Shown: in pieces, positions 1 through 45,591 of the stretch
Layout of the letters: each line of letters starts with the position of its first letter
Numbering within the stretch: position 1 is the stretch's first letter
Virus record (IMG/VR): IMGVR_UViG_3300046713_000269
Location: 1 to 45,591 of that record
Source of the DNA: a virus
Direction: 5' to 3' (one strand)
Length of the DNA: 45,591 bases
Made by a program: the position numbers and the translations under genes
The notes under the pieces: model-generated
What the model was told of the DNA's origin: nothing
Seen by the model: only the letters and a program-made list of their open reading frames with translations
Database searches by the model: none

Positions 1-17
1 GAAGTAAGCCTTCGAAC
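1..17. repeat. Terminal overlap, left copy
   Basis: Bases 4-17 are identical to the last 14 bases of the window; with the neighbouring bases the match is 16 of 17 (base 3 is A here, T at 45577). The overlap falls inside the amidoligase frame, and only the right-end version gives the expected Ile-Asn-Asn-Ser-Cys-Gly sequence. It indicates a circular or terminally redundant molecule. Confidence 0.75.
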
Positions 18-777
18 GGCGCAGGTAACGACAGACGGCCGTGAAGCTGTCGAGCGCGAGGTCCCCGTTGTAGATGTGGCTGCGGAACTCGCGGCCGTCA
101 CCGATCTGGAGGCCCTGGGGTTTGACAGAGGCATCGACGGTGAGGGTGCCCCAGGGAGTGACAGAGAACCGGGCCGGAAGGGCCGATAGGCAGAATTCGA
201 GTTCGATGCCCACGGTCATGCGGAAGGGATTGCGGTCGAAGGTGAGGGATTCGATGGGCTTCGGCCGTGAGAGGCACGTATAGCACTCGCCCAGGGATCG
301 AAGGTCGCCCGGGATGCTGCCCAGGCGATAGCACTTGCGGCAGTGGGAACAGACCCGGAGGTCTCGGTTGTAGCAGTAGGCACAGACATTGACGCCGTTC
401 ACACTCATGAGGGCTTCGATGCGCTCTCGGGAATTGCAGAGCGCGCAGGATACGAAGCGCCGATCGGCGCATGAGGCGCAGTATTTGTACAGCAAGGGCT
501 CGGGATTGTGGGGGTTGGTGTAGGTCTCCAGCTCATGGACGTTCTTCAAGGAGCCCGCACGGCCACAATCGCAACAGCGGTAGTAGCGGATGGGGAAGCA
601 GAACTGGCAGATGTTACGTGTTCGCTTGGAGTTGCAGTAGGCGAGGCGCGGCCTGTCGTCGTCCCAGGAGCCACGGCGCGTCAGGATGCGGGCGCACATG
701 GAACATGCGGGGAAGCGCATGAGGTCGGACTCATGCTCACGGCGCGTGGTTTCTTCGGCGGATGGTTCCGGTGGCAT
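1..777 (-). CDS. Zinc-ribbon amidoligase, N-terminal part (gene crosses the window ends)
   Basis: First 258 codons of a protein whose remaining 188 codons lie at 45577-45011 (446 residues in all). Residues 25-168 hold eight CxxC or CxC knuckles (C25/C28, C57/C60, C69/C71, C100/C103, C111/C114, C132/C135, C143/C146, C165/C168), enough for about four zinc ribbons. The catalytic domain starts near residue 185 with VGIELEF, followed by the VDASVKP segment, both typical of the Amidoligase_2 family (glutamine synthetase/GCS-like COOH-NH2 ligases, ATP-dependent amide-bond formation). The ATG at 777 has an AAGGGAG ribosome site; the in-frame ATG at 720 has none. The frame is open across the whole stretch. 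The substrate is unknown; the zinc array suggests binding of a protein or nucleic acid partner (inference). Confidence 0.88.
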   Translation of the reverse strand, partial: MPPEPSAEETTRREHESDLMRFPACSMCARILTRRGSWDDDRPRLAYCNSKRTRNICQFCFPIRYYRCCDCGRAGSLKNVHELETYTNPHNPEPLLYKYCASCADRRFVSCALCNSRERIEALMSVNGVNVCAYCYNRDLRVCSHCRKCYRLGSIPGDLRSLGECYTCLSRPKPIESLTFDRNPFRMTVGIELEFCLSALPARFSVTPWGTLTVDASVKPQGLQIGDGREFRSHIYNGDLALDSFTAVCRYLRRSKAYF

Positions 778-858
778 TGGGACGGCGCTCCCTTGGCTTG
801 CGCTCTACGAGCGAAGCGAGTCAGGCCGTCCGTGGCCCTGGTGATGGTGCGGGTGGTT

Positions 859-1053
859 CTAGGCTTTCAGGTGGATATCCCACTCCGTCGAGACGTCGAA
901 GGGTTCGGATTCCGGTGTGACGGTGATGGTTACACGGCTTCGGCCACGGACGATGGACAAGACGGCGTGGCCGTCTCGCTGGATGGTCAGGGTGTAGCGA
1001 GTGTTCTCGGTTTGAATGGAACCGAGATGGACTACGGCCGTAGGCCGTGTCAT
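859..1053 (-). CDS. Small hypothetical protein, 64 aa
   Basis: Not recognised. The product is rich in beta-forming, Thr/Val/Ile residues with alternating polarity (TLTIQRDG, VTITVTPESE), suggesting a small beta-sheet protein. It lies between the zinc-protein cassette and the amidoligase gene, so it is probably cotranscribed with both. No clear ribosome site precedes the ATG. The palindrome at 1034-1048 covers its first codons, which could affect initiation. Confidence 0.6.
   Translation of the reverse strand: MTRPTAVVHLGSIQTENTRYTLTIQRDGHAVLSIVRGRSRVTITVTPESEPFDVSTEWDIHLKA
1034..1048. repeat. Perfect palindrome, 6-bp stem, GTA loop
   Basis: ACGGCC-GTA-GGCCGT, at the start of the 64-aa gene. 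It belongs to the scattered short palindromes of the leftward arm; a close relative with loop GTAA is at 1466-1481. Confidence 0.6.
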
Positions 1054-1130
1054 GGGCGCACCATGCCGTTAGGTGTGTGGGGAGCATTCCAGGTCCGTGC
1101 GAGAGGTCCGATGGAGGCTTCTCCTAACGA

Positions 1131-1149
1131 TCGGGAACCCTGTTCCCGA
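1131..1149. repeat. Intergenic hairpin, 8-bp stem, 3-base loop
   Basis: TCGGGAAC-CCT-GTTCCCGA lies in the 123-bp gap between the genes at 1177 and 1053. No T-run follows on the transcribed strand, so it is more likely an mRNA structure or processing site than a classical terminator. Confidence 0.55.
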
Positions 1150-1176
1150 GGCTGCATGGTGCGCTCTATAACGAAG

Positions 1177-1713
1177 TTAGGCGACATGGTATGCCTGGAA
1201 GGTGCCGTCCTTGCGATATTCGATGAAGTGGGTCTGTGAGGTCTGGATGGTGCCGATCTCGGAACGCCAGCGCGGATGGCGCATCTTGGCCTCATGGACG
1301 AGGCGCGCCCGAGGTCCCATGCCGCAGGGTTCCAGGGCACCGACCTTGCCGTGCTCGCTGGAATGGAGAATGGGACCGGAGGTCCCATGTTCGATCCAGA
1401 AGCGAACGAACTCTTTCCTGGTCACAGGGGGCATTGGTGGCTCCGTGTTATCGGATTCGAGCGGAACGGCCGTAAGGCCGTGCGGCGTTTCGGTTTCGCG
1501 GTTTTCGATGCCGGGGCGAGGCGCGGGATTCAAACTTTTTTCGTCGAGATAGCTGGGATCGGTTATGGCTTTAAGGGCATCGCTGGTGCAGAGATACCAC
1601 ACGGCTAGGAGAGATCCCTTGTCGGATCGCTCGGAGATGCGATGGGTTGCAGATTGCTTGCACCAGTCGCACTTGAAGGCGCGATGAGGTAGCGGCGAGG
1701 GGTCGCGTCTCAT
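1177..1713 (-). CDS. Zinc-knuckle protein, 178 aa
   Basis: Unknown function. A CDWC knuckle at residues 15-18 and a further Cys at about 42 (YLC) resemble one treble-clef or zinc-ribbon unit. The C-terminal half is basic and ends in a short beta-rich segment (HFIEYRKDG). The ATG overlaps the stop of the preceding gene (ATGA), so it is the last member of a chain of six coupled junctions. The ACGGCC-GTAA-GGCCGT palindrome lies inside the gene. The codon pattern and coupling make it a real gene, but nothing identifies its target. Confidence 0.75.
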   Translation of the reverse strand: MRRDPSPLPHRAFKCDWCKQSATHRISERSDKGSLLAVWYLCTSDALKAITDPSYLDEKSLNPAPRPGIENRETETPHGLTAVPLESDNTEPPMPPVTRKEFVRFWIEHGTSGPILHSSEHGKVGALEPCGMGPRARLVHEAKMRHPRWRSEIGTIQTSQTHFIEYRKDGTFQAYHVA

Positions 1714-2033
1714 TCGCTGCCCCAGGAGTTCCAGGCGTCTCGGATAACGCGCAGGATAGGGGTCTTGCGGGCCTTCTCACGGTAGCTGTCGGGGCCTTTG
1801 CCATACACGTAATGGCAGTAGTGCCATGAGGTTACACGGATGGTTTTCATGATGCGTTCGATGAGGTTCATGGGCCGGGTGATGCAGGAATGCATCCGGT
1901 AGCTCCAGGTGAACCAGATGGGATTGCGGGATGGTTGGCCACAGATGCAGGCGGAGAGTTCCGGGGAGTCGGTTTCTCTCCACTTGCGGTTGCACTTCGA
2001 ACATTCGCGGTCGATCCAGATGGGCTCGCTCAT
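1710..2033 (-). CDS. Zinc-ribbon protein, 107 aa
   Basis: Unknown function. CSKC at residues 11-14 and CIC about 15 residues later make one zinc ribbon. Aromatic and His/Cys-rich stretches follow (SYRMHSC, SWHYCHY). Start and stop both form ATGA overlaps with the neighbouring genes, so it is translationally coupled on both sides. It is probably an early host-interaction protein, as is common for small phage zinc proteins (inference). Confidence 0.72.
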   Translation of the reverse strand: MSEPIWIDRECSKCNRKWRETDSPELSACICGQPSRNPIWFTWSYRMHSCITRPMNLIERIMKTIRVTSWHYCHYVYGKGPDSYREKARKTPILRVIRDAWNSWGSE

Positions 2034-2263
2034 GGCTTGGCCTTGATGCAGAGCATGAAGTTCTCGAAGGGCCAGATGTAGGGGTACGGGGAGAGCGTAT
2101 CTTGGGGCTGGAGCATGAGGCCCTGGGCGTGATGGTTCGCGTTCGTGACGGCGTAATGGACGACTACGGCGACGGTGTAAATCATGTTCTCTTTGAGGTT
2201 TGCGTCTATGTTGCCGGTAACGCAGAGCACACGGTCGCCGGGTTTGAAGTAGCGCACTCTCAT
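2030..2263 (-). CDS. Small hypothetical protein, 77 aa
   Basis: Not recognised. The start KPGDRVLCVTGN followed by alternating hydrophobic strands looks like a small SH3-like beta barrel. It sits in the coupled cassette with ATGA overlaps on both sides (2260/2263 and 2030/2033). Its upstream neighbour has a similar strand-rich pattern, so the two may be related or form a complex; that is inference only. Confidence 0.7.
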   Translation of the reverse strand: MRVRYFKPGDRVLCVTGNIDANLKENMIYTVAVVVHYAVTNANHHAQGLMLQPQDTLSPYPYIWPFENFMLCIKAKP

Positions 2264-2580
2264 AGGGCCTCACGGAGCATGGAAGGGATGGTGATGGTCT
2301 CCCCGGCCATGAGCAGGTGGTAGTTGCGGTCGGATAGCTCGCAGATGCCCTTGTCACGGCGCCAGCCGTAGTCATGGAACTGGGCCGTGAGACGGGGAGC
2401 GAACTTGGTTCCCTTGGCTGTAGCTCTGAGCGGTAGCAGGCGGTAGTGGTTGTCCCCGGTATGGGCAGCGCATAAGACCAAGGTGCCCTTGGGGATGGAG
2501 TTCTTCTGGCCTACGGATGGGCCGGGGTAGCGGTAGATGGCTCCGACGGTGAGGGAACGGCTCCAGGGGCGGTACATCAT
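2260..2580 (-). CDS. Small hypothetical protein, 106 aa
   Basis: Not recognised. The N-terminal half (SLTVGAIYRYPG, then GTLVLCAAHTGDNHYRLLPL) suggests a small beta-barrel fold; the C-terminal part ends in a short helix. Two adjacent ATG codons (2580 and 2577) overlap the stop of the upstream gene, so the start is uncertain by one codon. Part of the coupled early cassette. Confidence 0.7.
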   Translation of the reverse strand: MMYRPWSRSLTVGAIYRYPGPSVGQKNSIPKGTLVLCAAHTGDNHYRLLPLRATAKGTKFAPRLTAQFHDYGWRRDKGICELSDRNYHLLMAGETITIPSMLREAL

Positions 2581-2840
2581 GGCTTCACCTTGTTGCCGTG
2601 ATAGGCGTTATGGGAGACGAAGGTGAGCAGCGTTCCGTCAGGGTATGGGGCCAGGTGGGGCTCAGAACAGAGCCAGCCATGGAGCCTGGGCTCTGACCAT
2701 CGGGGGATATCCAGGACCAGGACCGTCTCACGGCCTGGGATGGATTCATGCGTGCCGATGATGAAGTCGAAGCCCCTGTCACGGGCTGCCTTAGTGGCTA
2801 CCGGTATGGGGCCTTTGACGATGAGGGTATAGCGGCTCAT
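2577..2840 (-). CDS. Small hypothetical protein, 87 aa
   Basis: Not recognised. Only the ATG at 2840 makes an ATGA overlap with the upstream stop, which is why it is preferred over longer readings of this frame. The sequence (YTLIVKGPIPVATKAARDRGF, then a VLVLDIPRW strand) suggests a compact alpha/beta domain. It lies in the coupled cassette between a zinc-finger gene and a beta-rich gene. Confidence 0.68.
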   Translation of the reverse strand: MSRYTLIVKGPIPVATKAARDRGFDFIIGTHESIPGRETVLVLDIPRWSEPRLHGWLCSEPHLAPYPDGTLLTFVSHNAYHGNKVKP

Positions 2841-3064
2841 AGGTCTATGGCCTCGCGGTTCATCGCCTGGCAGGGGATGAAAGTAAGGGGGTCGATGGCC
2901 GAGGCGCGTTCCCAGCATGGCAGGCATAGGCCTTCGGGCGAGGTGGGCTGTCCGGCCGTGTCCGCGCCGCACGCGGGACAGGGGATAACGCGACGCTCGC
3001 CGTAACCGTCGGGATTGAGACCGGCGCGGAGAAGTAGGCCGGTCAGGCGTTCTAGGGTGAACAT
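2837..3064 (-). CDS. Zinc-ribbon protein, 75 aa
   Basis: First gene of the coupled cassette. CPACG near residue 28 and CLPCW near residue 46 form a classical two-knuckle zinc ribbon preceded by a helix (LERLTGLLLRAGL). The ATG at 3064 has a TGGAG ribosome site, and the stop overlaps the next ATG. The layout (helix, ribbon, short tail) is compatible with nucleic acid or protein binding; no specific family was recognised. Confidence 0.75.
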   Translation of the reverse strand: MFTLERLTGLLLRAGLNPDGYGERRVIPCPACGADTAGQPTSPEGLCLPCWERASAIDPLTFIPCQAMNREAIDL

Positions 3065-3403
3065 GGTGGCACTCCATCGGTTAGGGTGAGGTAGCAGGGT
3101 CCCCGTAGCAGGGGCGAGCCAATCCGGGGCGATTTGCGGCACGCGGACCGGCCGGAAGGGTCGAACCACGGCCGGGGCGAGAAAACGCGCCTACGGGGCG
3201 CGGAGACGCCTTGCGTGCGGTTCTGGCGCGGGGTCCGCGACGCGGTTTCGATCCGGTTCGATCCAGCTGGAGTTTTCGACCTGGGACCTGGGACGCGATG
3301 CGTGGCGGTTCCAGCGACCTGGGCGAACCCAGGGCGAACGGCGACGCAAAGCGGAACCGGCCCCGTACAGGCGGCCGGTTCACGGTATGAGGGGACTGCC
3401 CTG
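3065..3403. other. Gene-free stretch, about 340 bp
   Basis: No convincing gene on either strand; the open frames here have low-complexity Arg/Pro/Gly translations. It contains a 6-bp hairpin (CCTGGG-CGAA-CCCAGG), a near-tandem CCTGGGA/CCTGGGA and a duplicated TTCGATCC around 3247-3265. It may be a leader for the zinc cassette or hold an untranslated RNA, but nothing defines one. Confidence 0.5.
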
Positions 3404-3757
3404 CTACTTGCGAGCATCGGCGGGAATGTTCTGCCCGACGGCCGGGGCTGCCATCGCGGCCGCTACGGCGGCATCGGCGGCTTCTTTGTTCGCCTTTTCG
3501 ACTCGGACAGCGAGGGCGCGCTTCGAACACGCGATGTATTCATCCTGGGAACGCGCGTTCCGGTACAGATTGACCGCAAGTAGGACCTCGCCTTGCGCCG
3601 TTGGGACTGCGATCGCCTTGCCGGTTTTCGCGAGCATGATGTTCGCGCCGGTTCCGGTAGGTCCGAGGGGCTTGTCAAGCGCGATGGTCAGCGTCAACAC
3701 GTTCCCGTCGATCTTGGCGACGATGTTCCCTTCGGCAAGCTTCTTTGCGTCTAACAT
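3404..3757 (-). CDS. First leftward gene, conserved-looking hypothetical protein, 117 aa
   Basis: Start at 3757 chosen because an AAGGAGT ribosome site lies 6 bases upstream; a longer reading to 3790 has none. The N-terminal two-thirds (GNIVAKIDGNVLTLTIALDKP, GPTGTGANIMLAKTGKAIAVP, LAVNLYRN) resembles small phage proteins of unknown function with the pattern 'LTLTIDL..GPS.SGK...VA...G'. The C-terminus is an Ala-rich helix. As the first gene out of the divergent control region it is probably expressed immediately after infection. Confidence 0.75.
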   Translation of the reverse strand: MLDAKKLAEGNIVAKIDGNVLTLTIALDKPLGPTGTGANIMLAKTGKAIAVPTAQGEVLLAVNLYRNARSQDEYIACSKRALAVRVEKANKEAADAAVAAAMAAPAVGQNIPADARK

Positions 3758-3933
3758 CGGGCGACTCCTTGACTTGGACGATTCCCCCATCGTCCCAGGG
3801 GAACCGCGCCGCGTTCGATCCGACTGGACGGTTTGCCCAGGTGCGGCGCGGTCGGGACGGGGCTATCGCAAACGGCGTGCCAAATCGCAAGTCGTTGCGG
3901 CGCTTGGGGTTGGTTGGTTGCAGCCACGGCCGA

Positions 3934-3977
3934 ATCGGGCGAAATGCCGCAGTCGATCGGGCGAAATGCCGCAATCG
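3934..3977. repeat. 22-bp tandem direct repeat, two copies
   Basis: Two consecutive copies (3934-3955 and 3956-3977) that differ at one base. The unit begins ATCGGGCGAAATGCCGCA. A 22-bp period is about two helical turns, so a protein bound to both copies would sit on the same DNA face, as expected for operators or iterons. Confidence 0.75.
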
Positions 3978-4079
3978 CCTGGGTTGATAGCATATTGCAG
4001 ATTGCACGGCGCCCAGGTAGCAGGTCCCAGGGCGATCCCCCTTACGTCCTAACTCGTTGGCGCTAAGAGGATTGCGCGT

Positions 4080-4120
4080 GCGCATACGATGTTTCGCGAC
4101 GCGCGCAGGCGCATACGATG
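4080..4120. repeat. Paired 12-bp direct repeat
   Basis: GCGCATACGATG occurs at 4080-4091 and 4109-4120, 29 bp apart start to start. TACGAT within it resembles a -10 element, but no good -35 hexamer sits 16-18 bp upstream of either copy. It is possibly a binding site of a phage or host regulator. Confidence 0.55.
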
Positions 4121-4251
4121 AGCACGAGGTCCGAGGTCCGATGGCGGCCCCACCACCTGCGCGCGCGGAAACGAACGTTCATCTAACCCTCTATCTCCCC
4201 GACACCAGTTTTGACTGTTAACTATGGGCGACACCTGCCATCCTTCGGCCC

Positions 4252-4896
4252 ATGACGAAGCGCGACGCGATCGCTGCCTATCTCATTTCCGAGCAAGACG
4301 CCGGTCGTGTCCCCATCGCAACGGATGTCGCGGCGAAGTTCTTCGCTTCCCGGCCCTACGTCCACACGCTGCGTGCCGAGATGGTTCGCAAGGGTCTCCT
4401 TCCCACACCACCCCGCGGCTCCGGCGTCCGGAAGATCCATCCCAACGAGCGTCTCGACATCGAGGCCCAACGCCGCGCGCGCATCGCCATCCAGAAGGCC
4501 ACAAAGCCCATCGCCGCCGAATTCGCCGCCGCAGGCCGTGAAGTCGGCCTTTCGCTCACACAGCCCCTCAAGGATTTTCGCGAAGAGCAAGCCGCCCTCG
4601 ACGCAGCCCTCTCGGATGGATCTCTCAAGGCCATGACCACCGAGCAGCGCCGCGTCTTCCTCTCCGAAGTCGCCAAACGCACCGGCCGCGACGAGATCAA
4701 GGTCTCCGCCGTGGCCGCTCTCAATCGACTCGATGCCTCGCTTCGAACGTCCGACGATGTTGGTCCGCGCAATCCCCTGACGATCGAAGAGGCCGATGAC
4801 CGAATCGCTGACCTCCAACGCGCCCGAAGCGAAGTCTTCGGCGGCTGCGCCGCAACCGACATGGCCCCGGGAGACGGAACGCCAGCTCTGGGCTGA
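4252..4896 (+). CDS. terS: Probable small terminase subunit
   Basis: Directly upstream of, and overlapping, the large terminase gene, where the DNA-recognition subunit normally lies. Residues 1-50 form a winged-helix-like HTH (AIAAYLISEQ, DVAAKFFASRPYVHTLRAEMVRKGLL). The rest is helical and charged, with a central segment compatible with oligomerisation. Length (214 aa) fits the family, which is poorly conserved in sequence. First gene of the rightward operon. The role is inferred from HTH plus position; a regulator is the main alternative. Confidence 0.65.
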   Translation: MTKRDAIAAYLISEQDAGRVPIATDVAAKFFASRPYVHTLRAEMVRKGLLPTPPRGSGVRKIHPNERLDIEAQRRARIAIQKATKPIAAEFAAAGREVGLSLTQPLKDFREEQAALDAALSDGSLKAMTTEQRRVFLSEVAKRTGRDEIKVSAVAALNRLDASLRTSDDVGPRNPLTIEEADDRIADLQRARSEVFGGCAATDMAPGDGTPALG

Positions 4897-6565
4897 TTTC
4901 TGCCGCCGCTCGTTCTGGTGGTTCTTCAAGAAGGCCTGGGGCGCAGACCTCTACATGGCCGCGCATCCCAACGACCGCTGGCTAACGGAGCGGTTGCACC
5001 GTCCGATCTGCGACTGGCTGCAGATGCACGTCGAAGAGTGGGAGCTCTGGCGTTCCCAGGGTCTGAAGAAGCGCAAGAAGCTAGCGTTGATTATCCCGCG
5101 CAGCTTCGGCAAGACCGTCACCGCAACCAAAGCGCTCAGTCTCTGGGCGCATGTGCGAAACCCAGACCTCGCTTCGATGATCGGCAGCGAAGTCGTGACG
5201 AAGGCGAACGACTTCCTGCAGCCCATCAAGACCGTCATGTCCGGCGACGATCCCTACGCCTGGTTCACCTGGCTCTATGGCAACTGGGAATCTGAAGATC
5301 GCGTCTGGACCCAGAGCCGCGTCGTCCATGCCGCCCGGCGTGTCGTTGGCCGGACCGAGCCCTCGTTCTCCACCTGGGGCATCGAGACCGGCGTCACGGG
5401 CCTGCATCCCGATTGGGGCATCCTGGACGATCCGCTTTCCGAAGAGAAACTGAAGGAAGCCGGAACCTGGCTGCAGACCGTGAACCAATCTGTGGCTGCG
5501 CTGCGTCCCGCCTTCCGTTCGGACAGCTTCTTCATGTTCTCGCTCACCCGTTACCGCGATAACGATGTCGCCGGGACCTATCTGAAACTCGAAGGCGTCC
5601 GCTCGTGGACCGGCATGAAGCCGCGCGAAGGAATGATGGACATCTCACCCACCGGCGAGTGGGACGTCTATTTCCTCCAAGCCCTCGACGCCCAGGGCGA
5701 GTCCATCCTCCCCGAGGTCTGGCCGACGGAGGAGCTGCGCAAGTACGAGGAAACGAAGCCCCAGGAATTCGCCGCGCAGATGATGAACGAGCCCGGAACC
5801 GGCGAGCACATGGCCCTCACCGCGGAACAGGTGGACCAGCTCTGGATCGACCAGGACAAACTCCCACCCGGCCTCACGATCACGATCCACTGCGACACCG
5901 CATTCAAGGATCGCGATCGCAGCGGCCAAGGAGATGAGAGCGTCATCGAGGTCTGGGGCCACGATCCGCGCGGCAACGGCGATGTCTATTTCCTCGAAGG
6001 CTACGGTTCGAACAAGTGGCGCGTGGAAGACTTCACCGACAAGCTCGTCTCGATCGTCCAGACCTATCGCAAGAAGGGAAAGCGCGTCCGCTGCATCACC
6101 GACGAGCGTGGATCTGGGGGCAAGGACGGCCTCTGGGAGAACCATATGCGCAGCAGTTTCGCCGCCGTGCAGCTGCCATGTCCGCATCTGATCCTGTTCA
6201 CGAGGTCCGGAACCCGAAAGGGCTACAAGCTGCGCCGCATGACGGAGGCCGTTGGGTTCTGGATCGATGGCCACGTGAAACTGGTGAAGACAGCTCCCGG
6301 CGCCCAGATCCTCGTGGGCCAGATGATCCGTCTCGGGGTGTCAACGTTCGATGACTGGGCGGACGCAGCTGCCGATGTCTTCGCCGAGGAGGTTTACAGG
6401 CCCATGCTCGTCCAGGATGGGGCTTCGATCGACGAAGGCGGCTTTCCCTACCAGCCCGGAGACGATGTCATGGGCCGAAGGATGACAAATGACGATGCCC
6501 GAGAGACTTACGACGACCAGCAACACCTCCGATATGGGCTCTATGAGGAAGAATGGCGTGGCTAG
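4796..6565 (+). CDS. terL: Large terminase subunit
   Basis: Packaging motor: ATPase plus headful or end-cutting nuclease. Residues 99-107 (IIPRSFGKT) are the Walker A loop, 207-212 (WGILDD) the Walker B motif. The RNase H-like nuclease follows, with HCDTAFKD (Asp367), ITDERG (about 435) and a DDWADAAAD helix near 520. At 589 aa it is of usual length. The ATG at 4796 lies 100 bp inside the upstream gene; this long overlap is needed to include the conserved N-terminal helix (WADFCRRSFWWFF). Type of packaging cannot be read from the sequence. Confidence 0.92.
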   Translation: MTESLTSNAPEAKSSAAAPQPTWPRETERQLWADFCRRSFWWFFKKAWGADLYMAAHPNDRWLTERLHRPICDWLQMHVEEWELWRSQGLKKRKKLALIIPRSFGKTVTATKALSLWAHVRNPDLASMIGSEVVTKANDFLQPIKTVMSGDDPYAWFTWLYGNWESEDRVWTQSRVVHAARRVVGRTEPSFSTWGIETGVTGLHPDWGILDDPLSEEKLKEAGTWLQTVNQSVAALRPAFRSDSFFMFSLTRYRDNDVAGTYLKLEGVRSWTGMKPREGMMDISPTGEWDVYFLQALDAQGESILPEVWPTEELRKYEETKPQEFAAQMMNEPGTGEHMALTAEQVDQLWIDQDKLPPGLTITIHCDTAFKDRDRSGQGDESVIEVWGHDPRGNGDVYFLEGYGSNKWRVEDFTDKLVSIVQTYRKKGKRVRCITDERGSGGKDGLWENHMRSSFAAVQLPCPHLILFTRSGTRKGYKLRRMTEAVGFWIDGHVKLVKTAPGAQILVGQMIRLGVSTFDDWADAAADVFAEEVYRPMLVQDGASIDEGGFPYQPGDDVMGRRMTNDDARETYDDQQHLRYGLYEEEWRG

Positions 6566-6722
6566 CGACCTCCTTTCGGAGCCCAAACCCGTCCTCGTGG
6601 CCCGAATCACGGAGTTAGAGCTCCAAAATGCGCGTCTCGCCCTCTCGAACCGCATGTTGCGGGACCGTTTGCGGGATTTGATCGACCTGTTGGCCGATTT
6701 CGGCGTCTATCAGCAGCCCTAG
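6543..6722 (+). CDS. Small coiled-coil protein, about 59 aa
   Basis: Overlaps the end of the terminase gene. The C-terminal 40 residues (ARITELELQNARLALSNRML and onward) carry a clear heptad pattern. Starts at 6489, 6534, 6543 or a GTG near 6558 are all possible; the last has AGGAAG at good spacing. Function unknown; position between terminase and portal suggests a packaging or head accessory role. Confidence 0.55.
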   Translation: MRKNGVASDLLSEPKPVLVARITELELQNARLALSNRMLRDRLRDLIDLLADFGVYQQP

Positions 6723-6827
6723 ACCATCCACACGAGACGTTGATGTGCGAATTCTAGTGTAAACGGTTGTTGACAGGCCTACTCTGTCGCCGAACGGGCC
6801 AAGGAAGGCCCTCGGAGGATGTCACGG

Positions 6828-8726
6828 ATGGCTGCAACCACAGTCGAAGCCGATTCGACATCCCGCGGCTTCGAAGAGCAGATGAAAAACCTCGTGATCG
6901 ACCGGCAGAAGCTATCCGAGTCCTATTTCACGGGGATTCGTAAGGAATTTCCCCAGCTCTACGACCTTTACCGTGGAACGCTGACGGGGCGCTATGCCCC
7001 GCACAAGAACAGCGTCCACATCCCGCTGATTTTCTCCACGATCCAGTCCGACGTTGCCCGCAAGACGCAAACATCCTTCGGAACGTGGCCCATCATGCGA
7101 TTTCTCGGCTATGGGCCGGACGACGCGAAGATCGCGCGTAAGAGGGAATCCCTCATCTCGGCTCAGATGAAGGATTGCGGCAGCTTCAAGAAGGGATATG
7201 AGCTCTTCCTCTCCGCGGATCTCTACGGCACGGGCATCGCGCAGCTCGGCTGGAACCATCGGGAAGAGGAAATGGAAGTCATCGATGTCCAGGCCATGCC
7301 GATCACCGGCCGGATGATCGAGACAGCGAAGCGCGAGACGATCTGCACGTTCGATGGGCCGGATTGGAAGGTTCTGGACTGTCTGGATTTCTTCCCGCAG
7401 CCGAGTCTCCGGTGTATCGACGATATGCAGTGGGTCATCACCCGGGAGTACATGGACCTGGATGATGTCCGGGCGCTCGCCCTGCCGAATATTCATGGAA
7501 AAGGTGTGTTCGACTCCGCTCCCGTCCGGGAGATGGAACGCGATGGCGTCGCAGGCTACACGACCTGGGACGACTACAAGACCTGGCGCACGCAGGGCCG
7601 GACGGTTTTCGACGACGAGGCCCGGCAGCGGGAGAAGTATGCGAGGCCGGTCGAACTGCTCACCATGTGGGGAACGGTTCCGAGCGAACTTGCGAAAGAT
7701 GGGATTCCGAACCGGGTCCTGACGGTGGCGAATGGGAAGTATTTGCTGCGCAACCGGCCGAATCCGTTCTGGAACGGGAAGAAGCCGATCATGGCCTATA
7801 GCCCCATGCCGGACCCGCATTTCTTCTTCGCCCCCGGCAAGGCGGAGATCGCCAAGAAGCTCCAGATTGTGGCGAACCGGTTTACGAACCAGCAGCTCGA
7901 TGCGCTGGATATCTTCATCGATCCGGCGTTTTTCTATAACCAGAACAGTGGTCTACAGACCCGAAACCTTCTCATGCGGCCCGGGAAGTTCATTCCGATG
8001 GACGGCAACCCCTCGGAGAACGTGGTGCCTGTCATTCCGAACCTGCAGGGCTTGCAGATGGGCGGGCAGATGACCGAGCAGGTCTGGCGGTGGATTCAAC
8101 AGGGCAGCGGGATCGTGGAAGACACGGTCATGGGAGGCCAATCGCAGGGCCAGACCGCTCGTGAATACCTGGGTCGGAGTGAGGCTGTCGCAACGCGGCT
8201 CATGATGGAAAGTCGGATCTTCGAGGAGAGCTTTCTCGAACCCATGGTCGACTGGATGGTCGATGCGAACCGCCAGTTCATGACCAGCGATCGAGAGGTC
8301 TTCATCCTGGGAGAGAACGCGATCACCGATCCCGTGACGGGCGAGCAGATCCCCGTGACGACCCGGGAGAGCATCTCCGGCTGGGATCTCGTTCCGAACT
8401 ACGAGGCCCATGCGGTGGGTGCGACGACGCAGCTGAACCGCACGCAGCGCCAGCAGAACCTCACCTTCCTCATGCAGGCGATGGGCAGCAATCCGATGAT
8501 GGCGAGCGCGATCAACTGGATTCCCTTCATGCGCCAGCTGTGCCGCGAATTCGAGCTGGAGAACGTGAACGAGCTCGTCGCAACGCCCGCGCAGATGCAG
8601 GCCATGATGGCCGCGCAGCAAGGCGGCGGCCAGGCTCCCGAGGACCAGGGGTCGGAGGTCCCAGGCACACCGAACCAGGTGGGAACCTACCTTCCGACCT
8701 ATGCCGGACAGGGGGTTGCGGCATGA
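6828..8726 (+). CDS. Portal protein
   Basis: Dodecameric head-tail portal through which DNA is packaged and ejected. About 632 aa, in the standard place after terminase. The N-terminal half has the mixed alpha/beta stem region with the PHKNSVHIPLIFSTIQSD segment typical of podoviral portals; the C-terminal 80 residues are Met/Gln-rich helices as in the portal crown. The start at 6828 is chosen over the ATG at 6819 because GGAGG directly abuts the latter but is 9 bases from the former. A small GGGCC-AAGGAA-GGCCC hairpin precedes the ribosome site. Confidence 0.85.
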   Translation: MAATTVEADSTSRGFEEQMKNLVIDRQKLSESYFTGIRKEFPQLYDLYRGTLTGRYAPHKNSVHIPLIFSTIQSDVARKTQTSFGTWPIMRFLGYGPDDAKIARKRESLISAQMKDCGSFKKGYELFLSADLYGTGIAQLGWNHREEEMEVIDVQAMPITGRMIETAKRETICTFDGPDWKVLDCLDFFPQPSLRCIDDMQWVITREYMDLDDVRALALPNIHGKGVFDSAPVREMERDGVAGYTTWDDYKTWRTQGRTVFDDEARQREKYARPVELLTMWGTVPSELAKDGIPNRVLTVANGKYLLRNRPNPFWNGKKPIMAYSPMPDPHFFFAPGKAEIAKKLQIVANRFTNQQLDALDIFIDPAFFYNQNSGLQTRNLLMRPGKFIPMDGNPSENVVPVIPNLQGLQMGGQMTEQVWRWIQQGSGIVEDTVMGGQSQGQTAREYLGRSEAVATRLMMESRIFEESFLEPMVDWMVDANRQFMTSDREVFILGENAITDPVTGEQIPVTTRESISGWDLVPNYEAHAVGATTQLNRTQRQQNLTFLMQAMGSNPMMASAINWIPFMRQLCREFELENVNELVATPAQMQAMMAAQQGGGQAPEDQGSEVPGTPNQVGTYLPTYAGQGVAA

Positions 8727-9067
8727 GACCGAGCCCTATCGATCGAGCGGCTGTCCGAAATGCGCTTACAGAGGGGAATGAGAAACACCTGAAGGACTTG
8801 GTTGCTGACCTAAAGCGCAAACAAGGGAACAGGTTCACGCGGGGGTTCTCAGACCTGATGAAGAAGAGCCTGCGTGCTCGGCTTGGCGACATGCCCGATA
8901 TGGAAGACATCCTCGCTTCAGGCGAAGGCAGCATGTCGATGCCGCCGGAAGTGATCGAGCAGGGAAGGAAACTGGTCGATCGAGGCATGGTCCGGATGGA
9001 CGCGAACTCGCCGCTGAGGAAGAAGCAGGCCGAGGTAAAGATGATCCGAAGGAACAAGGTGCAGTGA
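8723..9067 (+). CDS. Hypothetical protein, 114 aa, between portal and scaffold
   Basis: Not recognised. ATGA overlap with the portal stop. Basic N-terminal half (helical, Lys/Arg-rich) and a Met-rich middle (RLGDMPDMEDIL, MSMPPEVIEQG). Its coupling to the portal and the next gene suggests a head-assembly accessory protein. Confidence 0.72.
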   Translation: MRPSPIDRAAVRNALTEGNEKHLKDLVADLKRKQGNRFTRGFSDLMKKSLRARLGDMPDMEDILASGEGSMSMPPEVIEQGRKLVDRGMVRMDANSPLRKKQAEVKMIRRNKVQ

Positions 9068-9399
9068 GACCTGAACACGAACAGCTCGGATTCATGCTGA
9101 TGTGCCCGGCGTGGGAAGGGCTGTACAAGGCGCGGATTGCGGAGAAGGTAAAGGAATACTACGCGCTGTTGCTCGAACCTAGCTCCAAGACGCGGGGGGA
9201 CTTCCCGGATGACTATCTCCGGGGTGCGATCGCTGCGCTGAAGTGGGCTATCGAATGGCCGGACCAGGAGATGAACGCGGCGGCGATCCTGGCCCATGAA
9301 GAGGCACGGGATGTCGCCGGTAGTGAAACACAGAACCAGAGGCTCTTTGGGGGTAGTCCCCCCAGGGCGGAGGGGCTGACAAATGGCAGTGGAGGATAA
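9064..9399 (+). CDS. Hypothetical protein, 111 aa
   Basis: GTG start overlapping the upstream stop (GTGA). Mainly helical (WEGLYKARIAEKVKEYYALL, LRGAIAALKWAIEWPDQ). Similar small proteins sit between portal and scaffold in podoviruses, but no family was recognised. Its last codons overlap the scaffold gene and contain a GGGGG-TAGT-CCCCC hairpin near 9345-9360. Confidence 0.7.
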   Translation: MRPEHEQLGFMLMCPAWEGLYKARIAEKVKEYYALLLEPSSKTRGDFPDDYLRGAIAALKWAIEWPDQEMNAAAILAHEEARDVAGSETQNQRLFGGSPPRAEGLTNGSGG

Positions 9400-10315
9400 C
9401 GAGGTCGAAGGTCTCGCGCGCGGATTGCTGAACGCGATCGGCGAGGAGGCTCTCGGCGAGACGGGCGGAGATCGGTGGAAGTCTGGACAGCCACTGAATC
9501 CTCCGCAGGTTGATGTGCGATCGGAGGGTGGCAGTCCCGCCCCGCCCGCGCCCGCAGCCGACAAGGTGGAAAAGGCTCCGGAAGCTGCGAAGGAAGAGGA
9601 GTGGTTCATCCCCGGGAGCTACAAGACCCGTGAGGATGCGATCAAGGGGATTGCCGAAACCCGAAAGTGGGCCAGCGAAGGTTGGGATCGCGTGAAGGCG
9701 ATGGAGCCGCTGCTGTCGAAGTCGACAGCGACTCCGGAGCCCGTGAGCGATCCACTCGAAGAGCTGGAGAATTTCGGTGTGCCCAAGGCTGCACTGCGGA
9801 GCGCGATCGAGCAACTGTCACAGCAAACGGTGACGAAGATGTTCGAGCCCGCGGTGAAGAAGATGGAAGCCGATCGACAGATCCTTTCGAAGTATCCGGA
9901 GTATGGGGACAACTTCGACAAGCTCTCACAGTTCGTTCAGGGCCAGCCCGAGCTCCTGGAAAAGGTGACGAAGGCGGAGAGCGCGGGCGAGTTTCTTCTC
10001 GCCCGAGAGCTCGCATGGCTCCATTTCGAACGTGAGAATCAAGTGGCGAAGGCGCAGGACCTGACGGAGCGCAACGCAGAGCGCGTCGAGAAGGCGCAGG
10101 CCGCCAAGGCGGATGCCGCCGTCACGCGGGCCACAGCGGCCGATACGCGGACGCAGGATGAATGGTTCTCGCCGAATCAGATCTCCGATGAGAAGTTCGG
10201 AAATCTGCTCGATCTGGCGAAGGCCGGATATCCGCAGCAGCTCTGGAAGAGCACGATCGGTGCTGTGCTGGAGCGTGATTACCCGTCGGTCTTCGGGGTC
10301 GACGGCAAGATCTAG
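9383..10315 (+). CDS. Scaffolding protein
   Basis: Assembly chaperone that directs capsid shell formation and is absent from mature virions. Lies immediately before the capsid gene. Acidic, Pro/Ala-rich N-terminus, long charged helices (KMFEPAVKKMEADRQIL, ARELAWLHFERENQ, an Ala/Lys-rich coiled coil around residues 230-255) and a short C-terminal domain, at 310 aa the usual size. Called from composition and position rather than a conserved motif. Confidence 0.75.
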   Translation: MAVEDNEVEGLARGLLNAIGEEALGETGGDRWKSGQPLNPPQVDVRSEGGSPAPPAPAADKVEKAPEAAKEEEWFIPGSYKTREDAIKGIAETRKWASEGWDRVKAMEPLLSKSTATPEPVSDPLEELENFGVPKAALRSAIEQLSQQTVTKMFEPAVKKMEADRQILSKYPEYGDNFDKLSQFVQGQPELLEKVTKAESAGEFLLARELAWLHFERENQVAKAQDLTERNAERVEKAQAAKADAAVTRATAADTRTQDEWFSPNQISDEKFGNLLDLAKAGYPQQLWKSTIGAVLERDYPSVFGVDGKI

Positions 10316-10333
10316 GGGCCAGGGGGCCTCTAG
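10312..10333 (+). promoter_or_regulatory. Hairpin between scaffold and capsid genes
   Basis: CTAGGGGCC-AGGG-GGCCTCTAG: nine pairs with one G-T wobble, starting at the scaffold stop codon and ending 18 bases before the capsid ATG. No T-run follows. It could be an RNA processing site or 5' stabiliser for the abundant capsid mRNA. Confidence 0.55.
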
Positions 10334-10351
10334 TAGGGGAAAGGGTCAAGG

Positions 10352-11350
10352 ATGACCGCACCTGGTAATTTTGGGGTCTACGGATTTGGATTCCTGGCAG
10401 GCGCCGGGGCCAACCGCGAAGACCTTCTGGATCTCATCACGAACATCGATCCCTACGACACCCCGTGGGTGACGCAGGCTCCGAAGGTTCGTGCGCAGCA
10501 CGTTGTGCACGAGTGGCTGACCGACACGCTCGCCGCAACCAGCACCGCGGGCGCGATCGAAGGAGACGACTGGACCTACTCGACCGCGACCACGCGGCCG
10601 ACCCGGCGCCTCAACCGCACGCAGATCTTCCGCAAGGACATCGCGGTCTCGGAGACCCAGCGGGCTGTGAATCCCGCGGGCTTCAAGGACGCGTACGCCT
10701 ACGAGGTTCAGAAGGCGACGAAGGAGCTGGCGCGAAACCTGGAAGCGTCGCTCTTCGTGACGACGACGACGACCGGCGCGACCGGTGCGTCGAACGTCAT
10801 CCGGACGCTGATTCCGTTCCGCGCGTTCATCTCGACGACGGCGACGGGCGCGGGACAGACGGTTTCCGCGATCAGCTCGACGGCGACGGCTGGGATTCTC
10901 ACCTCCGCCATCTTCAACTCTGGTCTCGAACGCGCCTATTCGAACGGCGCGAATCCGGAGCAGGTGTTCGTCTCGCCGAAGATCAAGCAGACGATCTCCT
11001 CGTTCACGGTGCCGAGCCAGAACCGCAACATCGCTGCAGTCGACAAGAAGCTCATCAACGCGATCGACTTCTACTTCTCGGACTTCGGAATGCTCCAGAT
11101 CATCACGGATCGCTGGATTCCGCAGGCGACCGTGACGGCAACGGGCACCGCGGCGTCCGATGTCTCGGGGAACGTGTGGTGCTTCGAACGGGCAAAGAAC
11201 CGTCTCGCGTGGCTCCGACCGATGGCGCACAGCCTCATCGGGAAGAGGGGCGATTCGGTGGCAGGCATGATCCTCGGCGAGGTCACGCTCGAAGTTCTGA
11301 ACGAGCAGGCCAACTTCGTCTTCACCGGAGCTTCGATCAGCACCGCGTAG
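10352..11350 (+). CDS. Major capsid protein, SU10/DUF5309 type
   Basis: HK97-fold shell protein. The N-terminal region carries the family signature: EDLLDLITNIDPYDTPW (residues about 24-40), a VHEWLTDTLA strand, EGDDW, then RRLNRTQIFRKDIAVSETQR and ELARNLEASL. At 332 aa it matches the SU10 major capsid family, seen in podoviruses of the phiEco32/SU10 sort and in other short-tailed phages. It is flanked on both sides by strong hairpins, as expected for the most highly expressed gene. Ribosome site GGGGAAAGGG upstream. Confidence 0.9.
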   Translation: MTAPGNFGVYGFGFLAGAGANREDLLDLITNIDPYDTPWVTQAPKVRAQHVVHEWLTDTLAATSTAGAIEGDDWTYSTATTRPTRRLNRTQIFRKDIAVSETQRAVNPAGFKDAYAYEVQKATKELARNLEASLFVTTTTTGATGASNVIRTLIPFRAFISTTATGAGQTVSAISSTATAGILTSAIFNSGLERAYSNGANPEQVFVSPKIKQTISSFTVPSQNRNIAAVDKKLINAIDFYFSDFGMLQIITDRWIPQATVTATGTAASDVSGNVWCFERAKNRLAWLRPMAHSLIGKRGDSVAGMILGEVTLEVLNEQANFVFTGASISTA

Positions 11351-11359
11351 TGGCGATGG

Positions 11360-11385
11360 GGGTGGGGGTCAGGCGGCCCCCACCC
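11360..11385 (+). terminator. Hairpin after the major capsid gene
   Basis: GGGTGGGGG (11360-11368) pairs with CCCCCACCC (11377-11385) around an 8-base loop, 9 bp downstream of the capsid stop; two more pairs extend the base. The T-tract of an intrinsic terminator is missing, so partial termination or protection of the capsid mRNA 3' end is the likelier role. Confidence 0.55.
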
Positions 11386-11400
11386 TCCATAGGGGGAACG

Positions 11401-11709
11401 ATGGGCACAGGACAAGGCGGCAACCAGGCGAGCAGCAAGCGTCCGATGCGGACGATCAAGAGCGCCGCGCGCAGCCAGGACAACGCAGCCCTCGCTGGGC
11501 GCGATCTCTTTAGCCAGCTGTGGGGTGGTGACGTCACAGACGACAACGAGTACGGGCTCTCCTACGAGGCGGTTCCGGAGAGCGATACGCATCCGGACAA
11601 GGATGGGAACGGCGGCTGGAAGTCCGCAGCCTCGGACGGCGGGATCACGCGGAGCCGCAAGGTGACGGGAAGCAGTGATCCGACGCCCGGGGGTGGTTTC
11701 GAGGACTGA
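11401..11709 (+). CDS. Hypothetical virion-region protein, 102 aa
   Basis: ATG at 11401 after an AGGGGGAA ribosome site. Low complexity, Gly/Asp/Ser-rich, with a basic N-terminus (KRPMRTIKSAARSQ) and an acidic, Gly-rich C-terminus. Probably disordered. Directly after the capsid gene, so a minor head or decoration protein is possible. Not recognised. Confidence 0.7.
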   Translation: MGTGQGGNQASSKRPMRTIKSAARSQDNAALAGRDLFSQLWGGDVTDDNEYGLSYEAVPESDTHPDKDGNGGWKSAASDGGITRSRKVTGSSDPTPGGGFED

Positions 11710-12482
11710 TGAGGCTCTGGGTTCTGGCGTTTCTGCTCATCGCATCGAGTGCCGAGGGCGCGGATGTAAAGCTGCGATGGACGTGGCCTGAATTCAACGG
11801 CGGAGATTCGTGCTCGGTGGATTCGACGAAGCCCCTTCTGGACTTGTATCGCGGGGAGCTGTTCGTGAAGCAGGTTCCGAACAACCATGAGATGAGCCTC
11901 GGGTTCCTTCCCGGTGCAGGCATGGCTGGGCGGAACGACTCGTGCGTGGTGGCGCTTTCAGATTCGATTCACTACGCCGTGTTCTGGATGAATGTCGACG
12001 ACGGAACCAACGTGAGCTGCATTGGGAACCGGGAGCTCGTTGCGATCAAGGCGCATGACTGGCAGCCGGGCATCATGGGCAGCTACTTCAACAACGAGGA
12101 TCTGACGGGCCTGTTTGCGAAGCGGGACGACATCGCAATCGCCTTCACCTGGGGGCAAGGTGCACCGCTCGCTGGGATGGGCGTGGACACCTTCTCCGAA
12201 CACTGGGAGGGGCAGATCAACTTCCCGATTCCCGGGGTATGGGGCCTGACGGGCCTTGTCGAAGACGGCTGGCGCGCATGGGTCGGCGGTGTGTACGTGG
12301 CGAATGACTTCGGTGTGCAGAACGTTCACTCATCCAGCTGTCAGTTCAACATCACAGCCGCAGGCTGGACCCCGATCATCGTCGAGGCGATGCACCACAA
12401 CGGAAATGCGCAGATGACGCTGAGCTGGACGATCCCGGGCGGAGTGACGACCGCGATTCCCGTTTCGAACTGGAGGCATTGA
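11709..12482 (+). CDS. Secreted PA14-like domain protein
   Basis: Residues 1-18 (MRLWVLAFLLIASSAEGA) are a typical Sec signal peptide. Residues about 118-257 read as a PA14-like beta-barrel: GSYFNNEDLTG, then DTFSEHWEGQINFPIPGVW, an EDGWRAWVGG turn, and AGWTPIIVEAMHHNGNAQMT before a final LSW strand. PA14 domains bind carbohydrates in adhesins and glycosidases. Four or more Cys residues suit disulfides in an exported protein. Start overlaps the upstream stop (TGATG). A signal peptide in a head-gene cluster is unusual: the protein may act in the periplasm or on the host surface rather than in the capsid. Confidence 0.78.
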   Translation: MRLWVLAFLLIASSAEGADVKLRWTWPEFNGGDSCSVDSTKPLLDLYRGELFVKQVPNNHEMSLGFLPGAGMAGRNDSCVVALSDSIHYAVFWMNVDDGTNVSCIGNRELVAIKAHDWQPGIMGSYFNNEDLTGLFAKRDDIAIAFTWGQGAPLAGMGVDTFSEHWEGQINFPIPGVWGLTGLVEDGWRAWVGGVYVANDFGVQNVHSSSCQFNITAAGWTPIIVEAMHHNGNAQMTLSWTIPGGVTTAIPVSNWRH

Positions 12483-12931
12483 TGACGCATTTTGCGAGCG
12501 GCGATTGGCCTTTCAACTACGGCCGAACCGGCGCCCTGGAGAAGACAGCGATCAACATGCTCGCGGCGACGGCGAGCACGTCCACCGAAGGCAGCGACAT
12601 GCTGACCTATCCCGTCCAGCGCACCGGGATTTACCGGGTGACGACATCCATCCGCATCCGAACGGGTTCCACTGCAGGCACCTCCCATACGGTGAAGGCG
12701 CAGGTTGCGTTCAACGATGGCAGCGCGCAGGCCGCGTGCGATGTGCTCCTCGTGAATCTGGGCGTGGGCACCGTGACGGCGATTGATGCGAAGACAGCGA
12801 ACCTTCGCATCATGCAGACGTGCGCGTTCCTGGCTACCGCTGGGACGAACATCGTCATCACGACGCTGAATACGATCACAGGCGTTGGCACCGGCACATA
12901 CGATCTGATGTACGTCATCGAAGGTGTCTGA
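12482..12931 (+). CDS. Beta-sandwich virion-type protein, 149 aa
   Basis: The protein has the layout of C-terminal beta-sandwich domains of phage fibres: RTGIYRVTTSIRIRTG, a VKAQVAFNDGS strand, and a closing GTYDLMYVIEG. The last 90 residues of the tail fibre (gene at 19121) have the same pattern. It could be a head fibre or capsid decoration. ATG at 12482 overlaps the previous stop (TGATG). Confidence 0.7.
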   Translation: MTHFASGDWPFNYGRTGALEKTAINMLAATASTSTEGSDMLTYPVQRTGIYRVTTSIRIRTGSTAGTSHTVKAQVAFNDGSAQAACDVLLVNLGVGTVTAIDAKTANLRIMQTCAFLATAGTNIVITTLNTITGVGTGTYDLMYVIEGV

Positions 12932-13278
12932 TGAGAGAAGCGCGTAAGTCGCAGCACGAGAAGCTGGACAAGATCATTCAGCTGCTGCACCGAAACAGCT
13001 GCCTTCTGGAAAAACTTATCCGAGCGGAGGTAAAAGAAATGGGAGCACTTGACGATGTGAATGTCGCCCTCGACGGCCTGGTTGCGGACGTGACGGTTCT
13101 CAAGGCTGGCAAGGATTCCGCGATCGGTCTGCTGAACGGTCTCGCGGCGAAGCTCGATGCGCTCATCGCAGCGGGCGGAGATCCGACGGCGACGCTGGCG
13201 AAGGTTGCGGACCTGAGCGCTGAGATCAAGGCGACGACGGACGATCTGGCGACCGCGGTGGTTGCCGACACACGGTAG
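12931..13278 (+). CDS. Helical protein with a possible internal second start
   Basis: 115 aa from the ATG at 12931 (TGATG overlap with upstream stop). The first 36 residues form a basic helix (KSQHEKLDKIIQLLHRN). An in-frame ATG at 13039 is preceded by GGAGG at 8-base spacing, the best ribosome site in this area, and would give a 79-residue protein with regular heptads (VNVALDGLVADVTVLKAG, LNGLAAKLDALIAAG). Both products may be made. Similar small coiled-coil proteins occur in phage virion operons; role unknown. Confidence 0.7.
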   Translation: MREARKSQHEKLDKIIQLLHRNSCLLEKLIRAEVKEMGALDDVNVALDGLVADVTVLKAGKDSAIGLLNGLAAKLDALIAAGGDPTATLAKVADLSAEIKATTDDLATAVVADTR

Positions 13279-13285
13279 GTGAACG

Positions 13286-13465
13286 ATGCCTGGGATGAAG
13301 AAGACGATGCACGAATTCAAGGCGGGGAAGCTGCATAGCGGGTCGAAACACGGTCCTGTGGTGCAAAACCGGAAGCAGGCAATCGCGATCGGTCTGTCCG
13401 AGGCACGGGAAGCGGGGGAGAAGGTTCCCCCGCGTTCTCGGCCCACGCGGACGAAACGAGGATAG
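13286..13465 (+). CDS. DUF6496 protein, 59 aa
   Basis: Short basic protein containing the DUF6496 signature: MKKTMHEFKAGKLHSGSK, then GPVVQNRKQAIAIGLSEAR. Family function is unknown; it is common in virion-gene regions of phages of proteobacteria. ATG at 13286, stop at 13463-13465. An 8-bp hairpin (GCGGGGGA/TCCCCCGC) lies in the 3' third of the gene. Confidence 0.78.
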   Translation: MPGMKKTMHEFKAGKLHSGSKHGPVVQNRKQAIAIGLSEAREAGEKVPPRSRPTRTKRG

Positions 13466-13467
13466 TG

Positions 13468-13788
13468 ATGGACGTTCCGAACCGACGAAGGGCGGAGCCG
13501 TACCGGCGGATGACGGCGCGGAATGCCGTTCCGAACCAGCCGGAGGAGCAGCCGACGAGCATGGGCGAGGCGATCGTCAAGGCGTACCAGGCTCCGAGGA
13601 AGAACGACGCCGCTTACCAGAGCTACCTGAAGAAGGGTTCGAAGGCGAGCGGGACACTGACAGCAAGCGAGACAGGGGCTCGCGGGATGGCGAATCAGGG
13701 TGAAATTGATCGCCTGAAGGGGCTCATCAAGACAGGGAAACGTCTCGAAGGCGAACGGGCCAAGAAGGCCAAGAGGGAGATTGCCTGA
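13468..13788 (+). CDS. Hypothetical basic protein, 106 aa
   Basis: ATG at 13468, immediately after the DUF6496 gene; a GTG directly before it is an alternative start. Basic and Gln/Pro-rich N-terminus, Lys-rich C-terminus (GLIKTGKRLEGERAKKAKRE). Segment GTLTASETGARGMANQ resembles GTHTATETGAKQAAAD of the following protein, so the two are probably related by duplication. Function unknown. Confidence 0.7.
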   Translation: MDVPNRRRAEPYRRMTARNAVPNQPEEQPTSMGEAIVKAYQAPRKNDAAYQSYLKKGSKASGTLTASETGARGMANQGEIDRLKGLIKTGKRLEGERAKKAKREIA

Positions 13789-14081
13789 TGGCACGAGCGA
13801 ATCCGAGGGACCGCGAGACGCGGACGAAGGCCGCGGTCGCGAGTATGAATAAGGTGCATGACCTCATCACCACGGGGCCGGGGAATCTGATCGGCTCGAT
13901 GATCGAGAAGGCCAAGCTGAAGGGCAAGCCCGGAAGCGGAACCCATACGGCGACGGAAACTGGGGCGAAGCAGGCCGCGGCGGATCGGCTCGCGAAGCGG
14001 AACAACAAGGCGGTCATGGACTCCGCGGGCTCGACCGAGAGCTTCGAGGATCTCATCTCTGGGAAGAAAAAGAGCTACTGA
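13788..14081 (+). CDS. Hypothetical basic protein, 97 aa
   Basis: Overlaps the upstream stop (TGATG). Basic N-terminus (ARANPRDRETRTKAAVASMN), a Gly/Ser/Thr segment shared with the previous protein, and a Lys-rich tail. Not recognised. The pair resembles small basic accessory proteins seen next to DUF6496 genes. Confidence 0.7.
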   Translation: MARANPRDRETRTKAAVASMNKVHDLITTGPGNLIGSMIEKAKLKGKPGSGTHTATETGAKQAAADRLAKRNNKAVMDSAGSTESFEDLISGKKKSY

Positions 14082-14416
14082 TGGCTAAGCATGTGCTGGA
14101 TCTCGCGGACAGGAAGCTCGTCGACAGCATCACGTCGGCTGAGGAGCTGGGGAAGCGGCTTCCACAACGGATGACATCGTTCTTCGAAGGCATCGAGGAG
14201 AAGCGCGAGCTGGTCTCGACCGTGGGCCACGTGGGCCGCTTTACGAAGAAGAGCGGCTTCACCGACGACGGCTCCATGCAGCACTTCGCCACGGTTCCGC
14301 TCTCTGTGTTCAGCGCGATGCTAGAGATCGATCCCGAGTTCGGCACGAACCAGGAGAAATTCCTCGCCTGGCTGAGGCGCAATCCCCAATACGGAACCAC
14401 GGAGAGGATTCCATGA
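14081..14416 (+). CDS. Hypothetical protein, 111 aa
   Basis: Start overlaps the upstream stop; the stop region overlaps the glycosyltransferase start (14413). Mixed alpha/beta composition: N-terminal helices, a short glycine-rich turn (GFTDDGSMQHFATVPLSVF) and a C-terminal helix (NQEKFLAWLRRNPQYG). Not recognised. Confidence 0.7.
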   Translation: MAKHVLDLADRKLVDSITSAEELGKRLPQRMTSFFEGIEEKRELVSTVGHVGRFTKKSGFTDDGSMQHFATVPLSVFSAMLEIDPEFGTNQEKFLAWLRRNPQYGTTERIP

Positions 14417-15651
14417 TCGGCGTTTATAGTGCCATTCCGCTCGAACCGAGCGGCTGCTTCTACTACCGGGTGCATGTGCCGCTTCGTGGAATCCAGGACG
14501 CGGGGCTGGGCCAGTATTACGTGGACACGGGCCGCGGACTGACGGAGAAGGAGCGGGCGATCGCCGCAGCGACGAGCGACATCGTTCTCTTCTACGCCTC
14601 GACAGGCGATGCGGTCACGGCGTCCATCAAGCAGCTGAAGGCGATGAAGTCCGGGTTCGCGGACGATGGGACGACGGTCATCCATCCGCCGAGCCTCGTG
14701 TTCGACATGGATGACAACCTCGACTTCGTCCATCCGTTCAACCACGCCTTCGTCCGTCTGGGGACCAGGAACTGGGACGGCGAGAAGCTGAACCCGGGCG
14801 ACGACCTGATGGGTCGTATCGGCGACGAGACGTTTCCGATCTGGGAAGACAAGAAGACGAAGAGCGATGGCTTCGAGTTCAACATCGCCATGAACCACGC
14901 GACGGTGCAGAACGCGCACATGAACGCGAGGCTGTGTGACGGCGTGACCGTGCCTTCGACGCACCTCATGGAATACTACAGGGACGAGCTCGGCGTGAAG
15001 AACCTCTACCAGTATCCGAACAGCGTCATTCCGGGCGACTATCCGAAGGCGCAGCTCGCACCTCGAACGGACGGCAAGGTGCGGATTCTCTGGCAAGGTG
15101 GTGGAAGCCACATGCCGGACTGGTTCCCGCTACGCGATGCCGTCAGGGAGGTCTGCGTCCGGTATCCGCAGGCCGTCTTCGTGATCTGGGGAACGAACTT
15201 CAGGTGGATTCACGACAACATCCCTGATGGGCAGATCGAGTTCGTGAACTGGGTCGGCTACGACGGCTACAAGGCGTATCGGACGCTGATTGATGCGGAC
15301 ATCAATCTGTGCCCGCTCGTGAACAACATCTTCAACCGCGGCAAGAGCTGCATCAAGTGGTACGAGGGCAGCATTCTCTCCCGACCGGAAGCGACGCTGG
15401 CTGCGAACGAGAGGCCGTATTCCGAGGAGATGGTGGACGGCGAGACCGGCCTGCTCTATGACCATCCGGATGAGTTCGTTCAGAAGCTCGGCGCGCTGAT
15501 CGAAAGCGCGGAGCTGCGTCAACGTCTCGGGGAGAACGCCAAGAAGTGGGTGTTGGAAAACAGGCTCTATACGAAGACAGCTGTTGGGCTCCATGAATTC
15601 TACCAGGAGCTTCGCGCTCGCAAGGAACGCGAGAGCCTGCTGGAGGTCTAG
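14413..15651 (+). CDS. GT-B glycosyltransferase
   Basis: 412 aa with two Rossmann-like halves. N-terminal half: GVYSAIPLEPSGCFYYRVHVPL and an acidic VFDMDDNLDF segment. C-terminal half: VRILWQGGGSHMPDWF, VFVIWG, then the sugar-nucleotide region (YEGSILSRPEATLA, DGETGLLYDHPDEF) and a long terminal helix, all typical of GT4-like retaining enzymes. It would transfer a sugar from a nucleotide donor. Encoded within the head-tail operon with a 4-bp overlap, so virion glycosylation is a reasonable inference. DNA-base glycosylation is less likely because no modified-base synthesis genes were seen. Confidence 0.82.
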   Translation: MIGVYSAIPLEPSGCFYYRVHVPLRGIQDAGLGQYYVDTGRGLTEKERAIAAATSDIVLFYASTGDAVTASIKQLKAMKSGFADDGTTVIHPPSLVFDMDDNLDFVHPFNHAFVRLGTRNWDGEKLNPGDDLMGRIGDETFPIWEDKKTKSDGFEFNIAMNHATVQNAHMNARLCDGVTVPSTHLMEYYRDELGVKNLYQYPNSVIPGDYPKAQLAPRTDGKVRILWQGGGSHMPDWFPLRDAVREVCVRYPQAVFVIWGTNFRWIHDNIPDGQIEFVNWVGYDGYKAYRTLIDADINLCPLVNNIFNRGKSCIKWYEGSILSRPEATLAANERPYSEEMVDGETGLLYDHPDEFVQKLGALIESAELRQRLGENAKKWVLENRLYTKTAVGLHEFYQELRARKERESLLEV

Positions 15652-16581
15652 GTGTCGAAGACACGGCTCGCAGCGACGCAGTACATCGCCCGAGCGTTGG
15701 GCGCAGAGGGCAACACGACGCAGCTGAATGCGGCGTCGGACGCCTTGCTTGCGGCGGTGCAGGAATGGAATCTGCGGAGGGACTGGCACTTCCTCCTGAT
15801 GGATACAGCGGACAGCTTCACCGTGGCTGGGTGTGCGAACACGGCGGGTGCGGTGACCACGACCACGACGGACGGATTTGCTGGGATCAACGTGGGCCAG
15901 ACCTTCACGGTGACCGACGGCGCACCTGCGGGCACGTACACGGTAGCCACGATCGTCTCGACGGCATCGATCACGGTGACCGGTGGCGGGGGTAACTTCG
16001 CCAGCGAGACGTTGACGTTCGCGACGGCGGACATTCCGACGATCGTTGGGACGGATACGTACAACCTTCCGACGCCGTTCAAGCGGCCGTACATCGCGCG
16101 GATCATCAGTGGAAGCGAGCGGAGCCTGGACTGGAAGGATCAGAAGGTGATCGACAAGATGTTCCAGAGCCAGAGTCCGCCGAGCCTTCCGGCGTTTTAC
16201 AACCTGTTCAACCGGTCGAGCTTCACGCAGGCGAGGCAGAACGGGAAGATCCGGCTGTTTCCCATTCCGAGTCTTGCGGAGACGCTGAGGGTTCGCTACT
16301 ACAGGCCGATCGCAGAGCCCGTCGGAGACAGCACGTTGCTGGATGTTCCGGACAGGTATATCTATGCGCTGCTGGAGACGGCACGGTGGCACTATTTGAA
16401 GAATCATGATGCCGAGACGGCACGGCTCGCCATGACAGATCAGAAGGCGGAACAGATGTTCCAGAGGTGCGCCGCGGATGACGAGGGCGAGACGGATGAT
16501 CGGGACATCGGATTCGTCGCCCAGGTCGATCATGCGATGCAGCACCAGATCATAACGGATGAGATTGCGGGGTGGCCGTAA
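15652..16581 (+). CDS. Head-tail adaptor / tail tubular protein
   Basis: 309 aa, GTG start after GGAGGTCTAG. Starts with TRLAATQYIARALG and a WNLRRDWHFLL helix, as do podoviral adaptor proteins of the T7 gp11/P22 gp4 type that sit below the portal. A beta-rich insertion occupies residues about 50-125. The C-terminal half has LRVRYYRPI and a helix (YIYALLETARWHYLKNHDAE) common in this family. Placed just before the nozzle gene as expected. Confidence 0.72.
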   Translation: MSKTRLAATQYIARALGAEGNTTQLNAASDALLAAVQEWNLRRDWHFLLMDTADSFTVAGCANTAGAVTTTTTDGFAGINVGQTFTVTDGAPAGTYTVATIVSTASITVTGGGGNFASETLTFATADIPTIVGTDTYNLPTPFKRPYIARIISGSERSLDWKDQKVIDKMFQSQSPPSLPAFYNLFNRSSFTQARQNGKIRLFPIPSLAETLRVRYYRPIAEPVGDSTLLDVPDRYIYALLETARWHYLKNHDAETARLAMTDQKAEQMFQRCAADDEGETDDRDIGFVAQVDHAMQHQIITDEIAGWP

Positions 16582-19118
16582 TGGCTGGGGAGCCCACAAC
16601 GCATGTCGAGCCCCTCGATCAGGGCCTGGTGACCGCAAGGGACCAGGCCCTGTTGCAACCCGGGGAGCTAGCGCGCGCCGACAACTGCGTCTACATGCCG
16701 AACGATCCGTGTATTCGGAAGACGAAGGGTCGGACGGTGTTCAATGCGACGCCCATCACCGGGGCTCCGATTGTGAAGGGGCTGCGGTTTCTGAATTTCG
16801 ATACGGCCACGCCGCTGCTGGTTGCGCATGTCGGAAGCGACTATCAGAGCACGACGATGACTGGCGAGACGGGCGGGCCGTTCGCAGCGCTGGCGACGGG
16901 GGTTGGAAGTGGCAATACGCTCGAAGCTGTCCAGTATAACGACAAGCACTACCTGCTGAATGGGGTTGGGCCGCAGAACTACGTCGTGAAGAGCGACGGG
17001 ACGACTCGGCTTCAGGGGCTGCAGCCGGTTGTGAATGCGCCGGTCGTTGGCTCAATCTCCGGCAGCTGGAATAACGCGACGGGCGTTGGATACTACTACT
17101 TCCTCACGGTAGAGCTGGTGAATCCCGATTCGGCGGATGAGATCGAGAGTGGGAATTTCGCCACGGATGGCGATCTGCTGGGTGCGGTTTTTCAGTATAC
17201 GTCGGCGAATATCACGACGACGAGCGTGACGGTGACCCGGCCCTACGTGAATGGGTCGCTGAGCTCGCTCAATCCGACGGCGACGCACTGGCGGATCTAC
17301 ATGGCGGGGCCGTATTCGAGCCCGCAGGCTCCGATCCGGAGCGATTTCTACAGTGTGGGCAGTTCGATCGATATTGGATCGTCGATCGTGACGATCGGAA
17401 ATACGCTTGCGACCGGGACGAACGATCGGGTGCCGACAGCGGATTCGATCCAGGCGTTCGGCGGGTGGACGAATCCGACGCGGGCAGAGGGGTCGACGGG
17501 CGCGGACTTTACCGGGGCGAATAACAATAGTGGGGCGACGACTGCGGCGCAGAATGTTTCGACCAGGTGGCGGACGTTTGGGTTTGCTGGGCTGACCGGC
17601 ACGTTCAATGGGATCACAGTGCTGGCGAAGGTTCGTGGGCGTGATGCGCCCATCACCCAATTCAAGCTCGGGATTCGGTTGAGCTGGGATGGCGGGGTGA
17701 GCCTGACGAACGAGCAGACGATTACGTGTGATGTAAGCGGGTCGAGCTTCTATGACCGGGCGCAGAGCTTTGCCAGCTGGCGCATTCTGACGTTCGGCGG
17801 ACCGAACAATCCGTGGGGCCGGGCCTGGAACCTGGGAACAGAATTCACGGATGCGAACTTCGGCGTGATCGTTCGATACGCAGGGAGCAGTGGTCCGAAT
17901 ATCGAACTCGACTATGTGAAGGTTACGGTTCACAGCGCGTCGAGTGCGGCGAATGCGCTGCAGATCACGAAGGGGAGGCAATTCCCGGTTTCGGTCATCA
18001 GCGTGGCGGGCATCACCACCGTTCAGAGCAGCCACGGATTGCCGCCGGTTGCGACGACGGGCGAGATCTTCGAAGACCAATTCGTGACGAACGATGTGGC
18101 GGATGCGAGTCGGATTACCTATAGCTTGCCGACGCAGCCGGATTACTTTCCGCTGCTCTACTTCATCAACTTCGAGACGAAGCAGACGGACGAGGTGACG
18201 CTCGTCAAACGTCTCGGGGACAAGTTGCTCGTGGGGCAGAAGACCCAGCTCTTTCGGGTGAACTATCTACCGCGGGAAACGGACAGCGAATTCGACCGTG
18301 GACGCTGCTACGAGACGATCAGCGAAGGGCAGGGCGTTGTGGGCGTTCAGGCTGCGGCAACGTTCACTGCGCCTGGGGGGCCGCTTCTCATGGCGTTCGT
18401 CTCCTATTCCGGGATTCATGCGACGGATGGGTTCCAGGTGGATACGCTGGTGGATGACCTGGATTGGCAGAACACGGTGGATCTGCCGACCGCGGCGGAT
18501 ACGACGGACTATCTGAAGAATTGCATCCTGGTGGACTATCCACAGAACTACTGGCTGGTGCTCTACTACACGCCGACCGGCGGAACGACGAATACGAAGG
18601 CGCTGGTGCTGCACTACCACCCGAGTCAGAGGAAGCCGAGCGGGAAGTTGAAGGTGACGGGGCCGCTCACCGTGGCTGCGCTCAGCGCGACGCTCGGGAG
18701 AGTGAATGACTCTCCGGTTCTGCTCACGGGCTCGACGGGCGGGGTGGTGTATGTCGAGGACCGCGGCTACACCCAGAACCAAGGCGGGACGCTCGCTGTC
18801 GACCTCCGGACGAGGGAGATGTATCCCTGGGGCATGGACGAGACGGGGACGGTTGAGGGGTTGCTCATCCGACACGACCAGGATGCGACAAGCACGGTCA
18901 CCGTGCAGCCGAGGCTGCGTGAGGCAGACAATGCGCAGACCACGGGCGAGACGCCCGTGACGTTCACGACGGCGCAGGCGGGGTGCGCGAGCTTGGACTT
19001 TCATTTCTTCTGCGACAGCTGGCAGCTGCAGCTCACGGAGCCTGGTGCGGATGGTGGGGCTGGGATGAGGATCTCGGCCATTCTCGCGACTGTGGTCTCG
19101 CACGGAGCTCCGGAGTAG
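16581..19118 (+). CDS. Tail nozzle / tail tubular protein
   Basis: About 845 aa, beta-rich throughout. It opens with HVEPLDQGLVTARDQALLQP and LARADNCVYMPNDPCIRKTKG, the pattern of podoviral nozzle proteins that form a beta-propeller-like barrel under the adaptor. A large inserted beta-sandwich (residues about 290-460) carries a surface-type STGADFTGANNNSG segment. Later strands (DKLLVGQKTQLFRV, CYETISEGQGVVG) fit the platform domain. ATG at 16581 overlaps the adaptor stop. Confidence 0.75.
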   Translation: MAGEPTTHVEPLDQGLVTARDQALLQPGELARADNCVYMPNDPCIRKTKGRTVFNATPITGAPIVKGLRFLNFDTATPLLVAHVGSDYQSTTMTGETGGPFAALATGVGSGNTLEAVQYNDKHYLLNGVGPQNYVVKSDGTTRLQGLQPVVNAPVVGSISGSWNNATGVGYYYFLTVELVNPDSADEIESGNFATDGDLLGAVFQYTSANITTTSVTVTRPYVNGSLSSLNPTATHWRIYMAGPYSSPQAPIRSDFYSVGSSIDIGSSIVTIGNTLATGTNDRVPTADSIQAFGGWTNPTRAEGSTGADFTGANNNSGATTAAQNVSTRWRTFGFAGLTGTFNGITVLAKVRGRDAPITQFKLGIRLSWDGGVSLTNEQTITCDVSGSSFYDRAQSFASWRILTFGGPNNPWGRAWNLGTEFTDANFGVIVRYAGSSGPNIELDYVKVTVHSASSAANALQITKGRQFPVSVISVAGITTVQSSHGLPPVATTGEIFEDQFVTNDVADASRITYSLPTQPDYFPLLYFINFETKQTDEVTLVKRLGDKLLVGQKTQLFRVNYLPRETDSEFDRGRCYETISEGQGVVGVQAAATFTAPGGPLLMAFVSYSGIHATDGFQVDTLVDDLDWQNTVDLPTAADTTDYLKNCILVDYPQNYWLVLYYTPTGGTTNTKALVLHYHPSQRKPSGKLKVTGPLTVAALSATLGRVNDSPVLLTGSTGGVVYVEDRGYTQNQGGTLAVDLRTREMYPWGMDETGTVEGLLIRHDQDATSTVTVQPRLREADNAQTTGETPVTFTTAQAGCASLDFHFFCDSWQLQLTEPGADGGAGMRISAILATVVSHGAPE

Positions 19119-19120
19119 CG

Positions 19121-21550
19121 ATGCGCCACTACCAGTCCATGCGGGTTCCGCCCTTCGTCGATGCGAATCTGCGCGGCGAACTCAGAAAGCTCGACCAGTG
19201 GGCGCGGATGATGAGCACGCAGAATGCGCGGACCGTCACCCTGCCCCAGGGGACGCCGAGCGGGAGTGTGGGGGCGAACCTGGGGGATTACCTGTATCTG
19301 CCTGGAAGGGATGCGGGCCAGATCAGCTTTAAGCGGGTCAGGTTCCAGGCGAAGGCGATGCCTTCGGGTGGAACGAATGTTCCGGATACGAATCAGAGCG
19401 GCTTCGGGCTTATGAGCACGCTGAGCCCTGACGGGTTGACGAGCGTGAACTTCTGGATCGAGGGGAGCGGTGCAAATCTGCCGCTTCGAACCGTCCGAGA
19501 GTGGGTCTTCCCCGCGTTCAATGAGGTTGAAGGAGAAACTGCTGGCGTTCACTACTTCGTTGACGCGAGCGATTACCAGTCGGTTCAGTTCAAGACACTC
19601 AACCAGTGCCGATGGGTTGCGGGGACGAGCGGCGGTGAGGGCTGGTTGGATATTACGGGCACTCGGATGATGCAGTGGACGACCGAGAACATGCTCGGGA
19701 ACCGGAACGCGACGACTCATGCGCAGACGGCGACGAGGCCGGTCGTGCAGATTCCGGGGTTGGATGTGCTGAGCGGCCTGGTTCCGGCGTCATCTTCGCG
19801 AGACTTCAGCCATACGCTGGGCATCATCCGGAGCACGCTAACCGGAAGTGCGCCGACAACGACGCCGTTCGAGATCGGCGGGGTTGTGTATGGCGGAGAT
19901 ACACAGAAGGAGCTCTACACGACGCCGGGTGGGGCGCATGGAACGTATCCGGGGCCGACGCAGAACGATTTGCTGCAGTGGAATCCGGCGTTCACGATCG
20001 TCGGAGATGTGACCATCGGCAGTCCGACGATCATCAACATCACGAGCACCGCGGGTTTGAAGGTTGGGATGCGCGTTCGAGATGTACGAACGAGCGCGTC
20101 GTATGTTGAACGGTTCATCAAGACGGTTCTGACGATCAACTCCATCGAGACGAGCGCGGACTTCAGTGAGATTGCGAACCTGACCTTCGTCTGCCATGGG
20201 CCAACCTGGATCTCGACCGTCTCGATCACAGGAATTCAACATAGCAACCTGACAGGGCTCGTTGATCCGGCAGATGACCATACGCAGTATGTGAACTTGA
20301 ATGGACGCACCAATGGTCAATGGATCGGAAACTATGCCACTACACCTCCAGTTCATCCGACTGCCGGGAAATATGACTTCGGCATCTCGGGTGGGCAGCT
20401 GTTGCTTGATCCGAATGACCAGGACTTCACACCTGTTGCCGGGAAGGGATTTGATCTGCGAACGAAGCCGACCAGCGCGGTTGCTGGAGCTGCACGGTTC
20501 TTCTACAGCGTTGACTCGCAGACGACAGGCGGCTTGTCGGCCGCCTCGGACTATACGATTCAGGGGACGTATAACGGATCGACCGCGCTCATCTTGCGGG
20601 GGATTCAGTTTACAAGCCTGAGCTTGGGCGTTGGTGGGACGAGCACTGTTACAGAGTTCACCTGCTCGTTCTTCTCAATCTCGGCACCGACGATCTCCGG
20701 TGGATCGATTGGGCGTATGGCCGGGAGTCGGTATTCGATCTCGGCTTCGACGACGGCGCACTCGATGACGAACGGCCTGTCAGGGATCGAGATCTTGCTT
20801 GGACCGAATGCGCTGACCGGAAACATGATCGGCGTGAATGTGAGCGCTGTTAGCTCCAGCACGGCGACCGGAGCGTGTGCGTTCTATGGGTATCTGATTG
20901 GGAATGGAAGCAGTATCCCGTTCAACGACACAGGTATTACGGATTGGCGCGGGCTACACGTTCCGAATCGGCCAACGAATCCGACCGGGACGATTCGAGG
21001 GCTGTCGATCGGCGACATCATGTCGCATCACGTCGGAGAGTTTCGGTTCGGCTCGACGGCGAATCCCGCGCACATGGCGGACTTCGCTGCGGGGACGACG
21101 GGACTCGCTCCGATTCGGCTCGCGGCTGGGACGAATCTCACAGCGGCTGCGGCGGGGTGCGTGGAATACGACGGGACGGATCTCATGTTCACCCACGGAG
21201 ATGCCGTTCGGACGAAGGTCGTCACGCAGCGCGGGGCAGTGAATGCGGTTGGGCAGACGGCGGCGGTTGGGGCGACGACGGTCTATGCGGCCCCAGCTGC
21301 GGGGTATTACGTGCTGCACTACACGCTGGAGATGACGGCGTTCACCGCGGGGACGATCCAGATGCAGGTGAACTACACGGACGATATTGGCGCGACGAAC
21401 CAGACGGGAGCTGCGGTCGCCGCGCTCGGGCGGGACCGCGGGGCGTTCGAGGTGTACGTGAATGGAGCACAGAACATCCAGTACCAGACGAACGCGGTCG
21501 GTTTCACCGGGACGTACACCGTGAGAGCGAGGCTCGAATACCTTGGCTAA
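19121..21550 (+). CDS. Tail fibre / receptor-binding protein
   Basis: 809 aa. ATG at 19121 preceded by CCGGAG. Contains the collar motif typical of trimeric fibres, IQHSNLTGLVDPADDHTQY (residues about 370-388), followed by a repetitive Ser/Thr/Gly beta-helix or shaft, and a C-terminal beta-sandwich (GYYVLHYTLEMTAF to YTVRARLEYLG). The last domain resembles the separate protein at 12482. It probably recognises surface carbohydrate; no endosialidase or chaperone motif was seen. Confidence 0.82.
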   Translation: MRHYQSMRVPPFVDANLRGELRKLDQWARMMSTQNARTVTLPQGTPSGSVGANLGDYLYLPGRDAGQISFKRVRFQAKAMPSGGTNVPDTNQSGFGLMSTLSPDGLTSVNFWIEGSGANLPLRTVREWVFPAFNEVEGETAGVHYFVDASDYQSVQFKTLNQCRWVAGTSGGEGWLDITGTRMMQWTTENMLGNRNATTHAQTATRPVVQIPGLDVLSGLVPASSSRDFSHTLGIIRSTLTGSAPTTTPFEIGGVVYGGDTQKELYTTPGGAHGTYPGPTQNDLLQWNPAFTIVGDVTIGSPTIINITSTAGLKVGMRVRDVRTSASYVERFIKTVLTINSIETSADFSEIANLTFVCHGPTWISTVSITGIQHSNLTGLVDPADDHTQYVNLNGRTNGQWIGNYATTPPVHPTAGKYDFGISGGQLLLDPNDQDFTPVAGKGFDLRTKPTSAVAGAARFFYSVDSQTTGGLSAASDYTIQGTYNGSTALILRGIQFTSLSLGVGGTSTVTEFTCSFFSISAPTISGGSIGRMAGSRYSISASTTAHSMTNGLSGIEILLGPNALTGNMIGVNVSAVSSSTATGACAFYGYLIGNGSSIPFNDTGITDWRGLHVPNRPTNPTGTIRGLSIGDIMSHHVGEFRFGSTANPAHMADFAAGTTGLAPIRLAAGTNLTAAAAGCVEYDGTDLMFTHGDAVRTKVVTQRGAVNAVGQTAAVGATTVYAAPAAGYYVLHYTLEMTAFTAGTIQMQVNYTDDIGATNQTGAAVAALGRDRGAFEVYVNGAQNIQYQTNAVGFTGTYTVRARLEYLG

Positions 21551-21860
21551 CAAGACGCAGGCGAAGGCCGTGATTGACTCGGCAGCGGCGCTTGTCAAGA
21601 CAGATGTCGACAACCTCCCAGTTGGAGTAGACATCTCTACGGGAAGCATGATGTTCACGCCGACGAGGTGGGAACTGCGGCTGAATGCGACGACACAGGC
21701 TGCTGCGGATACGCTGGCGACTCAGATCGAAACGGCGCTGACAGCTGCTCTTCGGCCGTGGCAGGAGAAGCGGGGAGGTCGCAGGGCCGATGATGGCGTG
21801 TCGGCGAAGTTCATCACGATCACGACATCGACGGGAAGCTACACGATTCTGGGGTTCTAG
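21543..21860 (+). CDS. Hypothetical protein, 105 aa
   Basis: TTG start overlapping the fibre stop; no ATG is available near the overlap. N-terminal helix (TQAKAVIDSAAALVKTDVDNL) and strand-rich C-terminus (AKFITITTSTGSYTILGF). Not recognised. Possibly a small baseplate or fibre-associated protein from its position. Confidence 0.65.
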   Translation: MANKTQAKAVIDSAAALVKTDVDNLPVGVDISTGSMMFTPTRWELRLNATTQAAADTLATQIETALTAALRPWQEKRGGRRADDGVSAKFITITTSTGSYTILGF

Positions 21861-21870
21861 GAGGCCATGG

Positions 21871-22380
21871 ATGGCTGACTACGCGAAGGATCTGGCCAGC
21901 AAGTTCGGGGTCGGCCAGCAAATGACGGATACGCAGAGGCTGTATCAGTTTCTGCTGCAGAGTCCTCAGTTCCAGCAGGCGATGACGGAGAACAACCTGG
22001 CTGGAGCTCAGGCCAGCAACGACATCAGTGCCGGGCTCTCGCAGCGGGGGCTGAGCACGAGTGGGATCGGAACGGTCGCCGGTGCGCTCGGGAAGAGCGC
22101 GTCGAGCTTCGGAGCCAGCGCCTTGAAGGGCGGGCTGTTCGGCACGGCTGGGAGTATGGCGAGCCAGAATCTGCTCGCTCGGCTCCAGGCGTATTCGAGC
22201 TATAAGAATGCGAAGGCGAGCCAGCCGAGCTTCCTGGAAGGCCTGGCGGGCGGCGTGCTGAGCGCTGGCGGTGCGGTGCTCGCTGGGCCTGCGGGTGCGG
22301 CGATCTTCGGTGGCGGGGCGAAGCCGATGCCGGGACCCATGCAGCCGGGGCAGGAACGCCCGATGTATAGCGGAGGCTGA
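21871..22380 (+). CDS. Internal virion (ejection) protein, 169 aa
   Basis: ATG at 21871 after TAGGAGG. Ala/Gly/Ser-rich with a hydrophobic C-terminal stretch (LAGGVLSAGGAVLAGPAGAA), the pattern of the smaller ejection proteins that line the DNA channel on infection. It is the first of three such genes in a row, as in podoviruses with three internal core proteins. Confidence 0.65.
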   Translation: MADYAKDLASKFGVGQQMTDTQRLYQFLLQSPQFQQAMTENNLAGAQASNDISAGLSQRGLSTSGIGTVAGALGKSASSFGASALKGGLFGTAGSMASQNLLARLQAYSSYKNAKASQPSFLEGLAGGVLSAGGAVLAGPAGAAIFGGGAKPMPGPMQPGQERPMYSGG

Positions 22381-22381
22381 C

Positions 22382-23536
22382 ATGCCCACCGAGACGAAGA
22401 AGAAATCAGATACGAAGATGGCGAGCCAGTACAACAGGCCGGAGGGACCGCTGTTCGGCGGGTTCAATCCGGCGATGCCGGGCGACACGCTGGCGAAGCC
22501 GGTGTTCACGGCGCCGACGATCCCTGCGGCGCAGGATGCGGGCTATCAGGCGGGGAAGCAGGCGTTCGGCCCGAGCTCGACGTTCACGTTCACACAGAGT
22601 CCGAGTGCGGCGGTCAGCGAGACGTTCAAGTCGAGTATTGCGGAAAAGGGTCCGACGGAGTCGAGCGGCACGCCTGGCATGATGGCGTTCGATCCGATTC
22701 CGCCGCCCCTGAGCTCGTCGGATATTGCGAGCGCGTTCCAGCCGCTGTTCTCGGAGATCCAGAGTCAGGTGGCTCCGCCGCACCAGGTCGCGCCGCCGCC
22801 GACTCCGGCGATGGCGACGTTTCTGAGTGTGCTGGCTGGGAGTCTTGGGGCGCAGCTGACGAAGAACCCGGCGGTGCAGGACAGCATCATGCGCACCTTG
22901 GCTGAGAATGAGCAGCGAAGGAAGGCGATCGAAGATCAGAATTATGCGAACGATGCGGTCTTCAATCAGCAAAAGGCGAGTCAACGTCTCGCGGCTACGG
23001 GGAAGGTGATCGAGGCGGAGCTGGATTCGGCCATCAAGGCGAACGATATGGACCGGGTGATGAAGGCGCAGCAGAACCTGGAAAAGCTGAAGGGCTACCT
23101 GGATATCCAGAACACCCAGGCCCGCGAGACGTCTGAGTTCAACCAGGCCGTGAAGGTTGAACAGATGAAGACCGATGCGCAGGATGCGAAGGATGCGAAG
23201 GGCCTTGATCCGAAGGACTACATCTCCAGGCGCGGAGATCTCATCAAGTCGAAGCTCCCGGAACGCGGGGGCGTGATGGGCAAGATCTCGGAGGCGATCA
23301 CGGGGCCGAAGATGACGAAGGCCATGGAAGTCGCACGCGTGGACAAGGAGGGGCTGAGCTCCGGGAATCCGAACACGGTGAAGATCGCGCAGCGGAACAT
23401 CCTGCAGGATGCGATGAAGCTCGCTGGCGTGGACATGGCGACCATCGATAAGAAGGGGTTCGAGAAGCTGAAGGCGAAGCTGAAGGAAGTCTGGGATATC
23501 ACGCCCGAAGAGCTGGGCCTAGAAATGAGTGAATAG
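22382..23536 (+). CDS. Internal virion (ejection) protein, 384 aa
   Basis: Pro/Gln-rich N-terminal third, then long charged helices (LAENEQRRKAIEDQ, QRLAATGKVIEAELDSAIKA, MKAQQNLEKLKGYLD) with coiled-coil heptads, and a helical C-terminus. Size, composition and place between the small and the large ejection proteins fit an inner-core protein. No enzymatic motif seen. Confidence 0.68.
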   Translation: MPTETKKKSDTKMASQYNRPEGPLFGGFNPAMPGDTLAKPVFTAPTIPAAQDAGYQAGKQAFGPSSTFTFTQSPSAAVSETFKSSIAEKGPTESSGTPGMMAFDPIPPPLSSSDIASAFQPLFSEIQSQVAPPHQVAPPPTPAMATFLSVLAGSLGAQLTKNPAVQDSIMRTLAENEQRRKAIEDQNYANDAVFNQQKASQRLAATGKVIEAELDSAIKANDMDRVMKAQQNLEKLKGYLDIQNTQARETSEFNQAVKVEQMKTDAQDAKDAKGLDPKDYISRRGDLIKSKLPERGGVMGKISEAITGPKMTKAMEVARVDKEGLSSGNPNTVKIAQRNILQDAMKLAGVDMATIDKKGFEKLKAKLKEVWDITPEELGLEMSE

Positions 23537-23539
23537 CCC

Positions 23540-26500
23540 ATGGCTACGCTGCGGCTGCGGACACCAGGAACGAAGCCGGATTCCACGAAGACAGATTCGA
23601 CACGGGCGGAGCCCGTGGATTCGACGGATTACAAGACCCAGGCCCGAGAAGTGGCTACGCGGCATGGGCTCGATCCGGAGGTGTTTTCCAGTCTCATCAA
23701 CCAGGAGTCGAAGTTCAATCCGAACGCGAAGAGCGCAGCGGGCGCGATCGGCCTTGGGCAGCTCATGCCGGACACGGCGGCGGAGCTGGGTGTTGATCCG
23801 CGAGATCCGGCTCAAAACCTGGAGGGAAGTGCTCGGTATCTGAAGCAGCAGCTGGACAGGTTCGGCGACTATCCCACGGCGCTCGCTGCGTACAACGCGG
23901 GGCCGGGGAATGTGCAGAAGTATGGGGGGATTCCGCCGTTCCCGGAGACCCAGAACTATGTCGCGGCCATTGGCGACTCGTCCATGCGGGCAACGATGGC
24001 CCAGACGCCGGATACGGCGAAGGCTCAGGCTGCAGCGGATACGACGAACGGACTGCAGAAGATCAAGCTGAAGCTCCGGGAGCCGGGTGGGAAAACCGCC
24101 GAAGGCGGTGGTGGCCCGCTCGAATTCCTGGGTGGCATGGCGAAGGATATGTTCGATGGGGCGGTGGGGCCGTTCGTTGCGGCGAGCGAGGCGGGCCAGG
24201 CGATTCTGAGTGATCCTGGCGTCCAGATGCTGCCCACGAGTGAGCAGCATGAGCACCAACAGAAGGCCTTCGATGCTGCGGTGAAGGGGGCTGCGTTCTG
24301 GGGAAGCATGTTCGTCGGCGGGCCGCTGATGAAGCTGCCCATGGCCATGGCTCTGAGGCTCGGAATTGCGGGCGCCGCGAGTGGCGCGGTGTTCGAGGGG
24401 GTGACGCGGCTGCCCCAGACGATGACGGGCGAGGTGAGTCCTGGGGATTGGGTGAAGGATGTCGCTGTCGCCGGGACGTTCGCTGGGCTGACGGGCGGGA
24501 CGCTGGCCTTCGCTGGGCCGAAGATCGCGCAGGCTGCGTACAAGGTGGGCGCTGGGAGCACGGCGGCGCTGTTCGGCACGGCGCAGAAGGTGATCGACCT
24601 GACGCCCGGAGGGCGCGCGGTGCAGGCCAAGGTGGCCGCCTTCACACGCGAGGCGAACAGCCATGTGTGGGACCCGGTGTTGACGAGTGGGCGCAGCTTT
24701 CTCCAAAAGGTGGGGCTGAATCCCCTCGTTCAGCAGCTGATGATGAGCCGGAGCGTCGGGGCGACGCTGGCTGGGAAGTATGTCTCCGGGTTCGTGAGGA
24801 ACACGGAGGGTCTCACGGGCGATGAGATGAGCCTCATGGGCGGGATGCTCGACCGGATCAACTTCAAGCAATTCGAAGTTGATCCACTTGCGCAGCGGTT
24901 GCTGCGGAGCGGGACGCCCAGAACCCAGGAGATCCTTCAGAGGGCTTGGGCCGAGAGCGAGCGGCTGCAGTCGGTCGGCGAGGCGATCGCGAAGGCCGGA
25001 ATGCAGACGTATCATCCGGATACGGATGAGTTCCACAAGTTCCTGCTGCGGGATCGGTATTTGCCGCACCGGTTCGTCGACTGGGAGCAGTACGCGGTGG
25101 ATGGGCCGGTCCGGAAGAAGGCGATCCTCGCCATCGAGAAGTCGCATAACTATACGACGGAAGATGCGACGATCTGGGTGGATAACTTTGCGAAGAGGGT
25201 GAAGTCAGAGACCGAAGAGTTCCTGACCGATCCGACGCGGTTCAAGTCGGGAGCCAGTCACTATCGGATCGGAAGGTTCGCGAATCTGCCGGGGTTCGAA
25301 AGGGATGTGTCGAAGATCCTGCCCCAGTATTACGACTCGGCCAGCCGTCGGCTGGTGCTGCACGCCGCGTTCGGTCCGGTAGAGGCTACGGAACAGGCGC
25401 TGCAGAAGAGCTTGTTCCAACGCGGAGATCTCGGAGAGCGGATGGCGCCCGTGGAGGGCGAAGAGGCTCTCATCGCTCGGCAGCAGGCGTCGATCGTCGG
25501 AGATCCGAATCAGACATCGATGTTCACGCCGGACCAGGAGACGCAGATCCGCCAGTCGCGCGGAATGCCGAGGACGCCCACACTGCCGCCTGAGTCGCAT
25601 ACGACGGAAGAGATCATCGCCGAGGCGAAGGTGGATCACATGCGGAACGCGAAGAAGGAGTTCGCGATCCAGAGCCGGTATCCGAGGGCGTTTGCGCAGC
25701 TCGCGCTGATCGAAGATCCGACGCAGCGAAGGCTCGCGCACGAGATCGTGGGTCGACAGCTCGGGGCGCTGCAGACCGCGGCGTTCGGCGAGAATGTGTT
25801 CTCGAAACTCGCCAAGCTGGAGGTCATCACGAAGCTGAGCCTCGGCGCCATCGCTCAGCCGAGCCAGATGCTGAGCGCGGTCGTTCGCACCGGGTGGAAG
25901 GGCGCGTTCAAGAATGTGCTGCGGACGTTTGCGAACGATCCCGAGGCGATGGACTTCGCACTGAGGGCTGGGGTTACGCTGCGAAGCATCGTGAGGGAAA
26001 GCGAGCAGAGCCTCACCGGCGGCGAGACGGACTTCTTAAAGCGCGTGATGTTCACCCAGCTGGACATGAAGAGCCGGGTGTTCGGGGCGCTTCAGGGTGC
26101 GAGCTTTGCGGAGCATCAGGCGAGCCAGTTGACGAAGTACCTGGCGATGGAACAGAACGGGTTCACGACGCGGAAGATCCAGCAGATCGAGGAGAAGCTG
26201 GTTGGCCTCGGTCTCGACCCGCTGAAGATCACACAGCGCGGTGGACATCTCACGGAGGAGGAGCTGCTCCACGCGGGGCAGACGGTCAGCATGGATGTCA
26301 ACTTCTGGGGCGATAGTCTCGAACTGCCGAGCTATTTCCGAAGCCCGACGGGACGGTTCATCACGCAGTTCAAGAGCTTCGGATTCCAGCAGTCGAAGCT
26401 CGTGAAGGATCACGTGGTGAAGCCTGCGCTGCTGTGGGCGGAAAGCGGTGGGAAGAAGGGAGATATTGGGCCGTTGACGCGGATGGCGCTCACCATGCCG

Positions 26501-26881
26501 CTCGGCGGGGAGATCATCACGGACCTGAAGAAGTTCATCCGGGGACGTACACGGACTGATCCGCCGGTAGAGCGCGTTATGACGAACATCGCGAACGCGG
26601 CGGGGTTCGGCCTGGCCTACGATGCGTGGGATAGTTTGAAGTATGGGACGAGTGGGGCGCTGGGGTTCCTCACGGGCCCGATCACGGGTACGGGAGCGAA
26701 GGCTGTGGAAGCTGGATACAGCGCTCTCGCGAAGGGAGATCCGGCGAAGCTGGTGAGATTCTCCATCGAGACGGGCCTGCCCGCGGCCGTCGCACTGACT
26801 CCGGGTCTGCAGGCGGCGTTGCCTGCGGTCTCCACGCTCGCACCTGCTGCAGCGAATCTCGTTCTCGGGGAGAAAAAGTGA
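23540..26881 (+). CDS. Large ejection protein with lytic transglycosylase domain
   Basis: 1,113 aa. Residues about 30-140 form an SLT-type transglycosylase: catalytic Glu56 in NQESKFNP, GLGQLMP at 71-77 and AYNAGPG at 117-123. It cleaves peptidoglycan glycan strands so that DNA can cross the wall, as does T7 gp16. The remaining 950 residues are mainly helical, with a hydrophobic Gly/Ala stretch (about 260-330) that could insert in the membrane. Last and largest of the three core-protein genes. Confidence 0.88.
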   Translation: MATLRLRTPGTKPDSTKTDSTRAEPVDSTDYKTQAREVATRHGLDPEVFSSLINQESKFNPNAKSAAGAIGLGQLMPDTAAELGVDPRDPAQNLEGSARYLKQQLDRFGDYPTALAAYNAGPGNVQKYGGIPPFPETQNYVAAIGDSSMRATMAQTPDTAKAQAAADTTNGLQKIKLKLREPGGKTAEGGGGPLEFLGGMAKDMFDGAVGPFVAASEAGQAILSDPGVQMLPTSEQHEHQQKAFDAAVKGAAFWGSMFVGGPLMKLPMAMALRLGIAGAASGAVFEGVTRLPQTMTGEVSPGDWVKDVAVAGTFAGLTGGTLAFAGPKIAQAAYKVGAGSTAALFGTAQKVIDLTPGGRAVQAKVAAFTREANSHVWDPVLTSGRSFLQKVGLNPLVQQLMMSRSVGATLAGKYVSGFVRNTEGLTGDEMSLMGGMLDRINFKQFEVDPLAQRLLRSGTPRTQEILQRAWAESERLQSVGEAIAKAGMQTYHPDTDEFHKFLLRDRYLPHRFVDWEQYAVDGPVRKKAILAIEKSHNYTTEDATIWVDNFAKRVKSETEEFLTDPTRFKSGASHYRIGRFANLPGFERDVSKILPQYYDSASRRLVLHAAFGPVEATEQALQKSLFQRGDLGERMAPVEGEEALIARQQASIVGDPNQTSMFTPDQETQIRQSRGMPRTPTLPPESHTTEEIIAEAKVDHMRNAKKEFAIQSRYPRAFAQLALIEDPTQRRLAHEIVGRQLGALQTAAFGENVFSKLAKLEVITKLSLGAIAQPSQMLSAVVRTGWKGAFKNVLRTFANDPEAMDFALRAGVTLRSIVRESEQSLTGGETDFLKRVMFTQLDMKSRVFGALQGASFAEHQASQLTKYLAMEQNGFTTRKIQQIEEKLVGLGLDPLKITQRGGHLTEEELLHAGQTVSMDVNFWGDSLELPSYFRSPTGRFITQFKSFGFQQSKLVKDHVVKPALLWAESGGKKGDIGPLTRMALTMPLGGEIITDLKKFIRGRTRTDPPVERVMTNIANAAGFGLAYDAWDSLKYGTSGALGFLTGPITGTGAKAVEAGYSALAKGDPAKLVRFSIETGLPAAVALTPGLQAALPAVSTLAPAAANLVLGEKK

Positions 26882-27177
26882 GTGATGCGTTTTGGATAGC
26901 TCTGTTCGCTGGGTTGCCTGCGACGTTGGCAGTCATCATCTCGGGGATTCTACAGGGGAAAAAGACGGACAAGGTGGCGAGCGAGGCCAAGGCGGCGGCA
27001 GTAGGAGTAGCCGTTGAAGCAAGGGAAGTGGCAGCAGGCGTGGACAGCATCGCCAGCAGCAAGCTCGATGTGATCCATTCGCTGGTGAACCAGAGACTCG
27101 CCTCTGAGACGAGGATGAAGGAAGCGGCACTCGCGCGGGTGAAGGAACTGGAAGAGAAGATCGGGGGGACGAAGTGA
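26878..27177 (+). CDS. Lysis-cassette membrane protein with coiled coil
   Basis: 99 aa, GTG start overlapping the upstream stop (GTGA). One N-terminal TM segment (FWIALFAGLPATLAVIISGIL) followed by charged coiled coil (ARVKELEEKI). The HSLVNQRL motif occurs in many small phage membrane proteins annotated as hypothetical or holin-like. The topology also fits an inner-membrane spanin, but no embedded outer-membrane spanin lipoprotein was found in the other frames. Confidence 0.65.
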   Translation: MSDAFWIALFAGLPATLAVIISGILQGKKTDKVASEAKAAAVGVAVEAREVAAGVDSIASSKLDVIHSLVNQRLASETRMKEAALARVKELEEKIGGTK

Positions 27178-27356
27178 CGAAGAAGTGGTGGCTGTCGAAG
27201 ACGGTGTGGAATGCGTTCGCGCTCGCGTTGCTTGGGATCTATAACGCAATCGGGCCGATTCAGCATTGGCCTCCGGTCCCGATGTGGCTTCTGGCGCTGC
27301 TCGGAGCATCGGGCATCACACTTGCACGGGTCTCGAACACGACGCTGACGAAGTGA
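27174..27356 (+). CDS. Putative holin, two TM segments
   Basis: 60 aa, GTG start overlapping the previous gene. Basic N-terminus (TKKWWLSKTVWN) and two hydrophobic segments (AFALALLGIYNAIG and MWLLALLGASGITLAR) separated by a Pro turn: class II holin topology. It lies three genes before the endopeptidase. A holin would let the cytoplasmic endopeptidase reach the murein. Confidence 0.68.
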   Translation: MTKKWWLSKTVWNAFALALLGIYNAIGPIQHWPPVPMWLLALLGASGITLARVSNTTLTK

Positions 27357-27457
27357 GCAAGTTCGGACTGAAGTGGCTCGCGAAGGCTGGGAATCTGGTC
27401 GGGAAGGTCGTCGATGCGGTTCGGGCTGGCCTGAAGGCGTTCAAGGGAGGTACGTGA
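27353..27457 (+). CDS. Cationic amphipathic lysis peptide, 34 aa
   Basis: GTG start overlapping the holin stop (GTGA); stop TGA overlaps the next ATG. No TM segment. On a helical wheel Lys3, 7, 11, 18 and 28 gather on one face and Phe4, Trp8, Leu15, Val16, 19, 20 and 23, Leu27 and Phe30 on the other. Net charge is about +6 (six Lys, one Arg, one Asp). This looks like a membrane-active antimicrobial peptide. The coliphage phiKT protein disruptin is a known precedent: a phage cationic peptide that replaces spanins in lysis. No spanin pair is visible here. Function is inferred from composition and position. Confidence 0.7.
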   Translation: MSKFGLKWLAKAGNLVGKVVDAVRAGLKAFKGGT

Positions 27458-27585
27458 TGCTGATGATTATCCTGATTGTGAGCGCGTTGCTGCTGACGAT
27501 CGCGGCGGGTATCGGCAAGGTTCCGCTGTGGATCGCAGTGCTGCTGCTGTGCATCATCGAGTTTCTCCAAATGGGACCGAAGTGA
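27457..27585 (+). CDS. Small membrane protein, 42 aa
   Basis: ATG overlapping the previous stop (TGATG). Two hydrophobic stretches (MLMIILIVSALLLTIAAGI and LWIAVLLLCIIEFL) around a GKVP turn: a hairpin membrane protein, perhaps a second holin or antiholin. It is directly followed by the endopeptidase gene with a GTGA overlap. Confidence 0.65.
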   Translation: MLMIILIVSALLLTIAAGIGKVPLWIAVLLLCIIEFLQMGPK

Positions 27586-27920
27586 CCCTGGGGGAAAAGC
27601 AGAGGCTGTTCGCTGGGCTCGTGGGGAAGCTGCTCGTTCACGTCTATGAGAGCGGCTACGAAGTAACCCTGGATTGGGCATATAGGCCGCCAGAGGTGGC
27701 GGCCTATTATGCAGACCTCGGAATCGGGATTCGAAGCTCGCTGCACACGGTGAAGCTCGCGATCGATCTCAACTTGTTCAAGGATCAAACATGGCTTCGA
27801 ACCACGGCCGACCATAGGCCGTTCGGCGAATGGTGGGAGGAGCAGCATCCGATGTGCTGCTGGGGTGGTCGGTTCGGCGATGGGAACCACTACAGTCTCG
27901 CACATGATGGTAAGAAGTAA
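27582..27920 (+). CDS. Endolysin, M15-type peptidoglycan endopeptidase
   Basis: 112 aa, GTG start in a GTGA overlap. Carries the zinc-peptidase pattern of the M15/VanY-like family: SLHTVKLAIDLNLF (zinc His and Asp), FGEWW, then CWGGRFGDGNHYSL (catalytic region and zinc His). It cleaves peptide cross-links of murein. Last gene of the rightward operon. A perfect 10-bp hairpin (27682-27707) lies within the coding region. No signal peptide, so release depends on the holin. Confidence 0.85.
   Translation: MTLGEKQRLFAGLVGKLLVHVYESGYEVTLDWAYRPPEVAAYYADLGIGIRSSLHTVKLAIDLNLFKDQTWLRTTADHRPFGEWWEEQHPMCCWGGRFGDGNHYSLAHDGKK
27682..27707. repeat. Perfect 10-bp hairpin inside the endolysin gene
   Basis: ATAGGCCGCC-AGAGGT-GGCGGCCTAT. 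Strong enough to fold in mRNA; possibly delays translation or protects the 3' end of the long late transcript. Confidence 0.6.
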
Positions 27921-27941
27921 CGAAGTGCTCGGCCCATGGCT

Positions 27942-27959
27942 GATCGATGCCGATCGATC
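27942..27959. terminator. Palindrome between convergent operons
   Basis: GATCGAT-GCCG-ATCGATC in the 65-bp gap between the endolysin stop and the polymerase stop. Position suits a bidirectional terminator, but no T-run follows on either strand, so termination may be factor-dependent. Confidence 0.4.
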
Positions 27960-27985
27960 GCATCATGACGTAGAGCTTGAGCTGG

Positions 27986-30217
27986 TCAGGCGACCAGGAC
28001 ACTCATCTCTCCCCAATTTGCGCCCATCTTCAGGTTGACGGGAACCCGGAAGCCGGGAGCGATGTTGGAGAATTCGCACTCCAGAACGGACCGTAGCGAG
28101 CGGAAGAGGTCACGGTCCAGGTTCTCGGTAGGGAACTCCAAGAGAAAGCTGTCGTGGACGGTGGTAACGAGATGACCATTCCACTCACCGGCGAAGGCTT
28201 CGAGCGCGGGAAGACGGGTCCAGAGGATGTCCGCCGCGTCGGATTGCGGAAGGTATGCAAGCATTTCTGGAACATCACCAGAGTGCTGAGTGCCGTCATG
28301 GTCCCTCCATCGGTGGTAGAAGTAGCGCCGACGGCCGAAGGCGTTCGTTAGATAGCCGAGGGTGGTTCCCTCACTGACGACACGCTGACGCCACGCCCAT
28401 AGCATCGGGTATGCAAGTGAAAGTCGGGCTTGGAGATCAGCGCACTCAGATTCGGAAATGGCTTGTCCGTGCTGGCGGAGTACCGTAGCCAGTTTCCTTG
28501 GACCGGCCCCGTACATCGACCCATAGAGCAGGTTTTTTGCACGTGTTCGATCACACCCCACGCGGTCCATCGTAGTTGCATGGACATCCCCCGTTTTCAG
28601 AGCCTCGATTAGAGCAACATCTCCGGAACGAGCTGCGGCGATCCGTAATTCTATCTGAGAATAGTCCGCTTCGATGAAGTGAAAATCGTCTTCGCTTGGG
28701 ATGAACAGCCGCCGGGCTTCCTCGGGCTGGTTCTGGATATTCGGCTCGGAGCTCGCCAGGCGGCCGGTGGCTGCGGCGCCGGAGTCCGTATCCTTACTCA
28801 CGGGAAGGTACGAGGGATGAACGCAGCCCCCACGACCGAGCTCCATGGTGGCGTAGACCGAGCGCAGCTTCGAGGTCTTGCGAACCGCGAGGAGCGTATC
28901 GATCGTCTCGGGTGCTCGGGTGCGCAGAGCACGGAGGGCTGCTTCGTCCGTTGTGACACGCGGGCCTTCCTTCGTCCGCTCGAACTGCTCGGGAAGACCC
29001 ATGTCCTTGTAGAAGAGCTTCTTCAGCTGGCTCGGAGAGTGCGGATCGATGGTCGGATGGATGGCCTGCCACTCGGCCAGGTGGGTTTCGAGGCTGCGCG
29101 ATAGCGAAGCCTGCCAGCCTCCGAGGTGGATGCGGTCCACCTTCAGCCCGCGGCGCGTCATGTTCATGAGGGTGCGGAGCGCGGGCATCACGACGCGGCT
29201 GAAGTGCCCGTACATGCCCGTCTCGCTGAGGAGGTTCAGCATCCTCTCGGCGAGCAGAAGGGTCACCGAGACGTCGATAGCGTTGTAGCGGGGCTCATCG
29301 GTGGACGAGAGGTGCTTCCAGGGCCGGAGGTCCAGATAGAGGCTCGCGACTTTCTCCAGGCCCTTGTAGAGATCCGGTTGCAGCATGTGGGCTGCGAGCA
29401 TGGTGTCGAAGAGCGCGGTGTCAGGGAACTGGACACCAGCGGCTTCCAGACGCGGAATGTCGAAGGCGAGGTTGTGGCCTACGAGGAGGGTGGGGTTGTC
29501 GTCTAGGATCGCTTGGAAGCAGGCCTTCGTGTTCGCTGTCCAGCGGGAGGTCCAGACACCCGCGCCGGTGGCGACGCCGATGCGGTCGATCGGCCCGCCG
29601 ATGCCCTGGGTTTCGATGTCGAAGGCGATGATGCCGTCGGTTCCGATGGACTGGAAGGGGAGCTCGTCGTAGGGAAACTGAAGGGGCCGGAAGCTGCTGT
29701 CGAGGGATCGTTGAAGGCGTTGCAGGTCGGCTTTGAGGGCCGGGAGGGTCTTGAAACGGGATTCTTCGATGGCTCGCGGCGACAAGGTGGGGATGATCCA
29801 CCGGAGCGTAGCTCCGAGATCCAGAACTCGCTGGCGACTGACCATGCCGAACTTGGGGTCGCCCTTCGTGTGGAGGGTTTCCGAGCCCTTCTTGCGGGTC
29901 GTGCGGTAGAGGCCAATTTGCTCCCGCTCGCGGATCGTGATGGGAACGCAGTCGTCTCGATCGAACAGGTACCCCCGACACGAGACGATCGACCGGCGGA
30001 TGCCGGAGAGGAAGCCGAAGGCCTCACCTCCGAGGCAGAGCGCTGACAGAGCCCCTGAACTCATCAATTCTTGTTCTAGAATGGCTAGGGGCTGGGACGC
30101 GTCCACCACGAGGCAATCCGCGCGGTCGATGCCGACATGACTTGCTGTTCTCCAGAAGGTGGAATAGCCAGGGAACCCGTCAGGGTTCCCTGTCACTGCG
30201 ATCAGATAAGGGGGCAT
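27986..30217 (-). CDS. Family A DNA polymerase with N-terminal uracil-glycosylase-like domain
   Basis: 743 aa. Residues 1-165 resemble the uracil-DNA glycosylase superfamily (CLGGEAFGFL, SCRGYLFD, IIPTLSPRAI), but the usual GEAPG and HPS motifs are altered, so glycosylase activity is doubtful. The 3'-5' exonuclease has DIE (200-202), N249-D253 and Y311-D315. The polymerase has motif A DYSQIELR (Asp518), motif B R557-K561-Y565-Y569 and motif C HD (688-689). Tyr565 is at the position of E. coli Phe762, as in T7 polymerase. It replicates the phage genome. Last gene of the leftward arm; overlaps the preceding gene by 38 bp. Confidence 0.92.
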   Translation of the reverse strand: MPPYLIAVTGNPDGFPGYSTFWRTASHVGIDRADCLVVDASQPLAILEQELMSSGALSALCLGGEAFGFLSGIRRSIVSCRGYLFDRDDCVPITIREREQIGLYRTTRKKGSETLHTKGDPKFGMVSRQRVLDLGATLRWIIPTLSPRAIEESRFKTLPALKADLQRLQRSLDSSFRPLQFPYDELPFQSIGTDGIIAFDIETQGIGGPIDRIGVATGAGVWTSRWTANTKACFQAILDDNPTLLVGHNLAFDIPRLEAAGVQFPDTALFDTMLAAHMLQPDLYKGLEKVASLYLDLRPWKHLSSTDEPRYNAIDVSVTLLLAERMLNLLSETGMYGHFSRVVMPALRTLMNMTRRGLKVDRIHLGGWQASLSRSLETHLAEWQAIHPTIDPHSPSQLKKLFYKDMGLPEQFERTKEGPRVTTDEAALRALRTRAPETIDTLLAVRKTSKLRSVYATMELGRGGCVHPSYLPVSKDTDSGAAATGRLASSEPNIQNQPEEARRLFIPSEDDFHFIEADYSQIELRIAAARSGDVALIEALKTGDVHATTMDRVGCDRTRAKNLLYGSMYGAGPRKLATVLRQHGQAISESECADLQARLSLAYPMLWAWRQRVVSEGTTLGYLTNAFGRRRYFYHRWRDHDGTQHSGDVPEMLAYLPQSDAADILWTRLPALEAFAGEWNGHLVTTVHDSFLLEFPTENLDRDLFRSLRSVLECEFSNIAPGFRVPVNLKMGANWGEMSVLVA
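30169..30192. repeat. Perfect 10-bp hairpin at the polymerase gene start
   Basis: CAGGGAACCC-GTCA-GGGTTCCCTG, 25 bases into the polymerase gene and across the stop of the preceding gene. It could set the level of polymerase translation. Confidence 0.6.
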
Positions 30218-30485
30218 CCTTGCCCATCCGTTGTAAGAGGCGGATTACCCGGTCCTTGGGTTCCTCGAACAGATCGAGCTGACGCTGGCGAACTAGTTCG
30301 TGGCGAAGAGAGAGGGCTCCGACTCGAATCGAATGGCCGAGAATGATGCTGCAATCAGCGCACATGCGCTGGGTCGAGATCTGGATGGCGGGGGCGTCGT
30401 CGAATTCGATCCACGAGCTGGATCGAAGGATCTCGATCTCCGTCCGGAGGCAATAGGCGCACGTCCCCCAGGCACTAAGCCCCAC
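30180..30485 (-). CDS. Zinc-knuckle protein, 101 aa
   Basis: GTG start overlapping the upstream stop. CAYC at residues 9-12 and CADC at about 42-45 form one zinc unit. The C-terminal half is a basic helix (LRHELVRQRQLDLFEEPKDR). Its end overlaps the polymerase start. Unknown; perhaps a replication accessory protein because it is coupled to the polymerase. Confidence 0.7.
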   Translation of the reverse strand: MGLSAWGTCAYCLRTEIEILRSSSWIEFDDAPAIQISTQRMCADCSIILGHSIRVGALSLRHELVRQRQLDLFEEPKDRVIRLLQRMGKDAPLSDRSDREP

Positions 30486-30843
30486 CGCCGCGCACCCGCT
30501 TCACCACGCGAAGCTTGTTAGACTTCGCCAGCTTGTGGTGTTGGGTTACGGCCATGTAGGTCTTCTTCAGCTCGCGCTCCAGGACCCGGCTGCAGATCCT
30601 GGCGATCGCGGCTTCTTCGGAGGGTTCGAGCGGGAAGTTGCCGAGGCTCGTGCCTACGAAGTGGGCCTCGAACGAGACGCCGATGAAGCGGGGCGGACCG
30701 ACTTCCTCCGGGGTGGGAGCGGGTGCCGGTTGCGGCTCCTCGCTGGGAATCGGAGGCTGTTTCGGTGCCGCCCCTGCTTGACGCTCGGCGTTCAGGCGCT
30801 TCACTTCTTCGGTCATTTCGACGATGGGATTCGTAGTCATCAT
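30475..30843 (-). CDS. Hypothetical protein, 122 aa
   Basis: Two adjacent ATG codons (30843, 30840) overlap the upstream stop. Pro/Glu-rich linker (residues about 25-50), then an alpha/beta segment (RFIGVSFEAHFVGTSLGNF) and a basic helical tail (SNKLRVVKRVRGGG). Not recognised; probably part of the replication cluster. Confidence 0.68.
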   Translation of the reverse strand: MMTTNPIVEMTEEVKRLNAERQAGAAPKQPPIPSEEPQPAPAPTPEEVGPPRFIGVSFEAHFVGTSLGNFPLEPSEEAAIARICSRVLERELKKTYMAVTQHHKLAKSNKLRVVKRVRGGGA

Positions 30844-31028
30844 ATGCTCCAGTGCTTCGCTCCGCGGCGGCGCTGCTGAGCGAAAAGCATCGCGTGTGAG
30901 GGGCAACAGGCTGGCATCCAGCCAGGCTTCGAGGTCCGCTTCAGCCGCTCGAAATCACCTTTGAGCTTCTTGACACTCGTGCCGCAAATCGGACACGGCG
31001 TCGCGAGGTAGATCGAGGGCTTGGGCAC
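30840..31028 (-). CDS. Zinc-ribbon protein, 62 aa
   Basis: GTG start directly after the SSB-like gene. CPICG at about residue 12 and CCPSH at about 42 make one ribbon; the intervening segment is basic. Between SSB-like and polymerase genes, so nucleic acid binding is plausible. Confidence 0.68.
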   Translation of the reverse strand: MPKPSIYLATPCPICGTSVKKLKGDFERLKRTSKPGWMPACCPSHAMLFAQQRRRGAKHWSI

Positions 31029-31029
31029 A

Positions 31030-31605
31030 TTAGCCTCGGGGGAGGAACTTCGAGATCTCAGCCCGCGTGCGCGTCGAGCCGTCCTTGGACTCGAAGGGCG
31101 CCTGCTTCACCTGGAAGTAGACGTCCTGGTTCAAGAGGGTCGAGGGGTCTGCGGGGAAGCCGGAAACGGAGGGCGGGAAGTAGTTCTTGAGCATCGGACC
31201 GGAGAAGCCGCCGTCTTCGCGGTCGGGTTCGATTCCGAGCGTTGCGAACATGCCCTTCAGCTTCGCGAGGCTCATGAGCGACATCGTCAGAAGGTTCTTC
31301 GGACCCTTCGATTGGATCGCCTTGTTCGAGATGCGGAATGTGGTTCCCACGTTGCGGCCAGTATTCACACCGCTGCCGCTGTTGTCAATCGCGACATCGA
31401 TCTGGAGCGTGAGGACCGGCAGACCCTCGGGGGAAAGGTACGAATCGGAATTCGCCGTCGTGATGCGGCCCCCTTCCATCCAGAAGAAGGACTCTGGGCT
31501 GCGGGGAGATGCCTTCGCATCTGGAGGGACGACGAGCTTGAATTCGGCTGCGGCTTCAGCATCGCGGACCACGTCACCAGGGATCGAGAAGAATGCGTCT
31601 TCCAT
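31030..31605 (-). CDS. Single-stranded-DNA-binding-like protein
   Basis: 191 aa, between a Sak4-like ATPase and the polymerase. Composition and layout (LTLQIDVAIDNSG, then a long loop, then NQDVYFQVKQAPFESKDG) fit an OB-fold protein such as the SSB-like proteins found beside Sak4-type ATPases. A conserved aromatic set (FFWMEGG, YFPP, YFQV) could stack on bases. The usual acidic C-terminal tail is missing; it ends in a basic KFLPRG. Identification rests mainly on context. Confidence 0.55.
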   Translation of the reverse strand: MEDAFFSIPGDVVRDAEAAAEFKLVVPPDAKASPRSPESFFWMEGGRITTANSDSYLSPEGLPVLTLQIDVAIDNSGSGVNTGRNVGTTFRISNKAIQSKGPKNLLTMSLMSLAKLKGMFATLGIEPDREDGGFSGPMLKNYFPPSVSGFPADPSTLLNQDVYFQVKQAPFESKDGSTRTRAEISKFLPRG

Positions 31606-31620
31606 GACCTTCCCTTCGTT

Positions 31621-32445
31621 CTAAGAGTTGATCGTCTCGTGGGCCAGCAAGAAGTGCTGGTCATAGGCCTCCCAAAAATTGACTGGATCTGGCGAGAGAT
31701 CGATCGAAGGGATGGGATTGACGGGGAGATGCGAGCGAATTCCTGCTGTCCAGAACGAGGCGACGGGCGAGCGATCGGTGTAGCAGGTGAAGGCTTCTCT
31801 GTTCTCTACCTTGCGGCGGCCCAGGCGAAGCACGGTGTCGAACCTACCGGCGTAGTTGCGGACCATGGCCTTGCCGACGAGGGCGGGGCCGCCGACGAGA
31901 CCGGAGCCATCCTTGGACTCGGCGGTCATGGCGTGCGTCAGGATGATGAGATGCAGCGGCTGCCGGAACAGGTACGTCGTGAGACGGTCGATCGTACCCT
32001 GCGCGGCGCCGTAGTCGCCTTCCATGGGGATGTTCATCTTCGAGGCGCCGGGCGCGCCGATGGCGATGTGCTTGTCGGAGAATTGGCCCTTATCGGCGAT
32101 AGCCGATAGGATGTCGCTGGCCGTTGCGGTCATGTGGTCCCAGACGAGGGTCTTGGCCCCAGGGTGGGGCTTCGACCAATCGTTCAACGCTAGGACGAAG
32201 GCGTCAGCGCCGGGATCGTAGGGTTTTCCAGGCTCCGGCACCGAGCGCTTGATGAGCAGCCTGCTGCGGTATTGCGGCAAGACTGGTCCGAGACGTTCGG
32301 TTCCGGGGTCCCAGGCGACGTAGATGATGTCGCCGAAACGAGCTGGTAGGCTCGTGGCTAGGCGGGTTTTGCCGCACTTGGGGTCGGCGTAGATGAGGAT
32401 TCGCTCGAAGCGCTCAGACGCATCCGAGCCCTGCACGATGGCCAT
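31621..32445 (-). CDS. Sak4-like RecA-fold ATPase (AAA_24)
   Basis: 274 aa. Walker A ADPKCGKT at 20-27, Walker B TLVWD near 99-103, and LIILTHAM as sensor strand, typical of the AAA_24 phage nucleotide-binding family that includes Sak4 annealing proteins. These pair with an SSB to promote strand annealing and recombination-dependent replication. The ATG at 32445 lies inside the end of the primase gene. A start further upstream is not supported. A replication helicase loader is the alternative. Confidence 0.75.
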   Translation of the reverse strand: MAIVQGSDASERFERILIYADPKCGKTRLATSLPARFGDIIYVAWDPGTERLGPVLPQYRSRLLIKRSVPEPGKPYDPGADAFVLALNDWSKPHPGAKTLVWDHMTATASDILSAIADKGQFSDKHIAIGAPGASKMNIPMEGDYGAAQGTIDRLTTYLFRQPLHLIILTHAMTAESKDGSGLVGGPALVGKAMVRNYAGRFDTVLRLGRRKVENREAFTCYTDRSPVASFWTAGIRSHLPVNPIPSIDLSPDPVNFWEAYDQHFLLAHETINS

Positions 32446-33370
32446 CCTTGGCCCCTTTCCGATAGGCGTTCTCAACACAGCGGATCGCTTCCATGCGGCG
32501 GAGACGTGGTTCGCACAACATGGCCCCGAAGCAGACTGCAACCAGAGCACCGTCCATGGTGATGCCTAGCTCCGCGAGCGACATCGCGGCCGCGTAGGCC
32601 GCGGCGTGTCGACCGGGCTCCGGGGCTCCCTCGGTTATGAAACGGCGGGATGTGACGTTCAGAAGGGGCAGAGCGTCCTGCCAGCTCCGGACGTTATGGG
32701 TGCTTAGATGCGGATCGGCTACTTCACGATTCGAGGCGAGGGCGAGGATTTGCTCGGAAAGGTCGTGTGCTCGTCCTGAACGATGTATGAGAACGGCTTC
32801 ACGGCCGGACTTGTGGTTGATGCTGCCGGGTAGCCTGCCGACGCGAGGGAGGTCGGATGTGGAGGTATCGAGGCGACAGCCGAATTGGTCGTGAAGCCGC
32901 TCGGCAAGAATACGGAGGAGAACTCCAGTTCCAAGCTGCCATCGGTCTCGAAGTGAACGATCGCGGAGAGGGGTTGGGACGAGAGGAATCCAAAGCTGCG
33001 CGCCTCGTCCGGAGTCAATGAGATGCGGAGAGATCCTCGTTCCAAAGAGATCTTCGACATAGGTTAGGCCTTTCTCCGCCGCTTCGATCGGACGGGCATT
33101 CGCTCCCGGCACGGGATCGAAGTCGAGGAAGAGCGTAGTTGCGAAGAGGATGTCTCCAGCAGACGGCCGCACCCGCGAAGCAGATCCGACCGGGTGGATG
33201 CCGAGATAGAGATTCCAGCGATCTCTAGCTGCTCCAAGCAGTCGAGCAAGGTCTTCGCCAGAATGAGCCGTTCCAGCAGACGGTCTTCCGCCGCCGAGCC
33301 CAAGCCAATGAAGCGCCGTGCCAGACGGCGTCGCGACGAGATCGTAGAGCGAGTCATCGCCAGCAGCCAT
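32414..33370 (-). CDS. Archaeo-eukaryotic-type primase
   Basis: 318 aa. LFLDFDP (Asp84, Asp86) is the metal-binding motif, SGRGAQLWIPL (about 121-131) the second motif, and DLPRVGRLPGSINHKSG (about 174-190) the signature of primase-polymerases of plasmids and phages. The C-terminal 100 residues are helical, like a PriCT-type domain. It would make primers for the family A polymerase. A GTG directly before the ATG is an alternative start. A DnaG-type primase was not found, consistent with this role. Confidence 0.85.
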   Translation of the reverse strand: MAAGDDSLYDLVATPSGTALHWLGLGGGRPSAGTAHSGEDLARLLGAARDRWNLYLGIHPVGSASRVRPSAGDILFATTLFLDFDPVPGANARPIEAAEKGLTYVEDLFGTRISPHLIDSGRGAQLWIPLVPTPLRDRSLRDRWQLGTGVLLRILAERLHDQFGCRLDTSTSDLPRVGRLPGSINHKSGREAVLIHRSGRAHDLSEQILALASNREVADPHLSTHNVRSWQDALPLLNVTSRRFITEGAPEPGRHAAAYAAAMSLAELGITMDGALVAVCFGAMLCEPRLRRMEAIRCVENAYRKGAKDGHRAGLGCV

Positions 33371-33665
33371 CACGCATCATGAGGTTGCGCATCTGGCTGT
33401 AGAGAAGGTGGGCCAGAGGCCACTCGGCCCGCCATGCGTTGGCTTTGAGGATCTGTCGTGCGCGCCACTCCGGGTTGTTGCGGTATCGCTGAGCCCAGCG
33501 AAGTTTCTGCGCTGCGCGTTGCTCGGGGGAAAGGCGGGCTTGGTAGATCTGCTGCTTCACGCGCTTGTACTCACGGCGGGCAACGCAGTGCGGGCATTGG
33601 CAGCGGGCCGCGGGTGCCCAACGGCTTGGCTCGAAGACACAGAACTGGCGGCTGAAACGGATCAC
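33354..33665 (-). CDS. Zinc-binding basic protein, 103 aa
   Basis: GTG start in the stop of the methyltransferase gene. CQCPHC knuckle at about residues 22-27, then a long basic helix (RREYKRVKQQIYQARLSPEQ, RAAQKLRWAQRYRNNPEWRA). Layout recalls the N-terminal part of small HNH-type proteins, but no HNH motif is present. Ends inside the start of the primase gene. Confidence 0.68.
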   Translation of the reverse strand: MIRFSRQFCVFEPSRWAPAARCQCPHCVARREYKRVKQQIYQARLSPEQRAAQKLRWAQRYRNNPEWRARQILKANAWRAEWPLAHLLYSQMRNLMMRDGCWR

Positions 33666-34492
33666 TTGTAGAGGGCGGTTGCGGTGTAGGCTGCGCCGGG
33701 CCAGTTATTGCTCGGCTCAGAGACGAGGCAGGGGTTGGACATGGCTTCTAAGAGGATGCTGTCGCCGTGCGCTCGGCGGTAGAACATGGCGACGAAGAGC
33801 CGTGTGCCCATGATCTGGTAGAAGGTCTGGATGAGCTCTTCGTCCGGGGTGCCGACGGAGGCGAAGAGGGATTCCAAGACGGGCGGAATGCCCTTCGGAG
33901 CTAGGACGCCGAGACCCCAGGAATGGTAAAACTCGAAGTAGGGATAGAGCTCACGGATCTTCTTCCAGAAGACGTCAACGCCGATGTGGGGATTGCCGCC
34001 GAGGGCGATGTCATGGAAGAGCATGATGCCGTTCTTCGATAGCTTCGGTAGCCACTTCTCGAAGTCGGAGGTGACGGCTTCCGTCCGATGGTCGCCGTCG
34101 AAATGGAGAAGGTCGATGCTGCCGTCAAGGTGGTCATGGACGGCGTCGTTGTAGTTGCGACGATCCAAGATCACCCGGGGAAAACGGCGCTTCATGAAGC
34201 TGAAGAGCTCTGCGGTGGTTTCCTCGTCCTGCTCGATGCCGACCATGGGCTCCCAGAGATCGATGCCCGTAATGGAACACTCGTGGTCGATCGCATGGGC
34301 AGCCTGTGCGAAGGCGCAGAGGCTGTCACCCCGGAAGACACCGAGCTCGACTATGGCCGCAGGTCGTAGGGCTTGAACCAAGGCGGCGCCGAAGGGGATG
34401 TGGCCCCACCAGTCGAGGCAGGGTGTGTTGCGTTCCGGGAATTGGAAGGCGACGGGGAAATCCATGGGGTTGAACCGGGGCATGGACGGCAT
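33662..34492 (-). CDS. SAM-dependent methyltransferase
   Basis: 276 aa. Class I Rossmann enzyme of the Methyltransf_24 type: VELGVFRGDS (48-57) binds SAM, GIDLWEP follows, and DLLHFDGDH (127-135) with the FEKWLPKLSKNGIMLFHD strand completes the core. Such enzymes often accompany glycosyltransferases and methylate sugars. One glycosyltransferase is encoded at 14413, so they may act on the same glycan. It lacks the DPPY-type motifs of DNA methylases. Confidence 0.82.
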   Translation of the reverse strand: MPSMPRFNPMDFPVAFQFPERNTPCLDWWGHIPFGAALVQALRPAAIVELGVFRGDSLCAFAQAAHAIDHECSITGIDLWEPMVGIEQDEETTAELFSFMKRRFPRVILDRRNYNDAVHDHLDGSIDLLHFDGDHRTEAVTSDFEKWLPKLSKNGIMLFHDIALGGNPHIGVDVFWKKIRELYPYFEFYHSWGLGVLAPKGIPPVLESLFASVGTPDEELIQTFYQIMGTRLFVAMFYRRAHGDSILLEAMSNPCLVSEPSNNWPGAAYTATALYK

Positions 34493-34493
34493 T

Positions 34494-34688
34494 TTATTCG
34501 ATCCACTCCTTCTTGTGATCGACTATTTGCTGGACGATGGACGCTGCCATTTCCATGGCTGCCCCGGCGGATAGACCGACGTAGCCCTCACCATCGGTAA
34601 GGAAATAGCCGATGTAAAGGGCGATCTTGAGGTCCGGGTATTCGGGCCACTTCTGCCAGACCACCATGTCCGGGCCGTCGGGGTCCAC
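34494..34688 (-). CDS. Small hypothetical protein, 64 aa
   Basis: GTG start at 34688 or ATG eight codons later. One moderately hydrophobic segment (IALYIGYFLTDGEGYVGLSAG), then a helix (AAMEMAASIVQQIVDHKKEW). Not recognised. Precedes the methyltransferase gene by 1 bp. Confidence 0.6.
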   Translation of the reverse strand: MDPDGPDMVVWQKWPEYPDLKIALYIGYFLTDGEGYVGLSAGAAMEMAASIVQQIVDHKKEWIE

Positions 34689-34704
34689 CGCCAGGGCCGC
34701 CCAT

Positions 34705-34917
34705 CTATCGGGTGTAGTTGCCCATGCTGCGGGCCATCGCTTCCGAATACAGCTGCTCTGCGGTCATCTGCCGCATCGTGCTCTGGGTGAAGTAGGTGCT
34801 GCCGATGCCTGTCTCCACTTTCGCACTTCCACGCGCTCGGGCGCGTTCTTCGAGGATCTCGTTCACGCGCTTCGGGTTCGGCGGAGACATATAGGATTTG
34901 AGATCCTTGAGAATCAC
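34705..34917 (-). CDS. Small helical protein, 70 aa
   Basis: Start overlaps the upstream stop (GTGA). Helical with two charged segments (RVNEILEERARARG and MRQMTAEQLYSEAMARSM). Not recognised. Confidence 0.65.
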   Translation of the reverse strand: MILKDLKSYMSPPNPKRVNEILEERARARGSAKVETGIGSTYFTQSTMRQMTAEQLYSEAMARSMGNYTR

Positions 34918-35399
34918 TTGGCCACCGCCTTCTCGGCGGCGAGGATATCCGAGAGCGAGACATCATCACCCCACTCGGCGATGAAGAAGAGATCCGAGGT
35001 GCCTTCGATGATGCCGAAGACGATCGGGTCCGGGTCCCGGGTCGGGACGTGGGCCATCTTGATGTAGGCGATGGTGAACCGGTCGAAGAGCTTCGTGCTC
35101 CGAGCTTCCCGGATCTTGAGCATGACGTCCGTCGGAGGAAGGTGCGGATAGTCGGCGAGGCTGTCGAAGGCGAGGGTCTTGTAGTGCTCGGTCTCGTAGC
35201 GATCTTTGGTCTTGATGACCGTCTTGCGCTTGAGCTCGGCGTTGAACCGGTTGTAAGCCTCCTTGGTGATGAAGCTGTAGGAGGCATAGGCTACGAGGAG
35301 CTTCTTCGCGAGATCATAATCGGCGTTGATGTTCGCTGCGGCGGTCTTGAAACCCAGCTCTTCGGCGAGTGCGACGTGAGCCTGGATAGGCGTTTCCAT
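34914..35399 (-). CDS. Hypothetical protein, 161 aa
   Basis: ATG at 35399 with an AAAGGAGA ribosome site. Alpha/beta composition: N-terminal helices rich in Ala/Lys (AEELGFKTAAANINADYDLA), a basic middle (FNAELKRKTVIKTKDRYETE), and a C-terminal strand-helix unit (DPIVFGIIEGTSDLFFIAEW). The last unit resembles a small domain found in uncharacterised phage proteins. Function unknown. Confidence 0.72.
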   Translation of the reverse strand: METPIQAHVALAEELGFKTAAANINADYDLAKKLLVAYASYSFITKEAYNRFNAELKRKTVIKTKDRYETEHYKTLAFDSLADYPHLPPTDVMLKIREARSTKLFDRFTIAYIKMAHVPTRDPDPIVFGIIEGTSDLFFIAEWGDDVSLSDILAAEKAVAK

Positions 35400-35414
35400 G
35401 GGTCTCCTTTCGGG

Positions 35415-35558
35415 TTAGTTGCGATCTCGCCAGTAGACGGCGAAGCCGACATTTGCTGCACCGCATAGATAGGGGATGAGCCAGGCATGGGGCCAGCGGA
35501 TGTTCGCTGCGACGGCGAGGAGGGCGGTGGCGGCCCCGAATAGGGTTGGGATGAGCAC
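35415..35558 (-). CDS. Small membrane protein, 47 aa
   Basis: GTG start 18 bases downstream of the tRNA 3' end. Two hydrophobic stretches (LIPTLFGAATALLAVAANI and WLIPYLCGAANVGFAVYW) with a basic C-terminus (RDRN): a hairpin membrane protein. No clear ribosome site. Function unknown. Confidence 0.5.
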   Translation of the reverse strand: MLIPTLFGAATALLAVAANIRWPHAWLIPYLCGAANVGFAVYWRDRN

Positions 35559-35575
35559 GGGGCTTTGGATGCAGA

Positions 35576-35643
35576 TGGCCCCGCTTGGATTCGAACCAAG
35601 ACTACCGATTTAGGAAATCGGCTTCGATCCTATCGACGGGGCC
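35576..35643 (-). tRNA. tRNA-Arg (anticodon CCU), short D arm
   Basis: Acceptor stem GGCCCCG/CGGGGCC (7 perfect pairs), discriminator A, anticodon arm CCGAT-TTCCTAA-ATCGG giving CCU (reads AGG), and T arm CTTGG-TTCGAAT-CCAAG, all perfect. The D arm is reduced to about 4 pairs around a 3-base loop (CGAT-AGG-ATCG), so the molecule is 68 nt instead of about 76. CCA is not encoded. The 5' end overlaps the 3' end of the upstream zinc-ribbon gene by 14 bp. Confidence 0.85.
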
Positions 35644-35854
35644 ACTGATGGCTGCAGCTCGGGCAGCGCCATTCGACGGTGCGGTCACAGCCTCGGTCGT
35701 AGATGCCGATGCGACGCATGTACCAGTAGGGCGGAGAGTAGTGCTCGCGGATGGGCTCTGGGATCTCTTTGTCCCAGAGCTGAGCGGAGCAGCTCGGACA
35801 GTACCACGGCCCATGCTTGGCCATGTGATGCGCGAACATCGAGCTGTAGCTCAC
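35630..35854 (-). CDS. Zinc-ribbon protein, 74 aa
   Basis: GTG at 35854 in a GTGA overlap with the preceding gene; ATG codons five or ten residues later are alternatives. CPSC near residue 19 and again near residue 66 form a zinc ribbon around a Pro/Tyr-rich loop (IREHYSPPYWYMRRIGIYDR). The stop lies inside the tRNA 5' end. Confidence 0.7.
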   Translation of the reverse strand: MSYSSMFAHHMAKHGPWYCPSCSAQLWDKEIPEPIREHYSPPYWYMRRIGIYDRGCDRTVEWRCPSCSHQWPRR

Positions 35855-36360
35855 CGTCCCGCCTCCTCGCGCAGCCGGGCGGCGATCGGTTCGGCCCACA
35901 CCGAGTAAATGTCCGCTTCCGCTGAGCACTTATCCGCGCACTCCAGCATCACCGCCCGCAGGCGGTCGATGGTCTCATCTCGCCTTTGGATTGATCCAGC
36001 ATATGGTGCTCGTTCCCGCTCCAACTCCTCGCTCTTGGCGGCGAGGGCGGCTTTGGTCCGAGCTACCAGTTCGTCAAATTCCTCGGCGCGACCCTTGGCC
36101 AGCGCAACGTACCGCTCCCGTTCCTTCTCGACCAGGGCGCGGAGTCTCCGAAGCATATCGGCGCGCCAAGCGTCCTCCTCGTCGCCTTGAGGGTTGATCT
36201 GCGCCTCTACCTCCTCAAAGAACGCCTCGAAGCTGTCGCTCACCACGGCGGGAGGGGTCGCCACATTCGCTCGGAAGTTCTTGGCGTGTTCGCAGTCACG
36301 GTCGTCGCCCCACATATCGGCATCGCAGATGGTGCAGTAGGCGATGCGCCGGTCGCTCAT
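35851..36360 (-). CDS. Zinc-finger coiled-coil protein, 169 aa
   Basis: N-terminal CTICDAD...C...H (residues about 9-25) is a zinc unit. Residues 60-150 form a long charged coiled coil (ADMLRRLRALVEKERERYVA, EELERERAPYAGSIQRRDE). A further C...C pair near 142-146 may be structural. ATGA overlap upstream and GTGA overlap downstream. Function unknown. Confidence 0.72.
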   Translation of the reverse strand: MSDRRIAYCTICDADMWGDDRDCEHAKNFRANVATPPAVVSDSFEAFFEEVEAQINPQGDEEDAWRADMLRRLRALVEKERERYVALAKGRAEEFDELVARTKAALAAKSEELERERAPYAGSIQRRDETIDRLRAVMLECADKCSAEADIYSVWAEPIAARLREEAGR

Positions 36361-36557
36361 ATGCGCTTTCGGTCAAAAGGCGGCAGGCAGGTGTTGCAGT
36401 AGAACTCGATGGGAAAGGTCACGACGGCCCAAAACACAGGGTTGAAGGAAGGTGTGGGCCAGCTGCGCCCACACCCCGAGCAGTGGTACATCTTGGTTAC
36501 ATGCATGGGATCGAGAGCGATCACACGGCCATGAGGGATGATCGTCTCGTGTGCCAT
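36357..36557 (-). CDS. Zinc-ribbon protein, 66 aa
   Basis: CSGC near residue 27 and CNTC near residue 54 make a zinc ribbon on either side of a hydrophobic segment (FNPVFWAVVTFPIEFY). Stop overlaps the next ATG. The hydrophobic stretch between the knuckles could be a membrane contact. Confidence 0.7.
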   Translation of the reverse strand: MAHETIIPHGRVIALDPMHVTKMYHCSGCGRSWPTPSFNPVFWAVVTFPIEFYCNTCLPPFDRKRI

Positions 36558-36558
36558 C

Positions 36559-36720
36559 TCAGTAGGTCGGACGGTCCTGGCCAGGGAGAAGCGGGCCGGG
36601 CATTCCGATGGGGCCGCTGTCGCCGCTGCCGCTGTCCGAGAGAACGATGTAGCCGACCGCTGCTGCGATGATGAACCACCACATCGCGTGCTGGACGAGG
36701 AAACGCCGAAGGGTCTTCAC
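36559..36720 (-). CDS. Small single-TM protein, 53 aa
   Basis: GTG start in a GTGA overlap with the lipoprotein stop. Basic N-terminus (KTLRRFLVQH), TM segment (AMWWFIIAAAVGYIVLS), then a Gly/Pro/Ser-rich tail probably outside the inner membrane. Coupling to the lipoprotein gene suggests that the two act together in the envelope. Confidence 0.62.
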   Translation of the reverse strand: MKTLRRFLVQHAMWWFIIAAAVGYIVLSDSGSGDSGPIGMPGPLLPGQDRPTY

Positions 36721-37088
36721 TTCACCACGACCGTTCCGTCACCGTCACCCTTCGCATCGTCGGCTGTGGGATCGCCGAGGGTCTTGAGGTTTGAGATGTC
36801 CGGGTCGCCGAGGTTGAGAGAGCTGAAGGCGGGTGTGCCGTCTTCACGAAGGTGGCCGTCCGGGATGGGGCCGATGAAACCGACCGGATAGTCGAGGATG
36901 TAGGTGCCGTTCGCCGTGTAGAGAACCTTGACGAGACGGACCTCACCATCCGGATACGCTGCGCGCTCTTCCATGCGGGTGTAGTTCTGGATGGTGGTGA
37001 GTGGTGCTGTCGGGTTGTGCGTGCCCTGTCCTGGACCGCAGCCGGTGATGAGAGCTAGAGCTACGAGCAGAACTGCAAGACGAATCAT
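36717..37088 (-). CDS. Lipoprotein, 123 aa
   Basis: N-terminus MIRLAVLLVALALITGC is a signal peptide with a clear lipobox (LITGC, Cys17). The mature part starts GPGQGTHNPT, with no Asp at +2, so outer-membrane sorting is expected in enterobacteria-like hosts. The mature domain (VKVLYTANGTYILDYPVG) is beta-rich. Phage lipoproteins expressed early commonly block superinfection; that role is inferred. Its stop overlaps the small TM protein gene. Confidence 0.75.
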   Translation of the reverse strand: MIRLAVLLVALALITGCGPGQGTHNPTAPLTTIQNYTRMEERAAYPDGEVRLVKVLYTANGTYILDYPVGFIGPIPDGHLREDGTPAFSSLNLGDPDISNLKTLGDPTADDAKGDGDGTVVVK

Positions 37089-37105
37089 GATGCGCCCCCT
37101 TCTGG

Positions 37106-38023
37106 TTATGCAGATCCTTCCGCGGCAACCCCTTCCGTGTCATACCTGGAAACGAAGTCTTCGAAGAGAAGATCATCGGCCAGCGAAGCTGTGCCGATCT
37201 TGACTTCGAAGTAGTCCGAGAGGCTTCCGCCGAATGGGTTCATGTCCGCGGCGCGGTTGTCGATCGGTTCGGCCTCTCCGGATACGATGCGCTCCATGCG
37301 GTCAGCGATGCAAGAAATGTCGCGGAGCGCGCGGTGGATTTGCGTAAGGTCAATGGGCACAAGCTCTTGCACGAAAGCGGAATCCGGCGCTCGGTTCCAG
37401 GCCAGCTGCGAGATCTTGCGGACGATGTTCAGATAGCAGCCCCCGTAGGTGGCTGGGGCGATCTCTTCGGCTTCGCAGATCAGAAAGGCGTAGCAGAGCT
37501 CGTGCAGGGACCTCTGCGTCACAGCGACGAAACCCGGAACGGGCGTTCGGTCCGACATGGTCTTGTGCTGCAGGTGCCAGTAGAGGTGCCCGGAACGGAT
37601 CACGGTGTCCGGGATGCCGATGAGGAAGTGGGGGCTGTCGGGAAGCTGGATGCGGTAGGGGTGTTCGACGCGGAGGATCTCAGTTACGGGATAGCGCAGC
37701 TCCCAACGGGCGGAGAAGCGTTCGAGCAACATGCGGCTCGTCTCGCGGAAGAGGTCGGCAGCGATGGGGTCGGTGGCTTCCATCTCCAGGGAGAGGCGGA
37801 TGCGCTCCGAGGCGGCGAAGATGGCTGCGACGGACTTTGCCGAAGACGGGTGTTCGAGCTGGAGCTGGAGGAAGAAGTGCTCCATCAGCGAATGCCACCA
37901 GGTTCCGACCTGGAGGGCGGCGTTGGAGCCGAGCCTGCGGCGAACGCGCTTCTTGACGAACTGGTAATACCAATCCAGCTCCGAGCGCTGGAAGGCGATG
38001 GCCTGCGAGACGTTGAGGTCCAT
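37106..38023 (-). CDS. PD-(D/E)XK nuclease (Cas4/RecB-like)
   Basis: 305 aa. WWHSLMEHFF (His44, Glu48) is the first helix motif. GIPDTVI (Asp139) and HLQHKT (Gln152, Lys154) form the D...QxK active site, and the QRSLHELCYAFLICEAE helix follows as in RecB-family nucleases. A family Cys cluster is not evident. Probably a 5'-3' exonuclease that supplies single strands for the Sak4-like protein, or a host DNA degrader. Ribosome site is weak (GGAAACC). Confidence 0.8.
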   Translation of the reverse strand: MDLNVSQAIAFQRSELDWYYQFVKKRVRRRLGSNAALQVGTWWHSLMEHFFLQLQLEHPSSAKSVAAIFAASERIRLSLEMEATDPIAADLFRETSRMLLERFSARWELRYPVTEILRVEHPYRIQLPDSPHFLIGIPDTVIRSGHLYWHLQHKTMSDRTPVPGFVAVTQRSLHELCYAFLICEAEEIAPATYGGCYLNIVRKISQLAWNRAPDSAFVQELVPIDLTQIHRALRDISCIADRMERIVSGEAEPIDNRAADMNPFGGSLSDYFEVKIGTASLADDLLFEDFVSRYDTEGVAAEGSA

Positions 38024-38047
38024 TTTAGGTTTCCACGGTGCGGCGCA

Positions 38048-38338
38048 TCAGTGGGCTTTGCCTTCGGGGCCGGAGTGGTCATCACCCTCTAGGGCGCCGA
38101 AGGGGTCCTTGATGTGGAAGTTCAGATCGTCTTCGATCTCGGTACGCATGTCGTGCAGGATGCGCGGCATGACGGCCAGGACGATGAGGGCCTGCTTCTC
38201 GGGTCCGATGGGCGGCAGGTTCTCGCACTGGACGGTGAAGGTGAAGAGGCCTTCTTCGGTGAGAGACATTTCGGGCTCGCCGAAGGACAGTTCCTTCAGG
38301 TTTGCTGGGTCCACGATGTGATCTTCATCCTCGGTCAT
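38048..38338 (-). CDS. Acidic hypothetical protein, 96 aa
   Basis: ATG at 38338 with AAGGAGCC. Strongly acidic, with a FTFTVQCENLPPIGPEKQAL beta segment. Highly acidic small phage proteins often mimic DNA, but nothing specific supports that here. Next to the nuclease gene. Confidence 0.7.
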   Translation of the reverse strand: MTEDEDHIVDPANLKELSFGEPEMSLTEEGLFTFTVQCENLPPIGPEKQALIVLAVMPRILHDMRTEIEDDLNFHIKDPFGALEGDDHSGPEGKAH

Positions 38339-38513
38339 GGGGCTCCTTGCGGCGGATCAGGCCTTGTTGCTGGTAGCGCTTCCAACGCTTGTCGCGCTGG
38401 TGCTTGATCGCATGGTAGAGGGAGAAATATTGGTCCTTGCGGAAGTCTTTCTTGGGCTTGTGGGAGATGTCCTCACCACAGCCGCAGGCACAGAGTCGAG
38501 GTTTCTCGGACAT
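38325..38513 (-). CDS. Basic zinc-knuckle protein, 62 aa
   Basis: CACGCGED near residue 8 is a compact Cys cluster followed by basic helices (KDFRKDQYFSLYHAIKHQRD). It resembles the 'CaCGCG...F' motif of small phage proteins related to HNH or recombination genes. A longer start at 38546 is possible; neither has a strong ribosome site. Confidence 0.62.
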   Translation of the reverse strand: MSEKPRLCACGCGEDISHKPKKDFRKDQYFSLYHAIKHQRDKRWKRYQQQGLIRRKEPHDRG

Positions 38514-38552
38514 GAACGTCAACGTCTCGTGAGAGAGGGGCACCATAGGACT

Positions 38553-38573
38553 TTGATTCCCGAAGGGAATCAA
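38553..38573. repeat. Perfect 9-bp palindrome, GAA loop
   Basis: TTGATTCCC-GAA-GGGAATCAA in the 127-bp stretch between the genes at 38641 and 38513. One of the scattered triloop palindromes; here it could be a terminator lacking a T-run or an operator. Confidence 0.6.
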
Positions 38574-38640
38574 CCGGTGCGTGGCACGAGGCCCAAGACC
38601 CGGACGAGCTGGGAAGCGCCGGGCCGCCGCACCAGTAGAA

Positions 38641-38877
38641 CTATCGCTTCTTCTTCTTCAAGATCTTCCGCGGCTTGCGGAAGGCTGTCAAGGTCGCGGT
38701 TGTCAGGTAACGGCCAGCTTTCTCCGGAAGGCCTAGCAGCTTAGCGGCTCGGTTGCAGATGCGGGTTGTGCCGGTTCCGCCCTTGCCTGGGATGCGGACC
38801 GTTCGGCTCATGACGGTGTCGCCCATGTAGTCCGGATAGTGCTGGACTTGAAATTCGAGGCGGATCTTCTTAGACAC
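38641..38877 (-). CDS. Basic hypothetical protein, 78 aa
   Basis: GTG start overlapping the upstream stop. Highly basic C-terminus (FRKPRKILKKKKR) and an RTVRIPGKGGTGTTRIC segment that may be a nucleic acid contact. Not recognised. Confidence 0.65.
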   Translation of the reverse strand: MSKKIRLEFQVQHYPDYMGDTVMSRTVRIPGKGGTGTTRICNRAAKLLGLPEKAGRYLTTATLTAFRKPRKILKKKKR

Positions 38878-39364
38878 AGACGAGCTCGGCTTCCACAGGC
38901 TGCTCTTCGGGCGTCTCGACCGGCGGCTCCTTGGGCTCGTCAACGGGACCGAGCTGGTGCTCTTCGAGACGGGCGATCGCGTGGTCTAGGCGGCGGCGGA
39001 GTTCGATCTGGCCCGAGGGCGTGGAGAGGAAGTGGTAAACGCCGCCCCCGGCAAAGCCCACGGCTTCGCCGATCGCGATGAAGAGCTCGGTCATGTTCTT
39101 GTGGCCGGGCTCGACAGGCATGGGGACTTTGCCTCGGCAGATTTGCGCGACGTGCTCGGTGAGACAGGCGTTGCCGTCGGAATCCCAGGAGCTGCCGTAC
39201 CAGGTGGTGAGGCTCTGCGGGAAGGCGATCATCCGGTCACGCATGACGCGGAGCGCGGTCAGGGTGGAGATCGGATGGAAGGGCGCGGGTGCGCTGTTGT
39301 CGAAGATGCTCTCGAACGTGAAAAATGCGGCGGGGGCGATGCTCTGGGAAAGATTGCTGGCCAT
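38870..39364 (-). CDS. Hypothetical protein, 164 aa
   Basis: ATG at 39364 after CAGGAGACC. A conserved-looking alpha/beta region (FTFESIFDNSAPAPFHPIST, WYGSSWDSDGNACLTEH) and an acidic Pro/Glu tail of 25 residues, probably disordered. Not recognised. Confidence 0.72.
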   Translation of the reverse strand: MASNLSQSIAPAAFFTFESIFDNSAPAPFHPISTLTALRVMRDRMIAFPQSLTTWYGSSWDSDGNACLTEHVAQICRGKVPMPVEPGHKNMTELFIAIGEAVGFAGGGVYHFLSTPSGQIELRRRLDHAIARLEEHQLGPVDEPKEPPVETPEEQPVEAELVCV

Positions 39365-39404
39365 GGTGGTCTCCTGTGGAAGGGGGCAAGGTGGCGACAC
39401 GGCT

Positions 39405-39608
39405 TCAGATGCGGGTTTGGATTCGCGGATTCGCGGAATCTTGGCGCTGACGGCGATGCAGGTAGATCGCGGCGTCAGCCGCTTCGGGGATGGAAGTGCC
39501 GGTCTCCACGAGGCGGTTCAAGATCACGGTAAGGTGCTGTTCGGCTTGACGACGATGCGAGAGAAGTAGCGCTAGCTCGGCGAAGAGCGACTCGTGAGAT
39601 GAGAGCAT
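39405..39608 (-). CDS. Small helical protein, 67 aa
   Basis: ATG at 39608 with AAGGAG; a longer frame upstream has no support. Helical (SLFAELALLLSHRRQAEQHL, VILNRLVETGTSIPEAADAA), ending in an Arg/Gln-rich tail. Preceded by a strong hairpin. Confidence 0.66.
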   Translation of the reverse strand: MLSSHESLFAELALLLSHRRQAEQHLTVILNRLVETGTSIPEAADAAIYLHRRQRQDSANPRIQTRI

Positions 39609-39630
39609 GATCCACTCCTTGGATGGTTGG

Positions 39631-39658
39631 AAACGTCGGGCGCTTCTGCCCGACGTTT
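39631..39658. promoter_or_regulatory. Perfect 11-bp hairpin in the leader of a small gene
   Basis: AAACGTCGGGC-GCTTCT-GCCCGACGTTT between the genes at 39692 and 39608. It ends about 22 bases before the next ATG, just ahead of its ribosome site. It has no T-run, so it may be an mRNA processing or translation-control element. Confidence 0.6.
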
Positions 39659-39691
39659 GGATGTGGATCGTTGGGGATAGATTCGGGAAAA

Positions 39692-39886
39692 CTACTCGAT
39701 CGGGGTTTCGCGGCGCTTCGAACGCTTCTGGGCGGAAGGAGTGCGTATCCAGAGACGAATGGCTTCCTCTAGGGCTTCGAAGAAGCGGATGTCGCGACGG
39801 ATAGCTTCGATGCGCCATTCGCGATGGAGATCAGAGTCGATACGACACATGATGGTTCTGGTGTTGCTTCTACGGGGTGGAGGCAT
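39692..39886 (-). CDS. Ribbon-helix-helix regulator candidate, 64 aa
   Basis: RTIMCRIDSDLHREW starts with a beta strand of alternating polarity, then two helices (RIEAIRRDIRF and EALEEAIRLWI): the ribbon-helix-helix pattern of CopG/Arc-like dimeric DNA-binding proteins. The tail is basic. The AGGAGA ribosome site is clear. A likely early regulator that could act on the divergent region (inference). Confidence 0.6.
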   Translation of the reverse strand: MPPPRRSNTRTIMCRIDSDLHREWRIEAIRRDIRFFEALEEAIRLWIRTPSAQKRSKRRETPIE

Positions 39887-39911
39887 GGTTCTCCTATCGG
39901 TGGATGCTACT

Positions 39912-39930
39912 CAGTTCGCGCAGCGAACTG
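39912..39930. repeat. Perfect 8-bp palindrome, GCA loop
   Basis: CAGTTCGC-GCA-GCGAACTG, 26 bp upstream of the ribbon-helix-helix gene. It could be that regulator's own operator or a leader hairpin. Confidence 0.6.
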
Positions 39931-40027
39931 GGGCCGCCCCCAGGAGCCAGAAGGATCGACCGACGAATCGAGTCGACGAGACGGAGGGCCCAATGATTCC
40001 CCCCATCCACACGGCCCCACAGGTTGG

Positions 40028-40462
40028 CTACTTCTTGGGCTCGACCGGATCTTTCCAGATGAGATGCCGGACCTTCGCACGCTCGGCCATGTAGGGCATG
40101 GAGACCTGGCGCTGGATCTCGGTGAAGAGCTCCTCGGACTTCATGGTTTTCAACCTCTTGTTCGAGCCGAGAAACTCTTCGAGTTGCTCGACGTTTACGA
40201 TGACAGGCTTGCCGCGCTTGAAGGCGACGAGACATTCGGCCTGGCGGGCGTGAGCGTAGGGCTGGTCGATCACCGCTCGGGTTTTCTTGATTTGAATCCA
40301 GAAGTGGTGATACGACCGTTCCAGCATGGTGATGGAACGCGCACGAGCTCCGGCGAAGCGGTCGTGTTCTTTGATGCGCTGCTTCTTCTCCCGGGGCGTT
40401 TCGACCTGACGGCGAGGCATGGTGTCCGGGATGGCTTCGGATGACAGAATGGCTCTACTCAT
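40028..40462 (-). CDS. Hypothetical basic protein, 144 aa
   Basis: ATG at 40462 overlaps the upstream gene; GGAG ribosome site. Basic N-terminal helix (PREKKQRIKEHDRFAGARAR), a central alpha/beta region (CLVAFKRGKPVIVNVEQLEEFL) and a Lys/Arg-rich tail. Not recognised; probably nucleic-acid-associated. Confidence 0.68.
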   Translation of the reverse strand: MSRAILSSEAIPDTMPRRQVETPREKKQRIKEHDRFAGARARSITMLERSYHHFWIQIKKTRAVIDQPYAHARQAECLVAFKRGKPVIVNVEQLEEFLGSNKRLKTMKSEELFTEIQRQVSMPYMAERAKVRHLIWKDPVEPKK

Positions 40463-41123
40463 TGGCTCCTTCCTCTCCGGTTAGATCGATCTTGAACAAG
40501 GTCACGGCTGCGTTGAAGCCGCGGTGGAAGCCGCGCTCGAACGTGGACTCGATGTCGGTGTTCACGTCTCGCGGCTCAGGGATCTCTACGGGCGTAGCCC
40601 GTAGCGGTGCTCGGCGAGCGGCGCGTTGGATTTTGGGCTCCGGGTCGACAACGGGCGTAGCCCGTCGGCGCTGGGATGGATAGCGGACCTCTTGGGGGAT
40701 GGAGATCCGGCCGTATTTCTTCATGTTGGTTCGCCAGTTGCGGAGGGTTGAGAAGGCCATTCCGAGCTGGGCGGCGGCTGGGCGAAGGCCGAGCTCGTTG
40801 GCGAGCTCGATGGCAGCTTGGACCTCGGAGGGGTTCTGGGAGTTCGGAGCTGCGGAGGTTCTGCGCGGCGCAGGCTCAGCACCCTCTTTGACGAAGCGGC
40901 CCTCACTGTCCACGTTCATGGTCTTGCCCATGGAACCACGGCCTCGCGGGTACGTGAGAGGCGCTCCCGGATGGCGTAGCTCCGGGTGGTGCTTGCGCCA
41001 GTGGCTGAACCGGCCGTGCGTAACGTGCAACATCTTCGCAGCTTTAATGCTGCCGATTTCGAATTCGAGTTTTAGGGCTTTTCGGATGAAATCGGCGTTG
41101 TACTTCGAGCTAAGCCTAGTCAT
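40455..41123 (-). CDS. Two-HTH DNA-binding protein
   Basis: 222 aa. Two homeodomain-like HTH units: residues about 8-45 (FIRKALKLEFEIGSIKAAKM then a recognition helix HGRFSHWRKHH) and about 95-135 (AIELANELGLRPAAAQLGM, STLRNWRTN). Layout resembles the DNA-binding part of Tnp-type proteins but without any catalytic domain. Two identical palindromes (ACGGGC-GTA-GCCCGT) lie in its own coding sequence. Probable regulator or origin-binding protein, adjacent to the RepA-like ATPase. Confidence 0.7.
   Translation of the reverse strand: MTRLSSKYNADFIRKALKLEFEIGSIKAAKMLHVTHGRFSHWRKHHPELRHPGAPLTYPRGRGSMGKTMNVDSEGRFVKEGAEPAPRRTSAAPNSQNPSEVQAAIELANELGLRPAAAQLGMAFSTLRNWRTNMKKYGRISIPQEVRYPSQRRRATPVVDPEPKIQRAARRAPLRATPVEIPEPRDVNTDIESTFERGFHRGFNAAVTLFKIDLTGEEGANE
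40588..40602. repeat. Palindrome ACGGGC-GTA-GCCCGT, copy 1
   Basis: Identical to the copy at 40651-40665, 63 bp apart. Both lie in the linker-coding part of the two-HTH gene and both encode an Arg-Ala-Thr-Pro-Val segment. AGGGCC-GAA-GGCCCT at 41339-41353 is a relative. Confidence 0.65.
40651..40665. repeat. Palindrome ACGGGC-GTA-GCCCGT, copy 2
   Basis: Exact second copy of the 15-bp palindrome. Its use as a protein-binding site or as a mobile palindrome is open. Confidence 0.65.
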
Positions 41124-42183
41124 TGGAGGCTCCTTTGGTTTCCGCAGAGCGGAACGGTTTGCCCGAGACCTGGAAGGTCCCAGGCGCGGGTTGAAGCACA
41201 GCGTATCGCTTCTTGATGACGCCCAGGGTTCCGAACCACCGACCGCGCGTCACCTCGGGATCGGTGTCCCCGTAGTGCTCGGAGAGGTAGGCCAAAATCT
41301 CGGCTTCGGTTCTCGGCACGGCTAGGAACGAGAGCAGAAGGGCCGAAGGCCCTATGGTCGCCGTCCGTGGCTCCAAGATGATGCCCCCGGAGGGGGTGTC
41401 AAGGATCGAGAAGCCGGATGCGCCGCGTTTTTGGCTGCCGCGACGCTTTGGAAGGCCGAGCGAAACCGCCGAACCGCGGGCAAAAAGCGAAAGGTGAAAA
41501 TCGACGCTTCCAGAGATTACAGATGCGCCGCGGGCGGAATAGGTTCCGGAATTTCCCGGCGCCTTCGAGGTGTGGTGGGAGAAGATGATGGTTAGGGATA
41601 GCTTATCTCGAAGGGATTTCAAGAGGTTCATGACGACAGCCATTTCCTTGTTCGAATTTTCCTCGGCGCTGTGAAAGCTCAACAGCGTATCGAGCATCAG
41701 GACGGTGGTCCCGTGAACCCGGACACAGTCCGTGATGAAGGAGGAGAAGAGGGGGTCGGTGAGCTGCCAGCCCTTGTTCAGGAAGAAGAGCGGGGGGTTG
41801 GGGATAGCAGGCGAACCCAGGCCGAGCCAGAGCTTGACGGCTTGGCCGAAGTAGTCCCAGGTCGGGGCGTCTTGGCCCATGAAGAGGACGCGCTGGCGGC
41901 CCTGTGGGGGATAGCCGAGGACTGGGAGGCCGCTGGCCAACCCCAAGGTGATGCCCAGCATCAACATGGTCTTCCCGGTGAAGGGCTCCGCGGAGAGCAT
42001 GGTGATGGTGCGGCTACGGATGAAGCCGTCGTCCATAGGTGATGTCGATCCCAGCAACCAGGGCGGTGGGGATAGCTTGAAATCGGAGAAGGAGAGAGGT
42101 TTGAAACGGTCGTCGAAGACGACCCGTTCGGCGTCCATCGTGGCCAGATCGTGATCGGATTCTTCGAAATCTTGGTCGTCCAT
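41116..42183 (-). CDS. RepA-like hexameric ATPase/helicase (AAA_25)
   Basis: 355 aa from the ATG at 42183 (GGGGGG ribosome site); an extension to 42390 covers a long hairpin and is unlikely to be translated. Walker A AEPFTGKT at 65-72, Walker B VLMLD at 161-165 and the IIFSHHTS motif near 199-206 match RepA/AAA_25 hexameric helicases of plasmids and phages. With the primase and polymerase it completes the replication set. The C-terminal 90 residues look like a winged-helix domain (RTEAEILAYLSEHYG). An ATP-dependent origin-opening role is inferred. Confidence 0.82.
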   Translation of the reverse strand: MDDQDFEESDHDLATMDAERVVFDDRFKPLSFSDFKLSPPPWLLGSTSPMDDGFIRSRTITMLSAEPFTGKTMLMLGITLGLASGLPVLGYPPQGRQRVLFMGQDAPTWDYFGQAVKLWLGLGSPAIPNPPLFFLNKGWQLTDPLFSSFITDCVRVHGTTVLMLDTLLSFHSAEENSNKEMAVVMNLLKSLRDKLSLTIIFSHHTSKAPGNSGTYSARGASVISGSVDFHLSLFARGSAVSLGLPKRRGSQKRGASGFSILDTPSGGIILEPRTATIGPSALLLSFLAVPRTEAEILAYLSEHYGDTDPEVTRGRWFGTLGVIKKRYAVLQPAPGTFQVSGKPFRSAETKGASND

Positions 42184-42232
42184 GACCACCCCCCTGTTCT
42201 TGGTTGTAAGGCAGCTGATCTTCTTCACCCCT

Positions 42233-42275
42233 CCCTTCTCTTCCCCCCTACCTTTAGGTAGGGAGAAGAGAGGGG
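42233..42275. promoter_or_regulatory. Long hairpin in the leader of the RepA-like gene
   Basis: Seven pairs around a TTTA loop (CCCTACC/GGTAGGG), a small internal loop, then about eleven more pairs down to 42233/42275. It lies 50 bases before the ATPase start and 27 bases after the upstream stop. No T-run follows, so translation control, attenuation or RNA processing is more likely than termination. Confidence 0.65.
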
Positions 42276-42302
42276 GTAGGCTGCCTTTAAAGTTACCACC
42301 TC

Positions 42303-42485
42303 CTAGACCCCTATGGAAGGGTCTTCGAGAGGGAGGGGGTGGGCCTCTCGTTCCGCAAGGCATTGAGCTAGCCGATGGGTCACGATCCATGCCGAGAGAG
42401 GGCTACGGATGTGCGGACTAAATTTGCCGACGACCATCGTGGCCCATGCGGTCTGCTCGATGGTTGGTTCCGGCTGGTTCAGCAT
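42303..42485 (-). CDS. Small hypothetical protein, 60 aa
   Basis: ATG overlaps the stop of the preceding zinc protein (ATGCTGA), so translation is coupled. Helical middle (LSAWIVTHRLAQCLAEREAH). Not recognised; possibly an early host-interaction protein. Confidence 0.62.
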   Translation of the reverse strand: MLNQPEPTIEQTAWATMVVGKFSPHIRSPLSAWIVTHRLAQCLAEREAHPLPLEDPSIGV

Positions 42486-42709
42486 GGCCCGTCCATCCGT
42501 TCGGCTTCGGGGATATCGATGCCGCAGACATCGCAGGAAAGGATCTCGGGGTCGGTGTGGAAGTCACCCGGCGGGCTGGCGGCGGCTGCGGGGATAGCAG
42601 ACCCCGTGCGCGCGTTCCACCCGGCGGCGACGCAGAGCTGGAGGGCGGCCTTGACGTTCTTCCAGCAGTCAGAGCAGCAGCACACGGTGAGGCGCATCGG
42701 TGTCGTCAT
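42479..42709 (-). CDS. Zinc-knuckle protein, 76 aa
   Basis: ATG at 42709 with AGGAGA at 6-base spacing. CCCSDC near residues 10-15 and CDVC near 61-64 form a zinc ribbon. Ala-rich middle. Function unknown. Confidence 0.7.
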   Translation of the reverse strand: MTTPMRLTVCCCSDCWKNVKAALQLCVAAGWNARTGSAIPAAAASPPGDFHTDPEILSCDVCGIDIPEAERMDGPC

Positions 42710-42717
42710 GGGTTCTC

Positions 42718-42930
42718 CTATGGGCGTTGGGGGTCGCGGCCACCCTTGGGAATGACGATCCACAGGGTGTCCGGGAGTGTGTCGAGACGATCGTGATACC
42801 AGACCTCGTACTCGTAGGCGTGGGTGTATTCGCTGTATTCCTGCTTCCAGAACACAGTGCGATTCGAATTGGCGACACGCTGATCGGCGCATCCGACGAG
42901 GAACAGGAGCATCAGAACGGCGTATGTCAT
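42718..42930 (-). CDS. Small lipoprotein, 70 aa
   Basis: MTYAVLMLLFLVGC is a signal peptide with lipobox LVGC (Cys14). The mature part is Tyr/Trp/Asp-rich (SEYTHAYEYEVWYHDRLD). TAGGAGA ribosome site. Too far from the lysis cassette to be a spanin partner by position; superinfection exclusion or another envelope role is more likely. Confidence 0.72.
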   Translation of the reverse strand: MTYAVLMLLFLVGCADQRVANSNRTVFWKQEYSEYTHAYEYEVWYHDRLDTLPDTLWIVIPKGGRDPQRP

Positions 42931-42981
42931 GGGGTCTCCTAACGCGCGCCTGGGCGTTTGAAAGACGCGCGCGGAATGTAA

Positions 42982-43008
42982 GGGGCCGGGCTAGATGCTC
43001 CCGGCCCC
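42982..43008 (-). terminator. Probable terminator hairpin
   Basis: GGGGCCGGG/CCCGGCCCC, nine perfect pairs around a 9-base loop, in the gap after the gene at 43034. On the transcribed minus strand it is followed by TTACATT, a weak T-rich tail. A second stem with a TTCG-type loop lies just upstream, around 43015-43035. Confidence 0.5.
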
Positions 43009-43033
43009 CGGTTCTAGGGCGGCGAAGCCGTCC

Positions 43034-43396
43034 CTACTGGAGAATGGCACCTGGGAACATGAGGTTCCAGGCGATGATGGCGTTCGGCAGGTTCAGCTTG
43101 TCCCACCAGTTCATGAAGGCCCCGGCCTGGTTTGTCGAGAGCTCCGGGTGCTTGTTCCAGACAGCACCCGACCCCGGAGACCCTTGCAGGTTGGGCAGAA
43201 GTCCGAGCGGACAGGTGTTCGGGCACTTCGTGTCCATGAAGCGCGGTGCTCCGCCCACGATGCGGAGGTCGTGGGGCCGATACTCGGCGTGCAGCCGGAT
43301 GTATTCGACGGCGGGCATGACGTGTTCCGGAAGGGCGGTGAGAACGGGGGCTGGCTTGCCCATCGGCTTGGGCTGAATGACGAGTTCTTGTTCCAT
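43034..43396 (-). CDS. Hypothetical protein, 120 aa
   Basis: ATG at 43396 with TAGGAGCC. Pro-rich N-terminus, alpha/beta middle (VMPAVEYIRLHAEYRPHDLR), C-terminal WWDKLNLPNAIIAWNLMFPG. A CPNTC knuckle is present at about residues 78-82. Not recognised. Downstream of the amidoligase module in the same transcript. Confidence 0.68.
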   Translation of the reverse strand: MEQELVIQPKPMGKPAPVLTALPEHVMPAVEYIRLHAEYRPHDLRIVGGAPRFMDTKCPNTCPLGLLPNLQGSPGSGAVWNKHPELSTNQAGAFMNWWDKLNLPNAIIAWNLMFPGAILQ

Positions 43397-43408
43397 TGGG
43401 AATGGCTC

Positions 43409-43498
43409 CTACGGTTTGAGAATACGGCAAAAGGCTGTAACGAGAAGTAGAACAGCCAGATACACCATGAACAGGATTGTTGCGGCGTAGCGTTTCAC
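43409..43498 (-). CDS. Possible 29-aa membrane peptide
   Basis: GTG at 43498, basic MKRYAAT start, then one TM segment (ILFMVYLAVLLLVTAFCRIL) and KP end. Ribosome site weak; a shorter start at the internal ATG is possible. Stop lies 12 bases before the next gene. Confidence 0.4.
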   Translation of the reverse strand: MKRYAATILFMVYLAVLLLVTAFCRILKP

Positions 43499-43575
43499 GG
43501 CCCGCCGTTTCCCGGGGGTGTTGGAGAAAGTGCGCCGATGCGGGGTCAGTAACCCCCCGCACCGGCCCCCCGATC

Positions 43576-43836
43576 CTAGTCGTCGTAGCCGCAACCCTCA
43601 CCAGCGGTGTTGCCCTTGAACCGACGGACAAGGGTCTCCAGGCGCTGCGGGTCGTAGGTCTCGGTCACGTCCTTGGCGGCAAGCAGGACGGCCGCGCTAC
43701 GGCTCACCGCGAGGTAAGCCTTCGGTGCGAGGATGAGACGGGCAACGGCACCCTTGCCCAGGGCTTCCTGCGTCGGAAGCTCTACGAGGGCGACTTCGAA
43801 GATGCCGATGTCTTTGCTGCCATTTCCGAGCTTCAT
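43576..43836 (-). CDS. Small protein ending in GEGCGYDD, candidate amidoligase partner
   Basis: 86 aa, ATG at 43836 with AAAGGAGC. Compact alpha/beta core (IGIFEVALVELPTQEALGKG, VARLILAPKAYLAV) and a flexible-looking C-terminus: FKGNTAGEGCGYDD. It is the first gene after the amidotransferase. A short tail of Gly/Cys/Asp residues is what one would expect of a protein whose C-terminus receives an amide-linked group, but this is inference; it may be unrelated. Confidence 0.62.
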   Translation of the reverse strand: MKLGNGSKDIGIFEVALVELPTQEALGKGAVARLILAPKAYLAVSRSAAVLLAAKDVTETYDPQRLETLVRRFKGNTAGEGCGYDD

Positions 43837-43908
43837 GGGACTAGCTCCTTTGGGGCCGTGGCCCCGGTTTTGGGGGTTGCCCCCCGGTGTTGGAAGTCCT
43901 GACAGGAT

Positions 43909-44997
43909 CTAGATCCCCGTCAGATCTTCCGATTCCCCTTCGGTCGAAGGGGTTCCATGTCCGTTCAGCAATCCGGGAAAGGGAAGAGACACACCGGACT
44001 TCCAGGTGGCCCGGAGACGTTCCAGGTGTGTCAGGTTCGGCGTTCCCGGGGGTGGCAGGACGAGGGTTGTCGGGACCCCGGAGACGGTTGTCGGTGGCGG
44101 CGGGGTTACGGGCGGCGTGTCAGCGGCGACGTCGGTGTCCGGCCAGCCGTGGGAGTCGTAGTCCTGGGTCTTGCCATGGCCCCGGTGGCGCTTCTTGCCC
44201 TTCTTCGTATGGCTCCAGGCGCCCTTCGGGACGAAGAAGGGGTCATGAGCCTTGGGCACGGCTTCGACGATGCCATAGTTCGCGGGCTCCCCGACTTCTC
44301 GTAGCCCGGAGGGCTGGAGCTGGTACAGCTGCCGGACGGTGAGGGACTTCGTGCGGAAGTTCTTGTCGAGGAGCCAGACGAATCGGGCGGCGCGGAGCAG
44401 GATGTCTTCGGTGCTGGCGAAGATGGAGACCTTCGAATCGTCTTGGAACCGGATTGTCAGGACTTCCAGGGGGTTGCCGTCGCGGCACAGGTAGAGCCGC
44501 CCCCCGTACAGCATGGCGACGGCGTGGTTGCCGTAGGCCGAGCGAACGAGGTAGGGAAGGACGGCAATTCCCTTCAAGGCAACAACTTGCGGAAACAGTT
44601 CGCTGTCGACTCCGCTCGGAAGTTCCACCCCGTGCTCCTTGGCCAGGACCTGGTAATTCGAACAGACGCCGTTGTGGATGCCGATGACACCGGACTTGCC
44701 ATTCGGTCGCGAGACGTAGAAGGGCTGGGCCTGGGCATCGCCGCGCTCCCCGGTCGTGGGGTTGCGGGTATGCAGGAGAGCTAGGTTGCTGCCGGTTTCC
44801 TTGAAGAGTTCGAGGAAGCCGGGGGACGACCAGAGCTCATCGGCGGAGATGGCGCGCTTCAAGAGCTGGTTGTTGATCCAGATACCGGCGGATTGCTCGC
44901 CGCGCTCTTGGCTGTAGAACAGGAGAGCCTTGCAGAGGCTCTGGGTCATGGCCGGGCTGAGGGGCCGTGACGCGATGAAACCTGCGATGCCGCACAT
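43909..44997 (-). CDS. Class II glutamine amidotransferase
   Basis: 362 aa. N-terminal Cys2 (MCGIAGF) is the Ntn-hydrolase nucleophile. HTRNPTTG (Arg78), HNGVCSNY (108-115, Asn109-Gly110) and VDSELF (Asp131) are the glutamine-binding residues. It releases ammonia from glutamine. Residues about 240-362 are a Pro/Thr-rich tail in place of the sugar-isomerase or synthetase domain of GlmS or AsnB, so the ammonia acceptor must be another protein. It starts 13 bp after the amidoligase stop with TAGGAGCC, so the two form a pair; an amide or amine product is implied. Confidence 0.87.
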   Translation of the reverse strand: MCGIAGFIASRPLSPAMTQSLCKALLFYSQERGEQSAGIWINNQLLKRAISADELWSSPGFLELFKETGSNLALLHTRNPTTGERGDAQAQPFYVSRPNGKSGVIGIHNGVCSNYQVLAKEHGVELPSGVDSELFPQVVALKGIAVLPYLVRSAYGNHAVAMLYGGRLYLCRDGNPLEVLTIRFQDDSKVSIFASTEDILLRAARFVWLLDKNFRTKSLTVRQLYQLQPSGLREVGEPANYGIVEAVPKAHDPFFVPKGAWSHTKKGKKRHRGHGKTQDYDSHGWPDTDVAADTPPVTPPPPTTVSGVPTTLVLPPPGTPNLTHLERLRATWKSGVSLPFPGLLNGHGTPSTEGESEDLTGI

Positions 44998-45010
44998 TGG
45001 GATGGGGCTC

Positions 45011-45577
45011 CTACGGGTTAGGGTCGAGAGGGGTGACGGTGGGCCAGGAAATGGGCGGCAAAGGCGGTGCGTTGAATACGTAGTAGCTCGAAGGCTTGGG
45101 CTTCGGTTTCACGGTGGGCTTCTTGGGTTTTAAGAGCGGCGTATGGGCGAAATGGCGCGCCCTGGAGAGCAGATACTTGCGAATCCCGAGAGGCATCTTC
45201 GAGAACTGGAAGAACCGAATGAGTTCAAATCGCGTGTTCTCGGTGCGATGCTCGGCACACGGCACGTCGGTCGCGGCGTCGAAAAAGTAGAGAAGGGCCA
45301 GGACCCAGTTGCAAGTCTTTGAAACGTCCAGGGTTCCGGGATGGAGTCTGCACTCGTAGGTGCCATGCAGGGAATGCAGGGTGTTCAGGGCGTAGTAGCG
45401 GGCCTTGATGGCGCTTTCACCTTGCTTGCGGCAGAACCGGTTGTCATGGCGAGCGGGTGGGACGAAGGAGAACCAAACCCATTCGAACCGTTCCCACCAG
45501 GCGCGGATGTTTTCCCGTTGCTGGTCCGTGAGGTGGCGCACCCCGAGGTGGACGTGGAAGCCGCAGGAATTGTTGAT
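45011..45577 (-). CDS. Zinc-ribbon amidoligase, C-terminal part
   Basis: Continuation of the gene at 777-1. Starts INNSCGFHVHLG (His266 and His268 of the whole protein), the core Amidoligase_2 motif. Then RYYALNTLHSL, HGTYECRLHPGTLD (the substrate/metal strand), and a helical C-terminal region that ends in a Pro/Lys-rich tail. Joining the ends through the 14-bp overlap gives a seamless frame with no residue lost. The motif order matches known family members: GIELEF, then SCGFHVH, then EcRLHPGT. The stop is 13 bp before the amidotransferase start. Confidence 0.9.
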   Translation of the reverse strand: MNNSCGFHVHLGVRHLTDQQRENIRAWWERFEWVWFSFVPPARHDNRFCRKQGESAIKARYYALNTLHSLHGTYECRLHPGTLDVSKTCNWVLALLYFFDAATDVPCAEHRTENTRFELIRFFQFSKMPLGIRKYLLSRARHFAHTPLLKPKKPTVKPKPKPSSYYVFNAPPLPPISWPTVTPLDPNP

Positions 45578-45591
45578 GTAAGCCTTCGAAC
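45575..45591. repeat. Terminal overlap, right copy
   Basis: Bases 45578-45591 equal bases 4-17. This copy encodes Ile at the junction codon (45575-45577), as the amidoligase family expects, so base 3 of the left end is probably the erroneous one. Confidence 0.75.

Follow-up and report, generated by a model that had tools for sequence, protein, structure and literature searches.

A virus record of 45,591 bases, here called the window, raises the question of what a phage would do with an amide-forming ligase that carries a long N-terminal array of cysteine knuckles and lies beside a separate glutamine amidotransferase (GAT). The question has a second part, namely whether the ligase can be read as one protein at all, as its gene is divided between the two ends of the contig.

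In 2009 Iyer, Abhiman, Burroughs and Aravind reportedly described the Amidoligase_2 family with its class II amidotransferase neighbours, work on which the later cell-wall and exclusion proposals are based. Iyer, Aravind and colleagues are also said to have proposed that ligase-plus-amidotransferase clusters make novel peptides or modify proteins, and phage amidoligase clusters have since 2009 reportedly been predicted to make novel peptides or to modify proteins or cell walls. Domains of the glutamine-synthetase type use ATP to activate a carboxylate, and class II amidotransferases provide ammonia from glutamine; the simplest reading of a separate GAT next to such an ATP-using domain is a glutamine-dependent amide synthetase. 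In the literature we found no biochemistry on the amidoligase family and no biochemical test of any phage amidoligase cluster. The features of the window that bear on the pair are the following.

1..777, minus strand: N-terminal 259 residues of the ligase, with a Pro/Glu-rich start, the eight-CxxC four-finger array (residues 25-168) and the first part of Amidoligase_2 (GIELE, DASV, E230)
41116..42390, minus strand: AAA/replicative-helicase-like gene of the early region, whose homologue in the related contig G001 lies to this side of the pair as well
43576..43836, minus strand: next downstream gene, with a good ribosome-binding site, coding for an 86-aa protein of which no relative was found beside other array ligases
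43909..44997, minus strand: stand-alone class II (Ntn) glutamine amidotransferase of 362 aa, with an MCG start, Cys2, Arg78, Asn109-Gly110 and Asp131, a basic Pro-rich tail and no synthetase domain
45011..45591, minus strand: C-terminal part of the ligase, the last 187 residues (17-bp overlap removed), with CGFHVH, R301, RYYALN, GTYECRLHPGT and a Lys/Pro-rich tail
45575..45591, no strand: end overlap of 17 bp with window positions 1-17, with one mismatch; the circle closes inside the ligase gene

The ligase gene is joined across the contig ends

Read on the minus strand from position 777 to 1 and then from 45574 to 45011, the ligase is a stop-free frame of 446 aa, in which residue 259 is Phe or Ile because of the one mismatch in the end overlap. 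The original prediction located the pair at 43909-45591; both genes lie there, but the ligase extends beyond this interval into positions 1-777. The joined protein matches the Pfam family Amidoligase_2 (PF12224) with 42.3 bits, above the curated cut-off of 22 bits, whereas the C-terminal half scores 33.5 bits and the N-terminal half gives no match. The best Amidoligase_2 stretch (residues 230-316) spans the contig junction, and the joined protein also matches phrog_2443, 'amidoligase enzyme', with an E-value of 9e-11. The motif residues GIELE, DASV, E230, CGFHVH, R301, RYYALN and GTYECRLHPGT are complete and in order, split between both halves, and are shared with the amidoligases of Bacillus, Arthrobacter and Porphyromonas phages; the family pattern is GxExE, DxS, E, CGxHxH, R, RYxxxN, ExRxHxG. 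The profile search that had been suggested as a check on the joined protein thus bears out the predicted 446-residue ligase with ordered motifs, every one of them kept. A search by sequence found no solved structure for Amidoligase_2.

The contig G001 (IMGVR_UViG_3300046791_000097; 46.8 kb) derives from a distantly related phage and is the source of the loci L008 and L129. It is identical to the window at 46% of residues in the terminase (515 aa), 37% in the portal, 37% in the DNA polymerase (PolA), 40% in the Sak4 annealing protein, 29% in the exonuclease and 35% in the helicase, and the common core genes are collinear in G001 and the circularised window. Both the ligase gene (518 aa) and the GAT gene are intact in G001, with an overlap of 8 nt, and lie between helicase and terminase, the GAT next to the helicase and the ligase next to the terminase, as in the circularised window. 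The G001 ligase (L008) and the joined window ligase can be aligned over their whole length, at 31% identity, and between the two GATs the identity is 37% over 242 aa. Both genes survive in the same place at this level of identity, beside the terminase and replication genes, and the pair has therefore been retained in this phage lineage through long divergence. The overlapping genes and other array spacings distinguish G001 from the window, and the two have only core genes in common; the small genes flanking the pair differ. A shared small substrate gene was looked for beside the pair, and the 86-aa and 120-aa neighbours in the window proved to lack relatives in the vicinity of other array ligases. 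Two contigs closer to the window (terminase 100% and 82% identical; L088 and L089) are fragments that end before the junction, and single-protein scans with the window ligase and the window GAT returned zero close relatives.

The 17-bp overlap, the frame, the gain in score of the joined profile match and the intact gene pair of the same order in G001 support a join of the ends, with G001 as the strongest support. It is extremely improbable that the joined ligase is an artefact of contig closing in which two unrelated gene ends meet in frame by chance. The record comes without a circular class or a listed completeness, and the overlap is just 17 bp with one mismatch, but the frame, the order of the motifs, the gain in score across the junction and the collinear gene of G001 largely refute such an origin. 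The open reading frame across the ends, predicted to be intact, accordingly runs for 446 aa without a stop.

The amidotransferase partner

The GAT begins 13 bp downstream of the ligase and matches GATase_6 with 33.8 bits (cut-off 27). Its catalytic Cys, Arg78, Asn109-Gly110 and Asp131 show no variation in a set of 12 relatives. Against the housekeeping equivalogs it stays far below the cut-offs, with 43 bits for purF (cut-off 350) and 35 for glmS (cut-off 418), and the match is confined to the first ~200 residues, in agreement with the predicted absence of a synthetase domain. A reading of the pair as a defence system was rejected after a comparison of the window GAT and the array ligases L008 and L019 with the PADLOC models gave no match.

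The N-terminal array

Eight CxxC knuckles, forming four fingers, start at residues 25, 57, 68, 100, 111, 132, 143 and 165 of the window ligase, with spacings of 28/7/28/7/17/7/18. When the residues of this N-terminal stretch were shuffled 20,000 times, a maximum of 6 knuckles and a mean of 1.65 were obtained and eight were never reached, a result that speaks to chance alone and not to function. The window array has no match in Pfam, LIM included. It aligns over three fingers with the profile of the arrays of the L019 type, which belong to marine phages (hhalign probability 78%, E-value 1.8e-5), although Cys-rich matches can stem from pattern alone. By homology to these arrays, the window fingers are probably LIM-like treble clefs, and the CxxC pairs would bind zinc.

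Structural models were obtained for the relatives L008 and L019, and the window protein is read by homology to them. The AlphaFold2 model of L019 (388 aa), computed with 45 relatives, has a mean pLDDT of 91.8, and its array is confident. Each finger of the model is composed of a knuckle, a beta hairpin, a second knuckle and a short helix formed from the seven-residue linker. Among solved structures, the array matches the LIM domains of PINCH-1 and CRP (probability 0.98-0.99), and the ligase part matches the YbdK carboxylate-amine ligase (E-values of 6e-5 to 5e-4). The array profile retrieves LIM proteins from the PDB by sequence (best E-value 4e-6), and Pfam LIM scores above cut-off in L019. 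The L019 array is thus shown by the model as a tandem of LIM-like treble clefs. The four fingers and eight knuckles of the original prediction hold for the window, but its term 'zinc ribbons' does not agree with the folds modelled for L019.

Among full-length relatives, L008 is the one nearest to the window ligase. In its model the ligase part has a pLDDT of ~90 and the array is poor, mostly 40-65. The best PDB matches of the ligase part are glutamine synthetase, the bifunctional glutathione synthetase and, lower down, Dop; the TM values are ~0.25-0.33 and the best E-value is ~2e-3, and the match is therefore one at the superfamily level. The models of L008 and L019 place the ligase in the glutamine-synthetase/YbdK superfamily.

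Survey of array ligases

An amidoligase alignment was used to scan IMG/VR for relatives (323 found, the best 80 kept); a genome scan added 36 and a further viral scan 14. With array ligases defined by at least four N-terminal CxxC knuckles, clustering of these sequences at 70% identity left ~24 non-redundant array ligases. Their sources are marine phages (viral contigs of ~43 kb, the habitat label being read from the contig group), G001, two Omnitrophica MAGs (L100, L103), a Syntrophomonadaceae MAG (L094) and an unannotated human-gut phage contig (L090), the last recovered via a whole-protein search. In 37 of 46 cases, successive fingers are separated by a linker of exactly seven residues. The array of L094 has eight knuckles with spacings of 22/4/28/7/17/7/20, close to the window pattern; the number of knuckles is seven to eight in L008 and six in many marine phages.

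The surroundings of the arrays were compared among the best-scoring loci found with amidoligase patterns, which are not a census. Where the flanks are complete, every array ligase (20 of 20) has a class II GAT within 1 kb, versus 19 of 50 plain ligases (Fisher 5e-7, ignoring kinship among what are ~six lineages). In the same loci the GAT itself bears a C-terminal CxxC...CxxC finger in 15 of 17 cases beside arrays versus 1 of 23 beside plain ligases, the window GAT being counted in the latter set because its ligase is cut by the contig end. Finger-less GATs partner an array ligase in the lineages of the window, G001 and the gut contig. In comparisons of close relatives, the array has changed more rapidly than the ligase, but nearly all of its cysteines are kept and dN/dS is below 1 (eight pairs, two of them ignored for a misplaced array/ligase boundary).

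Several arrangements differ from that of the window. In L017, L019, L031, L036, L050 and their kin, two different array ligases (~606 and ~380 aa) surround one amidotransferase. These loci also encode, in the interval from the GAT to the second array ligase, a conserved protein of ~105 aa (L019:7262-7588; also L017, L031, L036, L050, L051 and others), which ends in a near-invariant TNIGV and has no match in Pfam or PHROG; it may be a substrate of the ligase or its partner. The Syntrophomonadaceae MAG encodes tandem amidoligases (L094:620-3115), the first with eight knuckles and the second with one CxxC finger, on a short contig without a GAT.

Other amidoligases bear Cys-rich N-terminal regions that look SWIM-like by eye, as seen in an archaeal MAG (L104:4833-6554) and an alphaproteobacterial MAG (L120:780-2099); the SWIM match is weak in L104 and was found in L104 only. 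These loci show further zinc-finger-like fusions of a different type to amidoligase. A 245-kb viral contig encodes two amidoligases, one of which has an N-terminal CCHC-like zinc knuckle by inspection (L028:7698-8912). The gp052 protein of Cellulophaga phage phi14:2, a candidate array ligase, was rejected as it has zero CxxC.

Comparison with known systems

The pairing of an amidoligase with a GAT is itself already known from Arthrobacter, LUZ24-like and phiM6 phages. The window pair has the catalytic domain, the conserved residues and the class II amidotransferase neighbour of the Amidoligase_2 family, but adds an N-terminal array of eight knuckles; an ATP-grasp or gamma-glutamyl cyclotransferase was not seen among the window proteins scanned. 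In the Arthrobacter phages Shrooms (gp97/gp98) and Ottawa (gp65/gp66) the amidoligase is immediately followed by a stand-alone GAT, as in the window, but the ligases are without a zinc array and are ~24% identical to the window over the ligase domain. The peptide-bond modules of Sinorhizobium phage phiM6 and the LUZ24-like phages likewise combine an amidoligase with a class II amidotransferase in an early-gene cluster. These clusters lack the array and are larger, including ATP-grasp and partly COOH-NH2 ligase or cyclotransferase genes; in phiM6 the pair is annotated with ATP-grasp and cyclotransferase genes. The MurT/GatD system of peptidoglycan amidation, with an ATP-dependent ligase and a separate glutamine amidotransferase, is alike in outline but is not a relative of the window pair: MurT/GatD has the Mur ligase fold and an amidotransferase of another class. 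Amidoligase-GAT pairs have been described in LUZ24-like phages (PMC3890496), OM43 phages (PMC10580990) and phage ZRK32 (PMC10945688), and the proposals for phage amidoligase clusters comprise peptidoglycan or cell-wall modification and superinfection exclusion (PMC6256558, PMC10580990, PMC11318856).

The nearest systems are those with arrays. G001 has a four-finger ligase and both genes in the same place as the window. The marine phage ligases (L019 and kin) also have a LIM-like array fused to Amidoligase_2 beside a class II GAT, but they have three fingers and occur as two ligases in each genome, their GAT bears a finger as well, and an extra 105-aa protein is present. Two UniProt entries from uncultured phages, A0A6J7X5D3 ('Amidoligase enzyme') and A0A6J7X2B6 ('LIM domain containing protein'), show whole-length likeness to the L019 model. 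An amidoligase combined with a LIM domain was not found in the literature searched, tblastn of the window and L019 arrays against named phages gave no match, and the passages of PMC7824862 on amidoligase and zinc ribbon do not describe this architecture. The variant is apparently undescribed. The expectation that so long an array had no described case agrees with the literature and named phages searched, but the array is recurrent and not unique, with eight knuckles in L094 and seven to eight in L008.

Proposed function of the pair

We consider that the pair forms a two-component, glutamine-dependent amide-forming enzyme in which the array binds a protein substrate and/or holds the GAT, and we give this reading a probability of about one half. 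The N-terminal cysteine of the GAT would hydrolyse glutamine and hand on ammonia, the presumed nucleophile, and the Amidoligase_2 domain with ATP would convert a carboxylate to an acyl-phosphate and then to an amide. The four-finger array would act as a protein-binding module that recruits a macromolecular substrate and/or positions the amidotransferase. Because LIM-like arrays bind proteins, the array most likely recruits a protein substrate or holds the GAT, and contact with protein would be expected rather than with nucleic acid. The amide-linked modification of the original prediction fits a modelled GS/YbdK-like fold with a glutaminase partner, and its proposal that the array selects the target is plausible, with docking of the two subunits as a serious rival. 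Expression in early infection is suggested by the position of the pair beside the replication genes.

The rival just named takes the array mainly as a docking and ammonia-channelling scaffold for the GAT, with a small metabolite or cell-wall precursor as the substrate, and we regard it as a minority possibility of some weight. Arrays occur only beside a GAT among the best-scoring loci with complete flanks (20/20 versus 19/50 plain ligases) and the paired GATs mostly carry a finger of their own (15/17 versus 1/23), and the array may therefore dock the subunits. The array evolves faster than the ligase yet keeps nearly all of its cysteines, the amidation of cell-wall precursors by MurT/GatD offers a two-component precedent (PMC3267633), and cell-wall modification has already been proposed for phage amidoligase clusters (PMC6256558, PMC10580990). 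However, 19 plain-ligase loci pair with a GAT without any array, which is thus dispensable for docking, and the window GAT has no finger. A GAT partner is also no proof of ammonia use: the ligase might join an amino acid or short peptide to its substrate, with the GAT-like protein serving as a transferase or hydrolase on gamma-glutamyl or peptide bonds. In related phage clusters the amidoligase is accompanied by ATP-grasp, GAT and/or gamma-glutamyl cyclotransferase genes, a combination that suggests peptide or gamma-glutamyl chemistry, and the nearest solved folds include the glutamate-cysteine ligase-like YbdK. Such an activity is nevertheless doubtful for the window, where just the ligase and the GAT were found among the proteins scanned and every class II glutaminase residue of the GAT is kept.

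There is little chance that the array binds nucleic acid and that the target of the pair is the bases of the phage DNA or a factor bound to nucleic acid. Putative zinc modules of nucleic-acid type occur on other amidoligases (CCHC-like by inspection in L028, a weak SWIM match in L104), and the pair adjoins replication genes; on the other hand, LIM domains, to which the array is similar, are protein-binding modules, and no base-synthesis or hypermodification genes were noticed among the window proteins scanned. A wider role, on the analogy of pupylation and its GS-fold ligase, is conceivable but decidedly unlikely: in phages and some uncultured bacteria, LIM-like arrays, carried by the ligase and in many cases by the GAT as well, would steer a GS-fold ligase to specific proteins. 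The outcome would be post-translational amidation or conjugation, and small neighbours such as the 105-aa TNIGV protein of marine phages would be candidate conjugated tags.

For the two-component amide-forming enzyme that we prefer, the built-in binding array and the minimal two-gene layout offer a practical handle, with the array as substrate bait and a pair small enough to reconstitute. Specialists in domain evolution would also take an interest in tandem LIM-like fingers, chiefly familiar as eukaryotic protein-binding modules, on both halves of a phage enzyme.

Other genes of the window

A 1113-aa virion protein (window 23540-26881) has an N-terminal transglycosylase/internal-virion lytic domain, which suggests a podovirus-like phage. 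A glycosyltransferase-like gene (window 14413-15651; phrog_7162, E-value 7e-20) lies within the late structural region, and a DNA methyltransferase-like gene (window 33662-34492) is located amid the replication genes.
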